Positions 1 to 64,000 of a stretch of DNA of 64,000 bases are shown one piece after another (positions within the stretch are counted from its first letter, which is position 1; each line of letters begins with the position of its first letter). Both the position numbers and the translations under genes were made by a program. This stretch comes from Desulfobacteraceae bacterium (GTDB lineage Bacteria > Desulfobacterota > Desulfobacteria > Desulfobacterales > Desulfosarcinaceae), in the NCBI GenBank assembly GCA_013003715.1, contig JABDIN010000027.1:62001-126000 (forward strand), given 5' to 3'. Below the pieces are notes generated by a model. That model saw nothing but the letters and a program-made list of their open reading frames with translations. It made no database searches and had not been told where the DNA came from.

Positions 1-96
1 TGCCCCATCTGTGAAAATTACGATTGTACCCTTCGCGATGGCGTTGACACCATCGATGACAAGGACGATATACCTTCGAATTCCACACACATTTGA
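1..96 (+). CDS. C-terminal fragment of an unidentified Cys-containing protein
   Basis: Frame 1 is open from the window edge to a TGA at 94-96 and gives the last 31 residues of a protein whose start lies outside. The fragment opens with a C-x2-C-x4-C arrangement (Cys at visible residues 1, 4 and 9) and ends in an acidic tail. The Cys spacing could bind zinc or an Fe-S cluster, but the piece is too short to name a family. It runs in the same direction as the small gene that follows. Confidence 0.4.
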   Translation, partial: CPICENYDCTLRDGVDTIDDKDDIPSNSTHI

Positions 97-132
97 AATC
101 GTCAATTTACAATGAAAATAAAGCGCTTTTAA

Positions 133-384
133 ATGTCGATGACTGTCCAAAAACAAACCAATGACCTGGGTTTCACCTTCACGAAAACAAAGAAGGCAGA
201 ATTCATCATTCACCACAACGGACGACGGGCCGCCGTACTTCGCGGCAAGCGGGCATTGGCGTTCAGGGAAGATATGATATCGCTGTCATTTGCAGATCTG
301 CAACAATTAATGGCTCGCCTGACAGGCAACTACAAACACGGAAACGAAAGAACAGCAAAAAATCACCCCCGGAACAGATCATAG
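133..384 (+). CDS. Small conserved-type hypothetical protein (83 aa)
   Basis: An 83-residue soluble, basic protein with no signal peptide or membrane segment. The centre reads like a strand-rich fold (IIHHNGRRAAVLRG), followed by a helical stretch ending LMARLTGNYKHGNER. My impression is that similar short proteins occur in sulfate-reducing deltaproteobacteria, but I cannot name a function. No clear Shine-Dalgarno site precedes the ATG at 133; a second ATG at 139 is an alternative start. The last 20 or so residues are Lys/Arg/Asn-rich and may be disordered. Confidence 0.5.
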   Translation: MSMTVQKQTNDLGFTFTKTKKAEFIIHHNGRRAAVLRGKRALAFREDMISLSFADLQQLMARLTGNYKHGNERTAKNHPRNRS

Positions 385-519
385 ACCGAGGTTGAAAATA
401 CGACCCTGTAATTGACAGCAGGATCGAGCCGAAAATGTTTTTTGTTTTATTTCATTCACTTTTCCACCAGTCATATGGTATCTATCGCTGCAATATTCGC
501 ATAAGGAGGTTTCTGTTAC

Positions 520-1326
520 ATGGGAAATGAGAATATATTATTTGCTCTCAGTTTAACACTGTTTGCCGGTCTTTCGACAGGTGTAGGCAGTGGGCTCGCG
601 TTCTTTTCAAAAAAATTTAACCCCAAATTTCTGTCCGGTTCACTGGGATTCTCAGCCGGTGTGATGATTTATGTCTCTTTCGTTGAAATTTTTGTTAAGG
701 CCAAGGATTCCCTGACGTTGGTTTATGGTGCCAAACAGGCTTATTGGATTACGGTTATTGCATTTTTTGGCGGAATTGCCCTGATCGGCTTGATCGATAA
801 GCTCGTACCATCTTTTGAAAATCCACATGAATTGAAGAATCTGACCACCGATCAAACCGAGATTGCCCAAGATAACCGCTTGATGCGAATGGGACTTTTT
901 TCAGCCCTGGCAATCGGTATCCATAACTTTCCGGAGGGCCTGGCAACCTTCATCGCTGCGCTACAGGACCCGGCGTTGGGCATCAGCATTGCCGTTGCCA
1001 TTGCGATTCATAATATTCCCGAAGGTATAGCCGTATCCGTACCGATTTACTATGCCACCAAAAGCCGGCGAAAAGCGTTTACCTTTTCATTTCTTTCCGG
1101 CCTGGCTGAACCCATTGGCGCACTACTGGGATATTTTCTATTACTCAGCATAATGAACGAAGCTATTTTCGGAATTATATTTGCCGGAGTAGCCGGTATT
1201 ATGGTATACATCTCACTTGATGAATTACTGCCGACTGCCGAGGAGTACGGTGAACACCATATCGCCATCTGGGGGCTCATCGCCGGCATGATTATCATGG
1301 CGTTGAGTCTCCTCCTGTTTGCATAG
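520..1326 (+). CDS. zupT: ZIP-family zinc transporter ZupT
   Basis: Inner-membrane metal uptake protein of the ZIP family, moving Zn2+ and probably other divalent cations into the cytoplasm. At 268 aa it fits ZupT length (E. coli about 257). About eight hydrophobic segments are visible. The two metal-binding helices carry the hallmark HNFPEG (residues 135-140) and HNIPEG (164-169). A short hydrophilic loop (about 97-120) lies before the first of these, but it is not His-rich as in many ZIPs. A strong AAGGAGG at 503-509 sets the ATG at 520. It begins a run of ion-transport genes (ZntB, MscS, CaCA and NhaA types) within 9 kb. Confidence 0.93.
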
Positions 1327-1404
1327 CAAGGATGGCCATCGAATACAAAAGTTATCGTTTCTTAATCATGACTGTCTGAAAAAACAAAACTCGAGGTGGC
1401 CACG

Positions 1405-1773
1405 TTGATAAGCACATCCTATGATGTATCTAAAGCACTTACCGTCTTCAAGGCAACGGGTGAAATCACCGTACAGGAAATCATCCAGGCCATAGAGACC
1501 TTTTATGCGGAGACACCAACAAAATTAACACTATGGGATCTCCGGCATGCAGAAAATAATACAGTTTCATCTGAAGATATTGACCGGATCATTGAAATCA
1601 TCCGGAGACACTCCGACGAACGTGAAGGCGGTAAATCCGCGCTGGTGGTTTCACGGGATTTTGCATTCGGTATGTCACGCATGCATATCGCCAAGACGGA
1701 GATCAGCAAGATTAATATTTCCTACTATGTGACGCGGAGTATACCCGAAGCCATGGAATGGTTGGGGCTTTAA
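1405..1773 (+). CDS. STAS/SpoIIAA-like domain protein
   Basis: Cytoplasmic protein of about 122 aa with the alternating strand/helix pattern of SpoIIAA-like STAS proteins: an early strand segment ALTVFKATGEIT, then LTLWDLRHAE, a long helix around DIDRIIEIIRRH, a strand SALVVSRDFAFGM and a final helix. Proteins of this kind usually bind partners or small ligands, and no catalytic motif is visible. The frame also allows GTG at 1396, but GAGG at 1393-1396 lies eight bases before TTG 1405, so TTG is the better start. It follows zupT by about 80 bp in the same direction, with no obvious functional link. Confidence 0.6.
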   Translation: MISTSYDVSKALTVFKATGEITVQEIIQAIETFYAETPTKLTLWDLRHAENNTVSSEDIDRIIEIIRRHSDEREGGKSALVVSRDFAFGMSRMHIAKTEISKINISYYVTRSIPEAMEWLGL

Positions 1774-1977
1774 TATCGTCGGGACCATTGCACCGACATC
1801 GAAGATCCTACCGGCAAGCCATGGGGAATGTGGTTGGCATTTAGTGCCCATCGGTTATTTCTGTGACGTATCGATACAATCCTCTTGAGCGTAGTCGTCC
1901 CGAGTCGTTGGCATTCAGGAAAAAAACGCCATTCTCGATGAAAAATCAGGTATGCAAATAAGAGGAGAATAAATATC

Positions 1978-2766
1978 ATGGGAACAGCCAAGATTCACGT
2001 GGAAAAAAATGGCCATGTACTGATGATCGCTGTGAACCGGCCTGAAAAAAGAAATGCCTTTAGTGTGGAGATGTACTGCGATTTGGCCTCGGCATATGGT
2101 GAACTGAACTATGATGCGAATCTCCGTTGCGGACTATTATTTGCCGAGGGTGAACATTTTACCGCCGGCCTGGATCTGAATGAATGGGCCCCCCTTTTCA
2201 GTAGTGGCCGTTTCCCGCACATTCCGGACGACGCCATCGATCCCTTCGGACTGAACACTGATAAAAAATTATGCAAACCGGTCGTTATGGCAACCCAGGG
2301 GGTCTGTCTGACCATTGGACTGGAATTAATGTTAGCTACGGATATACGTGTGGCGGCAACGAACACGAGATTCGGTCAGATAGAGATCAAAAGAGGGATT
2401 TACCCTGTCGGTGGCGGCACCATACGCTTAATGCAGGAAATCGGTTGGGGTAATGCCATGCGATATCTGCTCACCGGGGATCTGTTCAGTGCCCATGATG
2501 CGTATCGCGTGGGCCTTGTGCAGGAACTGACCGAACCGGGCAAACAACTGGAAACCGCACTGGCCATCGCCCGTACGATTTCAAAACAATCGCCCCTGGG
2601 AGTTCAGGCGACATTGAAATCAGCAAAGCTGGCGCGCGAACAGGGAGAAGACGCCGCCTTTGCCCGCTTGATGCCGGACCTGGTGCCCATCATGTCTAGC
2701 GACGATTTCAAAGAAGGTATTCAGTCCTTTCTGGAAAGGCGGGATGCCGTGTTCACAGGTAAATAG
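1978..2766 (+). CDS. Enoyl-CoA hydratase/isomerase family protein
   Basis: Crotonase-superfamily enzyme of 262 aa, expected to hydrate trans-2-enoyl-CoA in fatty-acid or amino-acid breakdown. The N-terminal NRPEKRNAFS and the oxyanion-hole segment FTAGLDLNEW (61-70) are typical. Both hydratase catalytic glutamates have equivalents: E116 in GLELML and E136 in FGQIEIKRG. The second is followed by the YPVGGGTIRL loop that matches the usual P-GAGGTQRL. AGAGGAGA just upstream supports the ATG. A lipoprotein gene starts about 50 bp downstream. The true acyl-CoA substrate cannot be told from sequence. Confidence 0.9.
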   Translation: MGTAKIHVEKNGHVLMIAVNRPEKRNAFSVEMYCDLASAYGELNYDANLRCGLLFAEGEHFTAGLDLNEWAPLFSSGRFPHIPDDAIDPFGLNTDKKLCKPVVMATQGVCLTIGLELMLATDIRVAATNTRFGQIEIKRGIYPVGGGTIRLMQEIGWGNAMRYLLTGDLFSAHDAYRVGLVQELTEPGKQLETALAIARTISKQSPLGVQATLKSAKLAREQGEDAAFARLMPDLVPIMSSDDFKEGIQSFLERRDAVFTGK

Positions 2767-2818
2767 AGGCCACCATACTTTTCACCGTCCGGCCAACCAA
2801 CACCCCCGGAGTGGTAAA

Positions 2819-3373
2819 ATGAAAAAACTTCCCCTTATAATGCTCTCAATCTGTTTTATCATCCATCCATTGACCGGCTGTCAAAATGCCGAGATTGAAA
2901 AAATCAGATCGGAACATGAGCAGACAAAAGAAATCAACCGGAGACTGCGGGCCAATCTTGACGACCTGAAGTCGGAAGTGAAGAATTCAAAAGCGCGATT
3001 GGATGATATGTCCGGCTGGTCCGGTCAACTGGTGAACCACTTGGGTCCGTGCGTCTGGTATTTCAGTGAATTCGAAAAGCCCCTCCCCCACGAGATTATG
3101 GAAAACGCCAACCCTCAACAATTAGTTGAAAAGTTGAATATCCTTTTTAAATCATCGGGATCACCAGAAGTGATACTGGGAGAAATAGAGAACGGCATCG
3201 CGCAGGTGAGGGTCAGTGATGAAACACAACTAACCCAAAGAATGGGTACAGCAGGTGCCACGGCCTACATCAATGCAGTCACCTATACCCTGGTATCCGT
3301 AACTTCCATAAATTGCGTTGATTTCCAGTTCACAGTGGGTGATCATGCCATCCCGGGGAAGTATTGCCCTTGA
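2819..3373 (+). CDS. Lipoprotein with coiled coil and possible GerMN-like domain
   Basis: A 184-aa exported lipoprotein. Residues 1-20 form a signal peptide ending in the lipobox LTG-C, with lipidation at Cys21. Residues about 24-62 are rich in Glu/Lys/Arg with heptad spacing, suggesting a short coiled coil. The C-terminal half (TQRMGTAGATAYINAVTYTL, then VDFQFTVGDHAIPG) resembles the end of GerMN-type domains found in envelope lipoproteins, but this is a weak resemblance. An in-frame start at 2744 would bury the signal peptide behind 25 residues and overlap the crotonase gene, so ATG 2819 is chosen. Function unknown. Confidence 0.7.
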   Translation: MKKLPLIMLSICFIIHPLTGCQNAEIEKIRSEHEQTKEINRRLRANLDDLKSEVKNSKARLDDMSGWSGQLVNHLGPCVWYFSEFEKPLPHEIMENANPQQLVEKLNILFKSSGSPEVILGEIENGIAQVRVSDETQLTQRMGTAGATAYINAVTYTLVSVTSINCVDFQFTVGDHAIPGKYCP

Positions 3374-3511
3374 CGGTATTTCCTTCAATTAAAGAATCTC
3401 GGATTTGATACTTGTTCTTAAAAATCCTTTCCACCGTTCAGCCATGTCCGTTCTTTTTTTGTCACATCGTTTATAATGGTGGTTCCTGGCGTATGTACGC
3501 AGGTTAATTTG

Positions 3512-4513
3512 CTACAGCCATTTTATTCGTCTAAAAACAGCCACCAACGCTAGCGCGACGATGACTAATCCCAAGGTGACGAATACAAATGCCAAGTGAT
3601 TCTCCGTACCGGGTATACCCCCGACATTTATGCCCAAAAGTCCGGTAATCAACCCTAAAGGGAGGAATATTGCGGCCACAATGGACAATAGGTACATGGC
3701 CTTGTTCATCTGCTCGGATAGCCGGTTGTTCAGTTCTTCCTGGGTAATACCTGCCCTTTCCCGGGCGGCATCAATATCTTCCACGTATCGTGCCGTTCGC
3801 TCGGCGATCTCCTTTAATAGCATTCGATCCCGATCATCGACGAAAGCGACTTTCTCAACTAACATGCGCGACAGCATATCGCGCTGGGGTGCGATATACC
3901 GTCGAAGGCTGATGCTTTGCCGTCTAAGATCGGCAAGCTTTGGACGGAGATCGGCGGTTTCTCCGGTCAATACCGAATCTTCGATCTCATCCACCCGATC
4001 ATCAATATCCACAATGACATCACCAGTCCGGTTGACGATCCGTTCCGCTACCATGACAAAAAAATCACCGACAGATACCGGGCCATCGCCGGTTTCAACG
4101 GTCCGGCGCACATCATCCACGGCCATTATTCGCCTCTGACGCATGGTAATGATGCGTCTGTCCGATAACAACATGCGCAGGCCTACCATATCATCCGGAT
4201 CTGCGCCGGGGTTGCAATTCACGCCACGCAGAATTATCAGCGTACCGTCCGGAGTCGTATTGATACGTGGTCGGGTCCCCTCTTCCACCAGTGCTTCACA
4301 AACAACTTCACTCAACCCGCTCTTTTTGTGCAACCACTCCATCGCGTAATCGTCGCTGAAGTCGATATGTATCCATATTAATCCTTGATCAGGGCTCCAG
4401 TTCTCGACTTTTTCCCAATTCCACAATTGTCCGCCACCTTGCTCATCCAATAAATAGGCGAAAATCAGACCGCTTTTTTTTTCCATGATTCCATCAACCC
4501 CTCTCTTCGACAT
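3512..4513 (-). CDS. zntB: ZntB-type CorA-family cation transporter
   Basis: Inner-membrane divalent-cation (zinc) transporter of 333 aa, similar to E. coli ZntB along its whole length. The cytoplasmic funnel contains GTRPRI, the RQRRIMAVDDV segment and RRYIAPQRDML. Two C-terminal membrane helices flank a loop GINVGGIPG, the ZntB version of the CorA GMN selectivity loop. The protein ends in R-IKWL, as ZntB does. Its start overlaps the end of the upstream MscS gene by 20 bp, suggesting translational coupling. An internal ATG at 4486 is another possible start. The direction of zinc movement in the family has been debated. Confidence 0.9.
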   Translation of the reverse strand: MSKRGVDGIMEKKSGLIFAYLLDEQGGGQLWNWEKVENWSPDQGLIWIHIDFSDDYAMEWLHKKSGLSEVVCEALVEEGTRPRINTTPDGTLIILRGVNCNPGADPDDMVGLRMLLSDRRIITMRQRRIMAVDDVRRTVETGDGPVSVGDFFVMVAERIVNRTGDVIVDIDDRVDEIEDSVLTGETADLRPKLADLRRQSISLRRYIAPQRDMLSRMLVEKVAFVDDRDRMLLKEIAERTARYVEDIDAARERAGITQEELNNRLSEQMNKAMYLLSIVAAIFLPLGLITGLLGINVGGIPGTENHLAFVFVTLGLVIVALALVAVFRRIKWL

Positions 4514-5450
4514 TTCTTTTATTATTCCTTGAAGGGTCTTTTACACCTTCCTGTTCGGATGATTCTCCAAGGAGTTGCAAGTAGCGTCTGGTAATGTCCT
4601 GTTCAAGCCGCCCTCGCTTGCGTGACGGAACAGGAAGCCGTACCACGAGGTTGTATTTTTCCGGATCGACAACCTGGATTTGAACACGCGGTTCGATATT
4701 CGGTTCCTCAAGACTATGCTGGAGTGCTTGGGATGTCATGGCACCGCGGGCTTCCTCTATAAATGGGGCACATGCTTCCGAGGCCGCCTGAAACAGCGCT
4801 TTTTCAGCACTATACCAGGTTTCGCCGGACTTGACCGGGATAGTAATCAGGTGAAATACATAATCACTCCATAAATATATTTCATTTTTTACTCTTGCTG
4901 AAAGGAACAGACTATTGGGCAGGTAGATCGTCAATCCGGTATATTGATGCGTTTTATCGCCTGGGCCTATCTCTAAAAGTGTTATTCCCATTAAATTTTG
5001 GTCGATCACATCACCCCGTGTACCATCAACCTCGATACGATCACCAATGGTCACAAATTTAGCGGTCGTCCGGTAGAAAAAACCGACGATATTTAAAAGA
5101 AATTCTTTAGTGGCAATGACAAGAGCCGCCGCGATTACAACGATGGAGGCGGCGATCGTCCGCAATTGTTCAAGCCAGACAACAGCAGCTACACCGAATA
5201 CGAGAAAAAATGTGACATTACGAACTCTGACGATCCACTGTCGCCGAATCGTCGGCTTGAGGTCCCATTTGGTTCTTATCAGATGGACGATATAGGTGCG
5301 GATGATGAGCACACAGGCGATCAAAACCGCCGTGCTGAATAATTTTGAAGTTAACACCGTGTCAAACCAATCTTGCATTTTCCTGCCGATCCTTATTAAA
5401 TCGTTATTCAGATGCATTGTAGAGATACTATAAGCTATCTCAAAAAACAT
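4494..5450 (-). CDS. MscS-family mechanosensitive channel
   Basis: Small-conductance mechanosensitive-channel-type membrane protein, 318 aa, opening under membrane tension to release solutes. Three hydrophobic segments occupy roughly residues 38-52, 75-95 and 98-120. They are followed by the beta-domain signature FVTIGDRIEVDGTRGDVID (about 137-155) and the mixed C-terminal domain. The pore-helix glycine/alanine pattern is only loosely kept. It is the first gene of a two-gene minus-strand unit with zntB, with a 20 bp overlap. No strong Shine-Dalgarno site precedes the ATG at 5450; ATG 5417 is an alternative. Confidence 0.88.
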   Translation of the reverse strand: MFFEIAYSISTMHLNNDLIRIGRKMQDWFDTVLTSKLFSTAVLIACVLIIRTYIVHLIRTKWDLKPTIRRQWIVRVRNVTFFLVFGVAAVVWLEQLRTIAASIVVIAAALVIATKEFLLNIVGFFYRTTAKFVTIGDRIEVDGTRGDVIDQNLMGITLLEIGPGDKTHQYTGLTIYLPNSLFLSARVKNEIYLWSDYVFHLITIPVKSGETWYSAEKALFQAASEACAPFIEEARGAMTSQALQHSLEEPNIEPRVQIQVVDPEKYNLVVRLPVPSRKRGRLEQDITRRYLQLLGESSEQEGVKDPSRNNKRNVEERG

Positions 5451-5461
5451 GAGGTACCCTG

Positions 5462-5611
5462 ATGGTAAAACAACGAAAAAACAGTACCAAGAAAAACCGT
5501 TCAGGTAAAGGCTCCGAAAAGGATCGCGGAAACGCCAGGAAAATCAACGTTCAAACCCCATATGAAATGTGTACCGAACAACTAAGGGTTCGCGCAAAAA
5601 TAAAGGAATAG
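5462..5611 (+). CDS. Short Lys/Arg-rich hypothetical protein (49 aa)
   Basis: A 49-residue reading frame with GAGGT at 5451-5455 placed six bases before its ATG, which makes it more likely to be translated than a chance frame. The first 30 residues are dominated by Lys, Arg, Ser and Asn and look disordered. The end (PYEMCTEQLRVRAKI) could form a helix. A second mini-frame of 22 codons (TTG 5615 to TAA 5683) follows at once. The gene starts only 11 bp from the divergent MscS gene. No family recognised; it could be the remnant of a longer gene. Confidence 0.3.
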   Translation: MVKQRKNSTKKNRSGKGSEKDRGNARKINVQTPYEMCTEQLRVRAKIKE

Positions 5612-5743
5612 TATTTGAACCACGATCATAGCGGTGATGATGAAGTTTTTAACCAACAAGCCGATCTATTGGTTGAATCATAATAATTGAGATGTCCGGC
5701 CGGTATCCCGGTACGTGCATATGCAAACGATTAAGGAGGACAG

Positions 5744-6799
5744 GTGTTCAGCGACACAATCATAACGGCCATCACTTGGATAGGGATTATCATTTGCCTT
5801 TCACAATCCGCGGTTTTTTCTGGTGTGAATATAGCGGTTTTCAGTATCAGTCGCCTTCGGCTGGAGGCCTTAAGAGCAACAGGACACCCGGAAGCGATAC
5901 GATTACTGAATATCCGACAGAATTCCAATTTCCTGCTGACAACTATCCTCTGGGGAAATGTCGGGATAAATGTATTGCTGACCCTGTTGTCAGGATCGGT
6001 GATGGCCGGGGTGTATGCATTTCTCTTTTCAACAATTCTGATCACATTTGCCGGTGAGATAATACCCCAGGCTTATTTTTCACGGTATGCCCTCAGGATG
6101 GCCTCACTGCTGATGCCGCTGTTGAGATTTTATCAAATAGTCCTCTATCCGGTGGCCAAACCGTCGGCCATCCTCCTTGATCTGTGGCTTGGAAAAGAGG
6201 GTATTCATTATTTTCGTGAACGGGACTTGAGGGAAGTGATAAAAATGCATATGGTTTCGGATGAAACCGAGCTTGATCATGTGGAGAGTGCCGGTGCCCT
6301 GAACTTTTTGGATTTTGACGACCTGCCGGTCGTCGAGGAGGGTGAATCCATTCACCCGGAAAGCATACTGGCGATTCAATTTACACCGGATGGTTCACCC
6401 ATTTTCCCCGATTTTAATGAAAGCGCGGATGACCCTTTTCTCGAGGCGGTGGAGCGCTCCGGCAAAAAATGGATCATCCTGACGGATATGGACGGTATTC
6501 CACAACTCGTGATGGATGCGGACGGGTTCCTCCGCAATGCCTTATTTGAATCGCGCTCAAAACACCACCATGTCTGGTGCCACCGCCCGGTAATGGTGAC
6601 GGACCGAGATACACGACTGGGAGATATCATTCAGAAACTGAAGGTCTATCGTAACCTTCCAGAGGACGATGTCATTGATCATGACATTATTCTGGTCTGG
6701 ACGGACGACAAAAAAATTATCACCGGAGCCGATATTTTAGGCAGACTTTTACGCGGCATTACCAGCGCCAAACCGACAACCGCCTTAAAAAGGAAGTGA
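5744..6799 (+). CDS. DUF21 (CNNM/CorC-type) membrane protein with degenerate CBS region
   Basis: A 351-aa inner-membrane protein. Residues about 1-150 form a DUF21/CNNM transmembrane domain: four hydrophobic segments, SISRLRLEALRATGHPEA after the first helix, and GEIIPQAYFSRYA. The soluble part (about 190-340) is in the position of the CBS pair of CorC/HlyC-type proteins but keeps few CBS hallmarks. The family is linked to Mg2+/Co2+ efflux. Translation begins at GTG 5744 behind AAGGAGGACAG. The following CaCA exchanger starts six bases after its stop, so the two probably form one transcript for cation handling. Confidence 0.82.
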   Translation: MFSDTIITAITWIGIIICLSQSAVFSGVNIAVFSISRLRLEALRATGHPEAIRLLNIRQNSNFLLTTILWGNVGINVLLTLLSGSVMAGVYAFLFSTILITFAGEIIPQAYFSRYALRMASLLMPLLRFYQIVLYPVAKPSAILLDLWLGKEGIHYFRERDLREVIKMHMVSDETELDHVESAGALNFLDFDDLPVVEEGESIHPESILAIQFTPDGSPIFPDFNESADDPFLEAVERSGKKWIILTDMDGIPQLVMDADGFLRNALFESRSKHHHVWCHRPVMVTDRDTRLGDIIQKLKVYRNLPEDDVIDHDIILVWTDDKKIITGADILGRLLRGITSAKPTTALKRK

Positions 6800-6805
6800 A
6801 ATGAT

Positions 6806-7771
6806 ATGTTAACCATATTTTTGATGCTCCTCGGCTTTGTTCTTCTGATAAAAGGTGCGGATTTTTTAGTGGATGGTGCGGCCTCGGTTGCCCGCACCTG
6901 GGGTGTATCAGACCTGACCATCGGGTTGACTGTAGTCGGTTTCGGGACTTCTACTCCGGAATTGGTGGTGAATGTTATGTCCGGCATCCAAGGCACGACG
7001 GAGTTGGCCATCGGCAATGTGGTGGGCAGCAATATCGCCAACGTGTTTCTTATCCTCGGTATATCCGCACTGATAATGCCCCTGGAAGTCACGTCGCAAA
7101 CTGTCTGGCGCGAAATCCCCATGAGTTTGCTCGCAGCCGTTGTCCTGGCTCTTTTGGCCAATGACCTGCTGCTGGATGGGGATACGATGTCCGTATTGAC
7201 ACGTCTGGACGGCATGATACTCCTCTGTTTTTTCGCCGTTTTTATATACTATTCGGTTTCCGGTGCATTGCAGGTCAAGGATGCGGATACCTTCGCGCAA
7301 TCAAAAACAATGGCTGCCGGCAGGGCAGCGGCATTTATTATCCTCGGATTGGCCGGCCTGATACTTGGTGGACACTGGATCGTCACCGGTGCTATATATG
7401 TTTCCCGATTTCTCGGTGTAAACGAAGGACTTATCGGCCTGACGGTCGTAGCTCTGGGCACTTCGCTCCCGGAACTGGCGACTTCAGTTGCGGCTGCACG
7501 AAAAGGCAATCCGGATATTGCCATCGGAAATGTTATCGGCTCGAATATTTTTAACGTCTTTTTCATACTCGGCATCAGCGCCATTATTCAACCTTTGCCT
7601 TTTTCTTCTAAAAACAATATGGATATCGGCATGGTCGTATTGTCGAGCCTGTTGCTTTTTCTGTTCATGTTCACCGGCCATCGCCATCGTCTGGACAGGT
7701 GGGAGGGTGCTCTCTTTTTATTTCTCTATGCCGGCTATATCGGTTTTCTTGTGGCAACAGCCGGTGGGTAG
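6806..7771 (+). CDS. Calcium/sodium (CaCA) antiporter
   Basis: A 321-aa member of the Ca2+/cation antiporter superfamily, YrbG-like, with about ten membrane helices. The inverted alpha repeats are plain: GFGTSTPELVVN (45-56) with GNVVGSNIANV (70-80), and ALGTSLPELATS (216-227) with GNVIGSNIFNV (241-251). The conserved Glu in each xTSxPE motif lines the ion site. The start lies six bases behind the DUF21 gene, whose 3' end carries the AAGGAAG ribosome site, so the two are probably co-translated. The ion actually exported (Ca2+ or another cation, against Na+ or H+) is not fixed by sequence. Confidence 0.93.
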   Translation: MLTIFLMLLGFVLLIKGADFLVDGAASVARTWGVSDLTIGLTVVGFGTSTPELVVNVMSGIQGTTELAIGNVVGSNIANVFLILGISALIMPLEVTSQTVWREIPMSLLAAVVLALLANDLLLDGDTMSVLTRLDGMILLCFFAVFIYYSVSGALQVKDADTFAQSKTMAAGRAAAFIILGLAGLILGGHWIVTGAIYVSRFLGVNEGLIGLTVVALGTSLPELATSVAAARKGNPDIAIGNVIGSNIFNVFFILGISAIIQPLPFSSKNNMDIGMVVLSSLLLFLFMFTGHRHRLDRWEGALFLFLYAGYIGFLVATAGG

Positions 7772-7848
7772 TAAACATGATATAATTTTCAGCTTTTTTA
7801 AAAAAAATACGCCCAACGTATTCAACAATCAGCCGAAGGAAACAAAAA

Positions 7849-8052
7849 ATGTCTCGTATCAAACCCGTAGCAATGGCGGTGATTGCCTTAATCGCAATGA
7901 TATTGTTTTTACAGAACACACAAACGGTGGAAACACGCATTCTCTTTTTCACGATAGCAGCTCCTCGCGCAATACTTCTAATAGCCACTTTCCTTCTGGG
8001 CATGACTGCCGGAGCACTGGCTGCCGTTCATTTCAGCAAACGGTCAAAATAA
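7849..8052 (+). CDS. LapA-domain small membrane protein
   Basis: A 67-aa protein with two hydrophobic helices (about 5-20 and 40-60) joined by a short loop. The motif FLQNTQTVETRILFFTIAAP is typical of LapA/DUF1049 proteins, whose E. coli relative LapA works in lipopolysaccharide assembly control. It ends in a short basic tail. AAGGA sits eight bases before the ATG. It lies between the CaCA exchanger and nhaA in the same direction and may be co-transcribed with nhaA, which starts 16 bp after its stop. No link to LPS genes is visible here. Confidence 0.75.
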   Translation: MSRIKPVAMAVIALIAMILFLQNTQTVETRILFFTIAAPRAILLIATFLLGMTAGALAAVHFSKRSK

Positions 8053-8068
8053 AAGGGGTAAAATTCAG

Positions 8069-9421
8069 GTGAATACACTCTCTCATGACGCTGACAACAG
8101 AACAAAAAAAGTGACAAACCCGTTCCAGCGGTTTTTCGGACATTTTGTCTCCGGCAGCTATCCGTTATTTGCCGCCGCTGCTGCTGCTCTCGTATGGGCC
8201 AATTTCGAGCCCCATAGTTATCATGGGGTGTGGCATGCGGATGTGGCGATATCAGTGGGTCCGTTTCAAATGGTCAAATCTCTGGCCCATTGGATCGATG
8301 AGGCGCTGATGACGATATTTTTCTTTGTTGTCGGTCTGGAAATCAAACGGGAGTTTCTTGTCGGCGGACTGGCCACACCGAAACAAGCCATGTTGCCCAT
8401 CGCTGCGGCGGTTGGCGGTATGTTGATTCCGGCCGCACTTTATGCCTTATTCAATGCGGGGACTGAAACCGGAAATGGGTGGGGGATTCCCATGGCCACC
8501 GATATCGCCTTCTCCCTGGCCATCCTGGGGCTTTTGGGAACCCGGGTGCCATTCGGTCTGAAATTGTTTTTGTCGGCCTTTGCCATTGCCGACGATCTTG
8601 GGGCAGTTCTGGTGATTGCCGTTTTTTATACCGCTTCAATCCAATGGTCCTACTTTATGGTGGCCGCCGTATTTGTTTTACTGTTGGCTGCTGCAAACCG
8701 GTTATGGATCAGGTGGACAATCGTCTATGTGGTCCTGGGAACGGGATTATGGTTCGCCATACTGGGATCGGGAGTTCACGCCACGGTCGCCGGTGTCCTG
8801 GTGGCCTTTTTTATCCCCGCCAGAGGTAAATACGATACGGACACCTTTGTGGAAACGGTGAAAAATGAACTGGATGTAATCGCGTGCGAGCAGAACAGTT
8901 GCGGTTTTACCATCTTGTTGAATCGCGGCCATCTAAATGCCGTTCAGAACATCGAACTGGCCTGTGAGGCGGTGGAGACACCTTTGCAGAGGCTCGAGCA
9001 CGGGCTGCAATCCTGGGTTGCCTTGGTCATTCTGCCATTGTTCGCTTTGGCCAACGCCGGCCTTGTCCTCAGCGGATTGGACATCAAAACCGCTTTTCTC
9101 CAGCCCGTCACCCTTGGTATTGAAACCGGGCTTATACTAGGCAAGCCCTTGGGGGTTTTCCTGTTCACTTTCCTTGCCGCAAAGCTTTTTAAGGCATCCT
9201 TGCCCGAGAATGTCACCTGGCGGCATATTCTCGGCGCCGGTTGCCTCGGGGGTATCGGCTTTACCATGTCGCTTTTTATCAGCGGATTGTCATTTCAACA
9301 GCCGGAAATCAGTGAATATGCAAAGTTGGGCATTCTGACGGCTTCAGTTATAAGCGGCATCGCCGGATACCTGATACTCAGATCACCTTTTCGAACCGAA
9401 TCTGAAGAAAAAGAAGTGTGA
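8069..9421 (+). CDS. nhaA: Na+/H+ antiporter NhaA
   Basis: Inner-membrane Na+/H+ antiporter of 450 aa, exporting sodium in exchange for protons for pH and salt control. The catalytic aspartate pair is present in AIADDLGA (D175-D176). The unwound-helix segment MATDIAFSLAILGLLG and the FFFVVGLEIKREF stretch match the family. It is somewhat longer than E. coli NhaA (388 aa); the extra length is mostly a hydrophilic insertion at about 265-310 (CEQNSCG, RGHLNAVQNIE) in the linker between helix bundles, as in other long NhaA proteins. Start is GTG 8069 behind AAAAGGGG. Confidence 0.95.
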   Translation: MNTLSHDADNRTKKVTNPFQRFFGHFVSGSYPLFAAAAAALVWANFEPHSYHGVWHADVAISVGPFQMVKSLAHWIDEALMTIFFFVVGLEIKREFLVGGLATPKQAMLPIAAAVGGMLIPAALYALFNAGTETGNGWGIPMATDIAFSLAILGLLGTRVPFGLKLFLSAFAIADDLGAVLVIAVFYTASIQWSYFMVAAVFVLLLAAANRLWIRWTIVYVVLGTGLWFAILGSGVHATVAGVLVAFFIPARGKYDTDTFVETVKNELDVIACEQNSCGFTILLNRGHLNAVQNIELACEAVETPLQRLEHGLQSWVALVILPLFALANAGLVLSGLDIKTAFLQPVTLGIETGLILGKPLGVFLFTFLAAKLFKASLPENVTWRHILGAGCLGGIGFTMSLFISGLSFQQPEISEYAKLGILTASVISGIAGYLILRSPFRTESEEKEV

Positions 9422-9548
9422 GCCGAATTGCTGCTGTTTAAAAAAATTCGTATTAGCGGTAATTTATATTATGATCCTCACGTCACCGTTTTCTTGGATA
9501 GCATTCCGGAAACCACCTCAATTCATTGCAAATGAAAAGAGAACAAAC

Positions 9549-10202
9549 ATGGCTATAGTATTCGATCTGGACGGCACACTCAGCGATCCGTTGACCGGTG
9601 TTGCCGCATCCTTGAATTATGCACTTGATCGCCTTGATATGGAACGGAAGGATGAATCTGATTTAAAAAAATATATCGGCCCTCCCCTTCCGGACATCTT
9701 TTCAGACCTTTTGGCCACAAAGGATGAAATACGTATCAATCAGGCCATTTCTTTTTTCCGGGAACGATATTTCAAAGTGGGCTACCGTGAGAATTTATTA
9801 TATCCGGGAATATCCGATTTGCTGAAATCCTTATGGGAAGGTGGGTTCCGGTTGTATATCGCCACCGCCAAAAAGGAGACTACCGCCGAGGCGGTGGCGG
9901 ATTATTTTTCAATTTCACACTTTTTCACCGGGATATCGGGATGCGGTTTGAAAAAGAAAAAAATAGATCTGCTGAATGATATCCGTCGGAGGGAGAATGG
10001 AAATCCCCTCACCATGATTGGTGACCGATATCTGGATATGGAGGCCGGTAAAGCGGCGCATTGCCGGTGTATCGGTGTCTTATGGGGATATGGAGGCAGA
10101 AAGGAACTCCTGGACGCAGGGGCGGATGCGTTATGCAACAGCCCGATGGCGTTAAACCGGATGTTGCTTGAAAAGTATCAGAGTGATGGGCCGCCAGGAT
10201 AA
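9549..10202 (+). CDS. HAD-superfamily hydrolase, phosphoglycolate-phosphatase-like
   Basis: Cytoplasmic phosphatase of about 217 aa. Motif I is FDLDGTLSD (nucleophile D6, acid/base D8). A helical cap follows. LYPGISDLLKSL precedes motif II (YIATAKKETT), and motif IV reads MIGDRYLDMEA. This order fits Gph/PGP-type HAD enzymes that hydrolyse small phosphate esters such as 2-phosphoglycolate. A longer in-frame start at 9471 adds 26 residues before the universal motif I, so ATG 9549 is chosen. It runs convergent to prfC. The exact substrate is unknown. Confidence 0.85.
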   Translation: MAIVFDLDGTLSDPLTGVAASLNYALDRLDMERKDESDLKKYIGPPLPDIFSDLLATKDEIRINQAISFFRERYFKVGYRENLLYPGISDLLKSLWEGGFRLYIATAKKETTAEAVADYFSISHFFTGISGCGLKKKKIDLLNDIRRRENGNPLTMIGDRYLDMEAGKAAHCRCIGVLWGYGGRKELLDAGADALCNSPMALNRMLLEKYQSDGPPG

Positions 10203-10250
10203 ATTCAATGAAAAAAGCACCAATCCGCATTTTGATGAACAAAGGTATTC

Positions 10251-11846
10251 TTAACTGACGTCCCTGGTTTTGAAAAAAGTTATATTTGGCCATTGTTCCA
10301 TGCAATGGTTAAGCTGCCACTCACTGGTGGTCAGATAGGTGAGCCGTCCTTCGGCATCCCGGGCAAGATGAGACATATTCCTTTTCTCAAATTCACCCAT
10401 CTTTCGATTGTTCTCACAGGTCACCCACCTCGCCACGTTGAAATCTACCTGGGAATAGTCCGCATCAACGCCATATTCCGCTTTCAATCGCGCCATGGTC
10501 ACATCGAACTGTAACGCGCCAACAGCACCGAGGATATAATCACTGCCGATAAGCGGCCGGAAAACCTGAATCGCCCCCTCTTCGGACAATTGTATCAATC
10601 CCTTCTGAAGATGTTTTATTTTCATGGGATTCTTCAGATGAACCCGTTTAAAGAATTCGGGAGCAAAATTCGGAATACCGATGAATTTCAGGTCCTCTTT
10701 TTCAGTGAATGTGTCACCTATTTTTATGGTGCCGTGATTATGAAGACCGATGATGTCACCGGGGAATGCTTCATCCACGTTCTTCCGGCTTTGGGCCATG
10801 AAAATAGTGGCATTGGCCAGGATCATCTCTTTACCGAGGCGGTGATGCATTACCCGCATTCCCCGCTTGAATTTCCCTGAACAGATCCGGACAAAAGCGA
10901 TCCTGTCCCGGTGGGCGGGATTCATATTGGCTTGGATTTTAAACGCAAATCCGGAAAATGGTGTTTCATAGGGGGAGACCTTGCGGGATACCGTCTCACG
11001 CATTCCCGGCTGAGGAGCCATTTCAACAAAGGCGTCCAGCATCTCCCGGACACCGAAATTATTGATGGCGCTGCCGAAAAAGACGGGTGTCTGGCTACCT
11101 TTACGAAACTGATCCATCTCCAGGGGATCTGCCGCGCCTTCAAGCAACTCAATATCATCCCGCAGTTGATCAGCCTGAGGACCAAGGTAATCATCCAGTT
11201 CCTTACTGGACAGATCCGTAATCATCACCCCTTCCTGGCTGCGGGTATCCCGGCCCGGTTCGAACAGGTGAAGCTGTTTTTGATACAGATTATAGACCCC
11301 TCTGAAAGTTTTTCCCATTCCAATGGGCCAGGATAGCGGCGTGCATTCGATTTGGAGCTTTTCTTCGATTTCATCCAGGATATCCAGAGGGGAGAGTCCT
11401 TCGCGGTCCAGCTTGTTAATAAAAGTGATGATCGGCGTATTGCGCATCCGGCAGACTTCCATGAGTTTTTCGGTTTGAGGTTCCACCCCCTTGGCGTTGT
11501 CGATTACCATCAATGCGCTGTCCACCGCTGTTAATACGCGGTACGTATCTTCGGAAAAATCCTGGTGTCCCGGCGTGTCCAACAGATTGATCTGGAAGTC
11601 ATTATAATCGAATTTCATCACCGAAGTGGTAACCGAGATGCCTCTTTCCTGTTCGATGGACATCCAGTCGCTGGTGGCTGATCTTGCAGCCTTTTTGGCT
11701 TTAACGGCACCGGCCTGTTGAATGGCGCCACCGAACATCAACAGCTTTTCAGTCAAGGTTGTTTTGCCGGCATCCGGATGGCTGATGATGCCGAAGGTCC
11801 GCCTCCGGTCGATCTCTTTCCGGTGGTTATTATTGTTCAACTCCAT
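10251..11846 (-). CDS. prfC: Peptide chain release factor RF3
   Basis: GTPase of 531 aa (E. coli RF3 has 529) that recycles RF1/RF2 from the ribosome after termination. The G1 loop is [16 protein letters not shown] near residue 20, G2/switch I includes [14 protein letters not shown]3 is [10 protein letters not shown] and G4 is TFINKLDR. The RF3-specific C-terminal part, including [10 protein letters not shown] and [10 protein letters not shown], is complete. About 290 bp separate it from the divergent aminotransferase gene, so it probably has its own promoter there. Confidence 0.96.
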
Positions 11847-12134
11847 AGTATCTTAAAACTCCCGTATTGGCGATGTAGTAAACCGTTGAAATTAACAACG
11901 TCTTTCTATAATGTAAAGCGATTGTTTCACTTTAAATCAACTGAACGTGTTGCTTCTATAGTATTCAACTATTTGTAAATATATAATAAATACTGTTTTT
12001 TAGCGACGAGTCCTTGAGCATGACGTTGCAAGACGGAATGAAAATTATCCCGTTCGCGACGCAAAGGGAAAAACGCTGCGCCCCACGGAAAATTGAAAAC
12101 AGATGCTTGCCAACCTGTTCCGGAGCCTGTCCAT

Positions 12135-13322
12135 ATGACCATAAAATTCGATGTTGAACGCGCACGGGCCGAAACCAGGGCGTGCGAAAACTTGATTCAT
12201 TTCAATAATGCCGGTGCCTCCCTGATGCCGATGCCTGTTGCCGACGCCTTGCACCATTACTTGCAACAGGAAGAAAATATCGGCGGATACGAAACTGCCG
12301 AGGCCGAACAGACAAACATAAATCACTTCTACGATGCAGCCGGCCAGCTGTTAAATTGTAGTGCGGATGAGATCGCTTTTGTCGAGAATGCCACCCGTGC
12401 ATGGGACATGGCGTTTTATGCTTTCAAACTGATGCCTGGGGATAAGATACTCACGACCTTGTCGGAATACGGCAGCAATGTGATTGCCTATAACCAACAG
12501 GTAAAACGCCATGGTGCGGAACTCGTCTTTGTGCCCAACGACGAATCCGGCCAGATAGACACCGATGCCCTGGCTGATCTCATTGACAAGCGCGTCAAGC
12601 TGATCTCCATCAGTCACATTCCCACAGGCAGCGGACTGGTCAATCCGGCCGGGGCGGTGGGTAGAATAGCCGGTGATGCCGGTATCCCCTTTATTCTGGA
12701 TGCCTGCCAGTCTGTCGGTCACATCCCCCTGGATGTGACGAAAATAGGATGCGATGTATTGTGCGGCACCGGACGTAAGTACCTCCGCGGCCCCAGGGGA
12801 ACCGGTTTCCTGTATGTCAGGCGCGGGTTGATAGAAAAACTGGAACCGCCTATCCTCGACCAGCATGCCGCGACCTTGCTCTCCCCCACTGAATACATCA
12901 TCAGGGATGATGCGAAAAGATTTGAAAACTGGGAGCAGTATTTTGCCGGAAAAGCAGCGCTGGGCAAAGCGATCGATTATGCATTGTCCTGGGGAATCGA
13001 TGAGATAAAAGACCGGGTGTATGCGCTGGCCACGATTTTGCGAAGCAGGTTAGCGGAAATAAAGGGGATCACCATTGCCGATCAAGGGGTGGAAAAATGC
13101 GGAATCGTTACCTTTACAACGGATCGCTCCACTCCCGGCGATATAAAAAAAATCCTCAAACAAAAACGTATCAATGTCTCTGTCTCAGATGGTTCGGGCA
13201 GCCTTGTCTCATTTTCACACCGTGGGCTCAAATCGGTGGTTCGCGCTTCACTTCATTACTATAATACTGAAACGGAAGTGGATATTTTCATGGAAACGCT
13301 CGAAAAAACAGTTGGCAGGTGA
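12135..13322 (+). CDS. Class V aminotransferase-fold PLP enzyme
   Basis: PLP-dependent enzyme of about 395 aa from the class V (SufS/CsdA/isopenicillin-N-epimerase-like) group. The pocket includes FVENATRAWDMAF, SHIPTGSGLVNP, the PLP-pyridine aspartate in ILDACQSVGH and the Schiff-base lysine in GTGRKYLRGPRGTGF. Enzymes like this act as cysteine desulfurases, selenocysteine lyases or epimerases. No active-site Cys loop typical of SufS is obvious, so desulfurase activity is doubtful. An in-frame ATG at 12093 exists, but GGAG at 12122 favours ATG 12135. Its end lies nine bases from the convergent aminotransferase gene. Confidence 0.85.
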   Translation: MTIKFDVERARAETRACENLIHFNNAGASLMPMPVADALHHYLQQEENIGGYETAEAEQTNINHFYDAAGQLLNCSADEIAFVENATRAWDMAFYAFKLMPGDKILTTLSEYGSNVIAYNQQVKRHGAELVFVPNDESGQIDTDALADLIDKRVKLISISHIPTGSGLVNPAGAVGRIAGDAGIPFILDACQSVGHIPLDVTKIGCDVLCGTGRKYLRGPRGTGFLYVRRGLIEKLEPPILDQHAATLLSPTEYIIRDDAKRFENWEQYFAGKAALGKAIDYALSWGIDEIKDRVYALATILRSRLAEIKGITIADQGVEKCGIVTFTTDRSTPGDIKKILKQKRINVSVSDGSGSLVSFSHRGLKSVVRASLHYYNTETEVDIFMETLEKTVGR

Positions 13323-13330
13323 CACCGGGT

Positions 13331-14470
13331 TCAGCACTGTTTCACATAATCATCGGCCGATTCGGCCAGACGCTGAACACCCTCTTCCAGTTCTTTCCGG
13401 CGGTAAAAGGCAAAACACAATCTGATATAATTGTTCAACCCTCCACGACTGGAAAACCGGAAACCAGGTTGGAAATTGACGTTGTGGGAAAGTGCCATTT
13501 TTCGTAACTCTCCTGACTTCCAACGGTCCGGTAATCGCAACCAGATAAAAAAACCACCGCCAGGGTCGGTGAAGGTGCCTATTTCCGGGAGATCTCTGCG
13601 CAGCGATGAACTCAGGGTGGCAGCCCTGCGGGCATAATGTTGTTTCAGGTTTTCAATATGCCTACCGAGTTGCCCCGTCTCAATTATATGGTGAACAATT
13701 GCGGAAGTGAACGGGTTGAAACCGCCACCGCTTTGTAAAATTCCGGTATCGATGAAACCGTTCAAGACCGAGGCATCAGCATGAATCCAGCCGAGGCGAA
13801 GTCCCGGGGCCAGAATTTTGGAAAACGACCCCAAGGAAAATATACGTCCGCCGGGATCGAATACCGGCATCGGCGGTGGTGGCGTATCGAAATTCAACAG
13901 GTGGTAGGCATCGTCAGCCACTATCCAAAAATTGAATATTTCACTGAGTTCAGCCAACTTGATACGGCGCGACCGGCACGTCGATATCCCCGAAGGATTG
14001 TGATAGGTCGGAATGATGTAAAGGAATGCCGGCTTTTGTATTTTGAGGGCTGCTTCCAGTTCATCAACGATTATCCCCTCCCGGTCTGTTGGAATACCCA
14101 CGATGTTAAGTCCAAAATCGGCAAACAATTGCAAGGCAAATAAATAGGAGGGTTCTTCCACAAACACGACATCACGGGGATGAGTCATCCGGGAACACAG
14201 AAACGAAAGTCCGTGGGATATGCCGTTGGTGATCATCAACTGATCGGATGCCACCGGATACCCGTATGCTTGAGTGAGGAATTCGGATAAAACCTCACGG
14301 AAGTCACCGGCTCCCAATTCCGCACCGTATTGCAGCCAAAGCGCGTTTTTTTTCACAATACGTTGACCGGCGGCCTCGCGCAGCTGATCGATGGGCAGCA
14401 ATGAAAGTCCGGGTTGACCGAGGCCGAGGTCGATCATATCCCCTTGAATTTCAACCTGGGAAACGTTCAT
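13331..14470 (-). CDS. PLP-dependent class I/II aminotransferase
   Basis: Fold-type I aminotransferase of 379 aa related to the 2-aminoadipate/MocR-like group (LysN type), without an N-terminal DNA-binding domain. Landmarks are YIIPTYHNPSG, the PLP-pyridine aspartate in IVADDAYHLL, the Schiff-base lysine in LGSFSKILAPGLRLGW, and a C-terminal arginine region (YIRLCFAFYR) that normally holds the substrate carboxylate. Start is ATG 14470 behind AGAGGAGATGA. It probably transfers amino groups between a 2-oxo acid and glutamate or a branched or aromatic amino acid. Confidence 0.85.
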   Translation of the reverse strand: MNVSQVEIQGDMIDLGLGQPGLSLLPIDQLREAAGQRIVKKNALWLQYGAELGAGDFREVLSEFLTQAYGYPVASDQLMITNGISHGLSFLCSRMTHPRDVVFVEEPSYLFALQLFADFGLNIVGIPTDREGIIVDELEAALKIQKPAFLYIIPTYHNPSGISTCRSRRIKLAELSEIFNFWIVADDAYHLLNFDTPPPPMPVFDPGGRIFSLGSFSKILAPGLRLGWIHADASVLNGFIDTGILQSGGGFNPFTSAIVHHIIETGQLGRHIENLKQHYARRAATLSSSLRRDLPEIGTFTDPGGGFFIWLRLPDRWKSGELRKMALSHNVNFQPGFRFSSRGGLNNYIRLCFAFYRRKELEEGVQRLAESADDYVKQC

Positions 14471-14646
14471 TCATCTCCTCTGTTTTTCATGTGACAACAG
14501 GTTCAGTTCCGTGACCATGAGGTGAAACCCATTTTAGGAATGCGCAGGGCCATCCGTTACATATCTCACCCGGAAATATAAAACAAGGATAGGATAATGT
14601 GTAATGCCATCGGATTGAGTGAACTGATGCATGCCACCGGTAATCC

Positions 14647-17148
14647 CTACTGGGTGGCTTCATAAAAAGTTTCGGTGCCGGAGAGGTTGTCACTTTTGAT
14701 TAAATCAATGGTTCCTGTCTTCCACTCCTTGTGACACAGGTATTGCATGACAATTCCGAACATTGTTTCCAATAGTTGCCTTGCATCGATTTTCGGGTGG
14801 CGGTCATTCAAACCCTTTAGTATCCGGCGGACAATTTCTTCTTCTTTTTTCATGGTTTCCAGATCCATCAGTAAACGAATGGCTCGTTTTCTGGCCTGGG
14901 GTTTGGTTTTCACCAGATCCAAGTTTGATTCCCAGACAACTTTCAGCCGGGTAATATTGTTGCTGGAGGCCTCCATTAGCTCTACCTGCATATTGGCGGC
15001 CTTATAGACAGTCTGGGAATCGACCTTTTTCTTGATTTTGGATAAAATTCTGCTGTGGATTTCCGAAACATACGCTACTAATGCCCCCGCTATTTCACGA
15101 GGCACATCAACTGTTATCCGTTCAAGCTGATCGCGGGTTTTACCAATTTCCGTTCTGAGCTCGCCGGATGCTTTTTTCCAGAATATGGCGCTGGCCTGTT
15201 TGGCCACCTCAACTTGCTTTTCCTCGGTAAAGTTGCTTTTTTGAAGCAAATTCACCATTCCGGAGAACAGAGAGGCTGTATTCCTGAAAAGGTTTTCTTC
15301 GGTGATGATCTTGTAAATCATGCCAATACAGGCGAACCAATCCTGGAATTGATAGACGAAGGCCAAGTCATCATACATTTCACAGAGCAGTTCATTTCTC
15401 ATCAGGTGGGTCGGGGTTGCATATAGAGGTGTGCCCCCCAACAACGGTTGATTAATTTCCTCATTTTCCGCCACGTGCCAGGATACGGCGGTTTCAACAT
15501 CAATAATCCCGATGGAAAATTGATCATTGAATTTTAAAAAATCAGGGTAATTGTCCGGGTCGCCGACCACTAACAGGTTATCCGGTTTGATATCCCGCAA
15601 GGCTATCTGCTTGTCTTTTAAACAAATTAAAAGCTCCAGTGTTTTCGTAATCAAATTTTTGATTTTTACACGATTCCGTTCAAAGGCCGTCCGTTGCGCA
15701 TAACCCGATATAATGGCGTTCAGCTGATTTATGCTCTGTTTATGTTTTACCATTACCGATGCGAGAAAGTCATTCAAGGCGGACACGCCCTCCGGATTGA
15801 GTCCTTTTTCATCGATTGGAATTGGTGTCTGATGAAGAAAATCGATAAACCACTTTTTAATTTGAAACGGATGGATAACGGGAACATCGTGGCGCCCCAG
15901 TAAAATCCGCACTTTTTCGTCATAATCGCGATAGATGTGCTGCAATTGCGAGCAGATCTTATCCGAATTCAAACCATAGCGCCCCACAAATCCCTGATGA
16001 TCCCACAGTAATTCAAAATTGTCATTTATTTCAGACAAAATCAGCTCTTTAACATTGTGTATATCGCGATTAACCGCAGACAGAAAAATATGCTGGGCCA
16101 AATCCATGAAAAAAACGAATGTTTCTCCGATTTTCAAATAATTTTGAAAAACATGGTTACTTTGCAGCCGCCTCGTGTATTCCTTTTCAACGTTGCCTGT
16201 GGAATGCGGCACGGAATCCGTTACTTTATAAATCTTTTCCAGGATCACCGAAACCTTCGGCACGATGCATTCGGTGGGTTGAAGCAAATCCTTGATACGG
16301 CTCTGCTTAATAAGGAACCGGATATAGATATTGAACTTCGTGAGCGGCACATGGGGTATTTTAACCACCATATGGGTATCATATAAGACATAAAAACATT
16401 TGCTTGTGCTGCCGCTGTCTTCACCCAAAGGGCCGATGGACATCCGCCGCTTCGACCACTCCCCTTTGTTTTTGACCTGTAATTCATAAACCTCGTATGT
16501 GGCGGATTCGGCTTTTCGTGAAAGTATGCATCGGGCGGGTGCTTCCCGTGGAGCGCCGATCTGGATTTTATATATATTTAAGAACAGGTTGAGTATGGCG
16601 TCTTTGTAATTCGTCGACATCATTGGATTTACTGTTTGGGTGTCAACCTCATTACCAGATTCGTCTCCGGCTTCCTCGCCAACCAATTGCTGCGGTTCCG
16701 GCGTATCCTGAGGTTTTTCGGTATTCAACAAGGCACGGAGTCCTTGAAAAAAAGCAAGGATGAAAATCGCGAGGATTCCGATGATCAAAAACGCCATCAC
16801 CCAAAAAACCACCGGGCGGACCACAGGAGAAGGAATGTCGATAAACTCGACGATTTCGTTCTCGCAAACGATCAGGATATGGTAAAAGGCTTTAAAAATA
16901 ACCTGTGCGGATACCGTCAGCTGTGACTGTTTTTCCTGTGCCGTGTGAGAATCGACGGTGGGCCCGAATGTCGGGTCAGACGCAACAGGGACCGGATTTC
17001 CAGATCGGTCAGGTGGCCCCAAAGCCAGGATGCTCTCCAGGTCAGGCATACCATCATTATCGAGCAGGCGCTTACCATCAAGCATAACCAGCGCCGAAGC
17101 AAGGGCGGCGAACGCTAATAGTATGATTATGGTGGATTTCTTCTTCAT
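14647..17148 (-). CDS. Large membrane-anchored protein with divergent Ser/Thr-kinase-like domain
   Basis: About 833 aa. Hydrophobic segments near residues 5-25 and 115-138 put a roughly 85-residue loop outside and the rest in the cytoplasm. Kinase landmarks can be traced: a VVKIP lysine (about 263), a catalytic loop ALRDIKPDNLLV (about 516-527, RD in place of HRD), IIDVETA in place of the DFG loop, GTPLYATPTHL like the GTPxYMAPE activation segment, and a helix resembling subdomain IX. About 250 residues lie between the lysine and the catalytic loop, far more than usual, so a novel helical insert is present. The C-terminal 200 residues are helical and charged. The upstream double-FHA gene suggests a phospho-signalling pair. 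Activity is unproven because the metal-binding DFG is altered. Confidence 0.65.
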   Translation of the reverse strand: MKKKSTIIILLAFAALASALVMLDGKRLLDNDGMPDLESILALGPPDRSGNPVPVASDPTFGPTVDSHTAQEKQSQLTVSAQVIFKAFYHILIVCENEIVEFIDIPSPVVRPVVFWVMAFLIIGILAIFILAFFQGLRALLNTEKPQDTPEPQQLVGEEAGDESGNEVDTQTVNPMMSTNYKDAILNLFLNIYKIQIGAPREAPARCILSRKAESATYEVYELQVKNKGEWSKRRMSIGPLGEDSGSTSKCFYVLYDTHMVVKIPHVPLTKFNIYIRFLIKQSRIKDLLQPTECIVPKVSVILEKIYKVTDSVPHSTGNVEKEYTRRLQSNHVFQNYLKIGETFVFFMDLAQHIFLSAVNRDIHNVKELILSEINDNFELLWDHQGFVGRYGLNSDKICSQLQHIYRDYDEKVRILLGRHDVPVIHPFQIKKWFIDFLHQTPIPIDEKGLNPEGVSALNDFLASVMVKHKQSINQLNAIISGYAQRTAFERNRVKIKNLITKTLELLICLKDKQIALRDIKPDNLLVVGDPDNYPDFLKFNDQFSIGIIDVETAVSWHVAENEEINQPLLGGTPLYATPTHLMRNELLCEMYDDLAFVYQFQDWFACIGMIYKIITEENLFRNTASLFSGMVNLLQKSNFTEEKQVEVAKQASAIFWKKASGELRTEIGKTRDQLERITVDVPREIAGALVAYVSEIHSRILSKIKKKVDSQTVYKAANMQVELMEASSNNITRLKVVWESNLDLVKTKPQARKRAIRLLMDLETMKKEEEIVRRILKGLNDRHPKIDARQLLETMFGIVMQYLCHKEWKTGTIDLIKSDNLSGTETFYEATQ

Positions 17149-17386
17149 CACCTTCAATTACATCGGACTTGATCGATTCCCTATCTCACGCAAAAGTTTA
17201 AAAGCAGACAATCAATGAAATTGTCGTGTGTTGGTATGGCTGCAGAGTAAATATCGGCACAATATATAATATGATGAGTCTTGTCCGGCACCAATTCACT
17301 GCAATTGATACGGTGAACAGACCGTTGGTATTCGAAGTAGGAAATCAGCCGTCCGATTTCATGACAGGGGAAGACGTTGACGACAA

Positions 17387-18130
17387 TTAATCATTTGGTG
17401 GTGCGGAAAGAAAAAAGCTGAATCGCAAGGAGCCGATCTCCACTATATCCTTTTCATTTAATTTTACGGATTCTTTGGAGGCGATACCATTGACTTTTGG
17501 TTTAATAAATCCGCTGATATGCCGAATATGATAATTCCCGGATGTGCGACTGATCGTAGCGGCCGTACTTCCTGCAAAAAATGCAAGAAATCCGTTGAGG
17601 ACGATATCCGATTCATTGTGCCTGCCAATGGTGGTGACAGATTTTGTAAGGGCCAGCTGCCCCTCCGCACCGGAATGGAATATGACATTCGCCGGCGTTC
17701 CATCGTCGCTACTTTTTGGCTCGGTCCGGCCCACCATTTTCCGGTATCGCTCGGTATCCATAAACATGGTTTGATCCGCAGCGTGAGATTCGGCAAATGA
17801 TGCTTCCGGGTTCTCTTTCCCGGGTTCGAATTTGGCGTCTCCCACATTATCGTAAATAAGGATGTGTTTTCCGATGGTGATGACATCCTTATGTTTCAAT
17901 AAATAATTTTTGACGCGCTTTTGTTTTACAAACGTCCCGTTTTTGCTATCTAAATCAGAAAGGACGAATCCTTTTGGATGGTGAAATATTTTTGCATGAT
18001 TCCCTGAAACAGCCAGATTATCGATCACAATCTCATTGTCGCTTCGCCGTCCAATGGTCAATGGTTTTTCTATTTCCACCGGATAATCACCAATGGTACG
18101 GTTTTTAAAACGCAAAATCACTCTGGGCAT
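17387..18130 (-). CDS. Protein with two FHA domains
   Basis: A 247-aa cytoplasmic protein. The first FHA domain (about 20-95) has a canonical core: TIGRRSDNEIVID, then SGNHAKIF, and DLDSKNGTFV (the Ser-x-x-His and Asn-Gly ligand residues). The second (about 155-240) keeps TIGRHNESDIVLNG but its SxxH region is replaced by GSTAATISR, so phosphopeptide binding there is doubtful. FHA domains bind phosphothreonine peptides. AAGGTGA before ATG 18130 fixes the start, a TTG one codon earlier being possible. The kinase-like gene follows 238 bp downstream on the same strand, an arrangement common for FHA/kinase partners. Confidence 0.88.
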   Translation of the reverse strand: MPRVILRFKNRTIGDYPVEIEKPLTIGRRSDNEIVIDNLAVSGNHAKIFHHPKGFVLSDLDSKNGTFVKQKRVKNYLLKHKDVITIGKHILIYDNVGDAKFEPGKENPEASFAESHAADQTMFMDTERYRKMVGRTEPKSSDDGTPANVIFHSGAEGQLALTKSVTTIGRHNESDIVLNGFLAFFAGSTAATISRTSGNYHIRHISGFIKPKVNGIASKESVKLNEKDIVEIGSLRFSFFLSAPPND

Positions 18131-18747
18131 CAAGTCACCTTCTTATTTTACGACACCATTTTGGGTTATTATGACGATATGTTCAGGATTAATCCAAGTG
18201 TTTCAAAATCCTCTTCATCTTAAAAACAATAAATTTGGCCCCATGTCAAGTTCTTGGCCGGAGTGCATCGTAAAGGCCGGTTTTAGTACCGGATAAAGTA
18301 CAATTACTGACATCGACCCATCGTCTGAAAAACTAAAGTAAAATTTTTTGGAAAGCATCACAGTTCCCTCAAAACCGGCATTCTTCCCCTGATTTTCCGT
18401 ATGAAAGTCATTGCCGGCCCAATCACCATGGGTGACGCGTGAATATGTTGCCAACCCTGTTTTTTCACCTAAAGTATAACCACGTATACGGCGATATAGC
18501 AGTAACAACGATATGTTTTAAATTCCGCCATCATTAGGTACGGTCTCCAACGCTGTTCAGGCATAAAAGCTGAATTAACATTATAATTAAATGGTTTTTC
18601 ATACCTTACTGGAACCGTCCGGCACTGGCATCCCAGGTATTGAATTGCGGCTCGCATCGTGGGCCGGCAATCAATAATATAGTATTATAATTATAATTAC
18701 AAATGTTTGCCCCGTTTTACACGAAGACATAAAAGGAGTTCAAGTTC
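18131..18747. other. 617-bp gap between the FHA and MCP genes
   Basis: Divergent intergenic space. It holds one minus-strand frame without a recognisable domain (18215-18508, listed separately) and an AT-rich stretch with repeated TATAAT-like words at about 18678-18705, shortly before the MCP ribosome site AAAAGGAG. That stretch is a plausible promoter for the MCP. No RNA gene or repeat was seen in the remainder. Confidence 0.4.
18215..18508 (-). CDS. Doubtful hypothetical frame or gene remnant (97 aa)
   Basis: A 97-codon frame from TTG 18508 to a TGA at 18215. The translation has a protein-like mix (HGDWAGNDFHTENQ, then FYFSFSDDGSMSVIVLYPVL) rather than a repetitive or strongly biased one, so it may be the end of a decayed gene. 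There is no ATG near the start, no clear ribosome site, and an in-frame stop lies just upstream at 18518-18520. It lies in the same direction as the FHA gene. I do not recognise it. Confidence 0.22.
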   Translation of the reverse strand: MLLLYRRIRGYTLGEKTGLATYSRVTHGDWAGNDFHTENQGKNAGFEGTVMLSKKFYFSFSDDGSMSVIVLYPVLKPAFTMHSGQELDMGPNLLFLR

Positions 18748-20337
18748 ATGAAATTCACCTCCCTTTTCACGGTAATTAAATTTAAAAGTATCCAGGCGAA
18801 AGTGAGCGCCATCTGCGTTCTGTTGATTACAGCCGTTCTCGGCTGTTACCTGTTGTTCAACTGGATCAATCTTAAAAACAGCATGAGCGCGGATCTTGAG
18901 AATACTGCATCCATTATCAGTGCGCGGCTGGGACACAACCTCGTCACTCCTTTATGGGATTTTGCACCCGATGCGGCTTCCGAGATTATAAAGTCGGAAA
19001 TGAAGGAAAAACAAATTTACGGGATACTCGTTTACGATGCAGATGGGAAAAACATATTTGCCGGTCATGAGCGGGGGTCGGACTGGGAAATAATAGAATC
19101 CAAAAAACCGATATCAGGTCCGTTTATCACCATCAAAAACGATATTTCCAAGGATAATGATAACATCGGCAAGGTGGCGGTTTTTATCACACCGAAATTC
19201 ATGCAGCATGAGTTGAATCGCTCTATTTTGAACATGCTCGTCGCCATCGCGATCACGAATATCGTCATCGTGGCGGCCGTTTTTATCATCCTGAAAAGAA
19301 TGGTCACAGGCCCCATCAATCATGTGGCGGACCGTATCCGGGATATCGCGCAAGGTGAAGGCGATCTGACCATGCGCCTTGATTTCAACACAGAAGATGA
19401 AATCGGGAATCTATCCAAGTGGTTTAACCTTTTTGTGGGGAACCTGCAGAGTCTGATCAAGGATATTTCTAACAATGCGGAAACATTGAGCACATCCTCG
19501 ACCCAATTGCACGGTTTATCGGAGCAGATCGCCGGCGGTGCGGATAATATGACCTCCAGATCGAATATTGTGGCGTCCGCCAGTGAAGAGATGAGCTCGA
19601 ATATGAACAATGTCGCCGCATCCAGCGAAGAGGCGGCAACAAACGTAAACATGGTTGCCGCAGCAACGGAGCAGATGACCTCGGCTGTCAATGAAATCGC
19701 CCGCAACTCGGAAAAGGCACATGCCGTAACCAGAGAAGCGGTTGTGCGCGCAAAAGACACCTCCGAGAAAGTTGACAAACTGGGTATGGCCGCCAAGGAT
19801 ATCAACAAAGTCACGGAGGTCATCACCGAGATCTCGGAACAAACCAATCTATTGGCATTGAACGCCACCATCGAAGCAGCCCGCGCGGGAGAAGCCGGCA
19901 AAGGATTTGCCGTGGTGGCAAATGAAATAAAGGAGTTGGCAAAACAAACTGCCGCAGCGACCCAGGAGATCAAAGATAAAATTGAAAGTATCCAGGATTC
20001 GACATCCGAAACCGTGACGGAGATCGAACAGATATCGTTAGTCATCAACGACGTAAATGAAATCGTCTCAACCATCGCCACCGCCGTCGAGGAGCAATCC
20101 GTAACCACCAATGAAATATCGGGTAACGTATCTCAGGCTTCTGCGGGGATAAGCGAAGTAAATGAGAACGTGTCCCAAAGTTCTACAGTGGCCAACGAGA
20201 TATCAAGGGATATCGGAGAGGTGAACGTGGCGGCCAATGAGATGTCCAACAGCAGTGGACAATTGAACATAAGCGCCGAGCATCTTTCCCGAATGGCCGA
20301 CACTCTCAAGGAAATGGTGGGGCGATTCCGGATTTAA
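18748..20337 (+). CDS. Methyl-accepting chemotaxis protein
   Basis: Transmembrane chemoreceptor of 529 aa. TM1 lies about 20-42 and a periplasmic sensor of about 120 residues follows. TM2 (about 160-182) leads into a HAMP domain with [19 protein letters not shown]. The cytoplasmic coiled coil carries the hairpin tip [20 protein letters not shown], which binds CheA/CheW, and adaptation-region Glu/Gln pairs. Start is ATG behind AAAAGGAG. The periplasmic and HAMP region is clearly related to the sensor at 23720. A receiver protein is encoded convergently 23 bp downstream. The ligand is unknown. Confidence 0.95.
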
Positions 20338-20359
20338 TCCGGAAAAAATATCACCAGGC

Positions 20360-20872
20360 TCAGTTTGCCCCGGACAATAGAACATTCCCATCCGTATCAC
20401 GCTCAACCCGTGTTATACCCGGATGCTGTTTTTCGAGTGTCTGCAATTTTGCTTCATACGCTTTTATTTTGTTCTGAAGCCGATTGTTTTCAATCAACAA
20501 TTGACGAAATTCCAACGCCCGCCTTACCGTGACTCTCAGTTCCACCAGATTGATCGGCTTGGTCATGAATTTATAAACACCAGCGGTGTTGATGGCTTCA
20601 AGAGCAAGCTGAAGGTCAGCATAACCGGTCAGGATGATTGTCAACATGTCCGGGTAGAGTTGCCGGACCTTTTTGAGAAAGGCAGTACCCGATAAACCCG
20701 GCATTTTTTGATCGGAAATGACCAGGCTCACATCATTTTTTTTCAAGATCTCCAGGCCTTCTTCTCCCCGGCGGGCAGTAATTATGCGGCAGTCTTCATC
20801 CTTCAGGCCTGATCGGATAATATCGAGAATCATCTCTTCATCGTCCACAATCAAAACAGCCGCTTTATCCAT
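20360..20872 (-). CDS. Stand-alone response-regulator receiver protein
   Basis: A 170-aa REC-domain protein. Acidic pocket D10-D11, phospho-acceptor D54 (LVISDQKMPG), conserved Thr in ILTGYAD and Lys in MTKPINLVEL are all present. Instead of an output domain, residues about 118-155 form a coiled coil (ENNRLQNKIKAYEAKLQTLE). The protein therefore probably acts through protein contacts, as receivers of this kind often do with HD-GYP or kinase partners encoded elsewhere. GAGGAG seven bases upstream supports ATG 20872 over the in-frame start at 20887. It is convergent with the MCP gene, so a chemotaxis role is possible but unproven. Confidence 0.88.
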   Translation of the reverse strand: MDKAAVLIVDDEEMILDIIRSGLKDEDCRIITARRGEEGLEILKKNDVSLVISDQKMPGLSGTAFLKKVRQLYPDMLTIILTGYADLQLALEAINTAGVYKFMTKPINLVELRVTVRRALEFRQLLIENNRLQNKIKAYEAKLQTLEKQHPGITRVERDTDGNVLLSGAN

Positions 20873-20942
20873 GGATTTTCTCCTCATCCGGTTTTGGCGT
20901 TGGTATAAAGCTTAATATGGGGTGGAGATTTCGATCATGGCT

Positions 20943-21968
20943 TTACACCCAGCTGAGAATCACTTTACCGGATTCACCTGAACGCATGACATCAAATCCA
21001 TGCTGAAAATCATCAATTTCGAACCGATGGGTGATAATGGGATCTATGTTCAGATTACTCTGGAGCATGGTCGTCATTTTATACCAGGTTTCAAACATCT
21101 CCCGCCCATAGATTCCCTTAAGTTTCAATCCCTTGAATATTACATTATGCCAGTCGATTCCCGTTCCGGCCGGTAGAATACCCAGCAAGGCAACCTTTCC
21201 CCCGTAATTCATCACATCGAGCATTTGTTCGAAGGCTTCCGGACTGCCCGACATCTCCAGACCGACATCAAAGCCCTCTTTCATGCCCAGTGTGGCCATC
21301 GCTTCCCCTGGAGACGAACCGGACACGTTTACGGCCAGGGAGACCCCCATTTTCTCGGCCAGTTTCAGCCGGTACGCATTGATATCCGTTATAACCACAT
21401 ATCTGGCGCCCACGTGGCGGGCTATGGCCGCCGCCAGTATTCCGATCGGACCGGCGCCGGTTATCAACACATCTTCACCAACCAGGTCAAATGACAAGGC
21501 CGTATGGGTCGCGTTGCCGAACGGGTCGAGTATCGCAGCGATATCATCGGAAATGGCATCCGGTATTTGGAACACGTTGGCGGCCGGTACAGAAATATAT
21601 TCGGCAAAACAGCCCGGGCGATTGACGCCGATCCCCACCGTATTCCGGCACAAATGCCGTTTACCGGCACGGCAATTACGGCAATAACCGCAGTTGACGT
21701 GTCCTTCGGCCGTCACCCTGTTTCCGGGTTGCACACCAACCACTTCGCTGCCGACGGCTTCGACCACCCCGACAAACTCATGCCCGATGGTCATGGGCGT
21801 GGGAATATTCAGCCGGGACCATTCGTCCCAATTATAAATGTGCACATCCGTACCGCAAATCGCGGTTTTATGAACCTTGATAAGCACATCGTTGTGGCCG
21901 TATGCGGGAATCGGCACCTCTTCCAGCCAGACACCGATTTCAGGTTTTAATTTCACCAATGCTTTCAT
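20943..21968 (-). CDS. tdh: L-threonine 3-dehydrogenase
   Basis: Zinc-dependent NAD+ dehydrogenase of 341 aa (E. coli Tdh 341) that oxidises threonine to 2-amino-3-ketobutyrate. Catalytic-zinc Cys38 lies in AICGTDVH and the GHE motif at 62-64. Structural-zinc cysteines are C93, C96, C99 and C107. The Rossmann segment is [12 protein letters not shown], and the substrate region includes the Tdh-typical [10 protein letters not shown] longer frame to 22106 would overlap kbl, and MKALVK at 21968 matches the family start. It follows kbl by 31 bp, forming the classical kbl-tdh operon that converts threonine to glycine and acetyl-CoA. Confidence 0.95.
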
Positions 21969-21999
21969 TGCGGATAGTCCTTTTCCATGTGACACCTTC

Positions 22000-23187
22000 T
22001 TAAATGACTCCCAATTCGCGTCCGACTTCGCCAAAGGCTTCAACGGCTTTTTCAATGTGCGTTTTATCATGCCCGGCGGACATCTGCGTACGAATGCGAG
22101 CCGCACCTTTCGGAACCACCGGATAGGAAAATCCGATCACATAGATGCCTTTTTCAAGTAATTTTTCCGCCATTTGCTGCGCGAGTATGGCGTCGCCCAA
22201 CATCACGGGGATGATTGGATGCTCGCCGGGAATCAATTTGAATCTCAGAGACGCCATTCCCTTCCGAAAATGGTCGCTATTTTCATGAACACGGTTGCGA
22301 AGGCCGGGGTCCTTCTCCACCATTTCCAGAACGGCAATGGATGTCGCCGCAATCACAGGTGCCAGTGTATTGGAAAACAAATATGGCCGGGAACGTTGCC
22401 GCAGCCATTGGATGATCTCTTTTTTTCCCGATGTATATCCCCCCGACGCTCCACCCAGCGCCTTACCGAGGGTTCCCGTGATGATATCCACGCGGTCCAT
22501 GACCTTGCAATGCTCGGGTGTACCCCGGCCATCAGTCCCCATGAAACCGACGGCATGTGAGTCATCCACCATGACCATCGAATCGTATTTCTCGGCCAGG
22601 TCACATATGCCCACAAGGTCGGCAATGATGCCGTCCATGGAGAATACGCCGTCAGTGGCGATCAGACGGAACCGGCTGTCTCCGGCGGCCTTCAACTGCT
22701 TTTCCAGGTCTTGCATATCGTTGTTTTTGTAGCGAAACCGCTTGGCCTTACACAATCGTATACCATCGATGATGCTGGCATGGTTGAGGGCATCGCTGAT
22801 AACAGCATCCTCAGGACCGAGAAGGGTTTCAAACAATCCCCCGTTGGCATCGAAACAGGAGCTGTATAAGATGGTATCTTCCGTTGTCAGGAATTGACTC
22901 AAACGGGCTTCCAGTCGTTTATGTATCTCCTGGGTTCCACAGATGAACCGTACCGAGGACATTCCGAACCCATACAGGTCCAAGGCGTTTTTGGCCGTCT
23001 CCACCAGGTGCGGATGATCGGCCAGCCCCAGATAGTTGTTGGCACAAAAATTAATGGCATCATTTCCGCTTTGAAGGTGAATTTCAGCTCGCTGGGGGGA
23101 GGTAATAATACGCTCCGCTTTGAACAATCCCTGAAGGCGCAATTCCTCTGATTGCATATTCAGAAAATCAAGAAATTCAGATTTCAT
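22000..23187 (-). CDS. kbl: 2-amino-3-ketobutyrate CoA ligase (glycine C-acetyltransferase)
   Basis: PLP enzyme of 395 aa (E. coli Kbl 398) that cleaves 2-amino-3-ketobutyrate with CoA to glycine and acetyl-CoA, the step after Tdh. Visible landmarks are [25 protein letters not shown] with the PLP aspartate and histidine, and the Schiff-base lysine in [10 protein letters not shown]. An in-frame extension to 23355 adds 56 residues of unlikely composition. GGAGA seven bases before ATG 23187, plus family length, decide the start. Operon with tdh; the promoter should lie in the 530-bp gap upstream. Confidence 0.95.
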
Positions 23188-23719
23188 AGTTGGGTCTCCG
23201 TTATGAATGGATGGCGCATAATACCCGTAATATCGGGCTGATATGGCTATGGTATTTCGAATTAAAATGATTGCCGGTTTTCTTGGCAAATAACCGTATC
23301 GGATATTATCTAAGGATTTCAGCCATAGTTTCCGCACGATGGCGTATGGCGGCAATTTGTATTGCGCTGACCCCGATAGCGTATCAAGACAATTGTCAAA
23401 ATGAAAGTAAATATCTTGTGTGCTTCAGGTGTGGCGGCTGTCCGCATAAATATGCGTTGAAGCCGGTATCCGCAATTGACACTCCATCAAGGTTTGTGAT
23501 AGAGCCGATATCAGGCAGAAATCTTAAATATCTACAATATTATTACAAAGTTGCGAAATTGGACATATACTCGTGTTCAGTTGAATCATCCCGTGATCAG
23601 ACCCTTTCGGCCGATCCCGGTATAAAGTGGTGCCCCGCAATAAAAAAGCTAAAGATTCTTACTAATTATGCCGAGATACACATAAATCGTTTTGTGATAA
23701 ACAAGGAGGATTCGGTTTA
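23188..23719. other. 532-bp divergent gap upstream of kbl
   Basis: Holds the control region for kbl-tdh (leftward) and for the zinc-finger/HAMP sensor (rightward; ribosome site AAGGAGG close to 23705). A 149-codon plus-strand frame (23271-23720) crosses most of it, but its translation lacks any domain, it has no ribosome site and its composition is odd, so I do not count it as a gene. No hairpin, tRNA or repeat stood out. Confidence 0.4.
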
Positions 23720-24673
23720 ATGAAAGTCATCTGTGAGCATTGTAGCGAAAATTACCGTATTGATGAAGATGTTATAAACCAAATAAAGATCCGCGCCAAA
23801 TGCAGGTCATGCGGCAACCATTTTTCGGTGGACAGCTCACATTTGTTGGCGTCGCCAACAACCGCAGGTGTCGATGACTTCGCCGCAACCATGTCCGGAG
23901 ATCAGGGATTCGATGAAGCGCCGATGGCGGTACCTGCATCTTCATCACCAACTGACAGCGGTGTGAGTATAAAATGGACAAACAGCATCCAGGCAAGGAT
24001 GAGTGCAATCCTGGTATTGGTTACCATCATCATTTTTGCCGGTTTCGTATATTATAATTATGTCAGTACGAAAAAGGAGATGCAGAATGATCTGACCACC
24101 TTCGCCGATGTCGCATCCACACGGTTGTCCAAGGGACTTGTGGAATCCGTGTGGGCCCTGGATGAAAAACAGATGGAGGACACCCTGGATTCGGAAATGC
24201 TGGATCAACGGATTTCGGCAATTTACATTAAAGACCGTGATGGCCAAAGCATTCTCAGCGGCAAAAAAAGAGATCGCAATGAGAAACCCATCAGTTCGAA
24301 AACCACTGCGACCGGCGATTTTATAGAAAAGCAGAGCCAGCTTACCAAGGATGACCAGAAAATAGGCCATGTGGAAGTTTACCTGACGCCTAAATATATG
24401 CAGCGAGCCCTTAAAAAATCGATTATAAATATGGTCGTTACCGCCGCTGTTTTAATATTTGCCATTTTACTGGCGGCCATCATTTCACTGAAAAAAATGA
24501 TCGCCGAGCCCATTCAAAAGCTCACCGCCGCGGCGGATCAAATGAGCATGGGGGATTTGGGAGTATTGATCGATGTCCAGACCAAGAGTGAAATCGGATC
24601 ACTCGCCGAGGCCCTCAGGCGCACACAGAGCAGTCTGAGCCTGGCATTGGAGAGGCTAAGACGGCGAGGCTGA
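23720..24673 (+). CDS. MJ0042-type zinc-finger protein with MCP-like sensor and HAMP, no output domain
   Basis: A 317-aa membrane protein of unusual make-up. Residues 5-31 carry C-x2-C (5, 8) and C-x2-C (28, 31), the MJ0042/zinc-ribbon pattern seen at the N-terminus of several deltaproteobacterial proteins. A Ser/Thr/Pro-rich linker follows. TM1 is about 95-114, then an extracytoplasmic sensor (DVASTRLSKGLVESVWALDE), TM2 about 238-258 and a HAMP domain to about 310. The sensor and HAMP align with the MCP at 18748 (for example VYLTPKYMQRAL against [12 protein letters not shown]). It stops soon after HAMP, so any signal must pass to a partner or back through the zinc finger. AAGGAGG supports the ATG. 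Confidence 0.75.
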   Translation: MKVICEHCSENYRIDEDVINQIKIRAKCRSCGNHFSVDSSHLLASPTTAGVDDFAATMSGDQGFDEAPMAVPASSSPTDSGVSIKWTNSIQARMSAILVLVTIIIFAGFVYYNYVSTKKEMQNDLTTFADVASTRLSKGLVESVWALDEKQMEDTLDSEMLDQRISAIYIKDRDGQSILSGKKRDRNEKPISSKTTATGDFIEKQSQLTKDDQKIGHVEVYLTPKYMQRALKKSIINMVVTAAVLIFAILLAAIISLKKMIAEPIQKLTAAADQMSMGDLGVLIDVQTKSEIGSLAEALRRTQSSLSLALERLRRRG

Positions 24674-24702
24674 TGCCTTCTATAATACCGAATCGGGAAT
24701 CA

Positions 24703-25491
24703 TCAGGGAATGGATAACACCAGGCCCACCGGGCAATGATCTGATCCGAACACCGTATTGTCGATAAAAGCATCGTTCACCCAACCCTTTTTGATGATAT
24801 CTTCGGAAACAAAAAAGTAGTCAATACGCCACCCTGCATTGTTTTTCCGGGCATTGAACCGGTAGGACCACCACGAATATTTAATGGTTTCCGGGTACAG
24901 ATATCGAAACGTGTCCACATATCCATTTCCGACGATCCGATCCAGCCATTCCCGTTCAATCTTCAAGAAGCCGGATCGCTTTGAATTCGGGCCGGGATGC
25001 TTCAAATCGATTTCATTATGCGCGGTATTGAAATCACCGGTTATCACCACAGGGCGACCCGCCTTTTTAAGTTTGTCCGTGTAAGCAAAAAAGGACTGGT
25101 AGAAATCCAGTTTATAGGCGAGCCGCTCATCACTCATTTGGCCATTGGGGAAATAGATATTAAACAGGGTGAAATCATCGAATTCGGTTTCAAGAATACG
25201 CCCCTCATCGTCGAATCGTGATTCACCGATGCCATGGTTGACCTTCGCGGGCCTTGTTTTGCAATAGGTGGCGACACCGCTATACCCCTTTTTTAGAATC
25301 GAGTGGGAAAAGAAGGCGGTATACCCTTCTATATCCGTCATTTCCGGCGTAAGCTGGGCCTCTTGGATTTTCGTTTCCTGAAGGGCCACCACATCCGCAT
25401 CAATATCTTTTACGATGTCAACGAAATCCTTTTTCAGGACCGCCCGTAAGCCATTCACATTCCAACTCACCAACTTATATGTCTTGCTCAT
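24703..25491 (-). CDS. xthA: Exodeoxyribonuclease III / AP endonuclease
   Basis: Base-excision-repair nuclease of 262 aa that nicks DNA 5' to abasic sites and trims 3' ends. Motifs of the exonuclease III fold are in order: SWNVNGLRAVL, ALQETKIQ (metal-binding Glu), GDFNTAHNEIDL (Asp and Asn of the catalytic centre) and FGSDHCPVGL (catalytic Asp-His). A frame start at 25551 adds 20 residues without similarity; GAGGAG before ATG 25491 decides. It follows nth by 19 bp, so the AP endonuclease and the glycosylase/lyase acting before it are probably expressed together. Confidence 0.95.
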   Translation of the reverse strand: MSKTYKLVSWNVNGLRAVLKKDFVDIVKDIDADVVALQETKIQEAQLTPEMTDIEGYTAFFSHSILKKGYSGVATYCKTRPAKVNHGIGESRFDDEGRILETEFDDFTLFNIYFPNGQMSDERLAYKLDFYQSFFAYTDKLKKAGRPVVITGDFNTAHNEIDLKHPGPNSKRSGFLKIEREWLDRIVGNGYVDTFRYLYPETIKYSWWSYRFNARKNNAGWRIDYFFVSEDIIKKGWVNDAFIDNTVFGSDHCPVGLVLSIP

Positions 25492-25510
25492 CCCTGTCTC
25501 CTCAATGCTG

Positions 25511-26224
25511 TTACCGGTGTTTGTCCACGCCAATGGCCGGGCACATGTCATTCACTGGGCATCGGCTGCAAAATGGGGATATGGGCCTGCAGATCATCTG
25601 GCCGAAAGCCACAAGCATTTCATTGTAATGTATCCAATATTTCCGCGGCAGTTTTTTGCGCAGGGCAAATTCCGTCTTCTCCGGTGTGGTGGTGCGTACA
25701 TACCCCACACGGTTGCTGATCCTGTGTACATGCGTATCCACACAAATCGCTTCCTGTTGAAACCCCTCCACCAGAACTAGGTTGGCGGTCTTTCTTCCCA
25801 CACCGGGCAGTTCCAGAAGGGTTTCCATATCATCCGGCACCTGCCCATTGTGTTTGTCGATAATAATATGACTGATCTCCACCAGCCGTTTTGCTTTAGT
25901 CGGGTAGAATCCCACAGGATATATCAGTTTACGAATCCGGGATTCTCCCAGCTTCAACAGCTCTGACGGTGTACGGGCCTTTTTAAAAAGACTTTCCGCT
26001 GCAACGGCGGTCACCTCGTCTTTCGTTCGCAGGGACAACAGTGTTGACACAAGTACCTGAAAAGGAGTCACCCCGCGGTTGGCGATAAAGGTCACCACCG
26101 GCGGTTTCCAGCTATGGTAATCGTTGCCGATGGTTTCCACAAATTCATCGATGTCGAACCGGCGATTCTGATACCGGGGACGCCCGGATCGATTCTTCGG
26201 TGGCTGGTTATTCGGCCGACGCAT
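25511..26224 (-). CDS. nth: Endonuclease III (DNA glycosylase/AP lyase)
   Basis: Base-excision DNA glycosylase for oxidised pyrimidines, 237 aa. The helix-hairpin-helix LPGVGRKTANLVL contains the catalytic Lys, followed by the catalytic Asp in CVDTHVHR. A [4Fe-4S] ligand set C-x6-C-x2-C-x5-C closes the protein (CRPISPFC, then SRC and PVNDMC). A 25-residue basic N-terminal extension (RRPNNQPPKNRSGRPRYQNR) precedes the family core, perhaps for DNA binding. It overlaps the end of panB by 17 bp and is followed by xthA. Confidence 0.95.
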   Translation of the reverse strand: MRRPNNQPPKNRSGRPRYQNRRFDIDEFVETIGNDYHSWKPPVVTFIANRGVTPFQVLVSTLLSLRTKDEVTAVAAESLFKKARTPSELLKLGESRIRKLIYPVGFYPTKAKRLVEISHIIIDKHNGQVPDDMETLLELPGVGRKTANLVLVEGFQQEAICVDTHVHRISNRVGYVRTTTPEKTEFALRKKLPRKYWIHYNEMLVAFGQMICRPISPFCSRCPVNDMCPAIGVDKHR

Positions 26225-27071
26225 CGGGTATCATCTTTTTGAGCTGCTCCAAGGCGTCATCGCTCATTTTAAAAGAGTGCTCGGGTCCGGGGAAACTCAC
26301 CCCGCGCACCTCTTCACCATAGGCTTTGATGGCATCGATAATGGTCGGACGAATCCGGGTATATTGCTTCACGAATTTGGGGACGAATTTATCAAACAGA
26401 CCGATCATATCATGGGTCACCAGGACTTGTCCGTCCACATCCGGGCCGGCACCGATACCAACGACAGGGATACTTACCGCCCCGGCAACCAATTTCCCCA
26501 AAGGCGCCGGTACGGCCTCTAAAATCAACGAAAAAGCGCCCGCATCCTCCAATGCCCGGGCATCATCGATGATACACTTGGCAGCGGACGCATCCTTGCC
26601 CTGCATTTTAAATCCGCCTAACGCACTGGCGGTCTGGGGGGTGAGACCGATATGCCCCTGAACCGGTATACCGGCCTTGACGATAGCCTCCACCGTCGGC
26701 GCAAAGCCCGTACCACCTTCCAGTTTAATCACATCGCAGCCGCCTTCCTTCATCAATCGACCGGCATTGATGATGGCATCGCGAATGGAGGTATTGTAGC
26801 TCATGAACGGCATATCCCCCACCACCAGCGGCCGTTTACAACCCGTCACAACGGCGCGTATATGATGAATCATGTTCTCCATGGTCACCGCCACAGTGCC
26901 GTCCAGCCCCATCACCACCATACCCAGAGAATCCCCCACAAGAACGATATCCACGCCGGCTTCATCCGCCATGAGCCCGAAAGGGTAGTCATAGGCGGTA
27001 ACCATAACCAGTTTGCGTTTCTCTTTTTTAGCCTCCTGAACATCGAGTATGGTAACTTTTTGCGTATTCAT
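26208..27071 (-). CDS. panB: 3-methyl-2-oxobutanoate hydroxymethyltransferase
   Basis: First committed enzyme of pantothenate synthesis, adding a hydroxymethyl group from 5,10-methylene-tetrahydrofolate to 2-oxoisovalerate to give ketopantoate. At 287 aa it is slightly longer than E. coli PanB (264). Family landmarks: YDYPFGLMADEAGVD, VGDSLGMVVMGLDGT (metal-binding Asp), DMPFMSY, KLEGG and HIGLTPQ. AAGGAGAAGACAAC before the ATG sets the start. It is the head of a panB-nth-xthA string with a 17 bp overlap into nth. panE, the next pathway step, is encoded 219 bp upstream on the same strand. Confidence 0.95.
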   Translation of the reverse strand: MNTQKVTILDVQEAKKEKRKLVMVTAYDYPFGLMADEAGVDIVLVGDSLGMVVMGLDGTVAVTMENMIHHIRAVVTGCKRPLVVGDMPFMSYNTSIRDAIINAGRLMKEGGCDVIKLEGGTGFAPTVEAIVKAGIPVQGHIGLTPQTASALGGFKMQGKDASAAKCIIDDARALEDAGAFSLILEAVPAPLGKLVAGAVSIPVVGIGAGPDVDGQVLVTHDMIGLFDKFVPKFVKQYTRIRPTIIDAIKAYGEEVRGVSFPGPEHSFKMSDDALEQLKKMIPDASAE

Positions 27072-27290
27072 TTGTTGTCTTCTCCTTGGTGTTGTTTATT
27101 CAAAATGGTTTATCATGTTTTATACGAGCATCGGGACCGTCGATCCGGAACCCTCAATATTAATCCGGCAACTAAATAGGTAAAATGACCTATCGCTGAT
27201 TCGCGTAATGAGTTTCCGGCGGAACGTACTGGGGACAAGCCTTCTTGCAGCCACCACCTCCCATAAACCAGACACACGAGTTTTGTGTAT

Positions 27291-28217
27291 TTATTCGCCG
27301 GAGCAATAGTGTGTTTGCAAGGTTTCCACCAATGCGGCCAGCGTCTTGTTCACCGGTGTGTCGACCCCAATTTTCCCACCTTCAACAACCACAGCGCCAT
27401 TGATCGCATGGATTTCCGTCGACCGCCGGTTATCGACATCCTGCCCCATGGACGAACGGTTGGCCGCAGTGGCCCGGGCGACCGTAAACACATTTTCCAC
27501 GGCGTCTTCCCGGACACGAATGCCCATGGTCGCAGCAACTGCCATGGCCTCCTCCACAGCGGCACGGGACAAGGCCATGGTGGCCGGCTGATCGATAATT
27601 TCTCCGTTTTTTATGTGCGTCAGGGCGGTGATGGCGTTAATGCCCACATTGATGAGAAGCTTTTCCCATAAAATCCGCCGAACATCATCGATGGCACTGG
27701 TTTCAATACCAGCCCGCGTAAACATCCCGGCGATCTCCGCAGCCTTATCGCTACCCCGGCTGTCCCAGGGACCGACGATGGTCGGACCAATACCGGCATG
27801 GCGGATACGGCCAGGTGACAGAAAGGTCGCGCCATGGGAGGTGGTACCGGCGACCACCTGTTTTTTGTTTACAGCGTCGGCAATGGTGTCGGCATTGCCC
27901 ATGCCGTTTTGAAGCGTGAGAACACAGCCTTCCTTATCGAGAATGGCCGCGGCGGCAACCGCGGCGGCGGCGGTGTGATAGGACTTCACAAACACGACAG
28001 CAAGATCCACTTTACCCATCTTAGCCGGTTGTGTTGTTGCTGTAATGGGTACCACTCGAGTTCGGGATTCACTTTCGATGGTCAATCCGTTCTGATTGAT
28101 ATTGTTCACATGTTCGACCGATATATCCAGGAGCCGAACGTCATGCCCCGCCTCCACCAGCAATGCCCCGAACAATCCCCCCATGGCGCCGGCACCGATA
28201 ATTCCCACTTTCTGCAT
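27291..28217 (-). CDS. panE: 2-dehydropantoate 2-reductase (ketopantoate reductase)
   Basis: NADPH-dependent reductase of 308 aa making pantoate from ketopantoate. The N-terminal Rossmann loop is GIIGAGAMGGLFGALL. Landmarks farther on are FVKSYHT, LQNGMGN, and the catalytic-lysine helix of the C-terminal domain, WEKLLINVGINAITAL. TAAGGAGTAACC gives a clear ribosome site. It lies between the peptide ABC operon (58 bp upstream) and panB, all on the minus strand. Ketopantoate-reductase homologues sometimes act on other 2-oxo acids, but the nearby panB supports the pantothenate role. Confidence 0.9.
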   Translation of the reverse strand: MQKVGIIGAGAMGGLFGALLVEAGHDVRLLDISVEHVNNINQNGLTIESESRTRVVPITATTQPAKMGKVDLAVVFVKSYHTAAAAVAAAAILDKEGCVLTLQNGMGNADTIADAVNKKQVVAGTTSHGATFLSPGRIRHAGIGPTIVGPWDSRGSDKAAEIAGMFTRAGIETSAIDDVRRILWEKLLINVGINAITALTHIKNGEIIDQPATMALSRAAVEEAMAVAATMGIRVREDAVENVFTVARATAANRSSMGQDVDNRRSTEIHAINGAVVVEGGKIGVDTPVNKTLAALVETLQTHYCSGE

Positions 28218-28230
28218 GGTTACTCCTTAC

Positions 28231-28256
28231 GGACCGTAGAACGCTGTAAACGGTCC
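28231..28256 (-). promoter_or_regulatory. Inverted repeat just upstream of the panE ribosome site
   Basis: GGACCGT (28231-28237) pairs perfectly with ACGGTCC (28250-28256) around a 12-nt loop. It sits between the last transporter gene and panE and almost touches the panE AAGGAG. It could be a terminator-like or processing hairpin in the mRNA or a protein-binding site. There is no T-run on the transcribed strand after it. Confidence 0.35.
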
Positions 28257-28274
28257 ATTTTCACTGTTAAACAT

Positions 28275-29267
28275 TCAATCCATCACCAACCCCCGGCCGT
28301 CATTATACCAGCATGCCACATCATGTCCGCTTTCCACTGATTTCAGCCGGGGCCGTTCGACCGAACACTTCTCAAACGCATAATCGCATCTCGGATGAAA
28401 CGCACAACCCGGGGGCGGCGAAATGGGATCAGGTACATCCCCTTTCATGGCATAAGGTTTTATCCGGTGGCGCGGATCAGGTGCGGGCACCGCGTTCCTC
28501 AAGGCTTCCGTATAGGGATGCAACGGATTCCGGCGGAATGCTTCTATCCCGGCGATTTCGACGATACGCCCCAGATACATCACCGCCACGCGGTCGCACA
28601 TATGTTCCACAACGCCGATATCATGAGAAATGAACAGGTAGGACAGATTGAATTCTGCCTTGAGATCATCGAGAAGATTGAGGACCTGGGCTTGAATCGA
28701 GACATCCAAGGCACTCACCGGTTCATCGGCCACAATAAGCTTGGGCCGGACGCAAAGGGCCCTGGCAATACCAATTCGCTGGCGTTGGCCGCCGGAAAAC
28801 TCATGGGGGAACTTATCCAGGTCCGCCCTGCCAAGTCCCACCTTGGCGATGAGTTCGGCTACGATACGCCGGCGTTGCAATCTGTCATAACCACCTAATC
28901 CCCGTAAGGGTTCCGCCACAATGGAAGCCACCTTCATCCGGGGATCCAGGCTGGAATAGGGGTCCTGGAATATGGTCTGTATGTGTCGACGGAATGGTTT
29001 CATTCGGCTGCGGCTCAATGGCGTGATGTCCGTGCCGTCAAACACTATTCTTCCGGTGGTCGGCTCAATCAGGTTTAAAATCATCCGGCCCATTGTGGTT
29101 TTACCGCAACCGGATTCTCCGACCACTCCGAAATTTTCCTGTTTTCGGACATTGAAAGAAACACCCTCAACGGCCTTCACCCAGGCTTTGGGTTTTGCAA
29201 ACATACCACCGCCGATGGGAAAGTATTTTGACAGTTTTTCTACTGATAGTAATGATTCCTCTGCCAT
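28275..29267 (-). CDS. Peptide ABC transporter ATP-binding protein (OppF/DppF type)
   Basis: Cytoplasmic ATPase of 330 aa, the second ATP-binding subunit of a peptide importer. Walker A is GESGCGKTTMGR, the ABC signature FSGGQRQRIGIARAL, Walker B LIVADEPVSALD, and a switch His follows in FISHDIGVV. The C-terminal oligopeptide-transporter extension has the clustered cysteines PGCAFHPRCDYAFEKC that bind an Fe-S cluster in some relatives. GGAGA before ATG 29267 is preferred to the in-frame start at 29291, which would overlap the previous gene. It is the last subunit gene of the operon. Confidence 0.93.
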   Translation of the reverse strand: MAEESLLSVEKLSKYFPIGGGMFAKPKAWVKAVEGVSFNVRKQENFGVVGESGCGKTTMGRMILNLIEPTTGRIVFDGTDITPLSRSRMKPFRRHIQTIFQDPYSSLDPRMKVASIVAEPLRGLGGYDRLQRRRIVAELIAKVGLGRADLDKFPHEFSGGQRQRIGIARALCVRPKLIVADEPVSALDVSIQAQVLNLLDDLKAEFNLSYLFISHDIGVVEHMCDRVAVMYLGRIVEIAGIEAFRRNPLHPYTEALRNAVPAPDPRHRIKPYAMKGDVPDPISPPPGCAFHPRCDYAFEKCSVERPRLKSVESGHDVACWYNDGRGLVMD

Positions 29268-29268
29268 T

Positions 29269-30267
29269 TCAGCGTCTCCGGTCCGGATCATCCAAAAGCC
29301 AGCATCTCACCCGGTGCCCGCCGGAGATGGTCTTCAGTGAAGGATGGTGGTTTATGCAGGTTTCGAAAACAGATGGACACCGCGTTGAGAATTTACAACC
29401 GCCCACTTTTTCGGTGATGGGCAGCACGTTGCCGGGTATTTCGTTCAGTCTTATTTTCCGGCCGCGATCATCTTTGAGGCCCCGGGGTATGGATTGCATC
29501 AAACCTTGGGTATACGGGTGGAAAGGTTGTTCGAACAATATCTCGACATCGGCCTCTTCCATAACCTGTCCGGCATACATCACCACCACACGCCTGGCCA
29601 TTTGGGCCACAACGCCCAAATCATGGGTGATCAGCAGTATGCCCATGCCCAGTTCTTCCTTCAAACCCATCATGAGCGATAGAATTTGAGATTGAATCGT
29701 CACATCCAGTGCCGTGGTGGGCTCGTCGGCGATGAGAAGCCGGGGACGGCAGACCATGGCCATGGCGATCATGACGCGTTGCCGCATACCGCCCGAGAGT
29801 TGATGCGGATACTGCGACAGCTGCTCACGGGCCGCCGGCAACTTCACATGTTCCAACCAGGCCAGCGCTTCCGCGTACGCATCTGTTTTGTTCAATCCCT
29901 TGTGTTCCATCAAGGGTTCGGCCACCTGCCGCCCGATGGTGAGAACGGGGTTGAGCGAGGTCATGGGTTCCTGAAAAATCATGGCGATTTCGCTGCCTCG
30001 AATCCGGCGAAGCCGTTCGCTGTGTGCGGTCAGCAGATTCTCACCGGCGTAGCGTATGCTCCCAAATCGGACCTTGCCGAAAGGTTGCGGAATCAATCCC
30101 AAAATACTCAGGGCCGTCATGCTCTTCCCACAGCCCGATTCTCCCACCAACCCGATGGTTTCGCCGTTTTCGACGGTCAGGCTTAAATGATCGACGGCAC
30201 ACCCAACACCCTCGGGCATATGAAAATCAACCGTAAGATCATCTATTTCAAGTACAGGGGCATTCAT
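29269..30267 (-). CDS. Peptide ABC transporter ATP-binding protein (OppD/DppD type)
   Basis: First ATP-binding subunit of the peptide importer, 332 aa. Walker A GESGCGKSMTAL, signature LSGGMRQRVMIAMAM, Walker B LLIADEPTTALD and switch ITHDLGVVAQM are complete, as is the C-terminal Cys motif GGCKFSTRCPSVFETC. Its stop overlaps the ribosome-site region of the next ATPase gene by design of the operon (about one base between coding regions). It follows the M20 peptidase gene by 24 bp. Confidence 0.93.
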   Translation of the reverse strand: MNAPVLEIDDLTVDFHMPEGVGCAVDHLSLTVENGETIGLVGESGCGKSMTALSILGLIPQPFGKVRFGSIRYAGENLLTAHSERLRRIRGSEIAMIFQEPMTSLNPVLTIGRQVAEPLMEHKGLNKTDAYAEALAWLEHVKLPAAREQLSQYPHQLSGGMRQRVMIAMAMVCRPRLLIADEPTTALDVTIQSQILSLMMGLKEELGMGILLITHDLGVVAQMARRVVVMYAGQVMEEADVEILFEQPFHPYTQGLMQSIPRGLKDDRGRKIRLNEIPGNVLPITEKVGGCKFSTRCPSVFETCINHHPSLKTISGGHRVRCWLLDDPDRRR

Positions 30268-30291
30268 TCCATCAACAACCGGTTTCCATTC

Positions 30292-31560
30292 TCACTGGAG
30301 ATAATGCAAGGCGGTCAGCGCATATATTTTCGCTGTGTTCACCAATTGATCCAGGTCAACCCACTCGTCCACCTGGTGGGGGACCTCACGGTCTCCAGCC
30401 CCCATGATTACCAGGGGGATATTTTTCATGGACCATAAAAAAGTACCGTCCGTGGCGCCGGGTACACCGGCGTATTCCGGAACTTTTCCGGATATTTGCC
30501 GGCTGGCCCATACCGCGGATTGTACAATGGGATCCTCACGAGCCGTTAACGTGCAAGGCCGGTCCGTCAGAAATTCCACCTTGATCCTCAGGGAGCGATC
30601 CCTATGGATGTGAATTCTACGGTCGAATATCTCGAAATCCGATATCGATTTTTGCTCAACTTCCGCGGCAAGATGAGTCAATTCGCTTCGAATCTTCTCA
30701 TGGGACTGTCCGGGGATTGTACGAATGTCCGCCAGCAGACAGGATTTACCGGGCATTACATTGAGCTGGGCAGGCCCTGAACAGGGAGACTGGACCACCG
30801 TTGGCGTATAACTCGGCCATCCCAGATGTTCATCCCTGCCCACGGATTCGATGGCGGCTTTTTCCAAATCCATGAGCCCTTGAATCAATGCAGACACCGC
30901 CGGTGCCGTGTTCAAACCGGACAGGGGCATGGCACCATGGCTCATTCGCCCCGCTATCTCAAACCGTGCCCGAATCGCGCCCTTCTGCGTATTGCAGACA
31001 AGACCATCCTGGGGTTCGCAAATCACTGCCGCCGTGGCCCTGTCCGCATGCCCTTTTTTAATGAAATCGAGAACGCCGAGCATTTGATCTTCTTCATCAC
31101 AGAGCACGGCGCCGATAATATTACCGTTCGGCATGACACCGGATCGTTTGATGGCGGACATGGCCATCAGCATGGCGGCAAGGTTGCCCTTGGTATCATT
31201 GGTGCCGCGGCCGTACATCCGGCCTTCTTTGATTTCGGCCCCAAACGGATCGTGGATCCACGCCGATACATCTCCGGGTGTCACCACATCCGTGTGCCCT
31301 TCGAAAATAAGGCTTTTTTCCCCGGGACCACCCGGGAAACGGATAATGACATTGGATCGCCCCGGAGCCACTTCGTCCATTTGAAATGAAAAACCCTCTT
31401 TCCCTGCCCACTCTGCCACAAGATCCGCGGCGGGTTGTTCGCTGGTACCGGCTGCCGGATCCCACACCGTATTAATTCTCACCAGCTCCGAGGCCAGTTC
31501 AATCAATTCACCGGGCCGGATGGACGATAGCACTTTAGTGATAATTTTATCTGATATCAT
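30292..31560 (-). CDS. M20-family metallopeptidase (ArgE/DapE/CPG2-like)
   Basis: Zinc-dependent peptidase or deacylase of 422 aa. Metal ligands and catalytic residues are in place: H89 and D91 in FEGHTDVV, D122 in GRGTNDTKGN, and Glu-Glu in CDEEDQM. A dimerisation (lid) domain follows. The gene lies inside a peptide ABC operon, between the permease and ATPase genes, so it probably cleaves the imported peptide or acyl-amino acid in the cytoplasm. No signal peptide is present when ATG 31560 is used; the longer frame to 31734 overlaps the DppC-type gene and is rejected. Confidence 0.88.
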   Translation of the reverse strand: MISDKIITKVLSSIRPGELIELASELVRINTVWDPAAGTSEQPAADLVAEWAGKEGFSFQMDEVAPGRSNVIIRFPGGPGEKSLIFEGHTDVVTPGDVSAWIHDPFGAEIKEGRMYGRGTNDTKGNLAAMLMAMSAIKRSGVMPNGNIIGAVLCDEEDQMLGVLDFIKKGHADRATAAVICEPQDGLVCNTQKGAIRARFEIAGRMSHGAMPLSGLNTAPAVSALIQGLMDLEKAAIESVGRDEHLGWPSYTPTVVQSPCSGPAQLNVMPGKSCLLADIRTIPGQSHEKIRSELTHLAAEVEQKSISDFEIFDRRIHIHRDRSLRIKVEFLTDRPCTLTAREDPIVQSAVWASRQISGKVPEYAGVPGATDGTFLWSMKNIPLVIMGAGDREVPHQVDEWVDLDQLVNTAKIYALTALHYLQ

Positions 31561-31574
31561 ATCTTTGAAATCCT

Positions 31575-32399
31575 TTACCGCATGCGGACCATTTTCGGGT
31601 CCAAGGTATCCCGGAGGCCATCCCCTAAAAGATTGAACCCCAAAACCGCCCATGCAATGGCAACGCCGGGAAAAATCGCCATCCATGGCGCCATCTCCAT
31701 GAATGTCTGGGCTTCGTACAACATACGCCCCCATGACGGATGGGGTGGCTGGGTACCTAATCCCAGATAACTGAGCCCGGCTTCAGCCAGTATGGCAACG
31801 GCAAATTGAATGGTTCCTTGGATCAAAAGCGGAGACAGAATGTTGGGCAGGATATGGCTGCCGATGATATGCCATTCGCCGATCCCACTGGCACGTGCGG
31901 CCAATACATACTCTTTTTTCCATTCCGACGTGGCTGTCGCACGGGTCAGGCGTGCGAATATCGGGATGTAAAAAATACCGATGGCCAGCATGGCATTTAT
32001 CACCGATGGCCCCAATATGGAGGTGATGAGAATGGCGGTGAGCACTGCCGGAAACCCAAACATCAGGTCAGACAACCGCATGATCGCCTCGTCCAGAAAC
32101 CGCCCGTAATAGGCGGATGCAAGTCCGAGCAAAACGCCGATGACCACCCCGATGGCCACCGTGACCAGGCCAACGATGATGGACACTACGGCACCTGCCA
32201 TAACGCGGGACAAAACATCCCGGCCGTATTGGTCGGTACCCAAAGGATGCGCCATGGACGGACCCTGGAGACGATGCCTGGCGTTCATCTCGTTCACCTC
32301 GTGGGGTGTCCACAGGAAACTGAGGACGGCCATGCCGATCACCACGATTGACAAAATGAAACCCACGGTAAAATTTCGATTTATAAAGAATCGTTTCAT
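31575..32399 (-). CDS. Peptide ABC transporter permease (OppC/DppC type)
   Basis: Inner-membrane permease of 274 aa with the OppC N-terminal domain (a first helix then HRLQGPSMAHPLGTDQYGRDV) and a BPD-transp-1 core of five helices. The EAA-loop contact site for the ATPases reads VLAARASGIGEWHIIGSHILPN. It pairs with the DppB-type subunit encoded 14 bp upstream to form the channel. Confidence 0.93.
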   Translation of the reverse strand: MKRFFINRNFTVGFILSIVVIGMAVLSFLWTPHEVNEMNARHRLQGPSMAHPLGTDQYGRDVLSRVMAGAVVSIIVGLVTVAIGVVIGVLLGLASAYYGRFLDEAIMRLSDLMFGFPAVLTAILITSILGPSVINAMLAIGIFYIPIFARLTRATATSEWKKEYVLAARASGIGEWHIIGSHILPNILSPLLIQGTIQFAVAILAEAGLSYLGLGTQPPHPSWGRMLYEAQTFMEMAPWMAIFPGVAIAWAVLGFNLLGDGLRDTLDPKMVRMR

Positions 32400-32413
32400 C
32401 TGAAAGCCGTCGC

Positions 32414-33358
32414 TTATTGCAATTTGAACCGTGGATCCACGGCCGCATAGGCGAAATCCACCAGATAGTTCACCACCACCACGGCGGCGGCCATGAACAG
32501 GACCACCTCCCGCACCACCGGAAGGTCCCGCTGCCCGATGGCCTGGAACACAAGCCGGCCCAGCCCCGGGAGATAATACACATTTTCGATGATAATCGCA
32601 CCGGCCAGCAATTGACCGAGTTGCAGCCCCAAGATGGTCAACACCGGCACAAGGGCATTTTTCAGCCCATGTACATACACTACGGTTCTCCGTTTCAATC
32701 CTTTTGCATAAGCGGTACGGATGTAATCCTCACCCAGTACATCCAGCATCGCCGACCGGGTGAGCCTCACGAGAATTGACGCGCGAATGGCACCAAGTGC
32801 GACCGCCGGCAGAATAAGGGCTTTCAAGGATCCCCACACACTCACGTCCCAGCCGGGGAAACCACCCGCCGGAAAGATTCCCCATTGCACCGCAAACAGG
32901 AGGATGAAAAGAATTCCCAGCCAGAATTCGGGTGTCGCCAGTCCGAGTTGAGAAAAAAACATTACTGTCACATCCCCGGGACGATTGTGATGGGTGGCGG
33001 CATAGATGCCCAGTGGAATGGCCAGCATCACCGCAAAAAAAATAGCCATAACCGCCATCGGTCCGGTTACGGACAAGCTGGAACGTATCAACTCGGTCAC
33101 CGGAACACCGTAATTGATGGAATTGCCGCTCTTCCCGGCGATCAGGCCGAAAATCCAGTCCGTGTACTGGGTCCAGAACGGCTGATCCAATCCCAATTCG
33201 GCCCGCAAATTGGCCAGGGTCTCAGCGCTGGCATTGAGCCCTAGAATGATTTGCGCGGGATCTCCGGGTAAAACAAATAGTATTGAAAAAACCGTCAACG
33301 AGACGAAAAAAAGCAGGATGATGAGCGTGATCAGTTTTTTCAGGAAATAACGGCTCAT
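32414..33358 (-). CDS. Peptide ABC transporter permease (OppB/DppB type)
   Basis: Inner-membrane permease of 314 aa. Six hydrophobic helices are visible, with the OppB hallmark after the first helix (FVLPGDPAQIILG). The EAA loop is DYIRTAYAKGLKRRTVVYVHGLKNAL. It is the first membrane component of the importer, following the binding-protein gene by 133 bp. That spacing is wide enough for a hairpin that would let the binding protein be made in excess, though I could not identify one. Confidence 0.93.
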   Translation of the reverse strand: MSRYFLKKLITLIILLFFVSLTVFSILFVLPGDPAQIILGLNASAETLANLRAELGLDQPFWTQYTDWIFGLIAGKSGNSINYGVPVTELIRSSLSVTGPMAVMAIFFAVMLAIPLGIYAATHHNRPGDVTVMFFSQLGLATPEFWLGILFILLFAVQWGIFPAGGFPGWDVSVWGSLKALILPAVALGAIRASILVRLTRSAMLDVLGEDYIRTAYAKGLKRRTVVYVHGLKNALVPVLTILGLQLGQLLAGAIIIENVYYLPGLGRLVFQAIGQRDLPVVREVVLFMAAAVVVVNYLVDFAYAAVDPRFKLQ

Positions 33359-33491
33359 GTGGTATTATCGGCAAGCATGTCAAATATTGGCACTGAATGA
33401 ATTCGCTTCTTACCAAAACCTGAAGGGAAAAAACAGCACGAGGCTGTGAACAGCCCCGTGCACAGATATTCCAACGTCCGGCAATGGACGT

Positions 33492-34988
33492 CTATTTTTT
33501 TAACCACACCTGGGTGCAGTCCAGGGCAACGGTCGGATAATTCTCCCACCACCCCATGACGGCGGCCTTTAATACCGGCAGGTTGGGCGCGGAAAAAAGA
33601 TATCCGTTCACCGCATCATCCGCTATGATTCGCTGGCATTCGCCGAACCATCGCGCCTTCTCACTCTCCGTGGGCGCTGTCAGGGCTTTGGCATACGCAT
33701 CCCGGAAGAGCTGTGAATCATATTGGAAATAATAATCGGGATTGGCATAGATACCGATATCCCAGGCCTCAACATGGCCGATCATGGTAAGTTCAAATTC
33801 TTTTTTCTTGAAAATACGCTCGATCCACTGGCCCCACTCAACGATTTCGATGGACAATTCAATCCCCACCTTCCCGAACATATCGGCAATCACCTCTCCA
33901 GCCCGCCTGGAGTAGGAATAAATGGCGGGCAGTTTGATGGTGGCTTTGAAACCATCGGGATATCCGGCTTGGGCCAGCAATGCTTTTGCTTTTTCGGGAT
34001 TATAGGCAAATTGCCGGGTCAGATCCTCGTAGAAAGGTGTGGACGGCGACCAATGAGAACCGATGGGGGTGCCGAACCCGAACATCACCAGGTCGATGAC
34101 CGCCTGTCTGTCAATGGCATATGCCATGGCCTGCCGCACCAGTTTGTTGTCAAAAGGCTTCACTTTGTTGTTGGTGGACATGATCACTTCAGCGGTGGTG
34201 GTGCCGGCATAGACTTTAAACCGGTCATCTTTTGCAAGGGACATGGCCGATTCCGGTGCGGCAATATACCCGATGACGTCAATATCGCCGGCTTTGATGG
34301 CAGCGATCTGCGCACTGGCATCGCCGATAAATTTGAAGGTCACTTTATCCAGGTAAGGCAATTCGGGATTCCAATACCCTTCATTTCTTACCATTTCAAC
34401 CCTGTCCCCCCGGACCCATTTGGAAAATTTGAACGGGCCGGTACCGATAGGAGTGGATTTCGCCTCCTCGTGCCCTTTTTGGGGCAGCATCACGGCGTCA
34501 CCTTCGGCCAGGTGGGCGATAAACAAAGCATCCACATCTTTCAAGGTCATCACCAGTTTAAAGTCGTTCGGTACTTCAATGCGATCGATGACGCGAAAAT
34601 ATTCGGGGTGCGGATTGATAGTTCCTTCACCGGCGGCGCGTTCCAGGTTCCATTTGGCGACCTGGGCATTGAAAGGTTCCTGATTGTGAAATGTAACCCC
34701 CTTGCGCAAGTCAAACGTATACGTCTTGCCGTCCGGAGAAATCTCCCAACTTGTGGCCAGTCCCGGTACATATTCACCGCTGCTGCTGACCTTAATCAAA
34801 CCTTCATAGATATTGGCGTACACCACGCGGTCGATGGCTGCGGCGGTGTTTGCGGTGGGATCGAGCCCTGGCGGCTCGGCCGGCTGGCAAACCACCAATG
34901 CACCGCCTCTGGCCGGGGTCTGCGCCCAGACTAAAGTTCCTGAAACACAAAAGAGTAATGTCAGCAATACCAAGATGCTTTTTTTCAT
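33492..34988 (-). CDS. Peptide ABC transporter substrate-binding protein (SBP family 5)
   Basis: Periplasmic binding protein of 498 aa. Residues 1-22 are a Sec signal peptide ending VWA. There is no lipobox Cys at the cleavage site, so it should be soluble. The family-5 signature is present: YANIYEGLIKVSSSGEYVPGLATSWEISPDGKTYTF is the conserved stretch, quoted only in part here as EGLIKV and TSWEISPDGKTY. A later RQAMAYAIDR helix is also typical. AAGGAT before ATG 34988 sets the start; 21 extra in-frame residues upstream are not signal-like. It heads the operon SBP-DppB-DppC-M20-DppD-DppF. Confidence 0.93.
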   Translation of the reverse strand: MKKSILVLLTLLFCVSGTLVWAQTPARGGALVVCQPAEPPGLDPTANTAAAIDRVVYANIYEGLIKVSSSGEYVPGLATSWEISPDGKTYTFDLRKGVTFHNQEPFNAQVAKWNLERAAGEGTINPHPEYFRVIDRIEVPNDFKLVMTLKDVDALFIAHLAEGDAVMLPQKGHEEAKSTPIGTGPFKFSKWVRGDRVEMVRNEGYWNPELPYLDKVTFKFIGDASAQIAAIKAGDIDVIGYIAAPESAMSLAKDDRFKVYAGTTTAEVIMSTNNKVKPFDNKLVRQAMAYAIDRQAVIDLVMFGFGTPIGSHWSPSTPFYEDLTRQFAYNPEKAKALLAQAGYPDGFKATIKLPAIYSYSRRAGEVIADMFGKVGIELSIEIVEWGQWIERIFKKKEFELTMIGHVEAWDIGIYANPDYYFQYDSQLFRDAYAKALTAPTESEKARWFGECQRIIADDAVNGYLFSAPNLPVLKAAVMGWWENYPTVALDCTQVWLKK

Positions 34989-35314
34989 GGCCGGGATCCT
35001 TTTCAATAGTGAGTTTAATAATGTCCGGGGCTGTAGTGAGAGCGGGAGCATAGCAAATCACGGCTATAAAATAAAGTACCACAATTTGCATTCAAGGATA
35101 GCTGTGAGGAAAATACTTTTATAATTCAAATTGTTAAATTATAATTTTTAAATCAGATTCTAATATTTGAAAAAAACATCATTCGTACCGAAATCGCAAC
35201 AATGACTCACCGTGTTCAGGGCGCGGGGCGTTTTTCAAAAGAGAAAACGCAAAATATTCCAACCCCGGGGGAACCGCATTTGGAATCAGCTCGGATTTTT
35301 TAAGTATACATTCT
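34989..35314. other. 326-bp gap upstream of the peptide-transport operon
   Basis: AT-rich leader between the P1 peptidase gene and the binding-protein gene, both on the minus strand. It should contain the operon promoter. The minus strand has TTGAAT around 35091-35096 followed about 17 bases later by an ATTTTATAG stretch, a weak sigma-70-like match. No coding frame or repeat convinced me. Confidence 0.35.
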
Positions 35315-36325
35315 TTAGTGTTTTTGTTGCTCCAGGTCACAAAACGCCGTCATTCCGTACCGGCTGTCGGCGTTGAGAATGGCATGAATCACGGCCCTTG
35401 AAACACAATCAGCGGCCGCATGCCCGATCTCATTGATTGCCGCCGCATGCACCATGTCAAAAAATCCTTTTGTATCTGAGAGGTTTTTTTTTCCCGTGGA
35501 CATGCAAAACAATGCGTCGCCATCAAACATCGTATGGCAGGGACGGATGGCACGGCCCAATCCATCGTGGGCCATCTGTGCGATTTTCTGTGCCTGAACT
35601 TTAGTCAGCACGGCATCGGTGGCCACCACACCGATGGAGGTATTTTTAGCCGGTTCACCAAACGGCGGCGGTGGCAGAACGACCTGCCGCCCGGACCGGT
35701 GACCGAACTCATTCCCGATGCCGAGTTCAACTTCCCAGAATCGGCCGGTGGCGGGATTCACCACTGACCCCAGAGAATTCACCGCCACCAGGGCGGCCAC
35801 GGTGATGCCGGTGTCCAATATGGCACTGGCTGTTCCCAATCCGCCTTTTATGTTGCCGGACAACGCCCCTGTTCCCGCACCCACGCATCCCATGGAAATC
35901 TTACCACCCGAAGCGTTCTCACATGCCGATCGTCCCCACCCGCTGTCGATGGCTGGGATAAATACCTCCCCTCTTCCCAGATCGTATAACACCGCCGCCG
36001 GTACAATTGGCGCCACATGCACATCGTCCAGCGGGAACCCGATCCCTTTTTCACTGAGCCAGCGAACGACGCCATCGGCGGCGGCAAGCCCAAATACGGA
36101 TCCGCCGGACAATACCAGGGTATGTATCTGTTGGACGAGATTTTGAGGTGACAGGAGATCGGTCTCCCGGGTACCCGGCGCCGCCCCCCGGACATCCACA
36201 CCGGCTACAGCACCATCTTCGCACAATACAACGGTGACACCGCACGCCGACTTCTCATTGGAATAATGCCCCGTCCGTAACCCATCCACATCGTTCAAAC
36301 CATTTGTTTTCCCCGGTTCTATCAA
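35315..36325 (-). CDS. P1-family peptidase (DmpA/L-aminopeptidase-like)
   Basis: Self-processing N-terminal-nucleophile hydrolase of 336 aa. The family core VRGAAPGTRETDLLSP (44-60 region), LSGGSVFGLAAADGV and VGAGTGALSG are present. Cleavage is expected between N228 and T229 in KNTSIGVVATDA, which makes Thr229 the nucleophile. Relatives act as aminopeptidases on D- or L-residues or beta-amino acids. No signal peptide, so it is cytoplasmic. The start is a TTG at 36325 behind GGAGGAG, and this TTG overlaps the TGA of the upstream methyltransferase gene (sequence TTGA). It may add to peptide use with the ABC operon downstream. Confidence 0.88.
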   Translation of the reverse strand: MIEPGKTNGLNDVDGLRTGHYSNEKSACGVTVVLCEDGAVAGVDVRGAAPGTRETDLLSPQNLVQQIHTLVLSGGSVFGLAAADGVVRWLSEKGIGFPLDDVHVAPIVPAAVLYDLGRGEVFIPAIDSGWGRSACENASGGKISMGCVGAGTGALSGNIKGGLGTASAILDTGITVAALVAVNSLGSVVNPATGRFWEVELGIGNEFGHRSGRQVVLPPPPFGEPAKNTSIGVVATDAVLTKVQAQKIAQMAHDGLGRAIRPCHTMFDGDALFCMSTGKKNLSDTKGFFDMVHAAAINEIGHAAADCVSRAVIHAILNADSRYGMTAFCDLEQQKH

Positions 36326-36975
36326 TTCTCCTCCATTGTGCGTGCCATCCGGCAGGTTGTTCCTACGATGGGCAGGAACCGTCCGGTACGGCGTTTGTAG
36401 TCCGCATAGGCAGTCCGGTGCAGTTGTTCCAGCCAGGCTTCTTCCCGGCGAGCCTGAAAATTGACGATCACCAGACTCAGAATAAATGCAAACACGGTCA
36501 GTGTGGTGGGGACAATGAAAATCACCGCAAACTGGAACCCCAAAAGCGCCGTAAAATACGGGTGCCGTATATGCCGGTACAGCCCCCGGTATACCACATC
36601 GGTTTTAAGGCATGGATCGATGCCGATCCGCCAACACGCCCCCAGGTTCATCCGCGACACGGCGATCAACACCAGGAAACCAATCCCGGCCGCGAAACCC
36701 AGATAGCGGACCAATGGGTTATCCAACATCTCGACCGGTGAAGCAATACCCTGGATCCGGGTATTAAAAATCAAGGAAATAAATGTTGCGACATAAAAAG
36801 CGGAAACAATTTGAATGGAGAAACCATAAAACCGATCCAGTTCATCCACGGATTTTCGTCCCGTGATATTCGGTAACATACCGTATTTTTTTCTGAAAAT
36901 AAAATACAGACAAATTTCCTGAGCAAAATAGAGTCCGCTGATGATTGCGAACAGTGCAAGTTGAGTCGTCATCAT
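36322..36975 (-). CDS. Isoprenylcysteine-carboxyl-methyltransferase-like membrane protein
   Basis: A 217-aa integral membrane protein with five or so hydrophobic segments and a C-terminal ICMT/PEMT-type signature: GLYRHIRHPYFTALLG followed later by NFQARREEAWLEQL and YADYKRRTGRFLP. These residues form the S-adenosylmethionine site in this family. The bacterial role is unknown, and lipid or quinone-type methylation is a guess. AAAGGTGA precedes tandem ATGs at 36975 and 36972. The stop overlaps the P1 peptidase start by four bases, indicating coupled translation. Confidence 0.8.
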   Translation of the reverse strand: MMTTQLALFAIISGLYFAQEICLYFIFRKKYGMLPNITGRKSVDELDRFYGFSIQIVSAFYVATFISLIFNTRIQGIASPVEMLDNPLVRYLGFAAGIGFLVLIAVSRMNLGACWRIGIDPCLKTDVVYRGLYRHIRHPYFTALLGFQFAVIFIVPTTLTVFAFILSLVIVNFQARREEAWLEQLHRTAYADYKRRTGRFLPIVGTTCRMARTMEEN

Positions 36976-37135
36976 TCACCTTTTGGATCAGATGGTTCCG
37001 GGTAACCTGGAATTACGATCACACCGTGGCCGATCCCGGAATTGATTGACCCCGGACAGTGTTTCGCGTATGAAGAATCGTTCCTGCCGACCCGCACGAC
37101 GCATCAGTTTATACCACAAGGGGCCGACCATAAAA

Positions 37136-38059
37136 ATGACAATCCACAATTCATCAGCCGCCCGCCGGCGGGTTCGATCGCCACAGTGGAATACGCCCAC
37201 CATCCATGTCCTCGCCGGAGCCGTATTGATCAGCTTCTCCGGGGTATGGGTGAAAATTGCCGATGTGTCTCCGGTCGTCTCTGCATTTTACAGGGTTTTC
37301 ATCGGCGGCATTATCCTTCTGGTCGCTGCCGCGTGGCACCGGGAGCTGACCTGGCAAGGTTTTCGCTCGCTGATGAACGGAGCGGTATGCGGATTGATAT
37401 TCGCACTGGATCTGTTTTTCTGGCATCGCAGCATTCAGTACATCGGCCCCGGATTATCGACCATTCTCGGAAACTTCCAGGTGTTTCTGATTACAGCCAT
37501 CGGGGTTATCTTCCTCGGAGAAAAACTCAGGTTGCGATTCGCCTCGTCCATTCCCCTGGCCATGGTGGGGTTGTTCATGATTGTCGGGGTGAGATGGGAC
37601 CTGCTGAGTATGACGTATCGAGCCGGAATTTATTACGGATTGGCCACGGCAGTCGCCTACACCCTGTACCTCATAACCCTCAGGAAATTTCAATCGGAAC
37701 AGACAGGCGTTTCGATCTTTTATGTCATGACGGTCGTGTCCTTCACCACGGCGGCTTTCCTGGGCATGGAGATTCTCCGCTCCGGAGATTCTTTTGCCAT
37801 TCCATCCCTTAAAAGTGCGATGTCGCTGGCGGCACTGGGGTTCTTCAGCCAGGCCATCGGCTGGATTCTCATCACCAACGCCCTGCCGAGAATTCGGGCG
37901 TCTTTCGCCGGCATGGTGCTATTGATCCAGCCCGCACTGGCTTTTGTATGGGATGTTCTATTTTTCAACAGACCCACGACGCTAATCAATTGGATGGGCG
38001 TATGCCTCGCCCTGGCCGGAATATACCTGGGCATGACCAAGTCATCGGGAAAAAGATAA
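37136..38059 (+). CDS. DMT-superfamily (EamA) transporter
   Basis: About 307 aa with ten hydrophobic helices in two EamA repeats, typical of inner-membrane metabolite or amino-acid exporters. The first repeat ends around GPGLSTILGNFQVFLITAIGVIFLGEKL, of which LSTILGNFQVF and FLGEKL are characteristic, and the second around LIQPALAFVWDVLFF. The frame is open from 37046, but the first 30 residues would be hydrophilic and basic; ATG 37136 behind AAGGGG is preferred. It is divergent from the ICMT-like gene. Substrate unknown. Confidence 0.85.
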   Translation: MTIHNSSAARRRVRSPQWNTPTIHVLAGAVLISFSGVWVKIADVSPVVSAFYRVFIGGIILLVAAAWHRELTWQGFRSLMNGAVCGLIFALDLFFWHRSIQYIGPGLSTILGNFQVFLITAIGVIFLGEKLRLRFASSIPLAMVGLFMIVGVRWDLLSMTYRAGIYYGLATAVAYTLYLITLRKFQSEQTGVSIFYVMTVVSFTTAAFLGMEILRSGDSFAIPSLKSAMSLAALGFFSQAIGWILITNALPRIRASFAGMVLLIQPALAFVWDVLFFNRPTTLINWMGVCLALAGIYLGMTKSSGKR

Positions 38060-38120
38060 TCCGCCGGTCCGTTTCCTTGCCCGATCGGATAATATCTGTT
38101 TCCATGGTATCGGTTGAATA

Positions 38121-38927
38121 TTATTTCCCTGTAAATTCGGGTTTCCGTTTTTCCATAAACGCCCTCACCGCCTCCATCAGATCTTCAGACGGCAGCATGG
38201 CCGCATTTTTCTGGGCCGCGTAGGAAAGCCCCGGGCCGACGCCATTATCGCGGCTGTACCGTATCACATCCTTGGTGCCCTGGACCGCCAGCGGCGGGTT
38301 GTCCGCAATTTGTCCGGCAAGGTACATGGCCTCTTCCAGCAGCTGTTCCCGGTCCCTGCACAAGCGGTTGATCAGCTTCATGTCAAGGGCTTCCGTGGCG
38401 GAAAAATCCCTTCCGGTGAATGCCAGTTCATTGGTCAACCCGTATCCGACGAGATGGGGAAGCCGCTGGAGCACACCGAGGTCGGCCACGATGGCGAGGC
38501 GCGTCTCCCGGACACTGAAAACAGCGTCCTCGGTGGCCAGGCGGATATCGCAGGCACAGATCATATCCAAACCACCGCCGATACAATGCCCGTGTACCGC
38601 AGCGATCACCGGTTTGCGACAGGTCTCAATCGCATTGAACGATTCCTGAAAATCCTCAATATGATGTCGCAGCAGTTCACGTTCATCCGCGCCCGTACCC
38701 GACAATATCGAACTCGCATCATTCATGTCCAATCCGGCACAAAAGCTCTTGCCTTCAGCCCGGATCACAATGACGCGCACCCGTGGATTTTCAGCAAACT
38801 GAGTGAAGGTACCGGTCAATTCTGAAAAAAAAGCCGGCGTCAACGTGTTCCGACTCTCCGGCCGATTCAGGACCAGCCAGGCCACATGCCCCTCAATCCT
38901 GATGTCGAAGTGACCGGTATCATTCAT
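38121..38927 (-). CDS. Crotonase-family protein with dienoyl-CoA-isomerase-like active site
   Basis: Crotonase-fold enzyme of 268 aa. The oxyanion-hole segments are SFCAGLDMND and HGHCIGGGLD. At the catalytic positions it has D121 (GLDMICACDIR), E141 (SVRETRLAI) and D149 (IVADLGVLQRLPHLVG). This Asp/Glu/Asp pattern, with the ADxGxLQRLP segment, matches delta3,5-delta2,4-dienoyl-CoA isomerase (ECH1) rather than the Glu/Glu pair of hydratases, such as the one at 1978. AAGGAG precedes the ATG. The role is probably in oxidation of unsaturated fatty acids or related acyl-CoAs. Confidence 0.88.
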   Translation of the reverse strand: MNDTGHFDIRIEGHVAWLVLNRPESRNTLTPAFFSELTGTFTQFAENPRVRVIVIRAEGKSFCAGLDMNDASSILSGTGADERELLRHHIEDFQESFNAIETCRKPVIAAVHGHCIGGGLDMICACDIRLATEDAVFSVRETRLAIVADLGVLQRLPHLVGYGLTNELAFTGRDFSATEALDMKLINRLCRDREQLLEEAMYLAGQIADNPPLAVQGTKDVIRYSRDNGVGPGLSYAAQKNAAMLPSEDLMEAVRAFMEKRKPEFTGK

Positions 38928-39021
38928 ATGGACTCCTTAGATTCAGTTGTTTCCGGTTATCTCCGCAAATCGCAGCAACCGGATCTTCCGGTGGACTCAC
39001 CAATTCGACAGGTAACCGACG

Positions 39022-39984
39022 TCAAGGAACCAGTCCCTGTGAAATCTGTACCGCCTGAACCACCATCTGGGTAAACAGGGCCTTGACCGATAGAATATCA
39101 TGGCACATCCCCACGCCCTGGCCGCAGGCCAGGATGCCGGCGTTGATATCCCCTTCCGTGTACATCCGTTTCGCATTCTCCCCGGATATTACACCATAGA
39201 TCTCTTCGAATTCAGCGCCGCATGATTCAAGGTCCGTACATTTTTCAGCCGATGCGTTTCGCCATACCCGGTGGGTGGCATTCAAGGTTCGCATGATCAA
39301 GGTGGTATCCAGTTCACTGGCATTGAGAAGGGCCTGTTTCACGTTATCATGGATAGGGCATTCCTGGGTCGCCAGAAGCCGCGTGCCGATGATCACGGCA
39401 TCCGCACCCAGGGCCAGTACCGCCAACAGTCCGCGGCCGTCGGACACGCCACCGCCGCCGATCACCGGCACCTTTACCGCATCCTTCACCGTGGGCACCA
39501 GCACCAGGGTACCGATATCCAATTTTCCGGTCGCACCGCCGTTTTCATACCCCACCACGGTAACGATATCGGCACCCATGGCTTCAACCTTTTTGGCATA
39601 CCGGACCCCAACGCATTTGTGAATCCAGGTCATACCCGCATCCTTGAACCGTTTGCACAACGCTTCCGGCGCACTGTGTCCGGAAGTTTCGACAATCTTT
39701 ACCCCTTTATCGATCAATACATCCACGTATTCATCATTGTCGATGGGTCTCATGGCCGGAAACAGGTTGATGTTCACCGCAAACGGCTTGGCGGTCAATT
39801 CAAGCACCCGGTCTATCCCGGCGGCGAATTCATCCCTGGTCTGGTAAATGGCCGATGCCAGCACCCCGAGGCCTCCGGCATTGGAAATGGCCGCCACAAA
39901 ATCCGCATCGCTGATCCACATCATGGTTCCGCCGATAATCGGATACTCGATATCCAGCATCCGTGTCACCTGGGTTTCAAACAT
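39022..39984 (-). CDS. NAD(P)H-dependent flavin oxidoreductase, nitronate-monooxygenase-like
   Basis: FMN-binding TIM-barrel protein of 320 aa. Flavin-site motifs visible are EYPIIGGTMMWISD, NAGGLGVL, VVGYENGGATG and GGGGVSDGRGLLAVLALGADAVIIGTRLLA. The family contains nitronate monooxygenases, FabK-type enoyl reductases and uncharacterised oxidoreductases. The Fe-S or NADH features of FabK are not evident, so nitronate monooxygenase-like is the safest name. GGGAGG four bases before the ATG. It follows the dienoyl-CoA-isomerase-like gene's position upstream on the same strand, with a 94 bp gap. Confidence 0.82.
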   Translation of the reverse strand: MFETQVTRMLDIEYPIIGGTMMWISDADFVAAISNAGGLGVLASAIYQTRDEFAAGIDRVLELTAKPFAVNINLFPAMRPIDNDEYVDVLIDKGVKIVETSGHSAPEALCKRFKDAGMTWIHKCVGVRYAKKVEAMGADIVTVVGYENGGATGKLDIGTLVLVPTVKDAVKVPVIGGGGVSDGRGLLAVLALGADAVIIGTRLLATQECPIHDNVKQALLNASELDTTLIMRTLNATHRVWRNASAEKCTDLESCGAEFEEIYGVISGENAKRMYTEGDINAGILACGQGVGMCHDILSVKALFTQMVVQAVQISQGLVP

Positions 39985-40383
39985 GTTTCCTCCCGTTACT
40001 TGTTATCAGATTGTCGTTCGCTTTCGATTGGATGTTAAAACAAGGAAGGCCCCCACAACCCCATCCCTTCTGTGAGTAGCGGCATTTGACATCCGAGTCA
40101 AGGTGAATTGCAACAATCCCGGGGTAACCGAATTTGTCTTTTTATGCACCTGGTCATGTCAACCTTCACCTTTCCCATATGGGAATACATGCAATTCAAT
40201 GTCAAATTTCAATGCCCAAATGTCAAATGTCGGCATGTTATCTATTTTGACAAAAACCGGTAACACAGGAAGTTAAAAATCGGCAGAATACCTAGCTCTG
40301 ATATTCAATTTCCAATTTGACATTATCCCAATCCGATGATTGGATCTGAATTCCGATGTAAATCATAATCGAAAGAAATCACC
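39985..40383. other. 399-bp gap rich in ATTTGACAT words
   Basis: No gene. The space carries at least six copies of the motif ATTTGACAT or its complement (40084, 40156, 40199, 40220, 40245 and 40315), described with the wider repeat set. The flavin oxidoreductase ribosome site lies at its left end. Confidence 0.5.
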
Positions 40384-40840
40384 ATGAGCCTGTCCGCCTG
40401 GACGATACTGAACATCATAAACGCGCTCTTCTGGTTATGGATACTGCGCTGGGGCGGGGCAAGATGGCTGGAGGGTTTCAAATCCGCCTTGCTCATCCAC
40501 TGGCTCACCATCAATTGGAACGCGGAACAGATCCGGCTCTATGCCCTGCTCATCCTCGTCATCTCCATCATCTGGTTTGTTGTGGGAATCTTTATCCCCG
40601 AGCTTCGGTTCTTCACCATGCGGGATGCCGCATAAAAAAACATCCCTTAAAACCTAACACCTAAAACATCGCAACATTACTTTACAAAAAACTTTACATT
40701 GACATTTACATTCTCCGGAATTAATATGGAGATATACAGCAAATCAACTGGACAAACGAATTGACATGTTCATAACCACTTGTTTTTTTAAGTAATAAGC
40801 AAAATTCCATCATTTGACAATGCGCTTTGAGATTTGACAT
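40084..40840. repeat. Dispersed ATTTGACAT / ATGTCAAAT motif cluster
   Basis: Exact 9-mers occur at 40084-40092, 40315-40323 and 40832-40840 (ATTTGACAT) and at 40199-40207 and 40220-40228 (ATGTCAAAT). Near matches lie at 40156, 40245, 40699, 40761 and 40812. Two neighbouring pairs are spaced about two helical turns apart (21 bp for 40199/40220; 20 bp for 40812/40832). The set brackets the small membrane-protein gene and ends just before lexA. It may be a regulator-binding array or a degenerate low-complexity repeat. Confidence 0.6.
40384..40635 (+). CDS. Small membrane protein of unknown function (83 aa)
   Basis: Two hydrophobic helices, about residues 5-22 and 53-72, with a Trp/Arg-rich loop between them (LRWGGARWLEGFKSALLIHW). 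It ends in a short acidic-basic tail. GAAAGAAA upstream of the ATG is a weak ribosome site. It sits alone between two ATTTGACAT-rich gaps, upstream of and in the same direction as lexA. Toxin-like or regulatory membrane peptides have this size, but nothing in the sequence specifies that. Family not recognised. Confidence 0.55.
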   Translation: MSLSAWTILNIINALFWLWILRWGGARWLEGFKSALLIHWLTINWNAEQIRLYALLILVISIIWFVVGIFIPELRFFTMRDAA

Positions 40841-40856
40841 TCATAATGGTGATCCC

Positions 40857-41498
40857 ATGCAAACCGAACTGACACCCCGGCAACAGCAGCTTCTGGACTA
40901 TCTGGAAACCCGGATTTCAACAAAAGGAAAGGCACCGTCCCTGCGCGAGGCGGCCGACGCCATGGGGGTGAGTCACACGGCGGTGGCCCAGAGCCTTCGC
41001 GCCCTGGAAGAGAAAGAGTATGTAAAGCGCGATGGTCGCTACAGCCGGACCATCTACCTGCTCAACCGTGCCAGCCGGCCGGCCGGGGTCCAGCGATGGC
41101 GTGAAGTGCCGGTGATCGGCCGGGTAACGGCCGGACTGCCCATGTACGCCCAGCAGGAATGGGACGGCAGCCTGGTGGTGGATGCGGAACGCTATCCCGG
41201 CAAAAACCTGTTCGCGCTGAAAATCCAGGGCGATTCCATGCGGGACGCCGGTATTCTGAACAACGACCTGGCCATTTGCGAACCCCGGCAGTACGCGGAA
41301 AACGGCGAGATCGTGGTGGCCCTGATCCACGGCGAGGAAGCCACGGTCAAACGCTTTTACCTGCGCAAGGACCACATCGAGCTGCGCCCCGCCAACCCGG
41401 ATTTCAAACCCGTACGCTACGGATTTTCCGATATCCTGGTGCAGGGAAAATTGATCGGGATACAAAGGGTTTTAGGAGCAGTGCCTAAAATGCGCTAA
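40857..41498 (+). CDS. lexA: LexA-type SOS repressor
   Basis: Self-cleaving transcriptional repressor of 213 aa. The N-terminal winged helix (SLREAADAMGVSHTAVAQSLRALEEK, named by its SHTAVAQSL recognition helix) is followed by the cleavage site A92-G93 in VTAGLP, catalytic Ser127 (GDSMRDAG) and Lys165 (ATVKRFY). RecA-stimulated cleavage would derepress its targets. It heads the imuB/dnaE2 cassette, as lexA2-type genes do elsewhere. The last codons and the stop lie inside a CTAAAGTGC-type repeat, giving the odd tail GAVPKMR. A TCTCC-N11-GGAGA dyad at 40712-40732 is one possible operator. Start ATG 40857 fits the family; the in-frame ATG at 40827 would add ten residues. Confidence 0.92.
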   Translation: MQTELTPRQQQLLDYLETRISTKGKAPSLREAADAMGVSHTAVAQSLRALEEKEYVKRDGRYSRTIYLLNRASRPAGVQRWREVPVIGRVTAGLPMYAQQEWDGSLVVDAERYPGKNLFALKIQGDSMRDAGILNNDLAICEPRQYAENGEIVVALIHGEEATVKRFYLRKDHIELRPANPDFKPVRYGFSDILVQGKLIGIQRVLGAVPKMR

Positions 41499-41520
41499 AA
41501 TGCCTAAAGTGCGGCTAAAG
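41482..41520 (+). repeat. Left inverted array of CTAAAGTGC-type units
   Basis: A run of near-identical units (GTGCCTAAAAT, GCGCTAAAAT, GCCTAAAGT, GCGGCTAAAG) that overlaps the lexA stop. Its last 20 bases, TGCCTAAAGTGCGGCTAAAG (41501-41520), are the exact reverse complement of 42198-42217 and nearly so of the array at 41902-41972, so the four-helix-bundle gene is bracketed by inverted copies. Confidence 0.75.
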
Positions 41521-41523
41521 TTA

Positions 41524-41877
41524 ATGAAAAATAAAGAATTTGCAGAAAAATTGGAGATACGCACAAAGGCTTTTGCGGTGAGCATTATCCGTCTGTCCGG
41601 AACATTGCCGAAAACGACCGAAAGCGCGGTTATCAGAAAACAAATAACGAAATCCGGTACATCAATCGGTGCAAATTACCGCGAGGCCAACAGATCCCGC
41701 AGTAAGGCCGAATTCAAGAGCAAAATACGGCTCTGCGAAAGTGAGGCAGCCGAGACCTTGTATTGGCTTGATATCGCCATCGATGCTCTTGGAATTCATA
41801 AAGATACAGTGAGTACGATATACAATGAATGCAAAGAACTGCTCGCAATCTTCACCGCCGCCGCTAAAAAGCTGTGA
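41524..41877 (+). CDS. Four-helix-bundle protein (23S rRNA intervening-sequence/S23 type)
   Basis: A 117-aa all-helical basic protein. The hallmark segment LPKTTESAVIRKQITKSGTSIGANYREANRSRSKAEF, recognisable by KSGTSIGANYREA and SRSKAEFKSK, and the later AETLYWLDIAIDAL identify the four-helix-bundle/IVP family. Relatives are encoded in intervening sequences of 23S rRNA genes and in many dispersed loci, and the Avd protein of diversity-generating retroelements shares the fold. ATG 41524 lies just after the left inverted array; the frame is open from 41500 but would start inside it. The gene is set between lexA and the rest of the SOS cassette. Function is not known; nucleic-acid binding is likely. 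Confidence 0.88.
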   Translation: MKNKEFAEKLEIRTKAFAVSIIRLSGTLPKTTESAVIRKQITKSGTSIGANYREANRSRSKAEFKSKIRLCESEAAETLYWLDIAIDALGIHKDTVSTIYNECKELLAIFTAAAKKL

Positions 41878-41901
41878 ATGCTTTTCTCAAAAAAGTCAAA
41901 T

Positions 41902-41972
41902 GACGGAGCACAGCGACTCCTTAACTTTAGGCACTTTAAGTACTTTAGCCGCACTTTAGCGCACTGCACTTA
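41902..41972 (+). repeat. 71-bp repeat, copy 1 (hairpin plus inverted array)
   Basis: Begins with GACGGAGCACAGCGACTCC, where GGAG and CTCC can pair, then CTTTAGGCACTTTAAGTAC and a run of GCACTTTAG units. It is repeated almost identically at 42157-42226. Read on the other strand, it resembles the array at the end of lexA. It starts 25 bp after the four-helix-bundle stop. Confidence 0.75.
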
Positions 41973-42035
41973 CCGCGCCGTGACCGTATCTGTCACTGGG
42001 GCATGTTAGTATCGGATTGAATTGGACAAAAAGAT

Positions 42036-42060
42036 GTTGGGTTTCGTTCCTCAACCCAAC
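42036..42060. repeat. GTTGGGTT...AACCCAAC hairpin repeat
   Basis: GTTGGGTT (42036-42043) and AACCCAAC (42053-42060) form a perfect 8-bp stem around TCGTTCCTC. The whole unit resembles an intergenic palindrome I recall from several proteobacterial genomes; confirming that needs a search. Confidence 0.5.
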
Positions 42061-42074
42061 CCACGAACTGGCTT

Positions 42075-42136
42075 GCGGGAATGACGGTTGTTTGGGATTT
42101 ATATGATTTCCCGGCCGTCATGCCCGCGCAGGCGGG
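42075..42136. repeat. REP-like compound palindrome
   Basis: GCGGGAATGACGG (42075-42087) is complementary, with one mismatch, to CCGTCATGCCCGC (42115-42127). A second hairpin CCCGC-GCAG-GCGGG follows at 42123-42136, then TATCCAGG. The CGTCATGCCCGCGCAGGCGGG core looks like a family of repetitive extragenic palindromes widespread in proteobacteria. Confidence 0.6.
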
Positions 42137-42156
42137 TATCCAGGGTTTATGAAATA

Positions 42157-42249
42157 GACGGAGCACAGCGACTCCTTAACTTTAGGCACTTTAAGTACTT
42201 TAGCCGCACTTTAGGCACTGCACTTAATGCCCTTTAGGCACTGCACCCA
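42157..42249 (+). repeat. 70-bp repeat, copy 2, with extended array
   Basis: Bases 42157-42226 repeat copy 1 almost base for base; one GC is missing near the end. The array then continues as further CTTTAGGCACTGCAC units to 42249, directly before the ATG of the DUF72 gene. Direct copies lie 255 bp apart. Confidence 0.7.
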
Positions 42250-43095
42250 ATGGGAACCAGCACCAATCACCAAACTCAAAACCCTCCCTGCCGTCTGATG
42301 ATCGGCACCAGCGGGTATTCGTATACGGAATGGATCGACGGCGGGTTCTATCCCCCGGGCACTTCGTCCAGCCGCATGTTGCCGCTGTATGCCGCAACCT
42401 TTTCCGCCACCGAGCTGAACTATACCTGGTACCAGATGCCCAAGGCGCCGGCCGTGGACCGGATGCGCCGGAAAGTACCGGCGAATTTCAGCTTTGCCGC
42501 CAAACTCACCCGCACCATGACCCATGAGGTCAACCCGGGCAACTGGCGCGGGCAGGCCGCCCAATACCGGGACGGCATCGCCCCGCTGGTGCAGTCCGGC
42601 CAGTTGGCGGCCATTCTGATTCAACTGCCGCCCTATTTTGACCGGTCACCCGGAAACCGGCGCTACCTGGCAGCACTGCTCGACGACCTGGACGATCTGC
42701 CCCTGGCCGTGGAATTTCGCCATCGCTCCTGGGCCGAAGACAGGGTCTTCGCCGAACTCGAACAGCGCCGGGTCGCCCTGGTGGCGGTTGATGAACCGGA
42801 CCTGCCCGGGCTTTTCCCCAAACTGGACGTGGTGACCAATCCCGATCTTTTTTATCTCCGGTTCCACGGCCGCAACGCCAAGGGATGGCGGTCCGGCAAC
42901 ATGCAGCAGCAGTTCGACTACAATTACACGGACAGCGAACTTTCGGAATGGACCGGTGATAAAATCGAAACCATGGCCCGGAAAGCCTGCACCGGCCTGA
43001 TCTTTTTCAACAACCACGTGCGGGCACAGGCGCCCGGAAATGCCGGTCGGCTGGCCGAGCAACTGGCGGCAAATGGCTTGCTGGTTTCAGGATAA
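42250..43095 (+). CDS. DUF72 (YecE-like) protein
   Basis: A 281-aa TIM-barrel-like DUF72 protein. The signature IGTSGYSYTEWIDGGFYP (YSYTEW and FYP are diagnostic), ATFSATELNYTWYQMP, FSFAAKLTRTMTH and the C-terminal YLRFHGRN with FFNNHVRAQAPGNA are present. The biochemical function of DUF72 is not established. Here it occupies the place where imuA often lies in ImuB/DnaE2 cassettes. No ribosome site is visible before ATG 42250, which follows the repeat directly; ATG 42298, at the start of the conserved core, is an alternative. Coding sequence is GC-rich compared with genes before 40 kb. Confidence 0.88.
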   Translation: MGTSTNHQTQNPPCRLMIGTSGYSYTEWIDGGFYPPGTSSSRMLPLYAATFSATELNYTWYQMPKAPAVDRMRRKVPANFSFAAKLTRTMTHEVNPGNWRGQAAQYRDGIAPLVQSGQLAAILIQLPPYFDRSPGNRRYLAALLDDLDDLPLAVEFRHRSWAEDRVFAELEQRRVALVAVDEPDLPGLFPKLDVVTNPDLFYLRFHGRNAKGWRSGNMQQQFDYNYTDSELSEWTGDKIETMARKACTGLIFFNNHVRAQAPGNAGRLAEQLAANGLLVSG

Positions 43096-43130
43096 AAACG
43101 AAATGAAAAATTATCCAAAAAACTGGTCGT

Positions 43131-43150
43131 AACCCAACAACCACTTAACC
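43131..43150 (+). promoter_or_regulatory. CA-rich leader before imuB
   Basis: AACCCAACAACCACTTAACC ends five bases before the imuB ATG and replaces a purine-rich ribosome site. A closely related leader stands before dnaE2. Confidence 0.4.
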
Positions 43151-43155
43151 AAAAA

Positions 43156-44328
43156 ATGGAACGCTTCATCATTCATCTCAATATCGCCGACTTTGCCGTG
43201 GCCGTGGAACGGCTGGTCAACCGGAGGCTTTGCGACCGGCCGGTGCTCATCGCTCCGGAGGGTGCGGCACGGGCGGCAGTTTACGACATGAGTGATGAGG
43301 CATACCGGGCCGGTGTCCGAAAGGGCATGGCGCTGCGGCGCGCCCGGCGCATTGCCGGCGATGCAGCGATCCTTGCCCCCCATCCTGACCGGTATGAGCA
43401 TGCCATGCGCGATCTGCTGCGGCGCGCCCTCCCCTTTTCGCCCCTGATCGAACCCGGAGAACGGGATGGCCACCTGTTTGTGGATATCACCGGCACCAGC
43501 CGTCTTTTCGGGCCGCCCGTGGATGTGGCCTGGCGGCTCCGCCGTCAAATAAAAACCGATCTGGGCCTGGACCCCATCTGGTCCGTTGCCTCCAACAAAC
43601 TGGTGGCCAAAGTCGCCACCCGCCTGGTCAAGCCGCTGGGGGAATACATCGTCGCCCCCGGCGAAGAGGAGGCGTTTCTGGCCCCGGTACCGGTGTGGCT
43701 GGTGCCCGGCATTGAAAAGGAGGATCTGATCCGGTTGCGGGAATTCAATCTGCTCCGGGTTTCCCAGGTGAACGCCCTGACCCTGCCGCAGTTGACGGTG
43801 GCCTTTGGCAAACGCGCCGGGTTTCTCCACGATGCCATCCGGGGACGTGACAACTCGCCGGTGCAACCGGTGGGCCGGAAAGCACCGCAAATCGTTCTCG
43901 ACCGGGAATTCGGCGATGACACCAATGACCGATTGAAAGTCGAAGCCATCCTGTACACCCTCATCGAACAGGCCGGCCGCGCCCTGCGCCGCCAACAACG
44001 TGCCGCCCGCAGCATCGGCATCATTATCGATTACTCGGACGGTATGCGTTGTGCCCGGCAGGCGGCCGCAAAACCGGCCACGGCCAATGACCTGACCCTT
44101 TTTGAACATGCCCGGCGTGTCCTGAATTTGGCCTGGGCCCGCCGGGTCCGCATCCGGCACATGCGTCTGGTCTGCGGCCGACTGGTCTTTCCCCCGGCCC
44201 AGATGCCCCTGTTCCCCGCGGAACGTGACAAACTGGCCAAACACGACAAGCTCACCGCCACCATGGATCACATCCGCTCCCGCTTCGGCCACGATGCCGT
44301 CCGGATGGGCCGGGCGATGGCAGCGTGA
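43156..44328 (+). CDS. imuB: ImuB-type Y-family polymerase homologue lacking catalytic acids
   Basis: A 390-aa protein with the DinB/UmuC-family fold: finger and palm segments (YDMSDEAYRAGVRKGMALRRARRI as YDMSDEAYRAGV), DITGTSRLFG, and a helix-hairpin-helix VPGIEKEDLIRLREF. The first catalytic Asp of DinB (HVDMD) is replaced by N9 in IIHLNIADF, and the later Asp-Glu pair by G105-H106 in ERDGHLFVDITG. It should therefore be polymerase-dead, as ImuB proteins are, and serve as a bridge between the clamp and DnaE2. QMPLF at 351-355 fits the beta-clamp-binding consensus. It lies directly before dnaE2 and after lexA. An alternative name would be a degenerate DNA polymerase IV. Confidence 0.8.
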   Translation: MERFIIHLNIADFAVAVERLVNRRLCDRPVLIAPEGAARAAVYDMSDEAYRAGVRKGMALRRARRIAGDAAILAPHPDRYEHAMRDLLRRALPFSPLIEPGERDGHLFVDITGTSRLFGPPVDVAWRLRRQIKTDLGLDPIWSVASNKLVAKVATRLVKPLGEYIVAPGEEEAFLAPVPVWLVPGIEKEDLIRLREFNLLRVSQVNALTLPQLTVAFGKRAGFLHDAIRGRDNSPVQPVGRKAPQIVLDREFGDDTNDRLKVEAILYTLIEQAGRALRRQQRAARSIGIIIDYSDGMRCARQAAAKPATANDLTLFEHARRVLNLAWARRVRIRHMRLVCGRLVFPPAQMPLFPAERDKLAKHDKLTATMDHIRSRFGHDAVRMGRAMAA

Positions 44329-44337
44329 TTGCAGAGT

Positions 44338-44369
44338 AATTTGATATTTTTGATTCGGAATTTGATATT
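44338..44369. repeat. Pair of AATTTGATATT motifs before dnaE2
   Basis: AATTTGATATT occurs at 44338-44348 and again at 44359-44369, 21 bp apart. It differs by one base from the AATTTGACATT form upstream of lexA, and the spacing is the same as one of the pairs there. Possible shared operator. Confidence 0.4.
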
Positions 44370-44391
44370 AATTTTTGTCGATCCACCGGCA

Positions 44392-44410
44392 AATTCGAGT
44401 AAAGCGAATT
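44392..44410. promoter_or_regulatory. AATTCG-N7-CGAATT dyad before dnaE2
   Basis: A perfect 6-bp dyad (44392-44397 and 44405-44410) 31 bp before the dnaE2 ATG. Size and symmetry suit a repressor operator such as a LexA site, but its sequence does not match a LexA box I know. Confidence 0.3.
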
Positions 44411-44412
44411 AC

Positions 44413-44436
44413 AACCCAATAACCACCAATTTAACC
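44413..44436 (+). promoter_or_regulatory. CA-rich leader before dnaE2
   Basis: Starts AACCCAATAACCACC and ends TTTAACC, five bases before the ATG. It closely resembles the leader before imuB at 43131-43150, and neither gene has a Shine-Dalgarno sequence. Confidence 0.4.
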
Positions 44437-44441
44437 CGCAC

Positions 44442-47400
44442 ATGATCCCTTTAACCGTTCGATCCCATTATTCCCTCATGTGGGGCACGGCGTCCATTGG
44501 GAATGTCTGCCGAACCGCCCGGCGCTTGGGGTACTCCCGGCTGGCGCTGACCGATACGGACAACCTCTATGGGTTATGGCCTTTTCTCGCGGCATGCCGC
44601 CGTGAAGGACTGACGCCCATCATCGGGGCGGAAATCACGGACCCGGGCACGAAACGGCGTGCGGTCTGTCTGGTGGCCACGGATGAGGGTTACACCAACC
44701 TTTGCCGGATGATCACACGGCGGCACATGATCTCGTCGTTTCATCTTGCGCGGGATTTGCCGGATTTCGCCAAAGGCCTTGTGGTGCTGACCCAGGACGC
44801 GGAATTGCTCACGGCCTGGCACGACGCCGGCGTAACGGTAGCCGGGGCGATACCACGCCACCCTGTTTCCCGGGATCACCGGTTAGGTCGAACCGCACGG
44901 CATCTGGGAGTTCAACTGGTGGCCACGCCGGGCAGCTTTTTCCTGGATCCGGAAGATTATGCAATACACCGGCTGCTTCGCGCCATCGATTTGAACACCT
45001 CCCTGTCCCGCCTGGGGCCGGCGGATGTGGCGCCGGACAGCGCCTGGCTGGCCGGACCGGGTGAATACGAAAGACGTTTTGCGATCTGCCCGGAAGCGCT
45101 TTCCGCAAGCCATGAACTTGCAGACTATCTATCGTTTACCGGCCCCGACTTCGGGCTGGTTATGCCCCCATGGGAGGGGGATCGTCACCGGGGCGCGGAC
45201 CGTTGTCTGCGCGCGGCGGCATACACCGGCGCCCGAAAACGCTATGGCCTGGAGTTGCCGGAACCTATCGTGGAACGGCTGGAGCATGAATTGGGCATTA
45301 TCCGCGACATGAATTTTTCCGCTTATTTTCTCATTGTCCGGGATATCGTGAAACGCAGCAGCCGGACCTGCGGCCGGGGATCCGGAGCGGCATCCCTTAT
45401 CGCCTATTGCCTGAAAATCACCAATGTCTGTCCGGTTAAACACAATCTTTATTTCGGAAGATTTCTGAATCCCGGCCGGAAGGATCCACCGGATATTGAT
45501 GTGGATTTTGCCTGGGATGAACGCGATGATGTGCTCGACGATGTTTTGACGCGATTTGCCGGGCGTGCGGCCATGGTTTCCAGCCACGTGTTGTTCCAGC
45601 CGCGGATGGCTGTTCGGGAAACCGCAAAGGTGTTCGGTCTCACCGATGGGGAAATCGGCCAGGTATCCAAACGGCTGCCCTGGTTTTGGCGGGTACAGGA
45701 CGCGGCGCATACTTTTTTAAAGGCTCTGAAAGAACGGCCTGAAACCAAAACCCTGGATTTTCTCCATCCCTGGCCCGAAATTCTTGGTCTGGCGCAACGG
45801 ATAATCGGCATTCCCCGTTACATGTCGGTGCATCCCGGCGGTATCGTGATCACCCCTGATCAAATTGATCGATACGTGCCCGTGGAAAAAGCCGCCAAGG
45901 GCGTACCCATCATCCAATGGGACAAGGATGCGGCAGAGGACGCCGGACTGGTGAAGATCGATCTGCTGGGAAACCGGAGCCTGGGGGTGATCCGCGATGT
46001 TATCGGTAACATTAAAGATAACGATGTCGACTTCGATGATTTCCATTGGGAACCCGAAGATGACTTCGCCACCCAGGAGGCGGTGGCCCAGGGACAAACC
46101 ATGGGCTGTTTTTACATCGAAAGCCCGGCGATGCGGCAGCTTCAGCAGAAATCAAGGGTTGGGGATTTCGACCATTTGGTGATCCATTCCAGCATTATCC
46201 GGCCGGCGGCCAATGAATATATCCAGGAATATATCCGCCGCCTCCATGGGGGGAACTGGGACCCCATCCACCCGCTGCTCTCCGATGTGCTTGCCGAAAC
46301 TTTCGGCATCATGGTGTACCAGGAAGATGTATCACGGGCGGCCGTTGCGCTGGCTGATTTTTCCGATGCAGATGCCGACGGACTGCGGAAAATTCTATCA
46401 AAAAAGGACCGGGAGTTCCGCATGGGAGATTATCGGCAGCAGTTCGTGTCAGGCGCGCGGCGCAAAGGCGTAGCGGATCAACAGATCGACGCCGTATGGT
46501 CCATGATGATGAGCTTTTCCGGGTATTCCTTTTGCAAACCGCACAGCGCCTCCTATGCCCGGGTATCCTTTCAGGCGGCTTACCTGAAAACACACTTTCC
46601 GGCCGAGTTCATGGCGGCGGTGATCAGCAACCAGGGGGGGTTTTACGGCACCTTCGCCTATGTCTCGGAAGCCCGGCGGCAGGGGGTCGCCATACTGCCG
46701 CCGGATGTGAATATCAGTCAAATCCGGTGGCGGGGCTGCAACAGGACCATGCGGGTGGGACTGCAATCCGTAAAAGGATTATCGGCAAATTGCATGCAGC
46801 GCATCATTCACCGGCGGCGGACGTCACTTTTCAGCGGGTTGGCGGATTTCCTCGACCGGGTGCGACCGGATGAACCCGAAGCCCGTGCCCTGATCCATTG
46901 CGGTGCCCTTGATGCATTTCATCCTGAGGCGAACCGGGCCGCCCTGCTTTGGGAATTGATGTCATGGCGGCATGTGAGGAGCGAACGATCCAAATGGGGC
47001 TCCCTTTTCGATCTCCAACCCATGAACCACGGGACGCCTCCGAAACTGCCGCCGGAGAATCCCAGGGACCGGCTACGCCGCGAATTCAGAACACTGGGCT
47101 TTTTATGCGGTCGCCACCCCATGACCTTATATGCCGATGTGGTGGCACAGCGGCGGACAACAAAGGCGGCAGACTTGCCCCGGTATGTCGGCAAAAATGT
47201 CCGCATCGCCGCCTGGCTGATCACCGGCAAGGTGGTCAGGACAAAGCACGGGGACCCCATGGAATTTTTAACCTTTGAGGATGAGACCGGGGTGGTGGAG
47301 ACAACCTTTTTTCCCGAGATATACCGCCGTTTTTGCCATATGATCGATTGGGGACGGCCATACCTGCTTTCCGGAACCGTGGAACAGGACTGGGGCGCCA

Positions 47401-47450
47401 TTACCTTGACGGTGAACCGTGCGGAAGCATTGGCGGCATTGCCGGCATGA
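44442..47450 (+). CDS. dnaE2: Error-prone DNA polymerase DnaE2
   Basis: C-family DNA polymerase of 1002 aa used for translesion synthesis, shorter than replicative DnaE (about 1160) as DnaE2 proteins are. The N-terminal PHP domain begins VRSHYSLMWGT with ALTDTDNLYG and IIGAEI. Catalytic aspartates are in PPDIDVDF (about 349-356) and VKIDLLG (504-510). Further landmarks are YQEDVSRAAV, a FCKPHSASYA segment, a tandem HhH region and a C-terminal OB fold (FEDETGVVETTFFP). It lacks the extended C-terminal tail of DnaE1. Last gene of the lexA cassette; expected to be LexA-controlled and to work with ImuB on the clamp. Confidence 0.93.
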   Translation: MIPLTVRSHYSLMWGTASIGNVCRTARRLGYSRLALTDTDNLYGLWPFLAACRREGLTPIIGAEITDPGTKRRAVCLVATDEGYTNLCRMITRRHMISSFHLARDLPDFAKGLVVLTQDAELLTAWHDAGVTVAGAIPRHPVSRDHRLGRTARHLGVQLVATPGSFFLDPEDYAIHRLLRAIDLNTSLSRLGPADVAPDSAWLAGPGEYERRFAICPEALSASHELADYLSFTGPDFGLVMPPWEGDRHRGADRCLRAAAYTGARKRYGLELPEPIVERLEHELGIIRDMNFSAYFLIVRDIVKRSSRTCGRGSGAASLIAYCLKITNVCPVKHNLYFGRFLNPGRKDPPDIDVDFAWDERDDVLDDVLTRFAGRAAMVSSHVLFQPRMAVRETAKVFGLTDGEIGQVSKRLPWFWRVQDAAHTFLKALKERPETKTLDFLHPWPEILGLAQRIIGIPRYMSVHPGGIVITPDQIDRYVPVEKAAKGVPIIQWDKDAAEDAGLVKIDLLGNRSLGVIRDVIGNIKDNDVDFDDFHWEPEDDFATQEAVAQGQTMGCFYIESPAMRQLQQKSRVGDFDHLVIHSSIIRPAANEYIQEYIRRLHGGNWDPIHPLLSDVLAETFGIMVYQEDVSRAAVALADFSDADADGLRKILSKKDREFRMGDYRQQFVSGARRKGVADQQIDAVWSMMMSFSGYSFCKPHSASYARVSFQAAYLKTHFPAEFMAAVISNQGGFYGTFAYVSEARRQGVAILPPDVNISQIRWRGCNRTMRVGLQSVKGLSANCMQRIIHRRRTSLFSGLADFLDRVRPDEPEARALIHCGALDAFHPEANRAALLWELMSWRHVRSERSKWGSLFDLQPMNHGTPPKLPPENPRDRLRREFRTLGFLCGRHPMTLYADVVAQRRTTKAADLPRYVGKNVRIAAWLITGKVVRTKHGDPMEFLTFEDETGVVETTFFPEIYRRFCHMIDWGRPYLLSGTVEQDWGAITLTVNRAEALAALPA

Positions 47451-47697
47451 AATTGGTCAAATCGTTCATTGGTTTGTTCGATAGATGGTAATGGGAATGC
47501 CGGTATTTCGATCATATCACCCACATTTGCAAAAAAATCTTTTCCTGGAAATTGTTGGTATTCCACTCGCCAATACACCGATATAACGTCCAGTCAACCA
47601 CCCAATTTCAGGTATTCTACCGATTTTATTATTTTATTCTTCATGACAGTATGCCATAAAATCATTTCAGACACTTAAAATACGGAGGCTGCAAAAT

Positions 47698-48126
47698 ATG
47701 GAGATCGATCCCGAGGTTAAAAAAGCCATCTATTCCGCCGTGGCGAAAGAGCCGTTCGCCTGCTTTATGGGTATGGAACTAAAGGACTTGAATTGGGGAC
47801 ATTCGGTGGTGGAAATGACATATAGACCATCGGCCATGAACAATATTTATGACCGGGCTCACGGCGGCGCACTTTTTGCTCTAATAGACGAAGCATTTGA
47901 AACCGCTAGCCAAACCGACGGCACCATCGCAGTGGCATTGAATGTCAATACCACCTATGTGGCAAGCCCTGCACCGGGAGTGCGGCTGCGGGCTGAAGCA
48001 TGCTTAAACAGCCGGACCCGGAAGACAGCCAATTTTGAAATTAAAGTCACGGATGCCCAGGGACAATTGATCGCCCTGTGCCAGGCAATGGCTTACCGTA
48101 CAGGGAAAGCTATCCCCTTTTTGTGA
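47698..48126 (+). CDS. PaaI-type hotdog-fold thioesterase
   Basis: Acyl-CoA thioesterase-like protein of 142 aa. The hotdog core reads NNIYDRAHGGALFALIDEAFETAS, of which HGGALFALIDEAF is the signature with the catalytic Asp/Glu, followed by ALNVNTTYVASPAPGVRLRAEA. Members hydrolyse aryl- or acyl-CoA esters in the cytoplasm. GGAGG precedes the ATG. It is followed by the J-domain gene after 45 bp; a shared transcript is possible. Substrate unknown. Confidence 0.87.
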   Translation: MEIDPEVKKAIYSAVAKEPFACFMGMELKDLNWGHSVVEMTYRPSAMNNIYDRAHGGALFALIDEAFETASQTDGTIAVALNVNTTYVASPAPGVRLRAEACLNSRTRKTANFEIKVTDAQGQLIALCQAMAYRTGKAIPFL

Positions 48127-48171
48127 TATCGACGCCCTTGTACGGTGTGCAAATGTGAATTAGATTTTCCT

Positions 48172-48870
48172 ATGAACAACTCGGTAACCGCACAAAACAA
48201 CCTGACGACCACCGAATGCTTTCGAATATTGGAGCTTCGACCCGGTGCGGGCAGGCCCGATGTGAAACGGGCATATAAACGCCTGGCAAAAACCTGGCAT
48301 CCGGATCGTTTCTCGGAAGATTCCATTTTAAATTCCATTGCCAATGAAAAGATCATTCAAATCAACCGGGCATACGAAACACTGATCAATCACCCGCATC
48401 TTGTCTCACCGGCAGACCAAAACACGTCGTCAAACATTGGACCAACGGTCGGCAAGGACTGTCCCGGGCCACCAACCGCAAATTTATTCAATTTCCTGCT
48501 TGATGAATTGAAAAAGTCCGTTGCCAACATCCGGGGCTGGAAAAGACCATGGGCATGGCTTAGCAGCGTGTGGAGCCGGCAGCGGGTCCAATCAAAAAGA
48601 AAGGACCGATTCACCACAAGAGAGAAGAGTGTTGCCCACACTTCCCGAAAAACATTTTCAATGGTCCTGGATGGGCTTTCGACAAACGGTGCACCACATC
48701 GATTGCTACCCAATCGCAAGGGAAAGTGTAAGCCGTTCCGGCAATCAATCCAATGGCGGACACGATATCGCCGGACATCAGGTTCCTGCAGCATCCACGG
48801 CATACAACCCGTCGAGCAAACACAGCGGGTTCATCGCATCAGACGCGTAGGGGCCATCGGCGAGCATTGA
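48172..48870 (+). CDS. J-domain protein with unrecognised basic tail
   Basis: A 232-aa protein. Residues about 13-72 are a DnaJ domain: CFRILELRPGAGRPDVKRAYKRLAK, shown by VKRAYKRLAK, then the HPD motif at 43-45 (TWHPDRFSED) and a final helix with INRAYETL. J domains stimulate Hsp70 ATPase. The remainder (about 100-232) is Arg/Lys/Ser-rich without any known DnaJ zinc or C-terminal domain, and its composition differs from the J domain, so the tail may result from a frameshift or be read-through of non-coding DNA. ATG 48172 is preferred; the frame is open from GTG 48145. Confidence 0.65.
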   Translation: MNNSVTAQNNLTTTECFRILELRPGAGRPDVKRAYKRLAKTWHPDRFSEDSILNSIANEKIIQINRAYETLINHPHLVSPADQNTSSNIGPTVGKDCPGPPTANLFNFLLDELKKSVANIRGWKRPWAWLSSVWSRQRVQSKRKDRFTTREKSVAHTSRKTFSMVLDGLSTNGAPHRLLPNRKGKCKPFRQSIQWRTRYRRTSGSCSIHGIQPVEQTQRVHRIRRVGAIGEH

Positions 48871-49096
48871 CCCCGGAGCTACCGGCGGCGGCAGACTTTG
48901 ATTTCTCTTCACAAAGACACCGATACCTGCCTCTTTATACCTATTTGAAAATATAGAATTAATACTGTTTTACGCTTATGCAGTAAGCTCAAGGCAAAGA
49001 CGGACGATTGGCTATCACTTAGCGAAAAAGCAGGTTAATTAGTGGAATGGAAAAGTATCCAACACACGGCTCAATGGGAAAAACTCTCCCTTCATC

Positions 49097-50548
49097 TCAT
49101 TTTACATAGCTTTCAAGCAAAGTGCACAGGAATCGCCAGAACCTGTCGATGGAGGGGATATGGAGCCGCTCATCGGGTGAATGGGGATTCTCTATGGTGG
49201 GGCCGAGGGATATCATATCCATACCGGGATATTTTGTGCCGATGATACCACATTCAAGTCCGGCATGCATGATATCGATAGTCGGCGCTTCTCCAAACAG
49301 GCTATGGTAAATTCGCCTGCACCGTTCAAGGAGTTCGGACTTCTCATTGGGTTCCCAGGGCGGGAATCCGGTATCATTATCAGGTTTGATACCCGCCAGA
49401 AAGGCAACGGCACTGACCCTTTGGGTAATACTGTCAAGACCGACCTGACTGGCACTTCGATGACTGCAAAGAAATTTCAGCGTCTCATCCTCAATGACCA
49501 TGCTGGCCAGGCTGGTGGACGTTCTCACATTTCCGCAGGAATCAGGGAGCAGAGCGGATATACCATGGGGAAGCGCCATGAACAGATTAATCGCTTTTTG
49601 GGTGTCCTTGTGCGTCACGACATGGCTAAAGGATGAAGCGTTTTCAGGTTTGGCGACGCTAATCATCAATCCTTTTTCAATGCCGCCTTTATCTGTTTTT
49701 TCGCGATCCGCCACGGATGCAACCATTTTTGACAAGCTGCCAAAGCTTGTCTCAGGGCAGGCAATTATGGCTTGCGCTTCCCGGGGAATGGCGTTGTGGG
49801 CGGTTCCGCCCTTCAATGATATGAGCTGGATCGGGATCTCCTGTTGTAACGCATTAAGTGTACGTGCCATAATTTTGATGGCATTTTCACGCCCCTTGTT
49901 GATATCAATGCCGGAGTGTCCCCCCAGCAGCCCGCCGACCTTGAGTTCGGCGATGGACAAAGAATCAGAAAGCGGCTCGAAATGCAGTTGGAGATTCATT
50001 TTGGTAATTCTACCCCCGGCACAACCTATGGTAAACACGCCCTCATCTTCGGAATCGAGATTGAGGAGAATCTTGCCCTCGATCATGTCCTCGGCCAGAT
50101 TAAGGGCACCATTCAGTCCGGTTTCCTCACCCGTGGTAAATAAGAGTTCCAGCGGCGGATGAATGGTTGTGGCATCGGCGGCCATGGACAGTGCCAGGGC
50201 TAGGGCGATACCGTTATCTGCGCCAAGCGATGTGGTTTCAGCCCTCACCCAATCACCATCTAGGACAACTGGTATCGGGTCTTTCCCAAAATCATGACCG
50301 GACGCTGCGGTTTTCTCGCATACCATGTCCACGTGTCCCTGAAGAACAATCGTCGGCCGGTTTTCAGCCCCGGCTGTCGCCGGCACCCGGATCACAACAT
50401 TTTGCGCTTTATCCTGCCGGGTGTCGAACCCGTGATCTTTTGCCCACTGCAACAACCAATTGCAGATTTCCGTTTCATTGTTGGAACATCTGGGTATTTT
50501 GCTGATTTGTCCGAAAATATCTAAAATTTCGCTGGTTTTTGCATTCAT
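49097..50548 (-). CDS. pepD: Aminoacyl-histidine dipeptidase PepD
   Basis: Zinc dipeptidase of 483 aa (E. coli PepD 485) in the M20 group, cleaving Xaa-His and other dipeptides in the cytoplasm. Metal-site motifs: VLQGHVDMVCEK, SLGADNGIALAL, LFTTGEETGLNGA and, near the C-terminus, HAGLECGI. The lid domain begins around GGLLGGHSGIDINKGREN. It complements the peptide importer and the peptidases at 30-36 kb. The start ATG 50548 follows GAGAGAG. Encoded alone, convergent with the J-domain gene. Confidence 0.93.
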   Translation of the reverse strand: MNAKTSEILDIFGQISKIPRCSNNETEICNWLLQWAKDHGFDTRQDKAQNVVIRVPATAGAENRPTIVLQGHVDMVCEKTAASGHDFGKDPIPVVLDGDWVRAETTSLGADNGIALALALSMAADATTIHPPLELLFTTGEETGLNGALNLAEDMIEGKILLNLDSEDEGVFTIGCAGGRITKMNLQLHFEPLSDSLSIAELKVGGLLGGHSGIDINKGRENAIKIMARTLNALQQEIPIQLISLKGGTAHNAIPREAQAIIACPETSFGSLSKMVASVADREKTDKGGIEKGLMISVAKPENASSFSHVVTHKDTQKAINLFMALPHGISALLPDSCGNVRTSTSLASMVIEDETLKFLCSHRSASQVGLDSITQRVSAVAFLAGIKPDNDTGFPPWEPNEKSELLERCRRIYHSLFGEAPTIDIMHAGLECGIIGTKYPGMDMISLGPTIENPHSPDERLHIPSIDRFWRFLCTLLESYVK

Positions 50549-50821
50549 TAACGGCTCTCTCGGTGGTTAATTTTTCTTGTGTACGGTATCTGCAACATCG
50601 GTAAAATAACGAACGGCCGGTGCCGCCACAGATGACCGCTGTGACAATTTATTATTCACGGGATCTTCGCGCGTGAGCCTGCATAACATCGATGCCGCCA
50701 AAAAGAAAGCAGCTAAATTAATGCCTAAAGCCCGGAGGTAAGTCCGCCGATATGATATACACCAGGAAGGGATATGCCTTAACGCTGCAAAAACAACTTG
50801 TCCGAACGCAATAGGTCGTAC

Positions 50822-51028
50822 ATGAATCCAGGTTTTCTACTCATTTTAACCATCATATTTTACATCAGCGGCAAACAAACGGCAGATGCCTTCATGATGT
50901 TCTGCGCCATCTACACCCTCATATTGACCACCTGTGCCTTTTTCTACAAACGGGACAGCGAAAATCGACCGGCCAAGGCCGGAAAGACCGAACCCCTGCC
51001 ACACAAAAAGCAAAAACAAGGCAAGTAA
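50822..51028 (+). CDS. Small membrane protein of unknown function (68 aa)
   Basis: Two closely spaced hydrophobic segments (about residues 4-17 and 24-42) followed by a Lys/Arg-rich cytoplasmic-type tail ending KKQKQGK. AGGT six bases before ATG 50822 is a modest ribosome site; the frame also allows TTG 50798. It is divergent from pepD and convergent with the IMPase-like gene 22 bp away. Family not recognised. Confidence 0.5.
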   Translation: MNPGFLLILTIIFYISGKQTADAFMMFCAIYTLILTTCAFFYKRDSENRPAKAGKTEPLPHKKQKQGK

Positions 51029-51050
51029 CCGATTCCCCCCGAAAAAAAAA

Positions 51051-51863
51051 TCAAACTGAACGCACCTGCCGATTCCGCTCGAGGCAGCTCAGAACAAAGG
51101 TCATGTTTTCAGGGGCCACGGCCAGAAGATGATTATTGATCCGTTCACCACTGAGATACTCATTCAGATAAAACTCGGTGCCATCCGATTTATAAAATTT
51201 GCCACCGGCGGCTTCAAGGATCACTCGCGTTGCCGCCAGCCCTTGATATGATTCGTGTGCGGTGATGGCGGCATCCGCCCTACCCATGGCCATGTAGCAG
51301 ATATGCGCACCGGTGCACCCAAGATCCCTGATTTTTCCGGGAAATCGGCATCTGTATTGCTGGTGGAAACGGGAAAAAGTTAACAAAAGGCTTTCATCGT
51401 CAACACTTGAGTTGGATAGCATATTGATCTTCCGGTTTCCCCAAAACGCGTCGCCATCCGCTACCGCATGGAACATGTCCTCGGTTGACGGCATGTAAAA
51501 TGCGCCAAAGACTGGCCAGAAATTCTCGATCAATGCCAATGACATTCCCCATATCGGGATACCGGTCTGGAAATTATCCACACCGTCTATGGGATCGAAA
51601 ATCCATAGATAACGCGTATTATCATGGGTGTATGCTTCCGAGACATGATTATTCCGATAAATGAGATGGTCCGGGTACGCCAAAGAGATTTTTTGTGTAA
51701 AAAACGAGTTCAGATGCAATTCGGCCCGGGTCACCAGCGCCTGGTCGAACTTGGCATCGTGTTTCCCTTTTCCATAGAAGGATAAGGCCTCTTTCCCAGC
51801 CGTTTTAATTAAATCCAATCCAAACGATTTCAGCCCGGTGATGCTGTCGACACTTCCGGCCAT
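51051..51863 (-). CDS. Inositol-monophosphatase-family protein with degenerate metal site
   Basis: An IMPase/FIG-superfamily fold of about 270 aa. The central motif DPIDGVDNFQTG (90-101), FWGNRKINM and LGCTGAHICYMAMGRADAAI are typical. However, the Glu-Glu of the usual GEE motif is absent (IYRNN at 68-72), and the WDxAA motif that supplies the third metal aspartate reads YQGLAAT (206-212), with Gln in place of Asp. With two of the metal ligands lost, phosphatase activity by the standard mechanism is doubtful; it may bind a ligand or serve as a regulator. AGAGGTGAT supports ATG 51863. Confidence 0.8.
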   Translation of the reverse strand: MAGSVDSITGLKSFGLDLIKTAGKEALSFYGKGKHDAKFDQALVTRAELHLNSFFTQKISLAYPDHLIYRNNHVSEAYTHDNTRYLWIFDPIDGVDNFQTGIPIWGMSLALIENFWPVFGAFYMPSTEDMFHAVADGDAFWGNRKINMLSNSSVDDESLLLTFSRFHQQYRCRFPGKIRDLGCTGAHICYMAMGRADAAITAHESYQGLAATRVILEAAGGKFYKSDGTEFYLNEYLSGERINNHLLAVAPENMTFVLSCLERNRQVRSV

Positions 51864-52127
51864 TATCACCTCTCAACCTTATGTTTTTTCATAGGTAATA
51901 AATACTATTTATTTATTGTATAGGGGTGAAAAATGCAAGCCTCGTCATTGAAAAAGAAATGATTACACCGGCACATTCCGGATCCCGGTTGTTTCCGGTT
52001 GGGCCAGGAGACATGGGGTATTATGGCTGGCGGTGTGGGAGGGGTTTTTATCAGTGGAATTTATCGAATCGGAACAACAGATAATAACAAATGATTTCAA
52101 ATGCTTGGAGGGGTGCCCATGACTATG

Positions 52128-52310
52128 CTATTTTTTACTGGAGGAATAACCGTCCGAGTACCAACCGCCGCCTTTCAATTCAAAAGAACACTGGGACATG
52201 ATTTTCCTGGCGGTTTTACTGCACTTCGAACAAATGATGGATTTGGTATCCATTCGTACCAACTCTTCGATGATTTCACCGCAGTCACATTCAAACTCGT
52301 ATACCGGCAT
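52128..52310 (-). CDS. FmdB-type zinc-ribbon protein
   Basis: A 60-aa FmdB/CxxC-CxxC family protein that starts MPVYEFECDCG, the family signature, with C-x-C and a second C-x2-C in IICSKCSK to hold a zinc ion. The C-terminal ...FELKGGGWYSDGYSS is also a family trademark. Suggested roles include regulation (FmdB near formamidase genes), but function is not established. AGGAGA sits eight bases before ATG 52310. It is transcribed in the same direction as degP, behind a hairpin. Confidence 0.85.
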   Translation of the reverse strand: MPVYEFECDCGEIIEELVRMDTKSIICSKCSKTARKIMSQCSFELKGGGWYSDGYSSSKK

Positions 52311-52441
52311 ACTGGTAATCTCCTGTATATATAAGCAAAACATATTAATCCAACGGGTGGAAAATTGTCTAATATGTAATGCGCTTTTTTAAGACTGTCA
52401 AGCATCTAATGACATTCTGATGGATAGGCCGGCCGTTTTTA

Positions 52442-52469
52442 ACCGATGGGGCGGCCTGCCCCCATCGGT
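52442..52469 (-). terminator. Hairpin behind degP
   Basis: ACCGATGGGG (52442-52451) pairs perfectly with CCCCATCGGT (52460-52469) around an 8-nt loop, 32 bp beyond the degP stop. On the minus strand only TTAAAAA follows, not a clean T-run, so it may be a weak terminator or an mRNA 3' stabiliser. Confidence 0.5.
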
Positions 52470-52500
52470 CATATTACTCATGGCCTCGAATTTGCGGTGA

Positions 52501-53931
52501 TCACGGTTCAAGCATAATGGCAATGTAGCCTTCGCCCCGCCGTTTGATCAAAAACTGTATTTTCGTGTCACTACCGGCTTTATTCAGTACTTTCCGGTAT
52601 CCATCACTAGATGTTACGGGCTCGTGATTGATTTCTTTTATAATATCCCCGGGCCTGAATCCGGCTTCGTCCGCTTTTGAGCCCGGCTTGATCTTGGTAA
52701 CAATGACCCCCTGTTCGGATTCTTCGAATCCGAATTGCTGATTCATCTCAGTAGTCAGGGATTGCACTTGAAGTCCGAGGGTATCATCCTGCCGGTTGGA
52801 AGTTTTGGCCAGGACGGGATTTTTACCGACTTTACTCAGTTTCACATACACCGTTTTTTCCAACCCATTATTCAAATACTCGATTTTGGTTTTCTTGCCG
52901 ACGGGTGTATTGGCGACAACGGTGGATAACTCGTTGGCCGTAGAAACCGGTGTGCCGTCGACGGAGAGAATGATATCATTGGGCTTTATACCCGCCTGTT
53001 CCGCTGGATCACCTTCAAAGACCTGCACCACGAGGACACCCTTTTTCCCTTTGAGGCCGTAGTAGTCCGCCAATTGTGAATCCACATTCTGTATGGCCAC
53101 CCCCAGCCAGCCGCGGGTCACTTCACCGCTGGATTTTAATTGAGAAATGATACCCTTGGCCATATTTATCGGAATTGCAAACCCGATACCTTGTCCGCTG
53201 GCATGGATGGCCGTATTGATACCGACCACACGGCCTTCCAAATCCAATAGAGGTCCGCCTGAATTGCCCGGGTTGATGGAAGCGTCGGTCTGGATATAAT
53301 CGTCATACGGACCGGTATCCAGAATTCTCCCTTTGGCGCTCACTATACCGGCGGTGACCGTCTGCTCCAGTCCGAAAGGACTGCCAATGGCCACCACCCA
53401 TGTGCCGACTTCGAGGTCATCGGAATCGCCTGTATCCAGGGGGAATAATTCTTTAGCATCTTTGATTTTGATCAAAGCCAGATCGGTTTTCGGATCTCTT
53501 CCGACTATCACCGCATCGAATTCTTCCTCATTGGACAGACGTACCTTTATCTGGTCCGCATCTTCGATCACATGATTATTGGTGACGATATACCCTTCCG
53601 CATCAATAATAAACCCGGATCCAAGGCTTCTCTGTTTAAACTCATGTCCCTGCGGGTCATCCTGGAACGGTGATTGAAAGTTGTCAAACGGATTCTGCCG
53701 CCCCCCAAACGGGTTTCCGAAAAAGTGCCGAAAAACAGGCCCGCCGCCCTTGACCGTTTTGACGGTCCGGATGTTCACCACTCCGGGCCGGGCTTTTTTG
53801 GCCAGATCGCTGAAGCTGGAAGGGATCAAAAAATCCGACTTTGGTTTTGCCGCCAAATTTCCTGTCCCGAACGCAAAAACCAGCGACAGGGTGAGAAACA
53901 ACGCGCCAATATACTTGATATGCGTTTTCAT
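52501..53931 (-). CDS. degP: Periplasmic serine protease Do (DegP/HtrA)
   Basis: Envelope quality-control protease of 476 aa. A Sec signal peptide covers about residues 1-27 (ending NLAAK). The trypsin-like triad is H120 (VTNNHV), D150 (PKTDLALIK) and S224 (NPGNSGGPLL). Two PDZ domains follow (about 275-365 and 385-470), the first with GWLGVAIQ. An extended Phe/Gly/Asn-rich LA-type loop lies at 62-97. AGGAGG six bases before ATG 53931 decides the start over the in-frame 53982. A histidine kinase/OmpR regulator pair on the same strand lies upstream, suggesting stress-responsive control as with CpxAR-type systems elsewhere. Confidence 0.94.
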   Translation of the reverse strand: MKTHIKYIGALFLTLSLVFAFGTGNLAAKPKSDFLIPSSFSDLAKKARPGVVNIRTVKTVKGGGPVFRHFFGNPFGGRQNPFDNFQSPFQDDPQGHEFKQRSLGSGFIIDAEGYIVTNNHVIEDADQIKVRLSNEEEFDAVIVGRDPKTDLALIKIKDAKELFPLDTGDSDDLEVGTWVVAIGSPFGLEQTVTAGIVSAKGRILDTGPYDDYIQTDASINPGNSGGPLLDLEGRVVGINTAIHASGQGIGFAIPINMAKGIISQLKSSGEVTRGWLGVAIQNVDSQLADYYGLKGKKGVLVVQVFEGDPAEQAGIKPNDIILSVDGTPVSTANELSTVVANTPVGKKTKIEYLNNGLEKTVYVKLSKVGKNPVLAKTSNRQDDTLGLQVQSLTTEMNQQFGFEESEQGVIVTKIKPGSKADEAGFRPGDIIKEINHEPVTSSDGYRKVLNKAGSDTKIQFLIKRRGEGYIAIMLEP

Positions 53932-54123
53932 ATTGTACCTCCTATAGAGAAAATTGATTTTGAACGGAATATAAACCGCCATGCTTACAGGATGATGACC
54001 GCAACATTACCAATTGGTAATCTTAGATGATCACAAAATATATAATGATTTTCCAGCGGGTTAAACCTTCGGGGAGCAGACGGTTGTGGTGAGCTGCTGC
54101 CGTAAACAATCGGTTGTGGCGGG

Positions 54124-55566
54124 TTACAGACTTAACGGTTGATTCGAGTCACTGCTTTTCGATGCGGATATGAACTTTGGGATGCTGATTGTAAAACGGC
54201 TTCCCTTGCCCCGGCTGCTTTCAACGGAGATATTTCCCCCATGGACCAGGACGACAGCTTTTGCCAGACTGAGACCAAGCCCGTTTCCCGGTCTGGACCG
54301 GCTCTGGTCGCATCGGAAAAACCGTTTAAAAATGAGTTGATGGTCAGATGCCGGAATGCCGATGCCGGTATCGATGATATGAATTTTCAGGGGTTCTCCA
54401 TTAGCGCTACCCGCATCCACCATCACTTCCACCCTGCCGGGAGCAGGGGTGTATTTAATGGCGTTGTCCAGCAGGTTTGCGATGACGCGCTGGACCATGG
54501 GACGATCCCCTTTTATGCGGCACGGTTCGCCGGAGCTGCATTCAAGCTTCAATCCTTTGTCTTCCGCAATGGGGGAAAATAATTCACAGGCATTATGGAT
54601 CAAGGCCTGTATGTCTATAATTTCCATGGTCATTTTCCCCACACCGGCTTCCGCTTCTGAAATCACCAGCATGGTATTCACCATATCCAGGAGCCGATCG
54701 CATTGTTCGACGGTGTCGCCGGCCATCCGGCGAAAGCTTTCAATGCTGCCATCGCCGGTCAGGGTGATCTCGGCAAGTCCGCGGATACGGGTGATCGGGC
54801 TCTTCAGGTCGTGGGCGATATTATCGTTCATCTCCATGGTGCCGGCCACGAGCTTTTGGATACGGTCCAGCATGCGGTTGAAGGTTACGGCGAGTCGATC
54901 CACTTCGTCCCCCCGACCGGTGGTGGGAACCCTTTTCTCCAATTGTTCCTCGGTTATCTCTCCGGCGGTCTGTGTCACCCGTTCGACACCCACCAGCGCC
55001 CGTCTGGCCAGGAACCAGCCGATCAGCGCCGATGTAATCATGAGCATCGCCATGGTGCTGATGAATGTCCGTTTGAATGCCTCTATAATACGGGTATCGG
55101 CCTCCATGGAGTAACCGACCTGGAGCAGCAGATCCTGACCGATAATACTATAGGCCACACGCACCTTGTTTTTCCGGTCATCGATGGAAATCGTCTGAAA
55201 CACAGGATCATTTCCGTCCAACAGCTGTTGAACGGCGGATCGATCCACATCAATATCGCGCCAGTAGGACATATTCGTGGATGAAAAGACAACACCGGTG
55301 GGATAAAGCAGGCGAATGAACAGTTTTTTCTCTCCGGCGGCCTGGGATTCAAGAATGGCCGCACGCTTCAACTCATCCACCCCCTGTATGGACAGCATCA
55401 CGGCGAATTGACCGATTTTCTGGTTCAATTCCTGATCCGTACGCTCCCGGGTCACCGAAATGATGAACAGGTAAAAGAATACGAAGGCTACGGTGGATGT
55501 GAGGATAAATATTCCGGCATACCATAACGTCAATCGGAAGGAGAGTCTTGATGCGAGTCTACGCAT
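54124..55566 (-). CDS. Sensor histidine kinase (OmpR-partner type)
   Basis: Membrane kinase of about 480 aa. TM1 is about 12-32, a periplasmic domain of about 130 residues follows, TM2 is near 165-185, then HAMP. The dimerisation domain has the phospho-accepting His in NIAHDLKSPITRIRG. ATP-binding boxes are N (RVIANLLDNAIKYT), G1 (DTGIGIP), F (FKRFFRCDQSRS) and G2 (GNGLGLSLAKAV). The heavy-metal-sensor-kinase type has this layout. The frame is open to a TTG at 55620, but ATG 55566, overlapping the regulator stop by eight bases, is more likely. Ligand unknown. Confidence 0.9.
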   Translation of the reverse strand: MRRLASRLSFRLTLWYAGIFILTSTVAFVFFYLFIISVTRERTDQELNQKIGQFAVMLSIQGVDELKRAAILESQAAGEKKLFIRLLYPTGVVFSSTNMSYWRDIDVDRSAVQQLLDGNDPVFQTISIDDRKNKVRVAYSIIGQDLLLQVGYSMEADTRIIEAFKRTFISTMAMLMITSALIGWFLARRALVGVERVTQTAGEITEEQLEKRVPTTGRGDEVDRLAVTFNRMLDRIQKLVAGTMEMNDNIAHDLKSPITRIRGLAEITLTGDGSIESFRRMAGDTVEQCDRLLDMVNTMLVISEAEAGVGKMTMEIIDIQALIHNACELFSPIAEDKGLKLECSSGEPCRIKGDRPMVQRVIANLLDNAIKYTPAPGRVEVMVDAGSANGEPLKIHIIDTGIGIPASDHQLIFKRFFRCDQSRSRPGNGLGLSLAKAVVLVHGGNISVESSRGKGSRFTISIPKFISASKSSDSNQPLSL

Positions 55567-56236
55567 CTTCCCGAAGAACATATCCGACCCCGCGTATGGT
55601 ATGAATAAATTTTTTATCAAAGCCCTTATCCACCTTATCCCTCAGACGACAGATCCGCGCCTCGACCACATTGGTCTGGGGATCAAAATTATAGTTCCAA
55701 ACGTTTTCCATGATCATGGTTTTGGACACGACCCGGCCGGTATTGCGCATCAGATATTCCAGGAGTGAATATTCCAGAGGCTGTAGTTCGATATTCCGGT
55801 CCCCTCTTCTGACGGTCCGGGACAACAAATCAATGGAAAGATCCCCGACGAACAGATGATTGGGCTCCGCAATCCCGCTCGATCTCCTCACCAGGGCTTG
55901 AATTCTGGCCAGCAACTCGCTGAACGCAAAGGGTTTGGTGAGGTAATCATCGCCACCGATTTGCAGCCCCTTCACCTTATCCTCAGTGCCGGATTTGGCG
56001 CTGAGGAAGAGAACCGGCGTATTGATTTTTTCTTTCCTTACCTTTGCGACTAAAGCCAAGCCGTCAAGTCCCGGCAGCATTATATCCACAACCATTACGG
56101 CATAGGGTTCGGTAAGGCCAAGGTGCAGGCCGTCAATACCGTTTCCAGCGATATCGACTGAAAATCCTGATGATTTTAAGCCTTTGGTGATAAACGAGGC
56201 AATTTTGTCGTCATCTTCAATCAATAAAAGTCTCAT
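55559..56236 (-). CDS. OmpR/PhoB-family response regulator
   Basis: Two-domain regulator of 225 aa. The receiver has the acidic pocket EDDD after LLLI, phospho-acceptor Asp in VVDIMLPGLDG (about residue 51), and Lys in LTKPFAFSEL. The winged-helix DNA-binding domain contains LQPLEYSLLEYLMRNTGRVVSK, recognised by EYSLLEYLM, and NVVEARICRLRDKVD. GAGGAGTC precedes ATG 56236. First gene of the pair with the kinase. degP lies downstream of the kinase on the same strand and is a candidate target. Confidence 0.94.
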   Translation of the reverse strand: MRLLLIEDDDKIASFITKGLKSSGFSVDIAGNGIDGLHLGLTEPYAVMVVDIMLPGLDGLALVAKVRKEKINTPVLFLSAKSGTEDKVKGLQIGGDDYLTKPFAFSELLARIQALVRRSSGIAEPNHLFVGDLSIDLLSRTVRRGDRNIELQPLEYSLLEYLMRNTGRVVSKTMIMENVWNYNFDPQTNVVEARICRLRDKVDKGFDKKFIHTIRGVGYVLREDA

Positions 56237-56432
56237 GACTCCTCACACAATCAGCGGCATATGCCTTAACACCGGCACCGGTCAATCAACCCGGATCAGC
56301 AGGATTAACGCTTGTATTGTACGGTTGAAACATATAATAATAATCCCGTCGCCCATCGATGATTTCCAGCGATCGGATGAAATGAACAAGACGCTTGGGG
56401 TAATATAAAAAAACCATTATCAGGATAATATC

Positions 56433-56828
56433 ATGACACTGCAGGAACAGATCAAGGCCGACTTGAAAACAGCCATGAAACAAAGAGACGATTCCCGTAA
56501 AGACGCGTTGCGTATCATCATGGGTGAATGGTCCCGGTCCGAGAAAAAAGAATTTACGGATGACGAAGTCTTCAGCATCATTAAAAAACTGATAAAATCC
56601 GAGAAAGAAACCCTCGAAAGAGCAGGTGAAACGGATTCGGAATATCTGTCGATTATGGAATCCTACCTCCCCCAGATGGTTTCCGAAGATGAAATCAGAG
56701 CATGGATTCAAGGCAACATCAACTTCGACGACTATAAAAACAAGATGCAGGCCATGGGCGGCATCATGAAACATTTCGGCTCGTCGGCCGATGGCAATAT
56801 AGTTAAACGGATATTGCAAAGTTTATAA
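56433..56828 (+). CDS. GatB/YqeY domain protein
   Basis: A 131-aa helical YqeY-family protein, related to the tail domain of the GatB amidotransferase subunit that contacts tRNA. Landmarks: LKTAMKQRDDSRKDALRII at the start, an ESYLPQMVSEDEI stretch and the closing GIMKHFGSSADGNIVKRIL (residues GSSADGNIVK). It is slightly shorter than most YqeY proteins (about 147 aa). Function of stand-alone YqeY is unsettled. It is divergent from the two-component operon. Confidence 0.88.
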   Translation: MTLQEQIKADLKTAMKQRDDSRKDALRIIMGEWSRSEKKEFTDDEVFSIIKKLIKSEKETLERAGETDSEYLSIMESYLPQMVSEDEIRAWIQGNINFDDYKNKMQAMGGIMKHFGSSADGNIVKRILQSL

Positions 56829-56854
56829 TGGATCGCGCCATGCGAAATGGGGGT

Positions 56855-57109
56855 TCAGTTTTTGTCCGCAATCAACTCCGTTGCCAGATCGAGATTGTAA
56901 ATGTCCTCGGGATTAAAGGATTTACTCCGGTACATGGTTTTTGCCTGGGCAATTGCATCATAGGGTACCCATCCATGGTCCTTCCATAATTGCGGGTCAT
57001 CAGTATTCCATAGCCGGAACTCAATGCCCATTATGGTCTTACGCACATACACACGAATTTTCTTATTGTTGATATTCGGATGATAATACAATCCGCGCTG
57101 ATCTTTCAT
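56855..57109 (-). CDS. Conserved-type hypothetical protein (84 aa)
   Basis: An 84-aa soluble protein, Tyr/Asn/Lys-rich, with strand-like N-terminal half (GLYYHPNINNKKIRVYV, then GIEFRLWN) and a helical end. AAGGAG eight bases before ATG 57109 is a strong ribosome site; a frame start at 57184 would overlap cutA. It is the last of three minus-strand genes with cutA and an upstream helical protein. I do not recognise a domain. Confidence 0.6.
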   Translation of the reverse strand: MKDQRGLYYHPNINNKKIRVYVRKTIMGIEFRLWNTDDPQLWKDHGWVPYDAIAQAKTMYRSKSFNPEDIYNLDLATELIADKN

Positions 57110-57156
57110 GGTTCGTTCTCCTTGTATACCTGACTGTTTTGACCGATGCCGGACAA

Positions 57157-57474
57157 TCAGGCATTCACCTCCCGAGCAACCCACGCCAAAAATTCAGGGT
57201 TGCCGGCTGATATCGGTAAGCTGACGATGCATGGGCACTCATAGCTGTGAAGCGCCTTTACCCGTTCGATTAATTCAGGAATTCGCGAAGGGTGGGTTTT
57301 GGCGACCAGGACGGCTTCAGTGTCATCCTGGAGTTCACCGTTCCATTGGTACATGGAATTGATCCCATCAAATATGTTGACACAGGCCACAAGCTTTTCG
57401 TCGATGAGCGTCCGGCCTATCTGCCGGGCTTCTTTTTTATCCGACGTGGTAATATAAACCATATGAACGTTCAT
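57157..57474 (-). CDS. cutA: CutA-family divalent-cation tolerance protein
   Basis: A 105-aa ferredoxin-like trimer-forming CutA1 protein. Typical segments are VYITTSDKKEARQIGRTLIDEKLVACVNI (shown by TLIDEKLVACVNI), YQWNGELQDDTEAVLVAKT and a final LPISAGNPEFLAWV, the family Y/LP-I-GN--YL-W motif. Linked in E. coli to copper tolerance, but its exact function is open. GGGAGAG supports the ATG. Ten bases separate it from the upstream gene, so they share a transcript. Confidence 0.93.
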   Translation of the reverse strand: MNVHMVYITTSDKKEARQIGRTLIDEKLVACVNIFDGINSMYQWNGELQDDTEAVLVAKTHPSRIPELIERVKALHSYECPCIVSLPISAGNPEFLAWVAREVNA

Positions 57475-57484
57475 GGGCTCTCCC

Positions 57485-57844
57485 CTATTGCAATAATTCC
57501 TTATCCTTCAGGGCCATCATGGATTGTTGTCCGATACCGGTCACATGGCTCAAGGCTTGGGTCAAATGAAAAGCGGCTTCCTGGGAAACACCGGATCGAA
57601 TCATGACCAAAGCCGTCTCGAGGCACTTTTCCACCTCCGACCAGACGTCGTTTTCAGCTATCCTGCCGGCCAGGCTGACCTCATTGGTCACCATGGCTGT
57701 CAGATGTTGCAGCAGTCCGTCCAGCGTTGTCCTTTCAGCCTCGCTGTAGCCGGAGACGGTTTGCAACAACTGTGACACCCAGATGATACCGGATTTGATT
57801 TTTTCACTTTGTGAGAAAGCCAAAATAGCCTGGTGTGATTCCAT
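57485..57844 (-). CDS. Helical hypothetical protein (119 aa)
   Basis: A 119-aa protein that is almost wholly alpha-helical by composition, with no Cys or membrane segment. Repeated patterns such as LDGLLQHLTAMVTNEV and CLETALVMIRSGVSQEAAFHLTQALSHV suggest a bundle. It precedes cutA by ten bases on the same strand, so it is likely a real, co-transcribed gene. I cannot name a family. Confidence 0.6.
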   Translation of the reverse strand: MESHQAILAFSQSEKIKSGIIWVSQLLQTVSGYSEAERTTLDGLLQHLTAMVTNEVSLAGRIAENDVWSEVEKCLETALVMIRSGVSQEAAFHLTQALSHVTGIGQQSMMALKDKELLQ

Positions 57845-58025
57845 AAACCCGTACCCCCATATGTGATTGTTTTAAAAACCGTCGATCCCTGCAGCATCAT
57901 GATGTCATGCAGTTTCAGCCACGACAAGATGACACAAACCATATTGATTTTCAAAGATTTTTCTTTCATTTCGTTATATTTCATGGCACAACATCGCTCT
58001 GGATTGTTATCGTTCCCGAGTCACG

Positions 58026-60089
58026 ATGTTTTCCCGGAATCAAGAAGGGATGACACATGTCGGCATCATCCCACCTGCCCAAACAGCAAAGAACCGGCAC
58101 ATGAAAAAAACGCCATCCGGATACAACGCTTCGAAAAAGGATGAAATGGTTTCCACCCCCATCCTTCATACCCATTTACCGGACCCATTGTCCATCATTC
58201 AAGCCTTCGACGGCCTGATTTACATCAGTTCACCCGATTTCAAACTGGAATTTTTAAACGATAGGCTGATCGAACATATTGGCACAAATGCCATTGGCGA
58301 TCCCTGCTACAAAATGTTGTTCGGCCGCGGCGTTGCCTGCCCCTGGTGCGTCAAAAAACGCGTACTGAAAGGCGAAACCGTCCGGCTGGAGATTAAAAAT
58401 CCCAGGGATGGCCGGTGGTATAGAATGGTTCATTCACCGTTGAACCATCTGGATGGACGCGTTTCCAATATGGCGATGATCATTGACATCACCGATCGCA
58501 TGCTGGCTGAACAGGAAGTGAAGATTCACCGGGATCAACTAGAAGACCTTGTCCGGATCAGGACACAGAGCCTAACCAGGGCGAACTTGAAACTGCGTGA
58601 AGAGATCGAGGAAAGGATAAATGTAGAGAAGATTCTGAGGGAGAGGGAAGCGCGGCTGCGAATCATATTTGAAGGCTCGCGGGACGCCATTTTCATCACA
58701 AGCAAAAAAGCAAAAATTCTGGACGTGAACAATGCAGCCGAAGAACTGACCGGATACACCAAGGACCAGTTGAAACGCATGACAGCCTTGGATTTAAACA
58801 AATCGCTGTCCATGGAAAACTACCGGAATTTTTTCATGAAAATCATGCAAGGCAGCTTCAGCACCAATGAAGCCGGAATCAGCAGGCCAGACGGTCAATC
58901 CGTGGATACGGAATTCAGCTGCACCCGAATTATGTTCGATCAGGAATCCTGTTTGCACACGGTAGCCCGGGATATCACCTTGCGCCGCAAGGCCGAGCAA
59001 GCCTTGAGAAACAGCGAGGTCAAATACCGGGAACTTGTGGAAAACGCCAATACCAGTATCATCAGATTCGACACCAATGGGTACATCACGTTTTTCAATG
59101 AATTCGCCCAACAATTCTTCGGCTACACCGAAAAAGAGATACTCGGCAAACACGTATTGAATACGATTCTGCCGAGCGTTGATTCCGCCGGCAGAAACTT
59201 GGAAAAGAACCTCGAAAAACTTTTAAAAAATCCCGGTGACTATCCAAGCCTCGAGATTGAAAATATATGCCGAAACGGTGAACGGGTCTGGGTGACATGG
59301 ACCAATAGAGCGGTAACGGACAATACAAACCAGGTGACGGAGCTGCTCATGGTCGGCATCGACAATACCAGCCGCAAACAGGCCCAGGAGCGCATTAAAC
59401 ACCTGACTCAGCAATTGATCAGGGTCCAGGAAAGCGAACGCCAGAAAATTTCCCGTGATCTTCACGACAATGTTGCCCAGGATCTTTCGTCACTCAAGAT
59501 CGGATTGGAAACACTCCTTGATGATCAACCGGATATCAAGTCAGCAACCCGCCAAAAAATGGACTACCTGACCAGCATGCTGCAACGTTCGATCTCATCG
59601 GTGCGCGATCTGTCCTATGATTTGAGACCACCCGGTCTTGATCAGCTCGGGCTGGTTCGCACTATTTTTCTCTATTGTGAGGAGTTTTCCCAACACAGCG
59701 GTTTTAAAATAGATTTCAATGCAGCCGGCATGAGCAATCTGACCATAGACTTCGATACGGAGATAAATATTTATCGTATGGTTCAAGAAGCGCTCAGGAA
59801 TACCCAAAAGCACGCAGGTGCGACTGAGGCGGCCATATGGCTGGTGGCGTCATCACCGAACATACTATTGAGAATTAAAGACAATGGCATAGGATTCAAT
59901 GTTAACAAACGGCGATTGAAAAGTCTTAAAGAAAGGCGTATGGGGTTGCAGAGCATGAGAGAACGAGCCGGGCTGCTGAATGGTACGATGAAAATCCAAT
60001 CCAAACCCGGCCGCGGCACCACCATTTCCATTGAAATACCAATAAAGGACTGGGCGCGTGACATCGAAAAAGAGCATTCTGATTATTGA
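58026..60089 (+). CDS. PAS-domain sensor histidine kinase, NarL-type
   Basis: Soluble kinase of up to 687 aa without membrane helices. The first PAS-like domain (about 58-155) contains CYKMLFGRGVACPWC, whose cysteines could bind a cofactor. After a coiled coil come two PAS domains (about 208-325 and 330-455). The HisKA_3 domain has the phospho-His in ERQKISRDLHDNVAQDLSSL. The ATPase ends with GIGFNV, MGLQSMRERAGLLNG and GRGTTISIEIP. The regulator gene overlaps its end by 32 bp. Several starts are possible: ATG 58146 has AAGGA in front, ATG 58026 is the longest. Confidence 0.88.
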   Translation: MFSRNQEGMTHVGIIPPAQTAKNRHMKKTPSGYNASKKDEMVSTPILHTHLPDPLSIIQAFDGLIYISSPDFKLEFLNDRLIEHIGTNAIGDPCYKMLFGRGVACPWCVKKRVLKGETVRLEIKNPRDGRWYRMVHSPLNHLDGRVSNMAMIIDITDRMLAEQEVKIHRDQLEDLVRIRTQSLTRANLKLREEIEERINVEKILREREARLRIIFEGSRDAIFITSKKAKILDVNNAAEELTGYTKDQLKRMTALDLNKSLSMENYRNFFMKIMQGSFSTNEAGISRPDGQSVDTEFSCTRIMFDQESCLHTVARDITLRRKAEQALRNSEVKYRELVENANTSIIRFDTNGYITFFNEFAQQFFGYTEKEILGKHVLNTILPSVDSAGRNLEKNLEKLLKNPGDYPSLEIENICRNGERVWVTWTNRAVTDNTNQVTELLMVGIDNTSRKQAQERIKHLTQQLIRVQESERQKISRDLHDNVAQDLSSLKIGLETLLDDQPDIKSATRQKMDYLTSMLQRSISSVRDLSYDLRPPGLDQLGLVRTIFLYCEEFSQHSGFKIDFNAAGMSNLTIDFDTEINIYRMVQEALRNTQKHAGATEAAIWLVASSPNILLRIKDNGIGFNVNKRRLKSLKERRMGLQSMRERAGLLNGTMKIQSKPGRGTTISIEIPIKDWARDIEKEHSDY

Positions 60090-60738
60090 GGATCATCCGC
60101 TTTACCGGGAAGGGCTGAAATCCATTATTTTAAAAGATCCGCGTTTTGACGTTGTCGGTGAAGCCGGTACCGGCCGGTTGGGTATCAGCAAAGCGAAAAA
60201 ACTCGAGCCCCATGTGGTTCTCGTGGATATTTCACTGCCCGATGTCAGCGGTATCAACGTCACACGGACCATTCGATCATTATTGAACGACACCCGTATT
60301 CTGATTATCAGCATGCACTCTAAAATAGACTATATCGTTGAAGCATTCCAGGCCGGTGCCTCGGGATATGTCGTGAAGGAGTCCGCTGCTGAACGATTAT
60401 TACAAGGGCTATCGGCTGTGGCCGCCGGGGAGTATTTTCTGGACAGTTCCATTTCCCAGGAGGTAATCGAAAAATTAATGAAATCCCCGGTGAAAGAGGC
60501 GAAGATAAATGATACTGAATATGGGATGCTGACCGCCAGAGAGCAGGAGATCATGCGTCTCCTGGCGGAAGGTATGCCGGCGAAGGAAATTGCCGGCAAA
60601 TTGTTTATCAGTCCAAAAACCGTGGAAAATCATCGTGCCAATATAATGAAAAAATTAGGGCTTCACAGCACCATGGAACTGATTCGATACGCCGCCAAAC
60701 TAGGCCTGATCGATGTGGATCAATGGAAGGAGACTTAG
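60058..60738 (+). CDS. NarL/FixJ-family response regulator
   Basis: A 226-aa regulator. Receiver: acidic pair E11-D12, phospho-acceptor D57 in VLVDISLPDVSG, and Lys in YVVKESAAERLL. The LuxR helix-turn-helix reads LTAREQEIMRLLAEGMPAKEIA, then SPKTVENHRANIMKKLG (the DNA-reading helix). GTG 60058 lies inside the kinase gene, so translation is coupled. It is the cognate partner of the PAS kinase. Confidence 0.94.
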   Translation: MTSKKSILIIEDHPLYREGLKSIILKDPRFDVVGEAGTGRLGISKAKKLEPHVVLVDISLPDVSGINVTRTIRSLLNDTRILIISMHSKIDYIVEAFQAGASGYVVKESAAERLLQGLSAVAAGEYFLDSSISQEVIEKLMKSPVKEAKINDTEYGMLTAREQEIMRLLAEGMPAKEIAGKLFISPKTVENHRANIMKKLGLHSTMELIRYAAKLGLIDVDQWKET

Positions 60739-60989
60739 AAACGCTTGCCCACCAAATTGTGCCCCATCATCCACTCATCCCCTACATATGGTGTAATTAT
60801 CTGATAAAAAAGAATTTATGGGAGAATCCCCCATGACACCTGGTGGTTTTTCCCATGCAAATTGATTCTTTTACCCTATGGCAATTGAACGCTAAACATG
60901 CAATTATACAAACAAAATTCACTTTAGGAGGGCAACCATAACAATAAAATTCACGATCCTACACGGCTGATAGCCAGAGAGGAGGCAAC

Positions 60990-61190
60990 ATGATTTCTTC
61001 TCCATGTAAATTCTGTCACAAAAAAGATTATCCAAAAGATGAATGTCTGAAAAATTGTAAGCTCCTTCAGGAAATACAGGACATGCAAATCTCAAAACCT
61101 CAGACATCCGGTTATTCAGCAATTGATTACGGTGAGGACAATCGTTTTGCCATTATCCTCCCACTCACAGCGACATCGACCGGTTATTGA
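60990..61190 (+). CDS. Small Cys-rich protein, possible zinc knuckle (66 aa)
   Basis: N-terminal C-x2-C-x9-C-x3-C (PCKFCHKKDYPKDECLKNC) suits one zinc ion. A short helix LLQEIQDMQ and a non-conserved-looking tail follow. AGGAGG five to six bases before the ATG is an excellent ribosome site. The gene stands alone, 250 bp after the regulator. A second good AGGAGGG (60926-60932) upstream is followed by ATA rather than ATG. Function unknown. Confidence 0.6.
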   Translation: MISSPCKFCHKKDYPKDECLKNCKLLQEIQDMQISKPQTSGYSAIDYGEDNRFAIILPLTATSTGY

Positions 61191-61370
61191 TTTTGTGATG
61201 GCGATATAGCCGATACGCTTGCTAATGATACGATTCACAATACGTGTTCGGCCGATTGTGATGCGTAGGATATTCTATTGTTACATACCCTGCTAGCGGC
61301 TGGAACCGCTTACCGGACAGATACACCCGACGCTGAAACTGAACCCACAAAAGCATAGCGGAGTTAAAAG

Positions 61371-61646
61371 GTGAACCGGCAAAACAAAGCCGATACCACT
61401 CGAACCATGGGAAACATTGGCCCCATCAGAACGGCCGAAACCGTAGGGGACGGTTGGTGCCTGACTTCCGACGCCCCTGCCCCGAAAAAGAATATTACCC
61501 GTAATAACAATGACTTTCTCGATGTAACGGCAATGATTCGCAGCCTTCAACGTTCCGAGGGCAACTTGGATTGTTTCCGCAGGGGGCATAAGGATTGCGA
61601 GGAAATCGACTGTGCCTGGCGTGACTATTGTTTGACTCAGAAATAA
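61371..61646 (+). CDS. Cys-containing hypothetical protein (91 aa)
   Basis: Starts at GTG behind GGAGTTAAAAG. The first 45 residues are low-complexity. The second half is ordered in appearance: DVTAMIRSLQRSEGNLDCFRRGHKDC is the key block, ending DCAWRDYCL, with four Cys spaced C-x7-C-x4-C-x5-C. A helix plus Cys cluster of this type looks conserved rather than random, but I cannot name the family. It is convergent with the helicase gene. Confidence 0.55.
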   Translation: MNRQNKADTTRTMGNIGPIRTAETVGDGWCLTSDAPAPKKNITRNNNDFLDVTAMIRSLQRSEGNLDCFRRGHKDCEEIDCAWRDYCLTQK

Positions 61647-61734
61647 CCGCCAGCTTAATCAGTGTGATCCATGTGATGGAGGGCCGCCACGTACGCCCCG
61701 GTGCATACGCAATGAAGAACATCGGCCTTACGGG

Positions 61735-64000
61735 TCAACTGCTCCAAAACTCCTCAAGTTTTTCCACCAGCCCGCCATTGTCGGCGACACGCACACAATC
61801 CCAATGCACCGGTAACAACGCGCGATACCGGGGTGTTGAAAATCGCTTATCAATCAACAATGCCGTTCCTTTATCTTTCTCTGTACGGATAACCCTTCCC
61901 ACAGCTTGCAATACGCGGTTAATACCCGGGTAGGTATAGGCAAATTCAAAACCGTTACCGTTGGCGGCCTGAAAATAATCGCGAATCAATTCACGCTCCA
62001 GGCAAATACCCGGCAACCCCACACCGACAATTACCGCCGTGCTCAATCTTTTACCCACCAAATCGATTCCTTCACCAAAAATCCCCCCCATGACGGCAAA
62101 ACCGACGAGTGAATGGGAATTCCCGGTTTTGAACATCTCCAGGAAATCTTCCCTTTCATTCTCATCCATTCGCGGAGATTGGATCTGCAATTCAATGTCG
62201 GGGTATTCCTGCAGAAAACATTCAGCGACCATCTCCATGTATGTGTAACTTGGGAAAAAGACCAAATAGTTGCCGGTCCGGTGTTCAATAATAGAATGGA
62301 CGGCATCTGCCACGATGGCTTTGGATGCTTCCCGATCCTTGAAATAGGTTGAAATCGTGTCGGTAATGAACACTTTAAAATTCGATTTGGGAAATGGAGA
62401 AGGAATGGCGATTTTTTTCACTTGCTCCCCACACCCGAAAAGAGTCTGGAAATATTTTGCAGGTGCCAGGGTTGCTGAAAAAAAAACAGCTGAACGACAC
62501 CGGGCCAGGGCTTCACGCATATGATCCGCCGGATCCACACAAAACAACCTGACCTGAACGTTCTTGTCGGCTTGCTGGCAGCAGACCGCGTACGAGGCGT
62601 CGAACCGCTCGGAGATTTTCAGGAAATTGGAGATGGTAAAAAACAGATCGAGGAGGTTATTACGGAACGGTGTTTTAATATTGTTCGACAGCCAATGATC
62701 GGTTTGAATAACGAAGGTGTTGAGCAGCGGATACAAATCATCCGGCGGCAGCGGGCTGGCGTATTCACCGTTTTTTTGCTCACAGGTCTTCCTGACGCGC
62801 AACAGCCATTGGTTGATCTTTCCCAAACTTTGATAAATCCGGGGTAAATCATTTTTAACTTCCCGCCTCACAGCCAAAACCGTTTCCTTGTCGATAGCCG
62901 CTGAAAACATATCCCTGGACCTGTCCACAAGGTTGTGCGCCTCGTCAATTAAAAAGGCATAATCGCCCATCTCCTCAGCAAAAAAGCGCTTCAGATAAAC
63001 ACGGGGATCGAATGCATAATTATAATCACATATTATGCAGTCGGCCCAGAGACTGAGTTCCAGTGAGAATTCGAAAGGGCAGACCCGATGTTTCAGTGCG
63101 GTTTCCTCAATAACACGACGATTGAATATGGGGTGCTGAAACACCTCGGCCAATGCTCCATTCACCCTGTCAAAATGTCCCCTGGCAAACTCACAGTCAT
63201 CAGGCGTGCAGAAACCGTCCGGTGTGAAGCAAATCTTGTCTTTCGCTGTCAAGGTCAGGGCTTTGAGATGCAAACCATTGTCCAGCAGTTTTTCAATCGC
63301 TTTTTCGGCGGCCATTCGACCGGTTGTTCTGGCTGTGAGATAAAAAAGTTTTGAGGTCTTTCGCTCCGACAATGTTTTAATGGCCGGGAACAAGGCTGCC
63401 ATGGTTTTTCCGATACCGGTGGCGGCCTGGACCAGAAGTTGCCCGCCATCACGAACTGCACGGAATACGGCCACGGCCATATGTCTCTGTCCCGGCCGGT
63501 AGTTCGGGAATGGGAAACCAAGCCGCTCGATGGCCGTATCGCGCTTGCCATGCCACGAGTGTACCGTCTCCGCCCATTGGAGATATCGATTAATGGTATC
63601 GTTGAAAAACGCCTCCAGCTCATCCAGGGTATAACTTTTCCGAATAGCCGCCGATTTTTGGGTTTCGATATTATAATAGAGGAGTTGGCCGGTGATATGA
63701 TTCAACTGTTGCCGATGTGCGTAGATAAAAGCATATATTTTGAGTTGACCCCAATGGACTGGATTTTCAACCCGGTCAAAGGAATCGAGATCGTGGGTGG
63801 TGGTTTTGATTTCCTCGATCACCACGTCATCCGGTTCATTGAAAACGCCATCGATACGACCGTTTATCACCAGTCTAAAATTACCGGTATCCACCTCGTG
63901 GGAGACCGTAACTTCCGGTGTATAGTGCTCCGGCCGGTTGTTCTGAACCGTCTTATGACCAAGGATACCCCTGGCGGAATTTATGCTGCCGACGAAATCA
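61735..64000 (-). CDS. XPD/DinG-type helicase with N-terminal RecB-like nuclease domain, 5' end beyond window
   Basis: The frame stays open to the right edge; 755 residues are visible. An internal GTG at 63894 (residue 1 for numbering) is not the true start. The N-terminal part has a PD-(D/E)xK nuclease pattern: D15 in GRIDGVF, E28-I-K30, and QLKIYAF with Gln50 and Tyr54. The helicase follows: NYRPGQRHM, Walker A ATGIGKT (158-164), Cys residues around CFTPDGFCTPDDC and KHRVC placed like the XPD Fe-S cluster, DEAH in LIDEAHNLVD, and a C-terminal motif VI QAVGRVIRTEKD. It should unwind DNA 5' to 3' and may cut it. Role in repair or defence is open. Confidence 0.85.
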   Translation of the reverse strand, partial: DFVGSINSARGILGHKTVQNNRPEHYTPEVTVSHEVDTGNFRLVINGRIDGVFNEPDDVVIEEIKTTTHDLDSFDRVENPVHWGQLKIYAFIYAHRQQLNHITGQLLYYNIETQKSAAIRKSYTLDELEAFFNDTINRYLQWAETVHSWHGKRDTAIERLGFPFPNYRPGQRHMAVAVFRAVRDGGQLLVQAATGIGKTMAALFPAIKTLSERKTSKLFYLTARTTGRMAAEKAIEKLLDNGLHLKALTLTAKDKICFTPDGFCTPDDCEFARGHFDRVNGALAEVFQHPIFNRRVIEETALKHRVCPFEFSLELSLWADCIICDYNYAFDPRVYLKRFFAEEMGDYAFLIDEAHNLVDRSRDMFSAAIDKETVLAVRREVKNDLPRIYQSLGKINQWLLRVRKTCEQKNGEYASPLPPDDLYPLLNTFVIQTDHWLSNNIKTPFRNNLLDLFFTISNFLKISERFDASYAVCCQQADKNVQVRLFCVDPADHMREALARCRSAVFFSATLAPAKYFQTLFGCGEQVKKIAIPSPFPKSNFKVFITDTISTYFKDREASKAIVADAVHSIIEHRTGNYLVFFPSYTYMEMVAECFLQEYPDIELQIQSPRMDENEREDFLEMFKTGNSHSLVGFAVMGGIFGEGIDLVGKRLSTAVIVGVGLPGICLERELIRDYFQAANGNGFEFAYTYPGINRVLQAVGRVIRTEKDKGTALLIDKRFSTPRYRALLPVHWDCVRVADNGGLVEKLEEFWSS

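Follow-up and report, generated by a model that had tools for sequence, protein, structure and literature searches.

The window analyzed here, a stretch of 64,000 nucleotides, contains an SOS-type cassette with the gene order lexA, DUF72, imuB-like gene, and dnaE2-like gene, and a gene for an S23 or 23S rRNA-intervening-sequence (IVS) protein (positions 41524 to 41877, plus strand) is located between the first two. The upstream host gene lexA (40857 to 41498, plus strand) was identified by TIGR00498 with an E value of 2.8e-51 and the downstream host gene DUF72 (42250 to 43095, plus strand) by PF01904 with an E value of 3e-57. Inspection of the sequence and a repeat search positioned a left array of three to four degenerate CTAAAGTG-type units, pointing inward, at 41482 to 41521 on the plus strand. 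The last lexA codons and the lexA stop codon (TAA, 41496 to 41498) are within this left array, as is an alternative in-frame ATG at position 41500, which would extend the S23 protein from 117 to 125 amino acids. Downstream of the S23 gene, the repeat search identified “right array 1” (41922 to 41972, minus strand), which is the reverse complement of the left units and carries a small hairpin (41905 to 41920) at its inner end. A spacer of 184 bp (41973 to 42156) with an imperfect palindrome (42075 to 42087 and 42115 to 42127) follows, then a second copy of the hairpin (42160 to 42175; sequence and repeat search) and “right array 2” (42177 to 42251, minus strand), which ends at the start codon of DUF72 (42250). 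Over a length of 58 nt (41902 to 41959 and 42157 to 42214), the two right copies are identical.

The earlier note had described an S23 gene between a left array and inverted right arrays, with a GGAG/CTCC hairpin at the beginning of each right copy. Both observations were confirmed, and the motif GGAG-CACAGCGA-CTCC indeed opens the two right copies. The exact inverted match, given before as 20 nt, is one nucleotide longer (41501 to 41521 and 42197 to 42217, 21 nt at 100%) and is the longest complement of right array 2 to the left array. The 255 bp reported between the right copies is correct as the start-to-start spacing but not as the gap, which is the 184-bp spacer. The inverted complementarity between the left and the right side of the gene reached a score of 48, and none of 60 shuffles scored above 21. 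A search of the own genome for the 70-bp element, suggested as a part of a mobile unit, demonstrated that it was not dispersed but present in two copies, both at the window locus, and a search of 30 genomes of the family added to these two copies one partial match (85%, positions 18 to 58). The 184-bp spacer was also considered as a dispersed repeat and rejected, being single copy in the genome. With up to two mismatches allowed, the CTAAAGTG-type pattern matched six times in the own genome, all at the window locus, and the reversed control matched six times elsewhere. This restriction to a single place would agree with arrays that are nothing but locus-specific, low-complexity sequences unlinked to the gene.

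The window protein matched PF05635 (E 8.9e-20, 71.3 bits, curated cutoff 33.8) and TIGR02436 (E 3.3e-24, 85.2 bits, cutoff 24), and its predicted structure is composed of four helices with a pLDDT of 95.5. Comparison of this model with known structures resulted in Z scores of 18.4 over 111 residues for 2rld and 15.8 for 2gsc. The Avd proteins of diversity-generating retroelements followed with 13.1 (8ub7) and 12.4 (4dwl), and the first unrelated row was at 12.3, so that the fold shared with Avd has a weak margin over unrelated bundles. These profile matches and structure comparisons bore out membership in the rRNA-IVS family and an Avd-type fold, both of which had been named in the earlier note. 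No reverse transcriptase was found among the four neighboring genes scanned, lexA, DUF72, the imuB-like, and the dnaE2-like gene. According to PMC4990558, the homologue 2gsc forms a homopentameric ring, and this paper and PMC11270868 describe the function of S23/IVP as unknown or uncharacterized. Among 22 members of the window-type S23, 33 of 117 columns were invariant. Of 146 genomes from the order to which the window organism belongs, 113 contained genes matching PF05635. PHROGs yielded no match to phage families, and tblastn returned 2 phage and 26 plasmid records.

To evaluate whether the gene had landed between lexA and its partner genes, as the earlier note proposed, 40 related genomes were searched with lexA, which yielded 20 loci with lexA followed by DUF72. 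None of these 20 relatives contained an S23 gene in this slot, and the window gene, therefore, looks inserted. The gaps were mostly short. Three of them contained, as judged by eye, inverted arrays that were built from three other units and enclosed no gene, and a profile search did not find an S23 domain in them. This indicates that most relatives have an empty slot and that different array elements have made use of it. No target-site duplication was found to flank the window element, the longest border repeat being 6 nt, and no closely related genomes that differed in the presence of the element were found. At another locus, an S23 element with GGTTAGCCGG-like arrays was located just 5′ of an apparent dnaE2 gene, which would mean that the SOS cassette is used at a second slot.

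A connection between the array unit and the protein was visible in the closest relatives of the window protein, the best 80 of 515 (56 to 67% identity) from 84,980 species genomes, which, judged from the record titles, span the Desulfobacterota, Bacteroidota, Planctomycetota, Calditrichota, and other phyla. At least two CTAAAGTG-type units were present within 200 bp of the gene at 71 of these 80 loci, compared to 0 of 91 other S23 loci and 1 of 80 at a distance of 400 to 600 bp. The exact 8-mer CTAAAGTG occurred in 58 of the 80, with 0.6 expected. A period of 9 or 10 was found in 46 of 62 periodic flanks, and the polarity of the arrays was convergent at 65 loci, divergent at 1, and mixed or unclear at 14. 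When sorted by homologous neighbors, the 80 loci formed 59 groups, 54 of them with at least one positive member. In a second set of 29 window-type genes, 25 possessed CTAAAGTG-type units (control, 0), and the remaining 4 had a CTAAAATG variant, identified by eye. Linkage of the arrays to the S23 family elsewhere is thus an observation; the earlier note had stated beforehand that arrays unlinked to the family would speak against its proposal, and the opposite was found. The reading as locus-specific, low-complexity sequence is hereby refuted as far as linkage goes, and we consider it highly improbable as a whole.

Other S23 clades were flanked by other units, mostly heptamers, for example AATTCGT in Nostoc. 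At the 20 S23 loci next in similarity (36 to 53% identity), different units were seen by eye, some of them resembling ATTGATG or ATTTTAG, and CTAAAGTG was absent. Between taxonomic families, the likeness of the arrays increased with protein identity from 0.06 (below 45%) to 0.164 (60 to 80%) and 0.253 (above 80%), with a flat control region. A Mantel test of array likeness against protein likeness gave r 0.39, and 500 permutations reached 0.11 at most. At 4-fold sites of window-type S23 genes, the third-base identity was 0.315 compared to an expected 0.279. Since synonymous sites are nearly saturated, the unit was held and not merely inherited, and common descent of whole elements would not easily explain the linkage of unit and protein. 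We infer that an S23 protein recognizes the arrays of its own element.

The architecture of the window locus was also found in the S23 family at large. The 92 loci considered comprised 30 loci, the next 60 from a list sorted by E value, and 2 of the own genome. The list was ordered by E value and the best matches were taken, so that strong matches are favored. The same loci underlie the Mantel test, the flank periodicity, the order-wide orientation and wobble counts, and the comparison with other S23 loci. For the complementarity scores, two loci were left out because of short flanks. Of the 90 usable loci, 65 displayed an inverted left-right complementarity that surpassed all 60 shuffles, compared to 1 of 86 at 400 to 600 bp; the complementarity was not above shuffles at 25 loci, and 17 loci matched in direct orientation. 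Periodicity beyond 40 shuffles was detected in 103 of 183 flanks (control, 8 of 178), with periods of 7 (58 flanks), 14 (22), 8 (14), 9 (4), and 15 or 16 (5). All of eight plasmid S23 genes, from Cyanobacteria, Chloroflexota, Bacteroidota, and Spirochaetota, had short-unit arrays by eye, which were clearly inverted in five cases.

The elements are located in operons. The orientation was determined for 160 loci with both neighbors called, 90 order-wide and 70 window-type: both neighbors were on the strand of S23 at 120 loci, one neighbor at 40, and neither at none. Of the 80 relatives, 73 entered a test of the distance to stop codons, and an upstream gene could be used in 58 of these. The distance from its stop codon to the start of the array had a median of 8 nt and was 15 nt or less in 43 of the 58. 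Elements that insert into transcribed operons, or that survive there, would agree with the strand bias and the location behind stop codons. Occupancy of a slot was variable, as seen between acsB and acsC in one genus. Among 16 such loci, two with a displaced start and one without a readable acsB end were left out, and array elements were present by eye in all 13 readable gaps. The units, again by eye, formed CTAAAGTG hairpins in five gaps and were of the TCATTGG, TCAGTGG, or GTTGAGT type in the others. A profile search found one complete S23 gene and one fragment in the acsB-acsC gaps, and a fragment in a third gap was recognized by eye only. In two of these species, the acsC proteins were 98% identical and the elements between acsB and acsC were different.

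Evaluation of these elements needs to consider the known IVSs. Both the S23 protein family and the IVS with its inverted ends have been described before. The 23S rRNA IVSs of Coxiella, Leptospira, and Salmonella encode the same protein family, and the gene is flanked by complementary ends. According to PMC4990558, the IVS in the 23S rRNA of Coxiella contains an S23 gene with GACAGAT heptamer repeats just 5′ of it and a 28-bp stem and is cut by RNase III. The window element likewise has complementary, stem-forming ends (21 nt at 100%), but it is located between lexA and DUF72, outside of the rRNA genes, and elements of the window type differ from the 23S IVS by a 9- to 10-nt unit that is tied to the protein clade and by gene-less derivatives. 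Rfam found no rRNA family match between 41300 and 42400. An Rfam identity of the element as RF02748 (E 0.99) was at chance level and rejected.

Alternatively, the elements may be IVS-like RNAs, with arrays that pair in the operon transcript and are cut by RNase III, selection on the RNA structure through processing or stability of the operon transcript, and an S23 protein that binds this RNA. In agreement with this, the left array paired with the right array in the folded RNA of the window element (z −3.87; none of 100 shuffles as stable), and inclusion of the second right copy lowered z to −5.91 (none of 20 shuffles as stable). The strict co-direction with the host genes, the Coxiella IVS just described, and Avd, which has the same fold and works in a ribonucleoprotein (8ub7), also speak for an action as RNA. 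On the other hand, two inverted arrays of one unit fold anyway, and the paired arms exhibited no bias toward changes compatible with G-U wobble: compatible and not compatible changes were 122 to 114 at 65 loci and 133 to 187 at 67 loci, the latter in the opposite direction to that of RNA selection. Selection on RNA pairing was thus not detected. Movement or function as a folded RNA, as considered in the earlier note, received no support from this test, although the RNA folds better than shuffles, and we regard this explanation as rather improbable.

The arrays also occur without the gene. Runs of three strict CTAAAGTG units were found in 93 of 389 genomes, with up to 318 matches in one of them; the reversed control was found in two genomes among the matches listed. 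Only 1 of 30 CTAAAGTG array loci examined had an S23 gene within 1.5 kb. Many of these “solo” array loci consist of a short convergent pair that encloses a hairpin similar to that of the window. Strict arrays were present in 30 of 34 genomes with a window-type S23 and in 63 of 355 others, an odds ratio of 35 in draft genomes by a statistic that ignores kinship. The own genome is one of the four without strict arrays, owing to the degeneracy of its units. Of the 355 others, 22 had at least 10 array matches without a close S23. Together with the 29 array loci without S23, they indicate that arrays can persist or spread without S23. At one locus (L314, 1502 to 2581), a pair of CTAAAGTG arrays about 1 kb apart enclosed an apparent part of a transposase, which we take to be of the IS110 type.

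Short intergenic inverted-repeat elements in high copy numbers with a partner protein encoded elsewhere are known as MITEs and as REP/REPIN elements with their RAYT transposase. In contrast to these, the ends of S23 elements are degenerate clade-specific arrays, and their partner, a four-helix bundle, has no known catalytic activity. The target duplication of a transposon or MITE bounded by terminal inverted repeats (TIRs) is absent from the window element but present in S23 elements of another genome, G142. For one type of S23 element, 38 copies of the outer end were counted in this genome (control, 0). The inverted ends were GGATCATCTCC and GGTTCTTCTCC, and the elements were 115 to 840 bp long, many without an intact gene. 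Of 18 distinct copies with both ends, 9 had an exact 8-bp target duplication at a fixed position and 12 a match of at least 7 of 8. When the ends were swapped between pairs, 0 of 306 were exact and 6 of 306 matched at 7 of 8 or better. Transposition has therefore occurred in this one genome. In these copies, S23 was often disrupted or missing, which means that it is not needed in cis for movement there. Compared to their neighbors, eight elements had both in the same direction, one both opposed, and seven were mixed, which is too few for an evaluation.

These data may also be read such that S23 is a passenger, the arrays being the ends of miniature elements that an unrelated transposase moves and S23 a cargo in some copies. 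The 29 of 30 array loci without S23 and the numerous, often gene-deprived G142 elements with their 8-bp duplications speak for such a model. A cargo, however, gives no explanation for one unit per clade across phyla in 59 neighbor groups, nor for the 33 invariant columns of the protein, and a passenger role appears quite improbable to us.

A second type of S23 element, at three loci (L240, L246, and L116), had ends like GTAACTACTCAGG and CCTGAGTAGTTAC and arrays of GAAGGCT-like units; the exact GTAACTACTCAGG end pattern was found in only one of five genomes. At two other loci (L119 and L126), S23 elements seemed to interrupt a transposase-like gene, which presumably resembles a REP-associated transposase; Pfam gave no Y1 transposase match for it.

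We consider it probable that the segment from 41482 to 42251 is one inserted unit and belongs to a bacteria-wide class of elements with an S23 gene and convergent clade-specific arrays, which are putatively bound by S23. The S23 protein, a pentameric ring as judged from its homologues, would bind the repeated units of its own element, either as DNA or as nascent RNA. The arrays would be cis-acting ends, and the ring may mark these ends for mobility or regulate the element. Gene-less array pairs would be nonautonomous relatives of the S23 elements. The catalyst of the movement would not be encoded in the element, with transposition by TIRs and 8-bp duplications in G142 and perhaps something else elsewhere.

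More tentatively, the S23 elements may constitute a new class of mobile elements, which is defined by an S23 ring and the clade-specific convergent arrays it reads and of which the rRNA IVS would be a special case residing in rRNA. Such elements would have no transposase of their own, spread with gene-less array hairpins at up to hundreds of sites in a genome, occupy slots behind stop codons in operons in the direction of transcription, and perhaps use a reverse transcriptase or a host enzyme in trans, as Avd does. No literature that ties S23 clades to array units was found among the open-licence papers searched, which is no proof of novelty. A definite and testable partner for the S23 protein is offered by the single DNA word that its clade retains at the borders amid change. 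The class would also be a possible source of some degenerate arrays of short units in bacterial intergenic regions, and the rRNA intervening sequences, which have long been regarded as curiosities, would become part of a much wider class.

Other short-unit repeats are similar in part. In PMC4679880, TAACTGA heptamers are described for Beggiatoaceae, Cyanobacteria, and Bacteroidetes as intergenic, located near start codons, and patchy in distribution, and a mobile repeat-binding protein is proposed. Like the S23 arrays, they are intergenic short units, but they are direct and not inverted. Their assignment to S23 elements was rejected because none of 104 viral-contig loci with three units had an S23 gene within 300 bp. 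GAATTAC arrays were near S23 in 1 of 27 cases.

Upstream of lexA in the window, between 40100 and 40900, several TTTGACA/TGTCAAA-like words were noticed along with a 7-nt tandem repeat of low score (40198 to 40231); these may represent LexA operators or a further array of short units. A second S23 gene of the own genome, on contig C73, is bracketed by inverted AAATTTAAATGTTAAATT-like arrays between neighbors that look like genes of a cytochrome oxidase operon, and a seemingly different S23 element occupies the same place in another genome.
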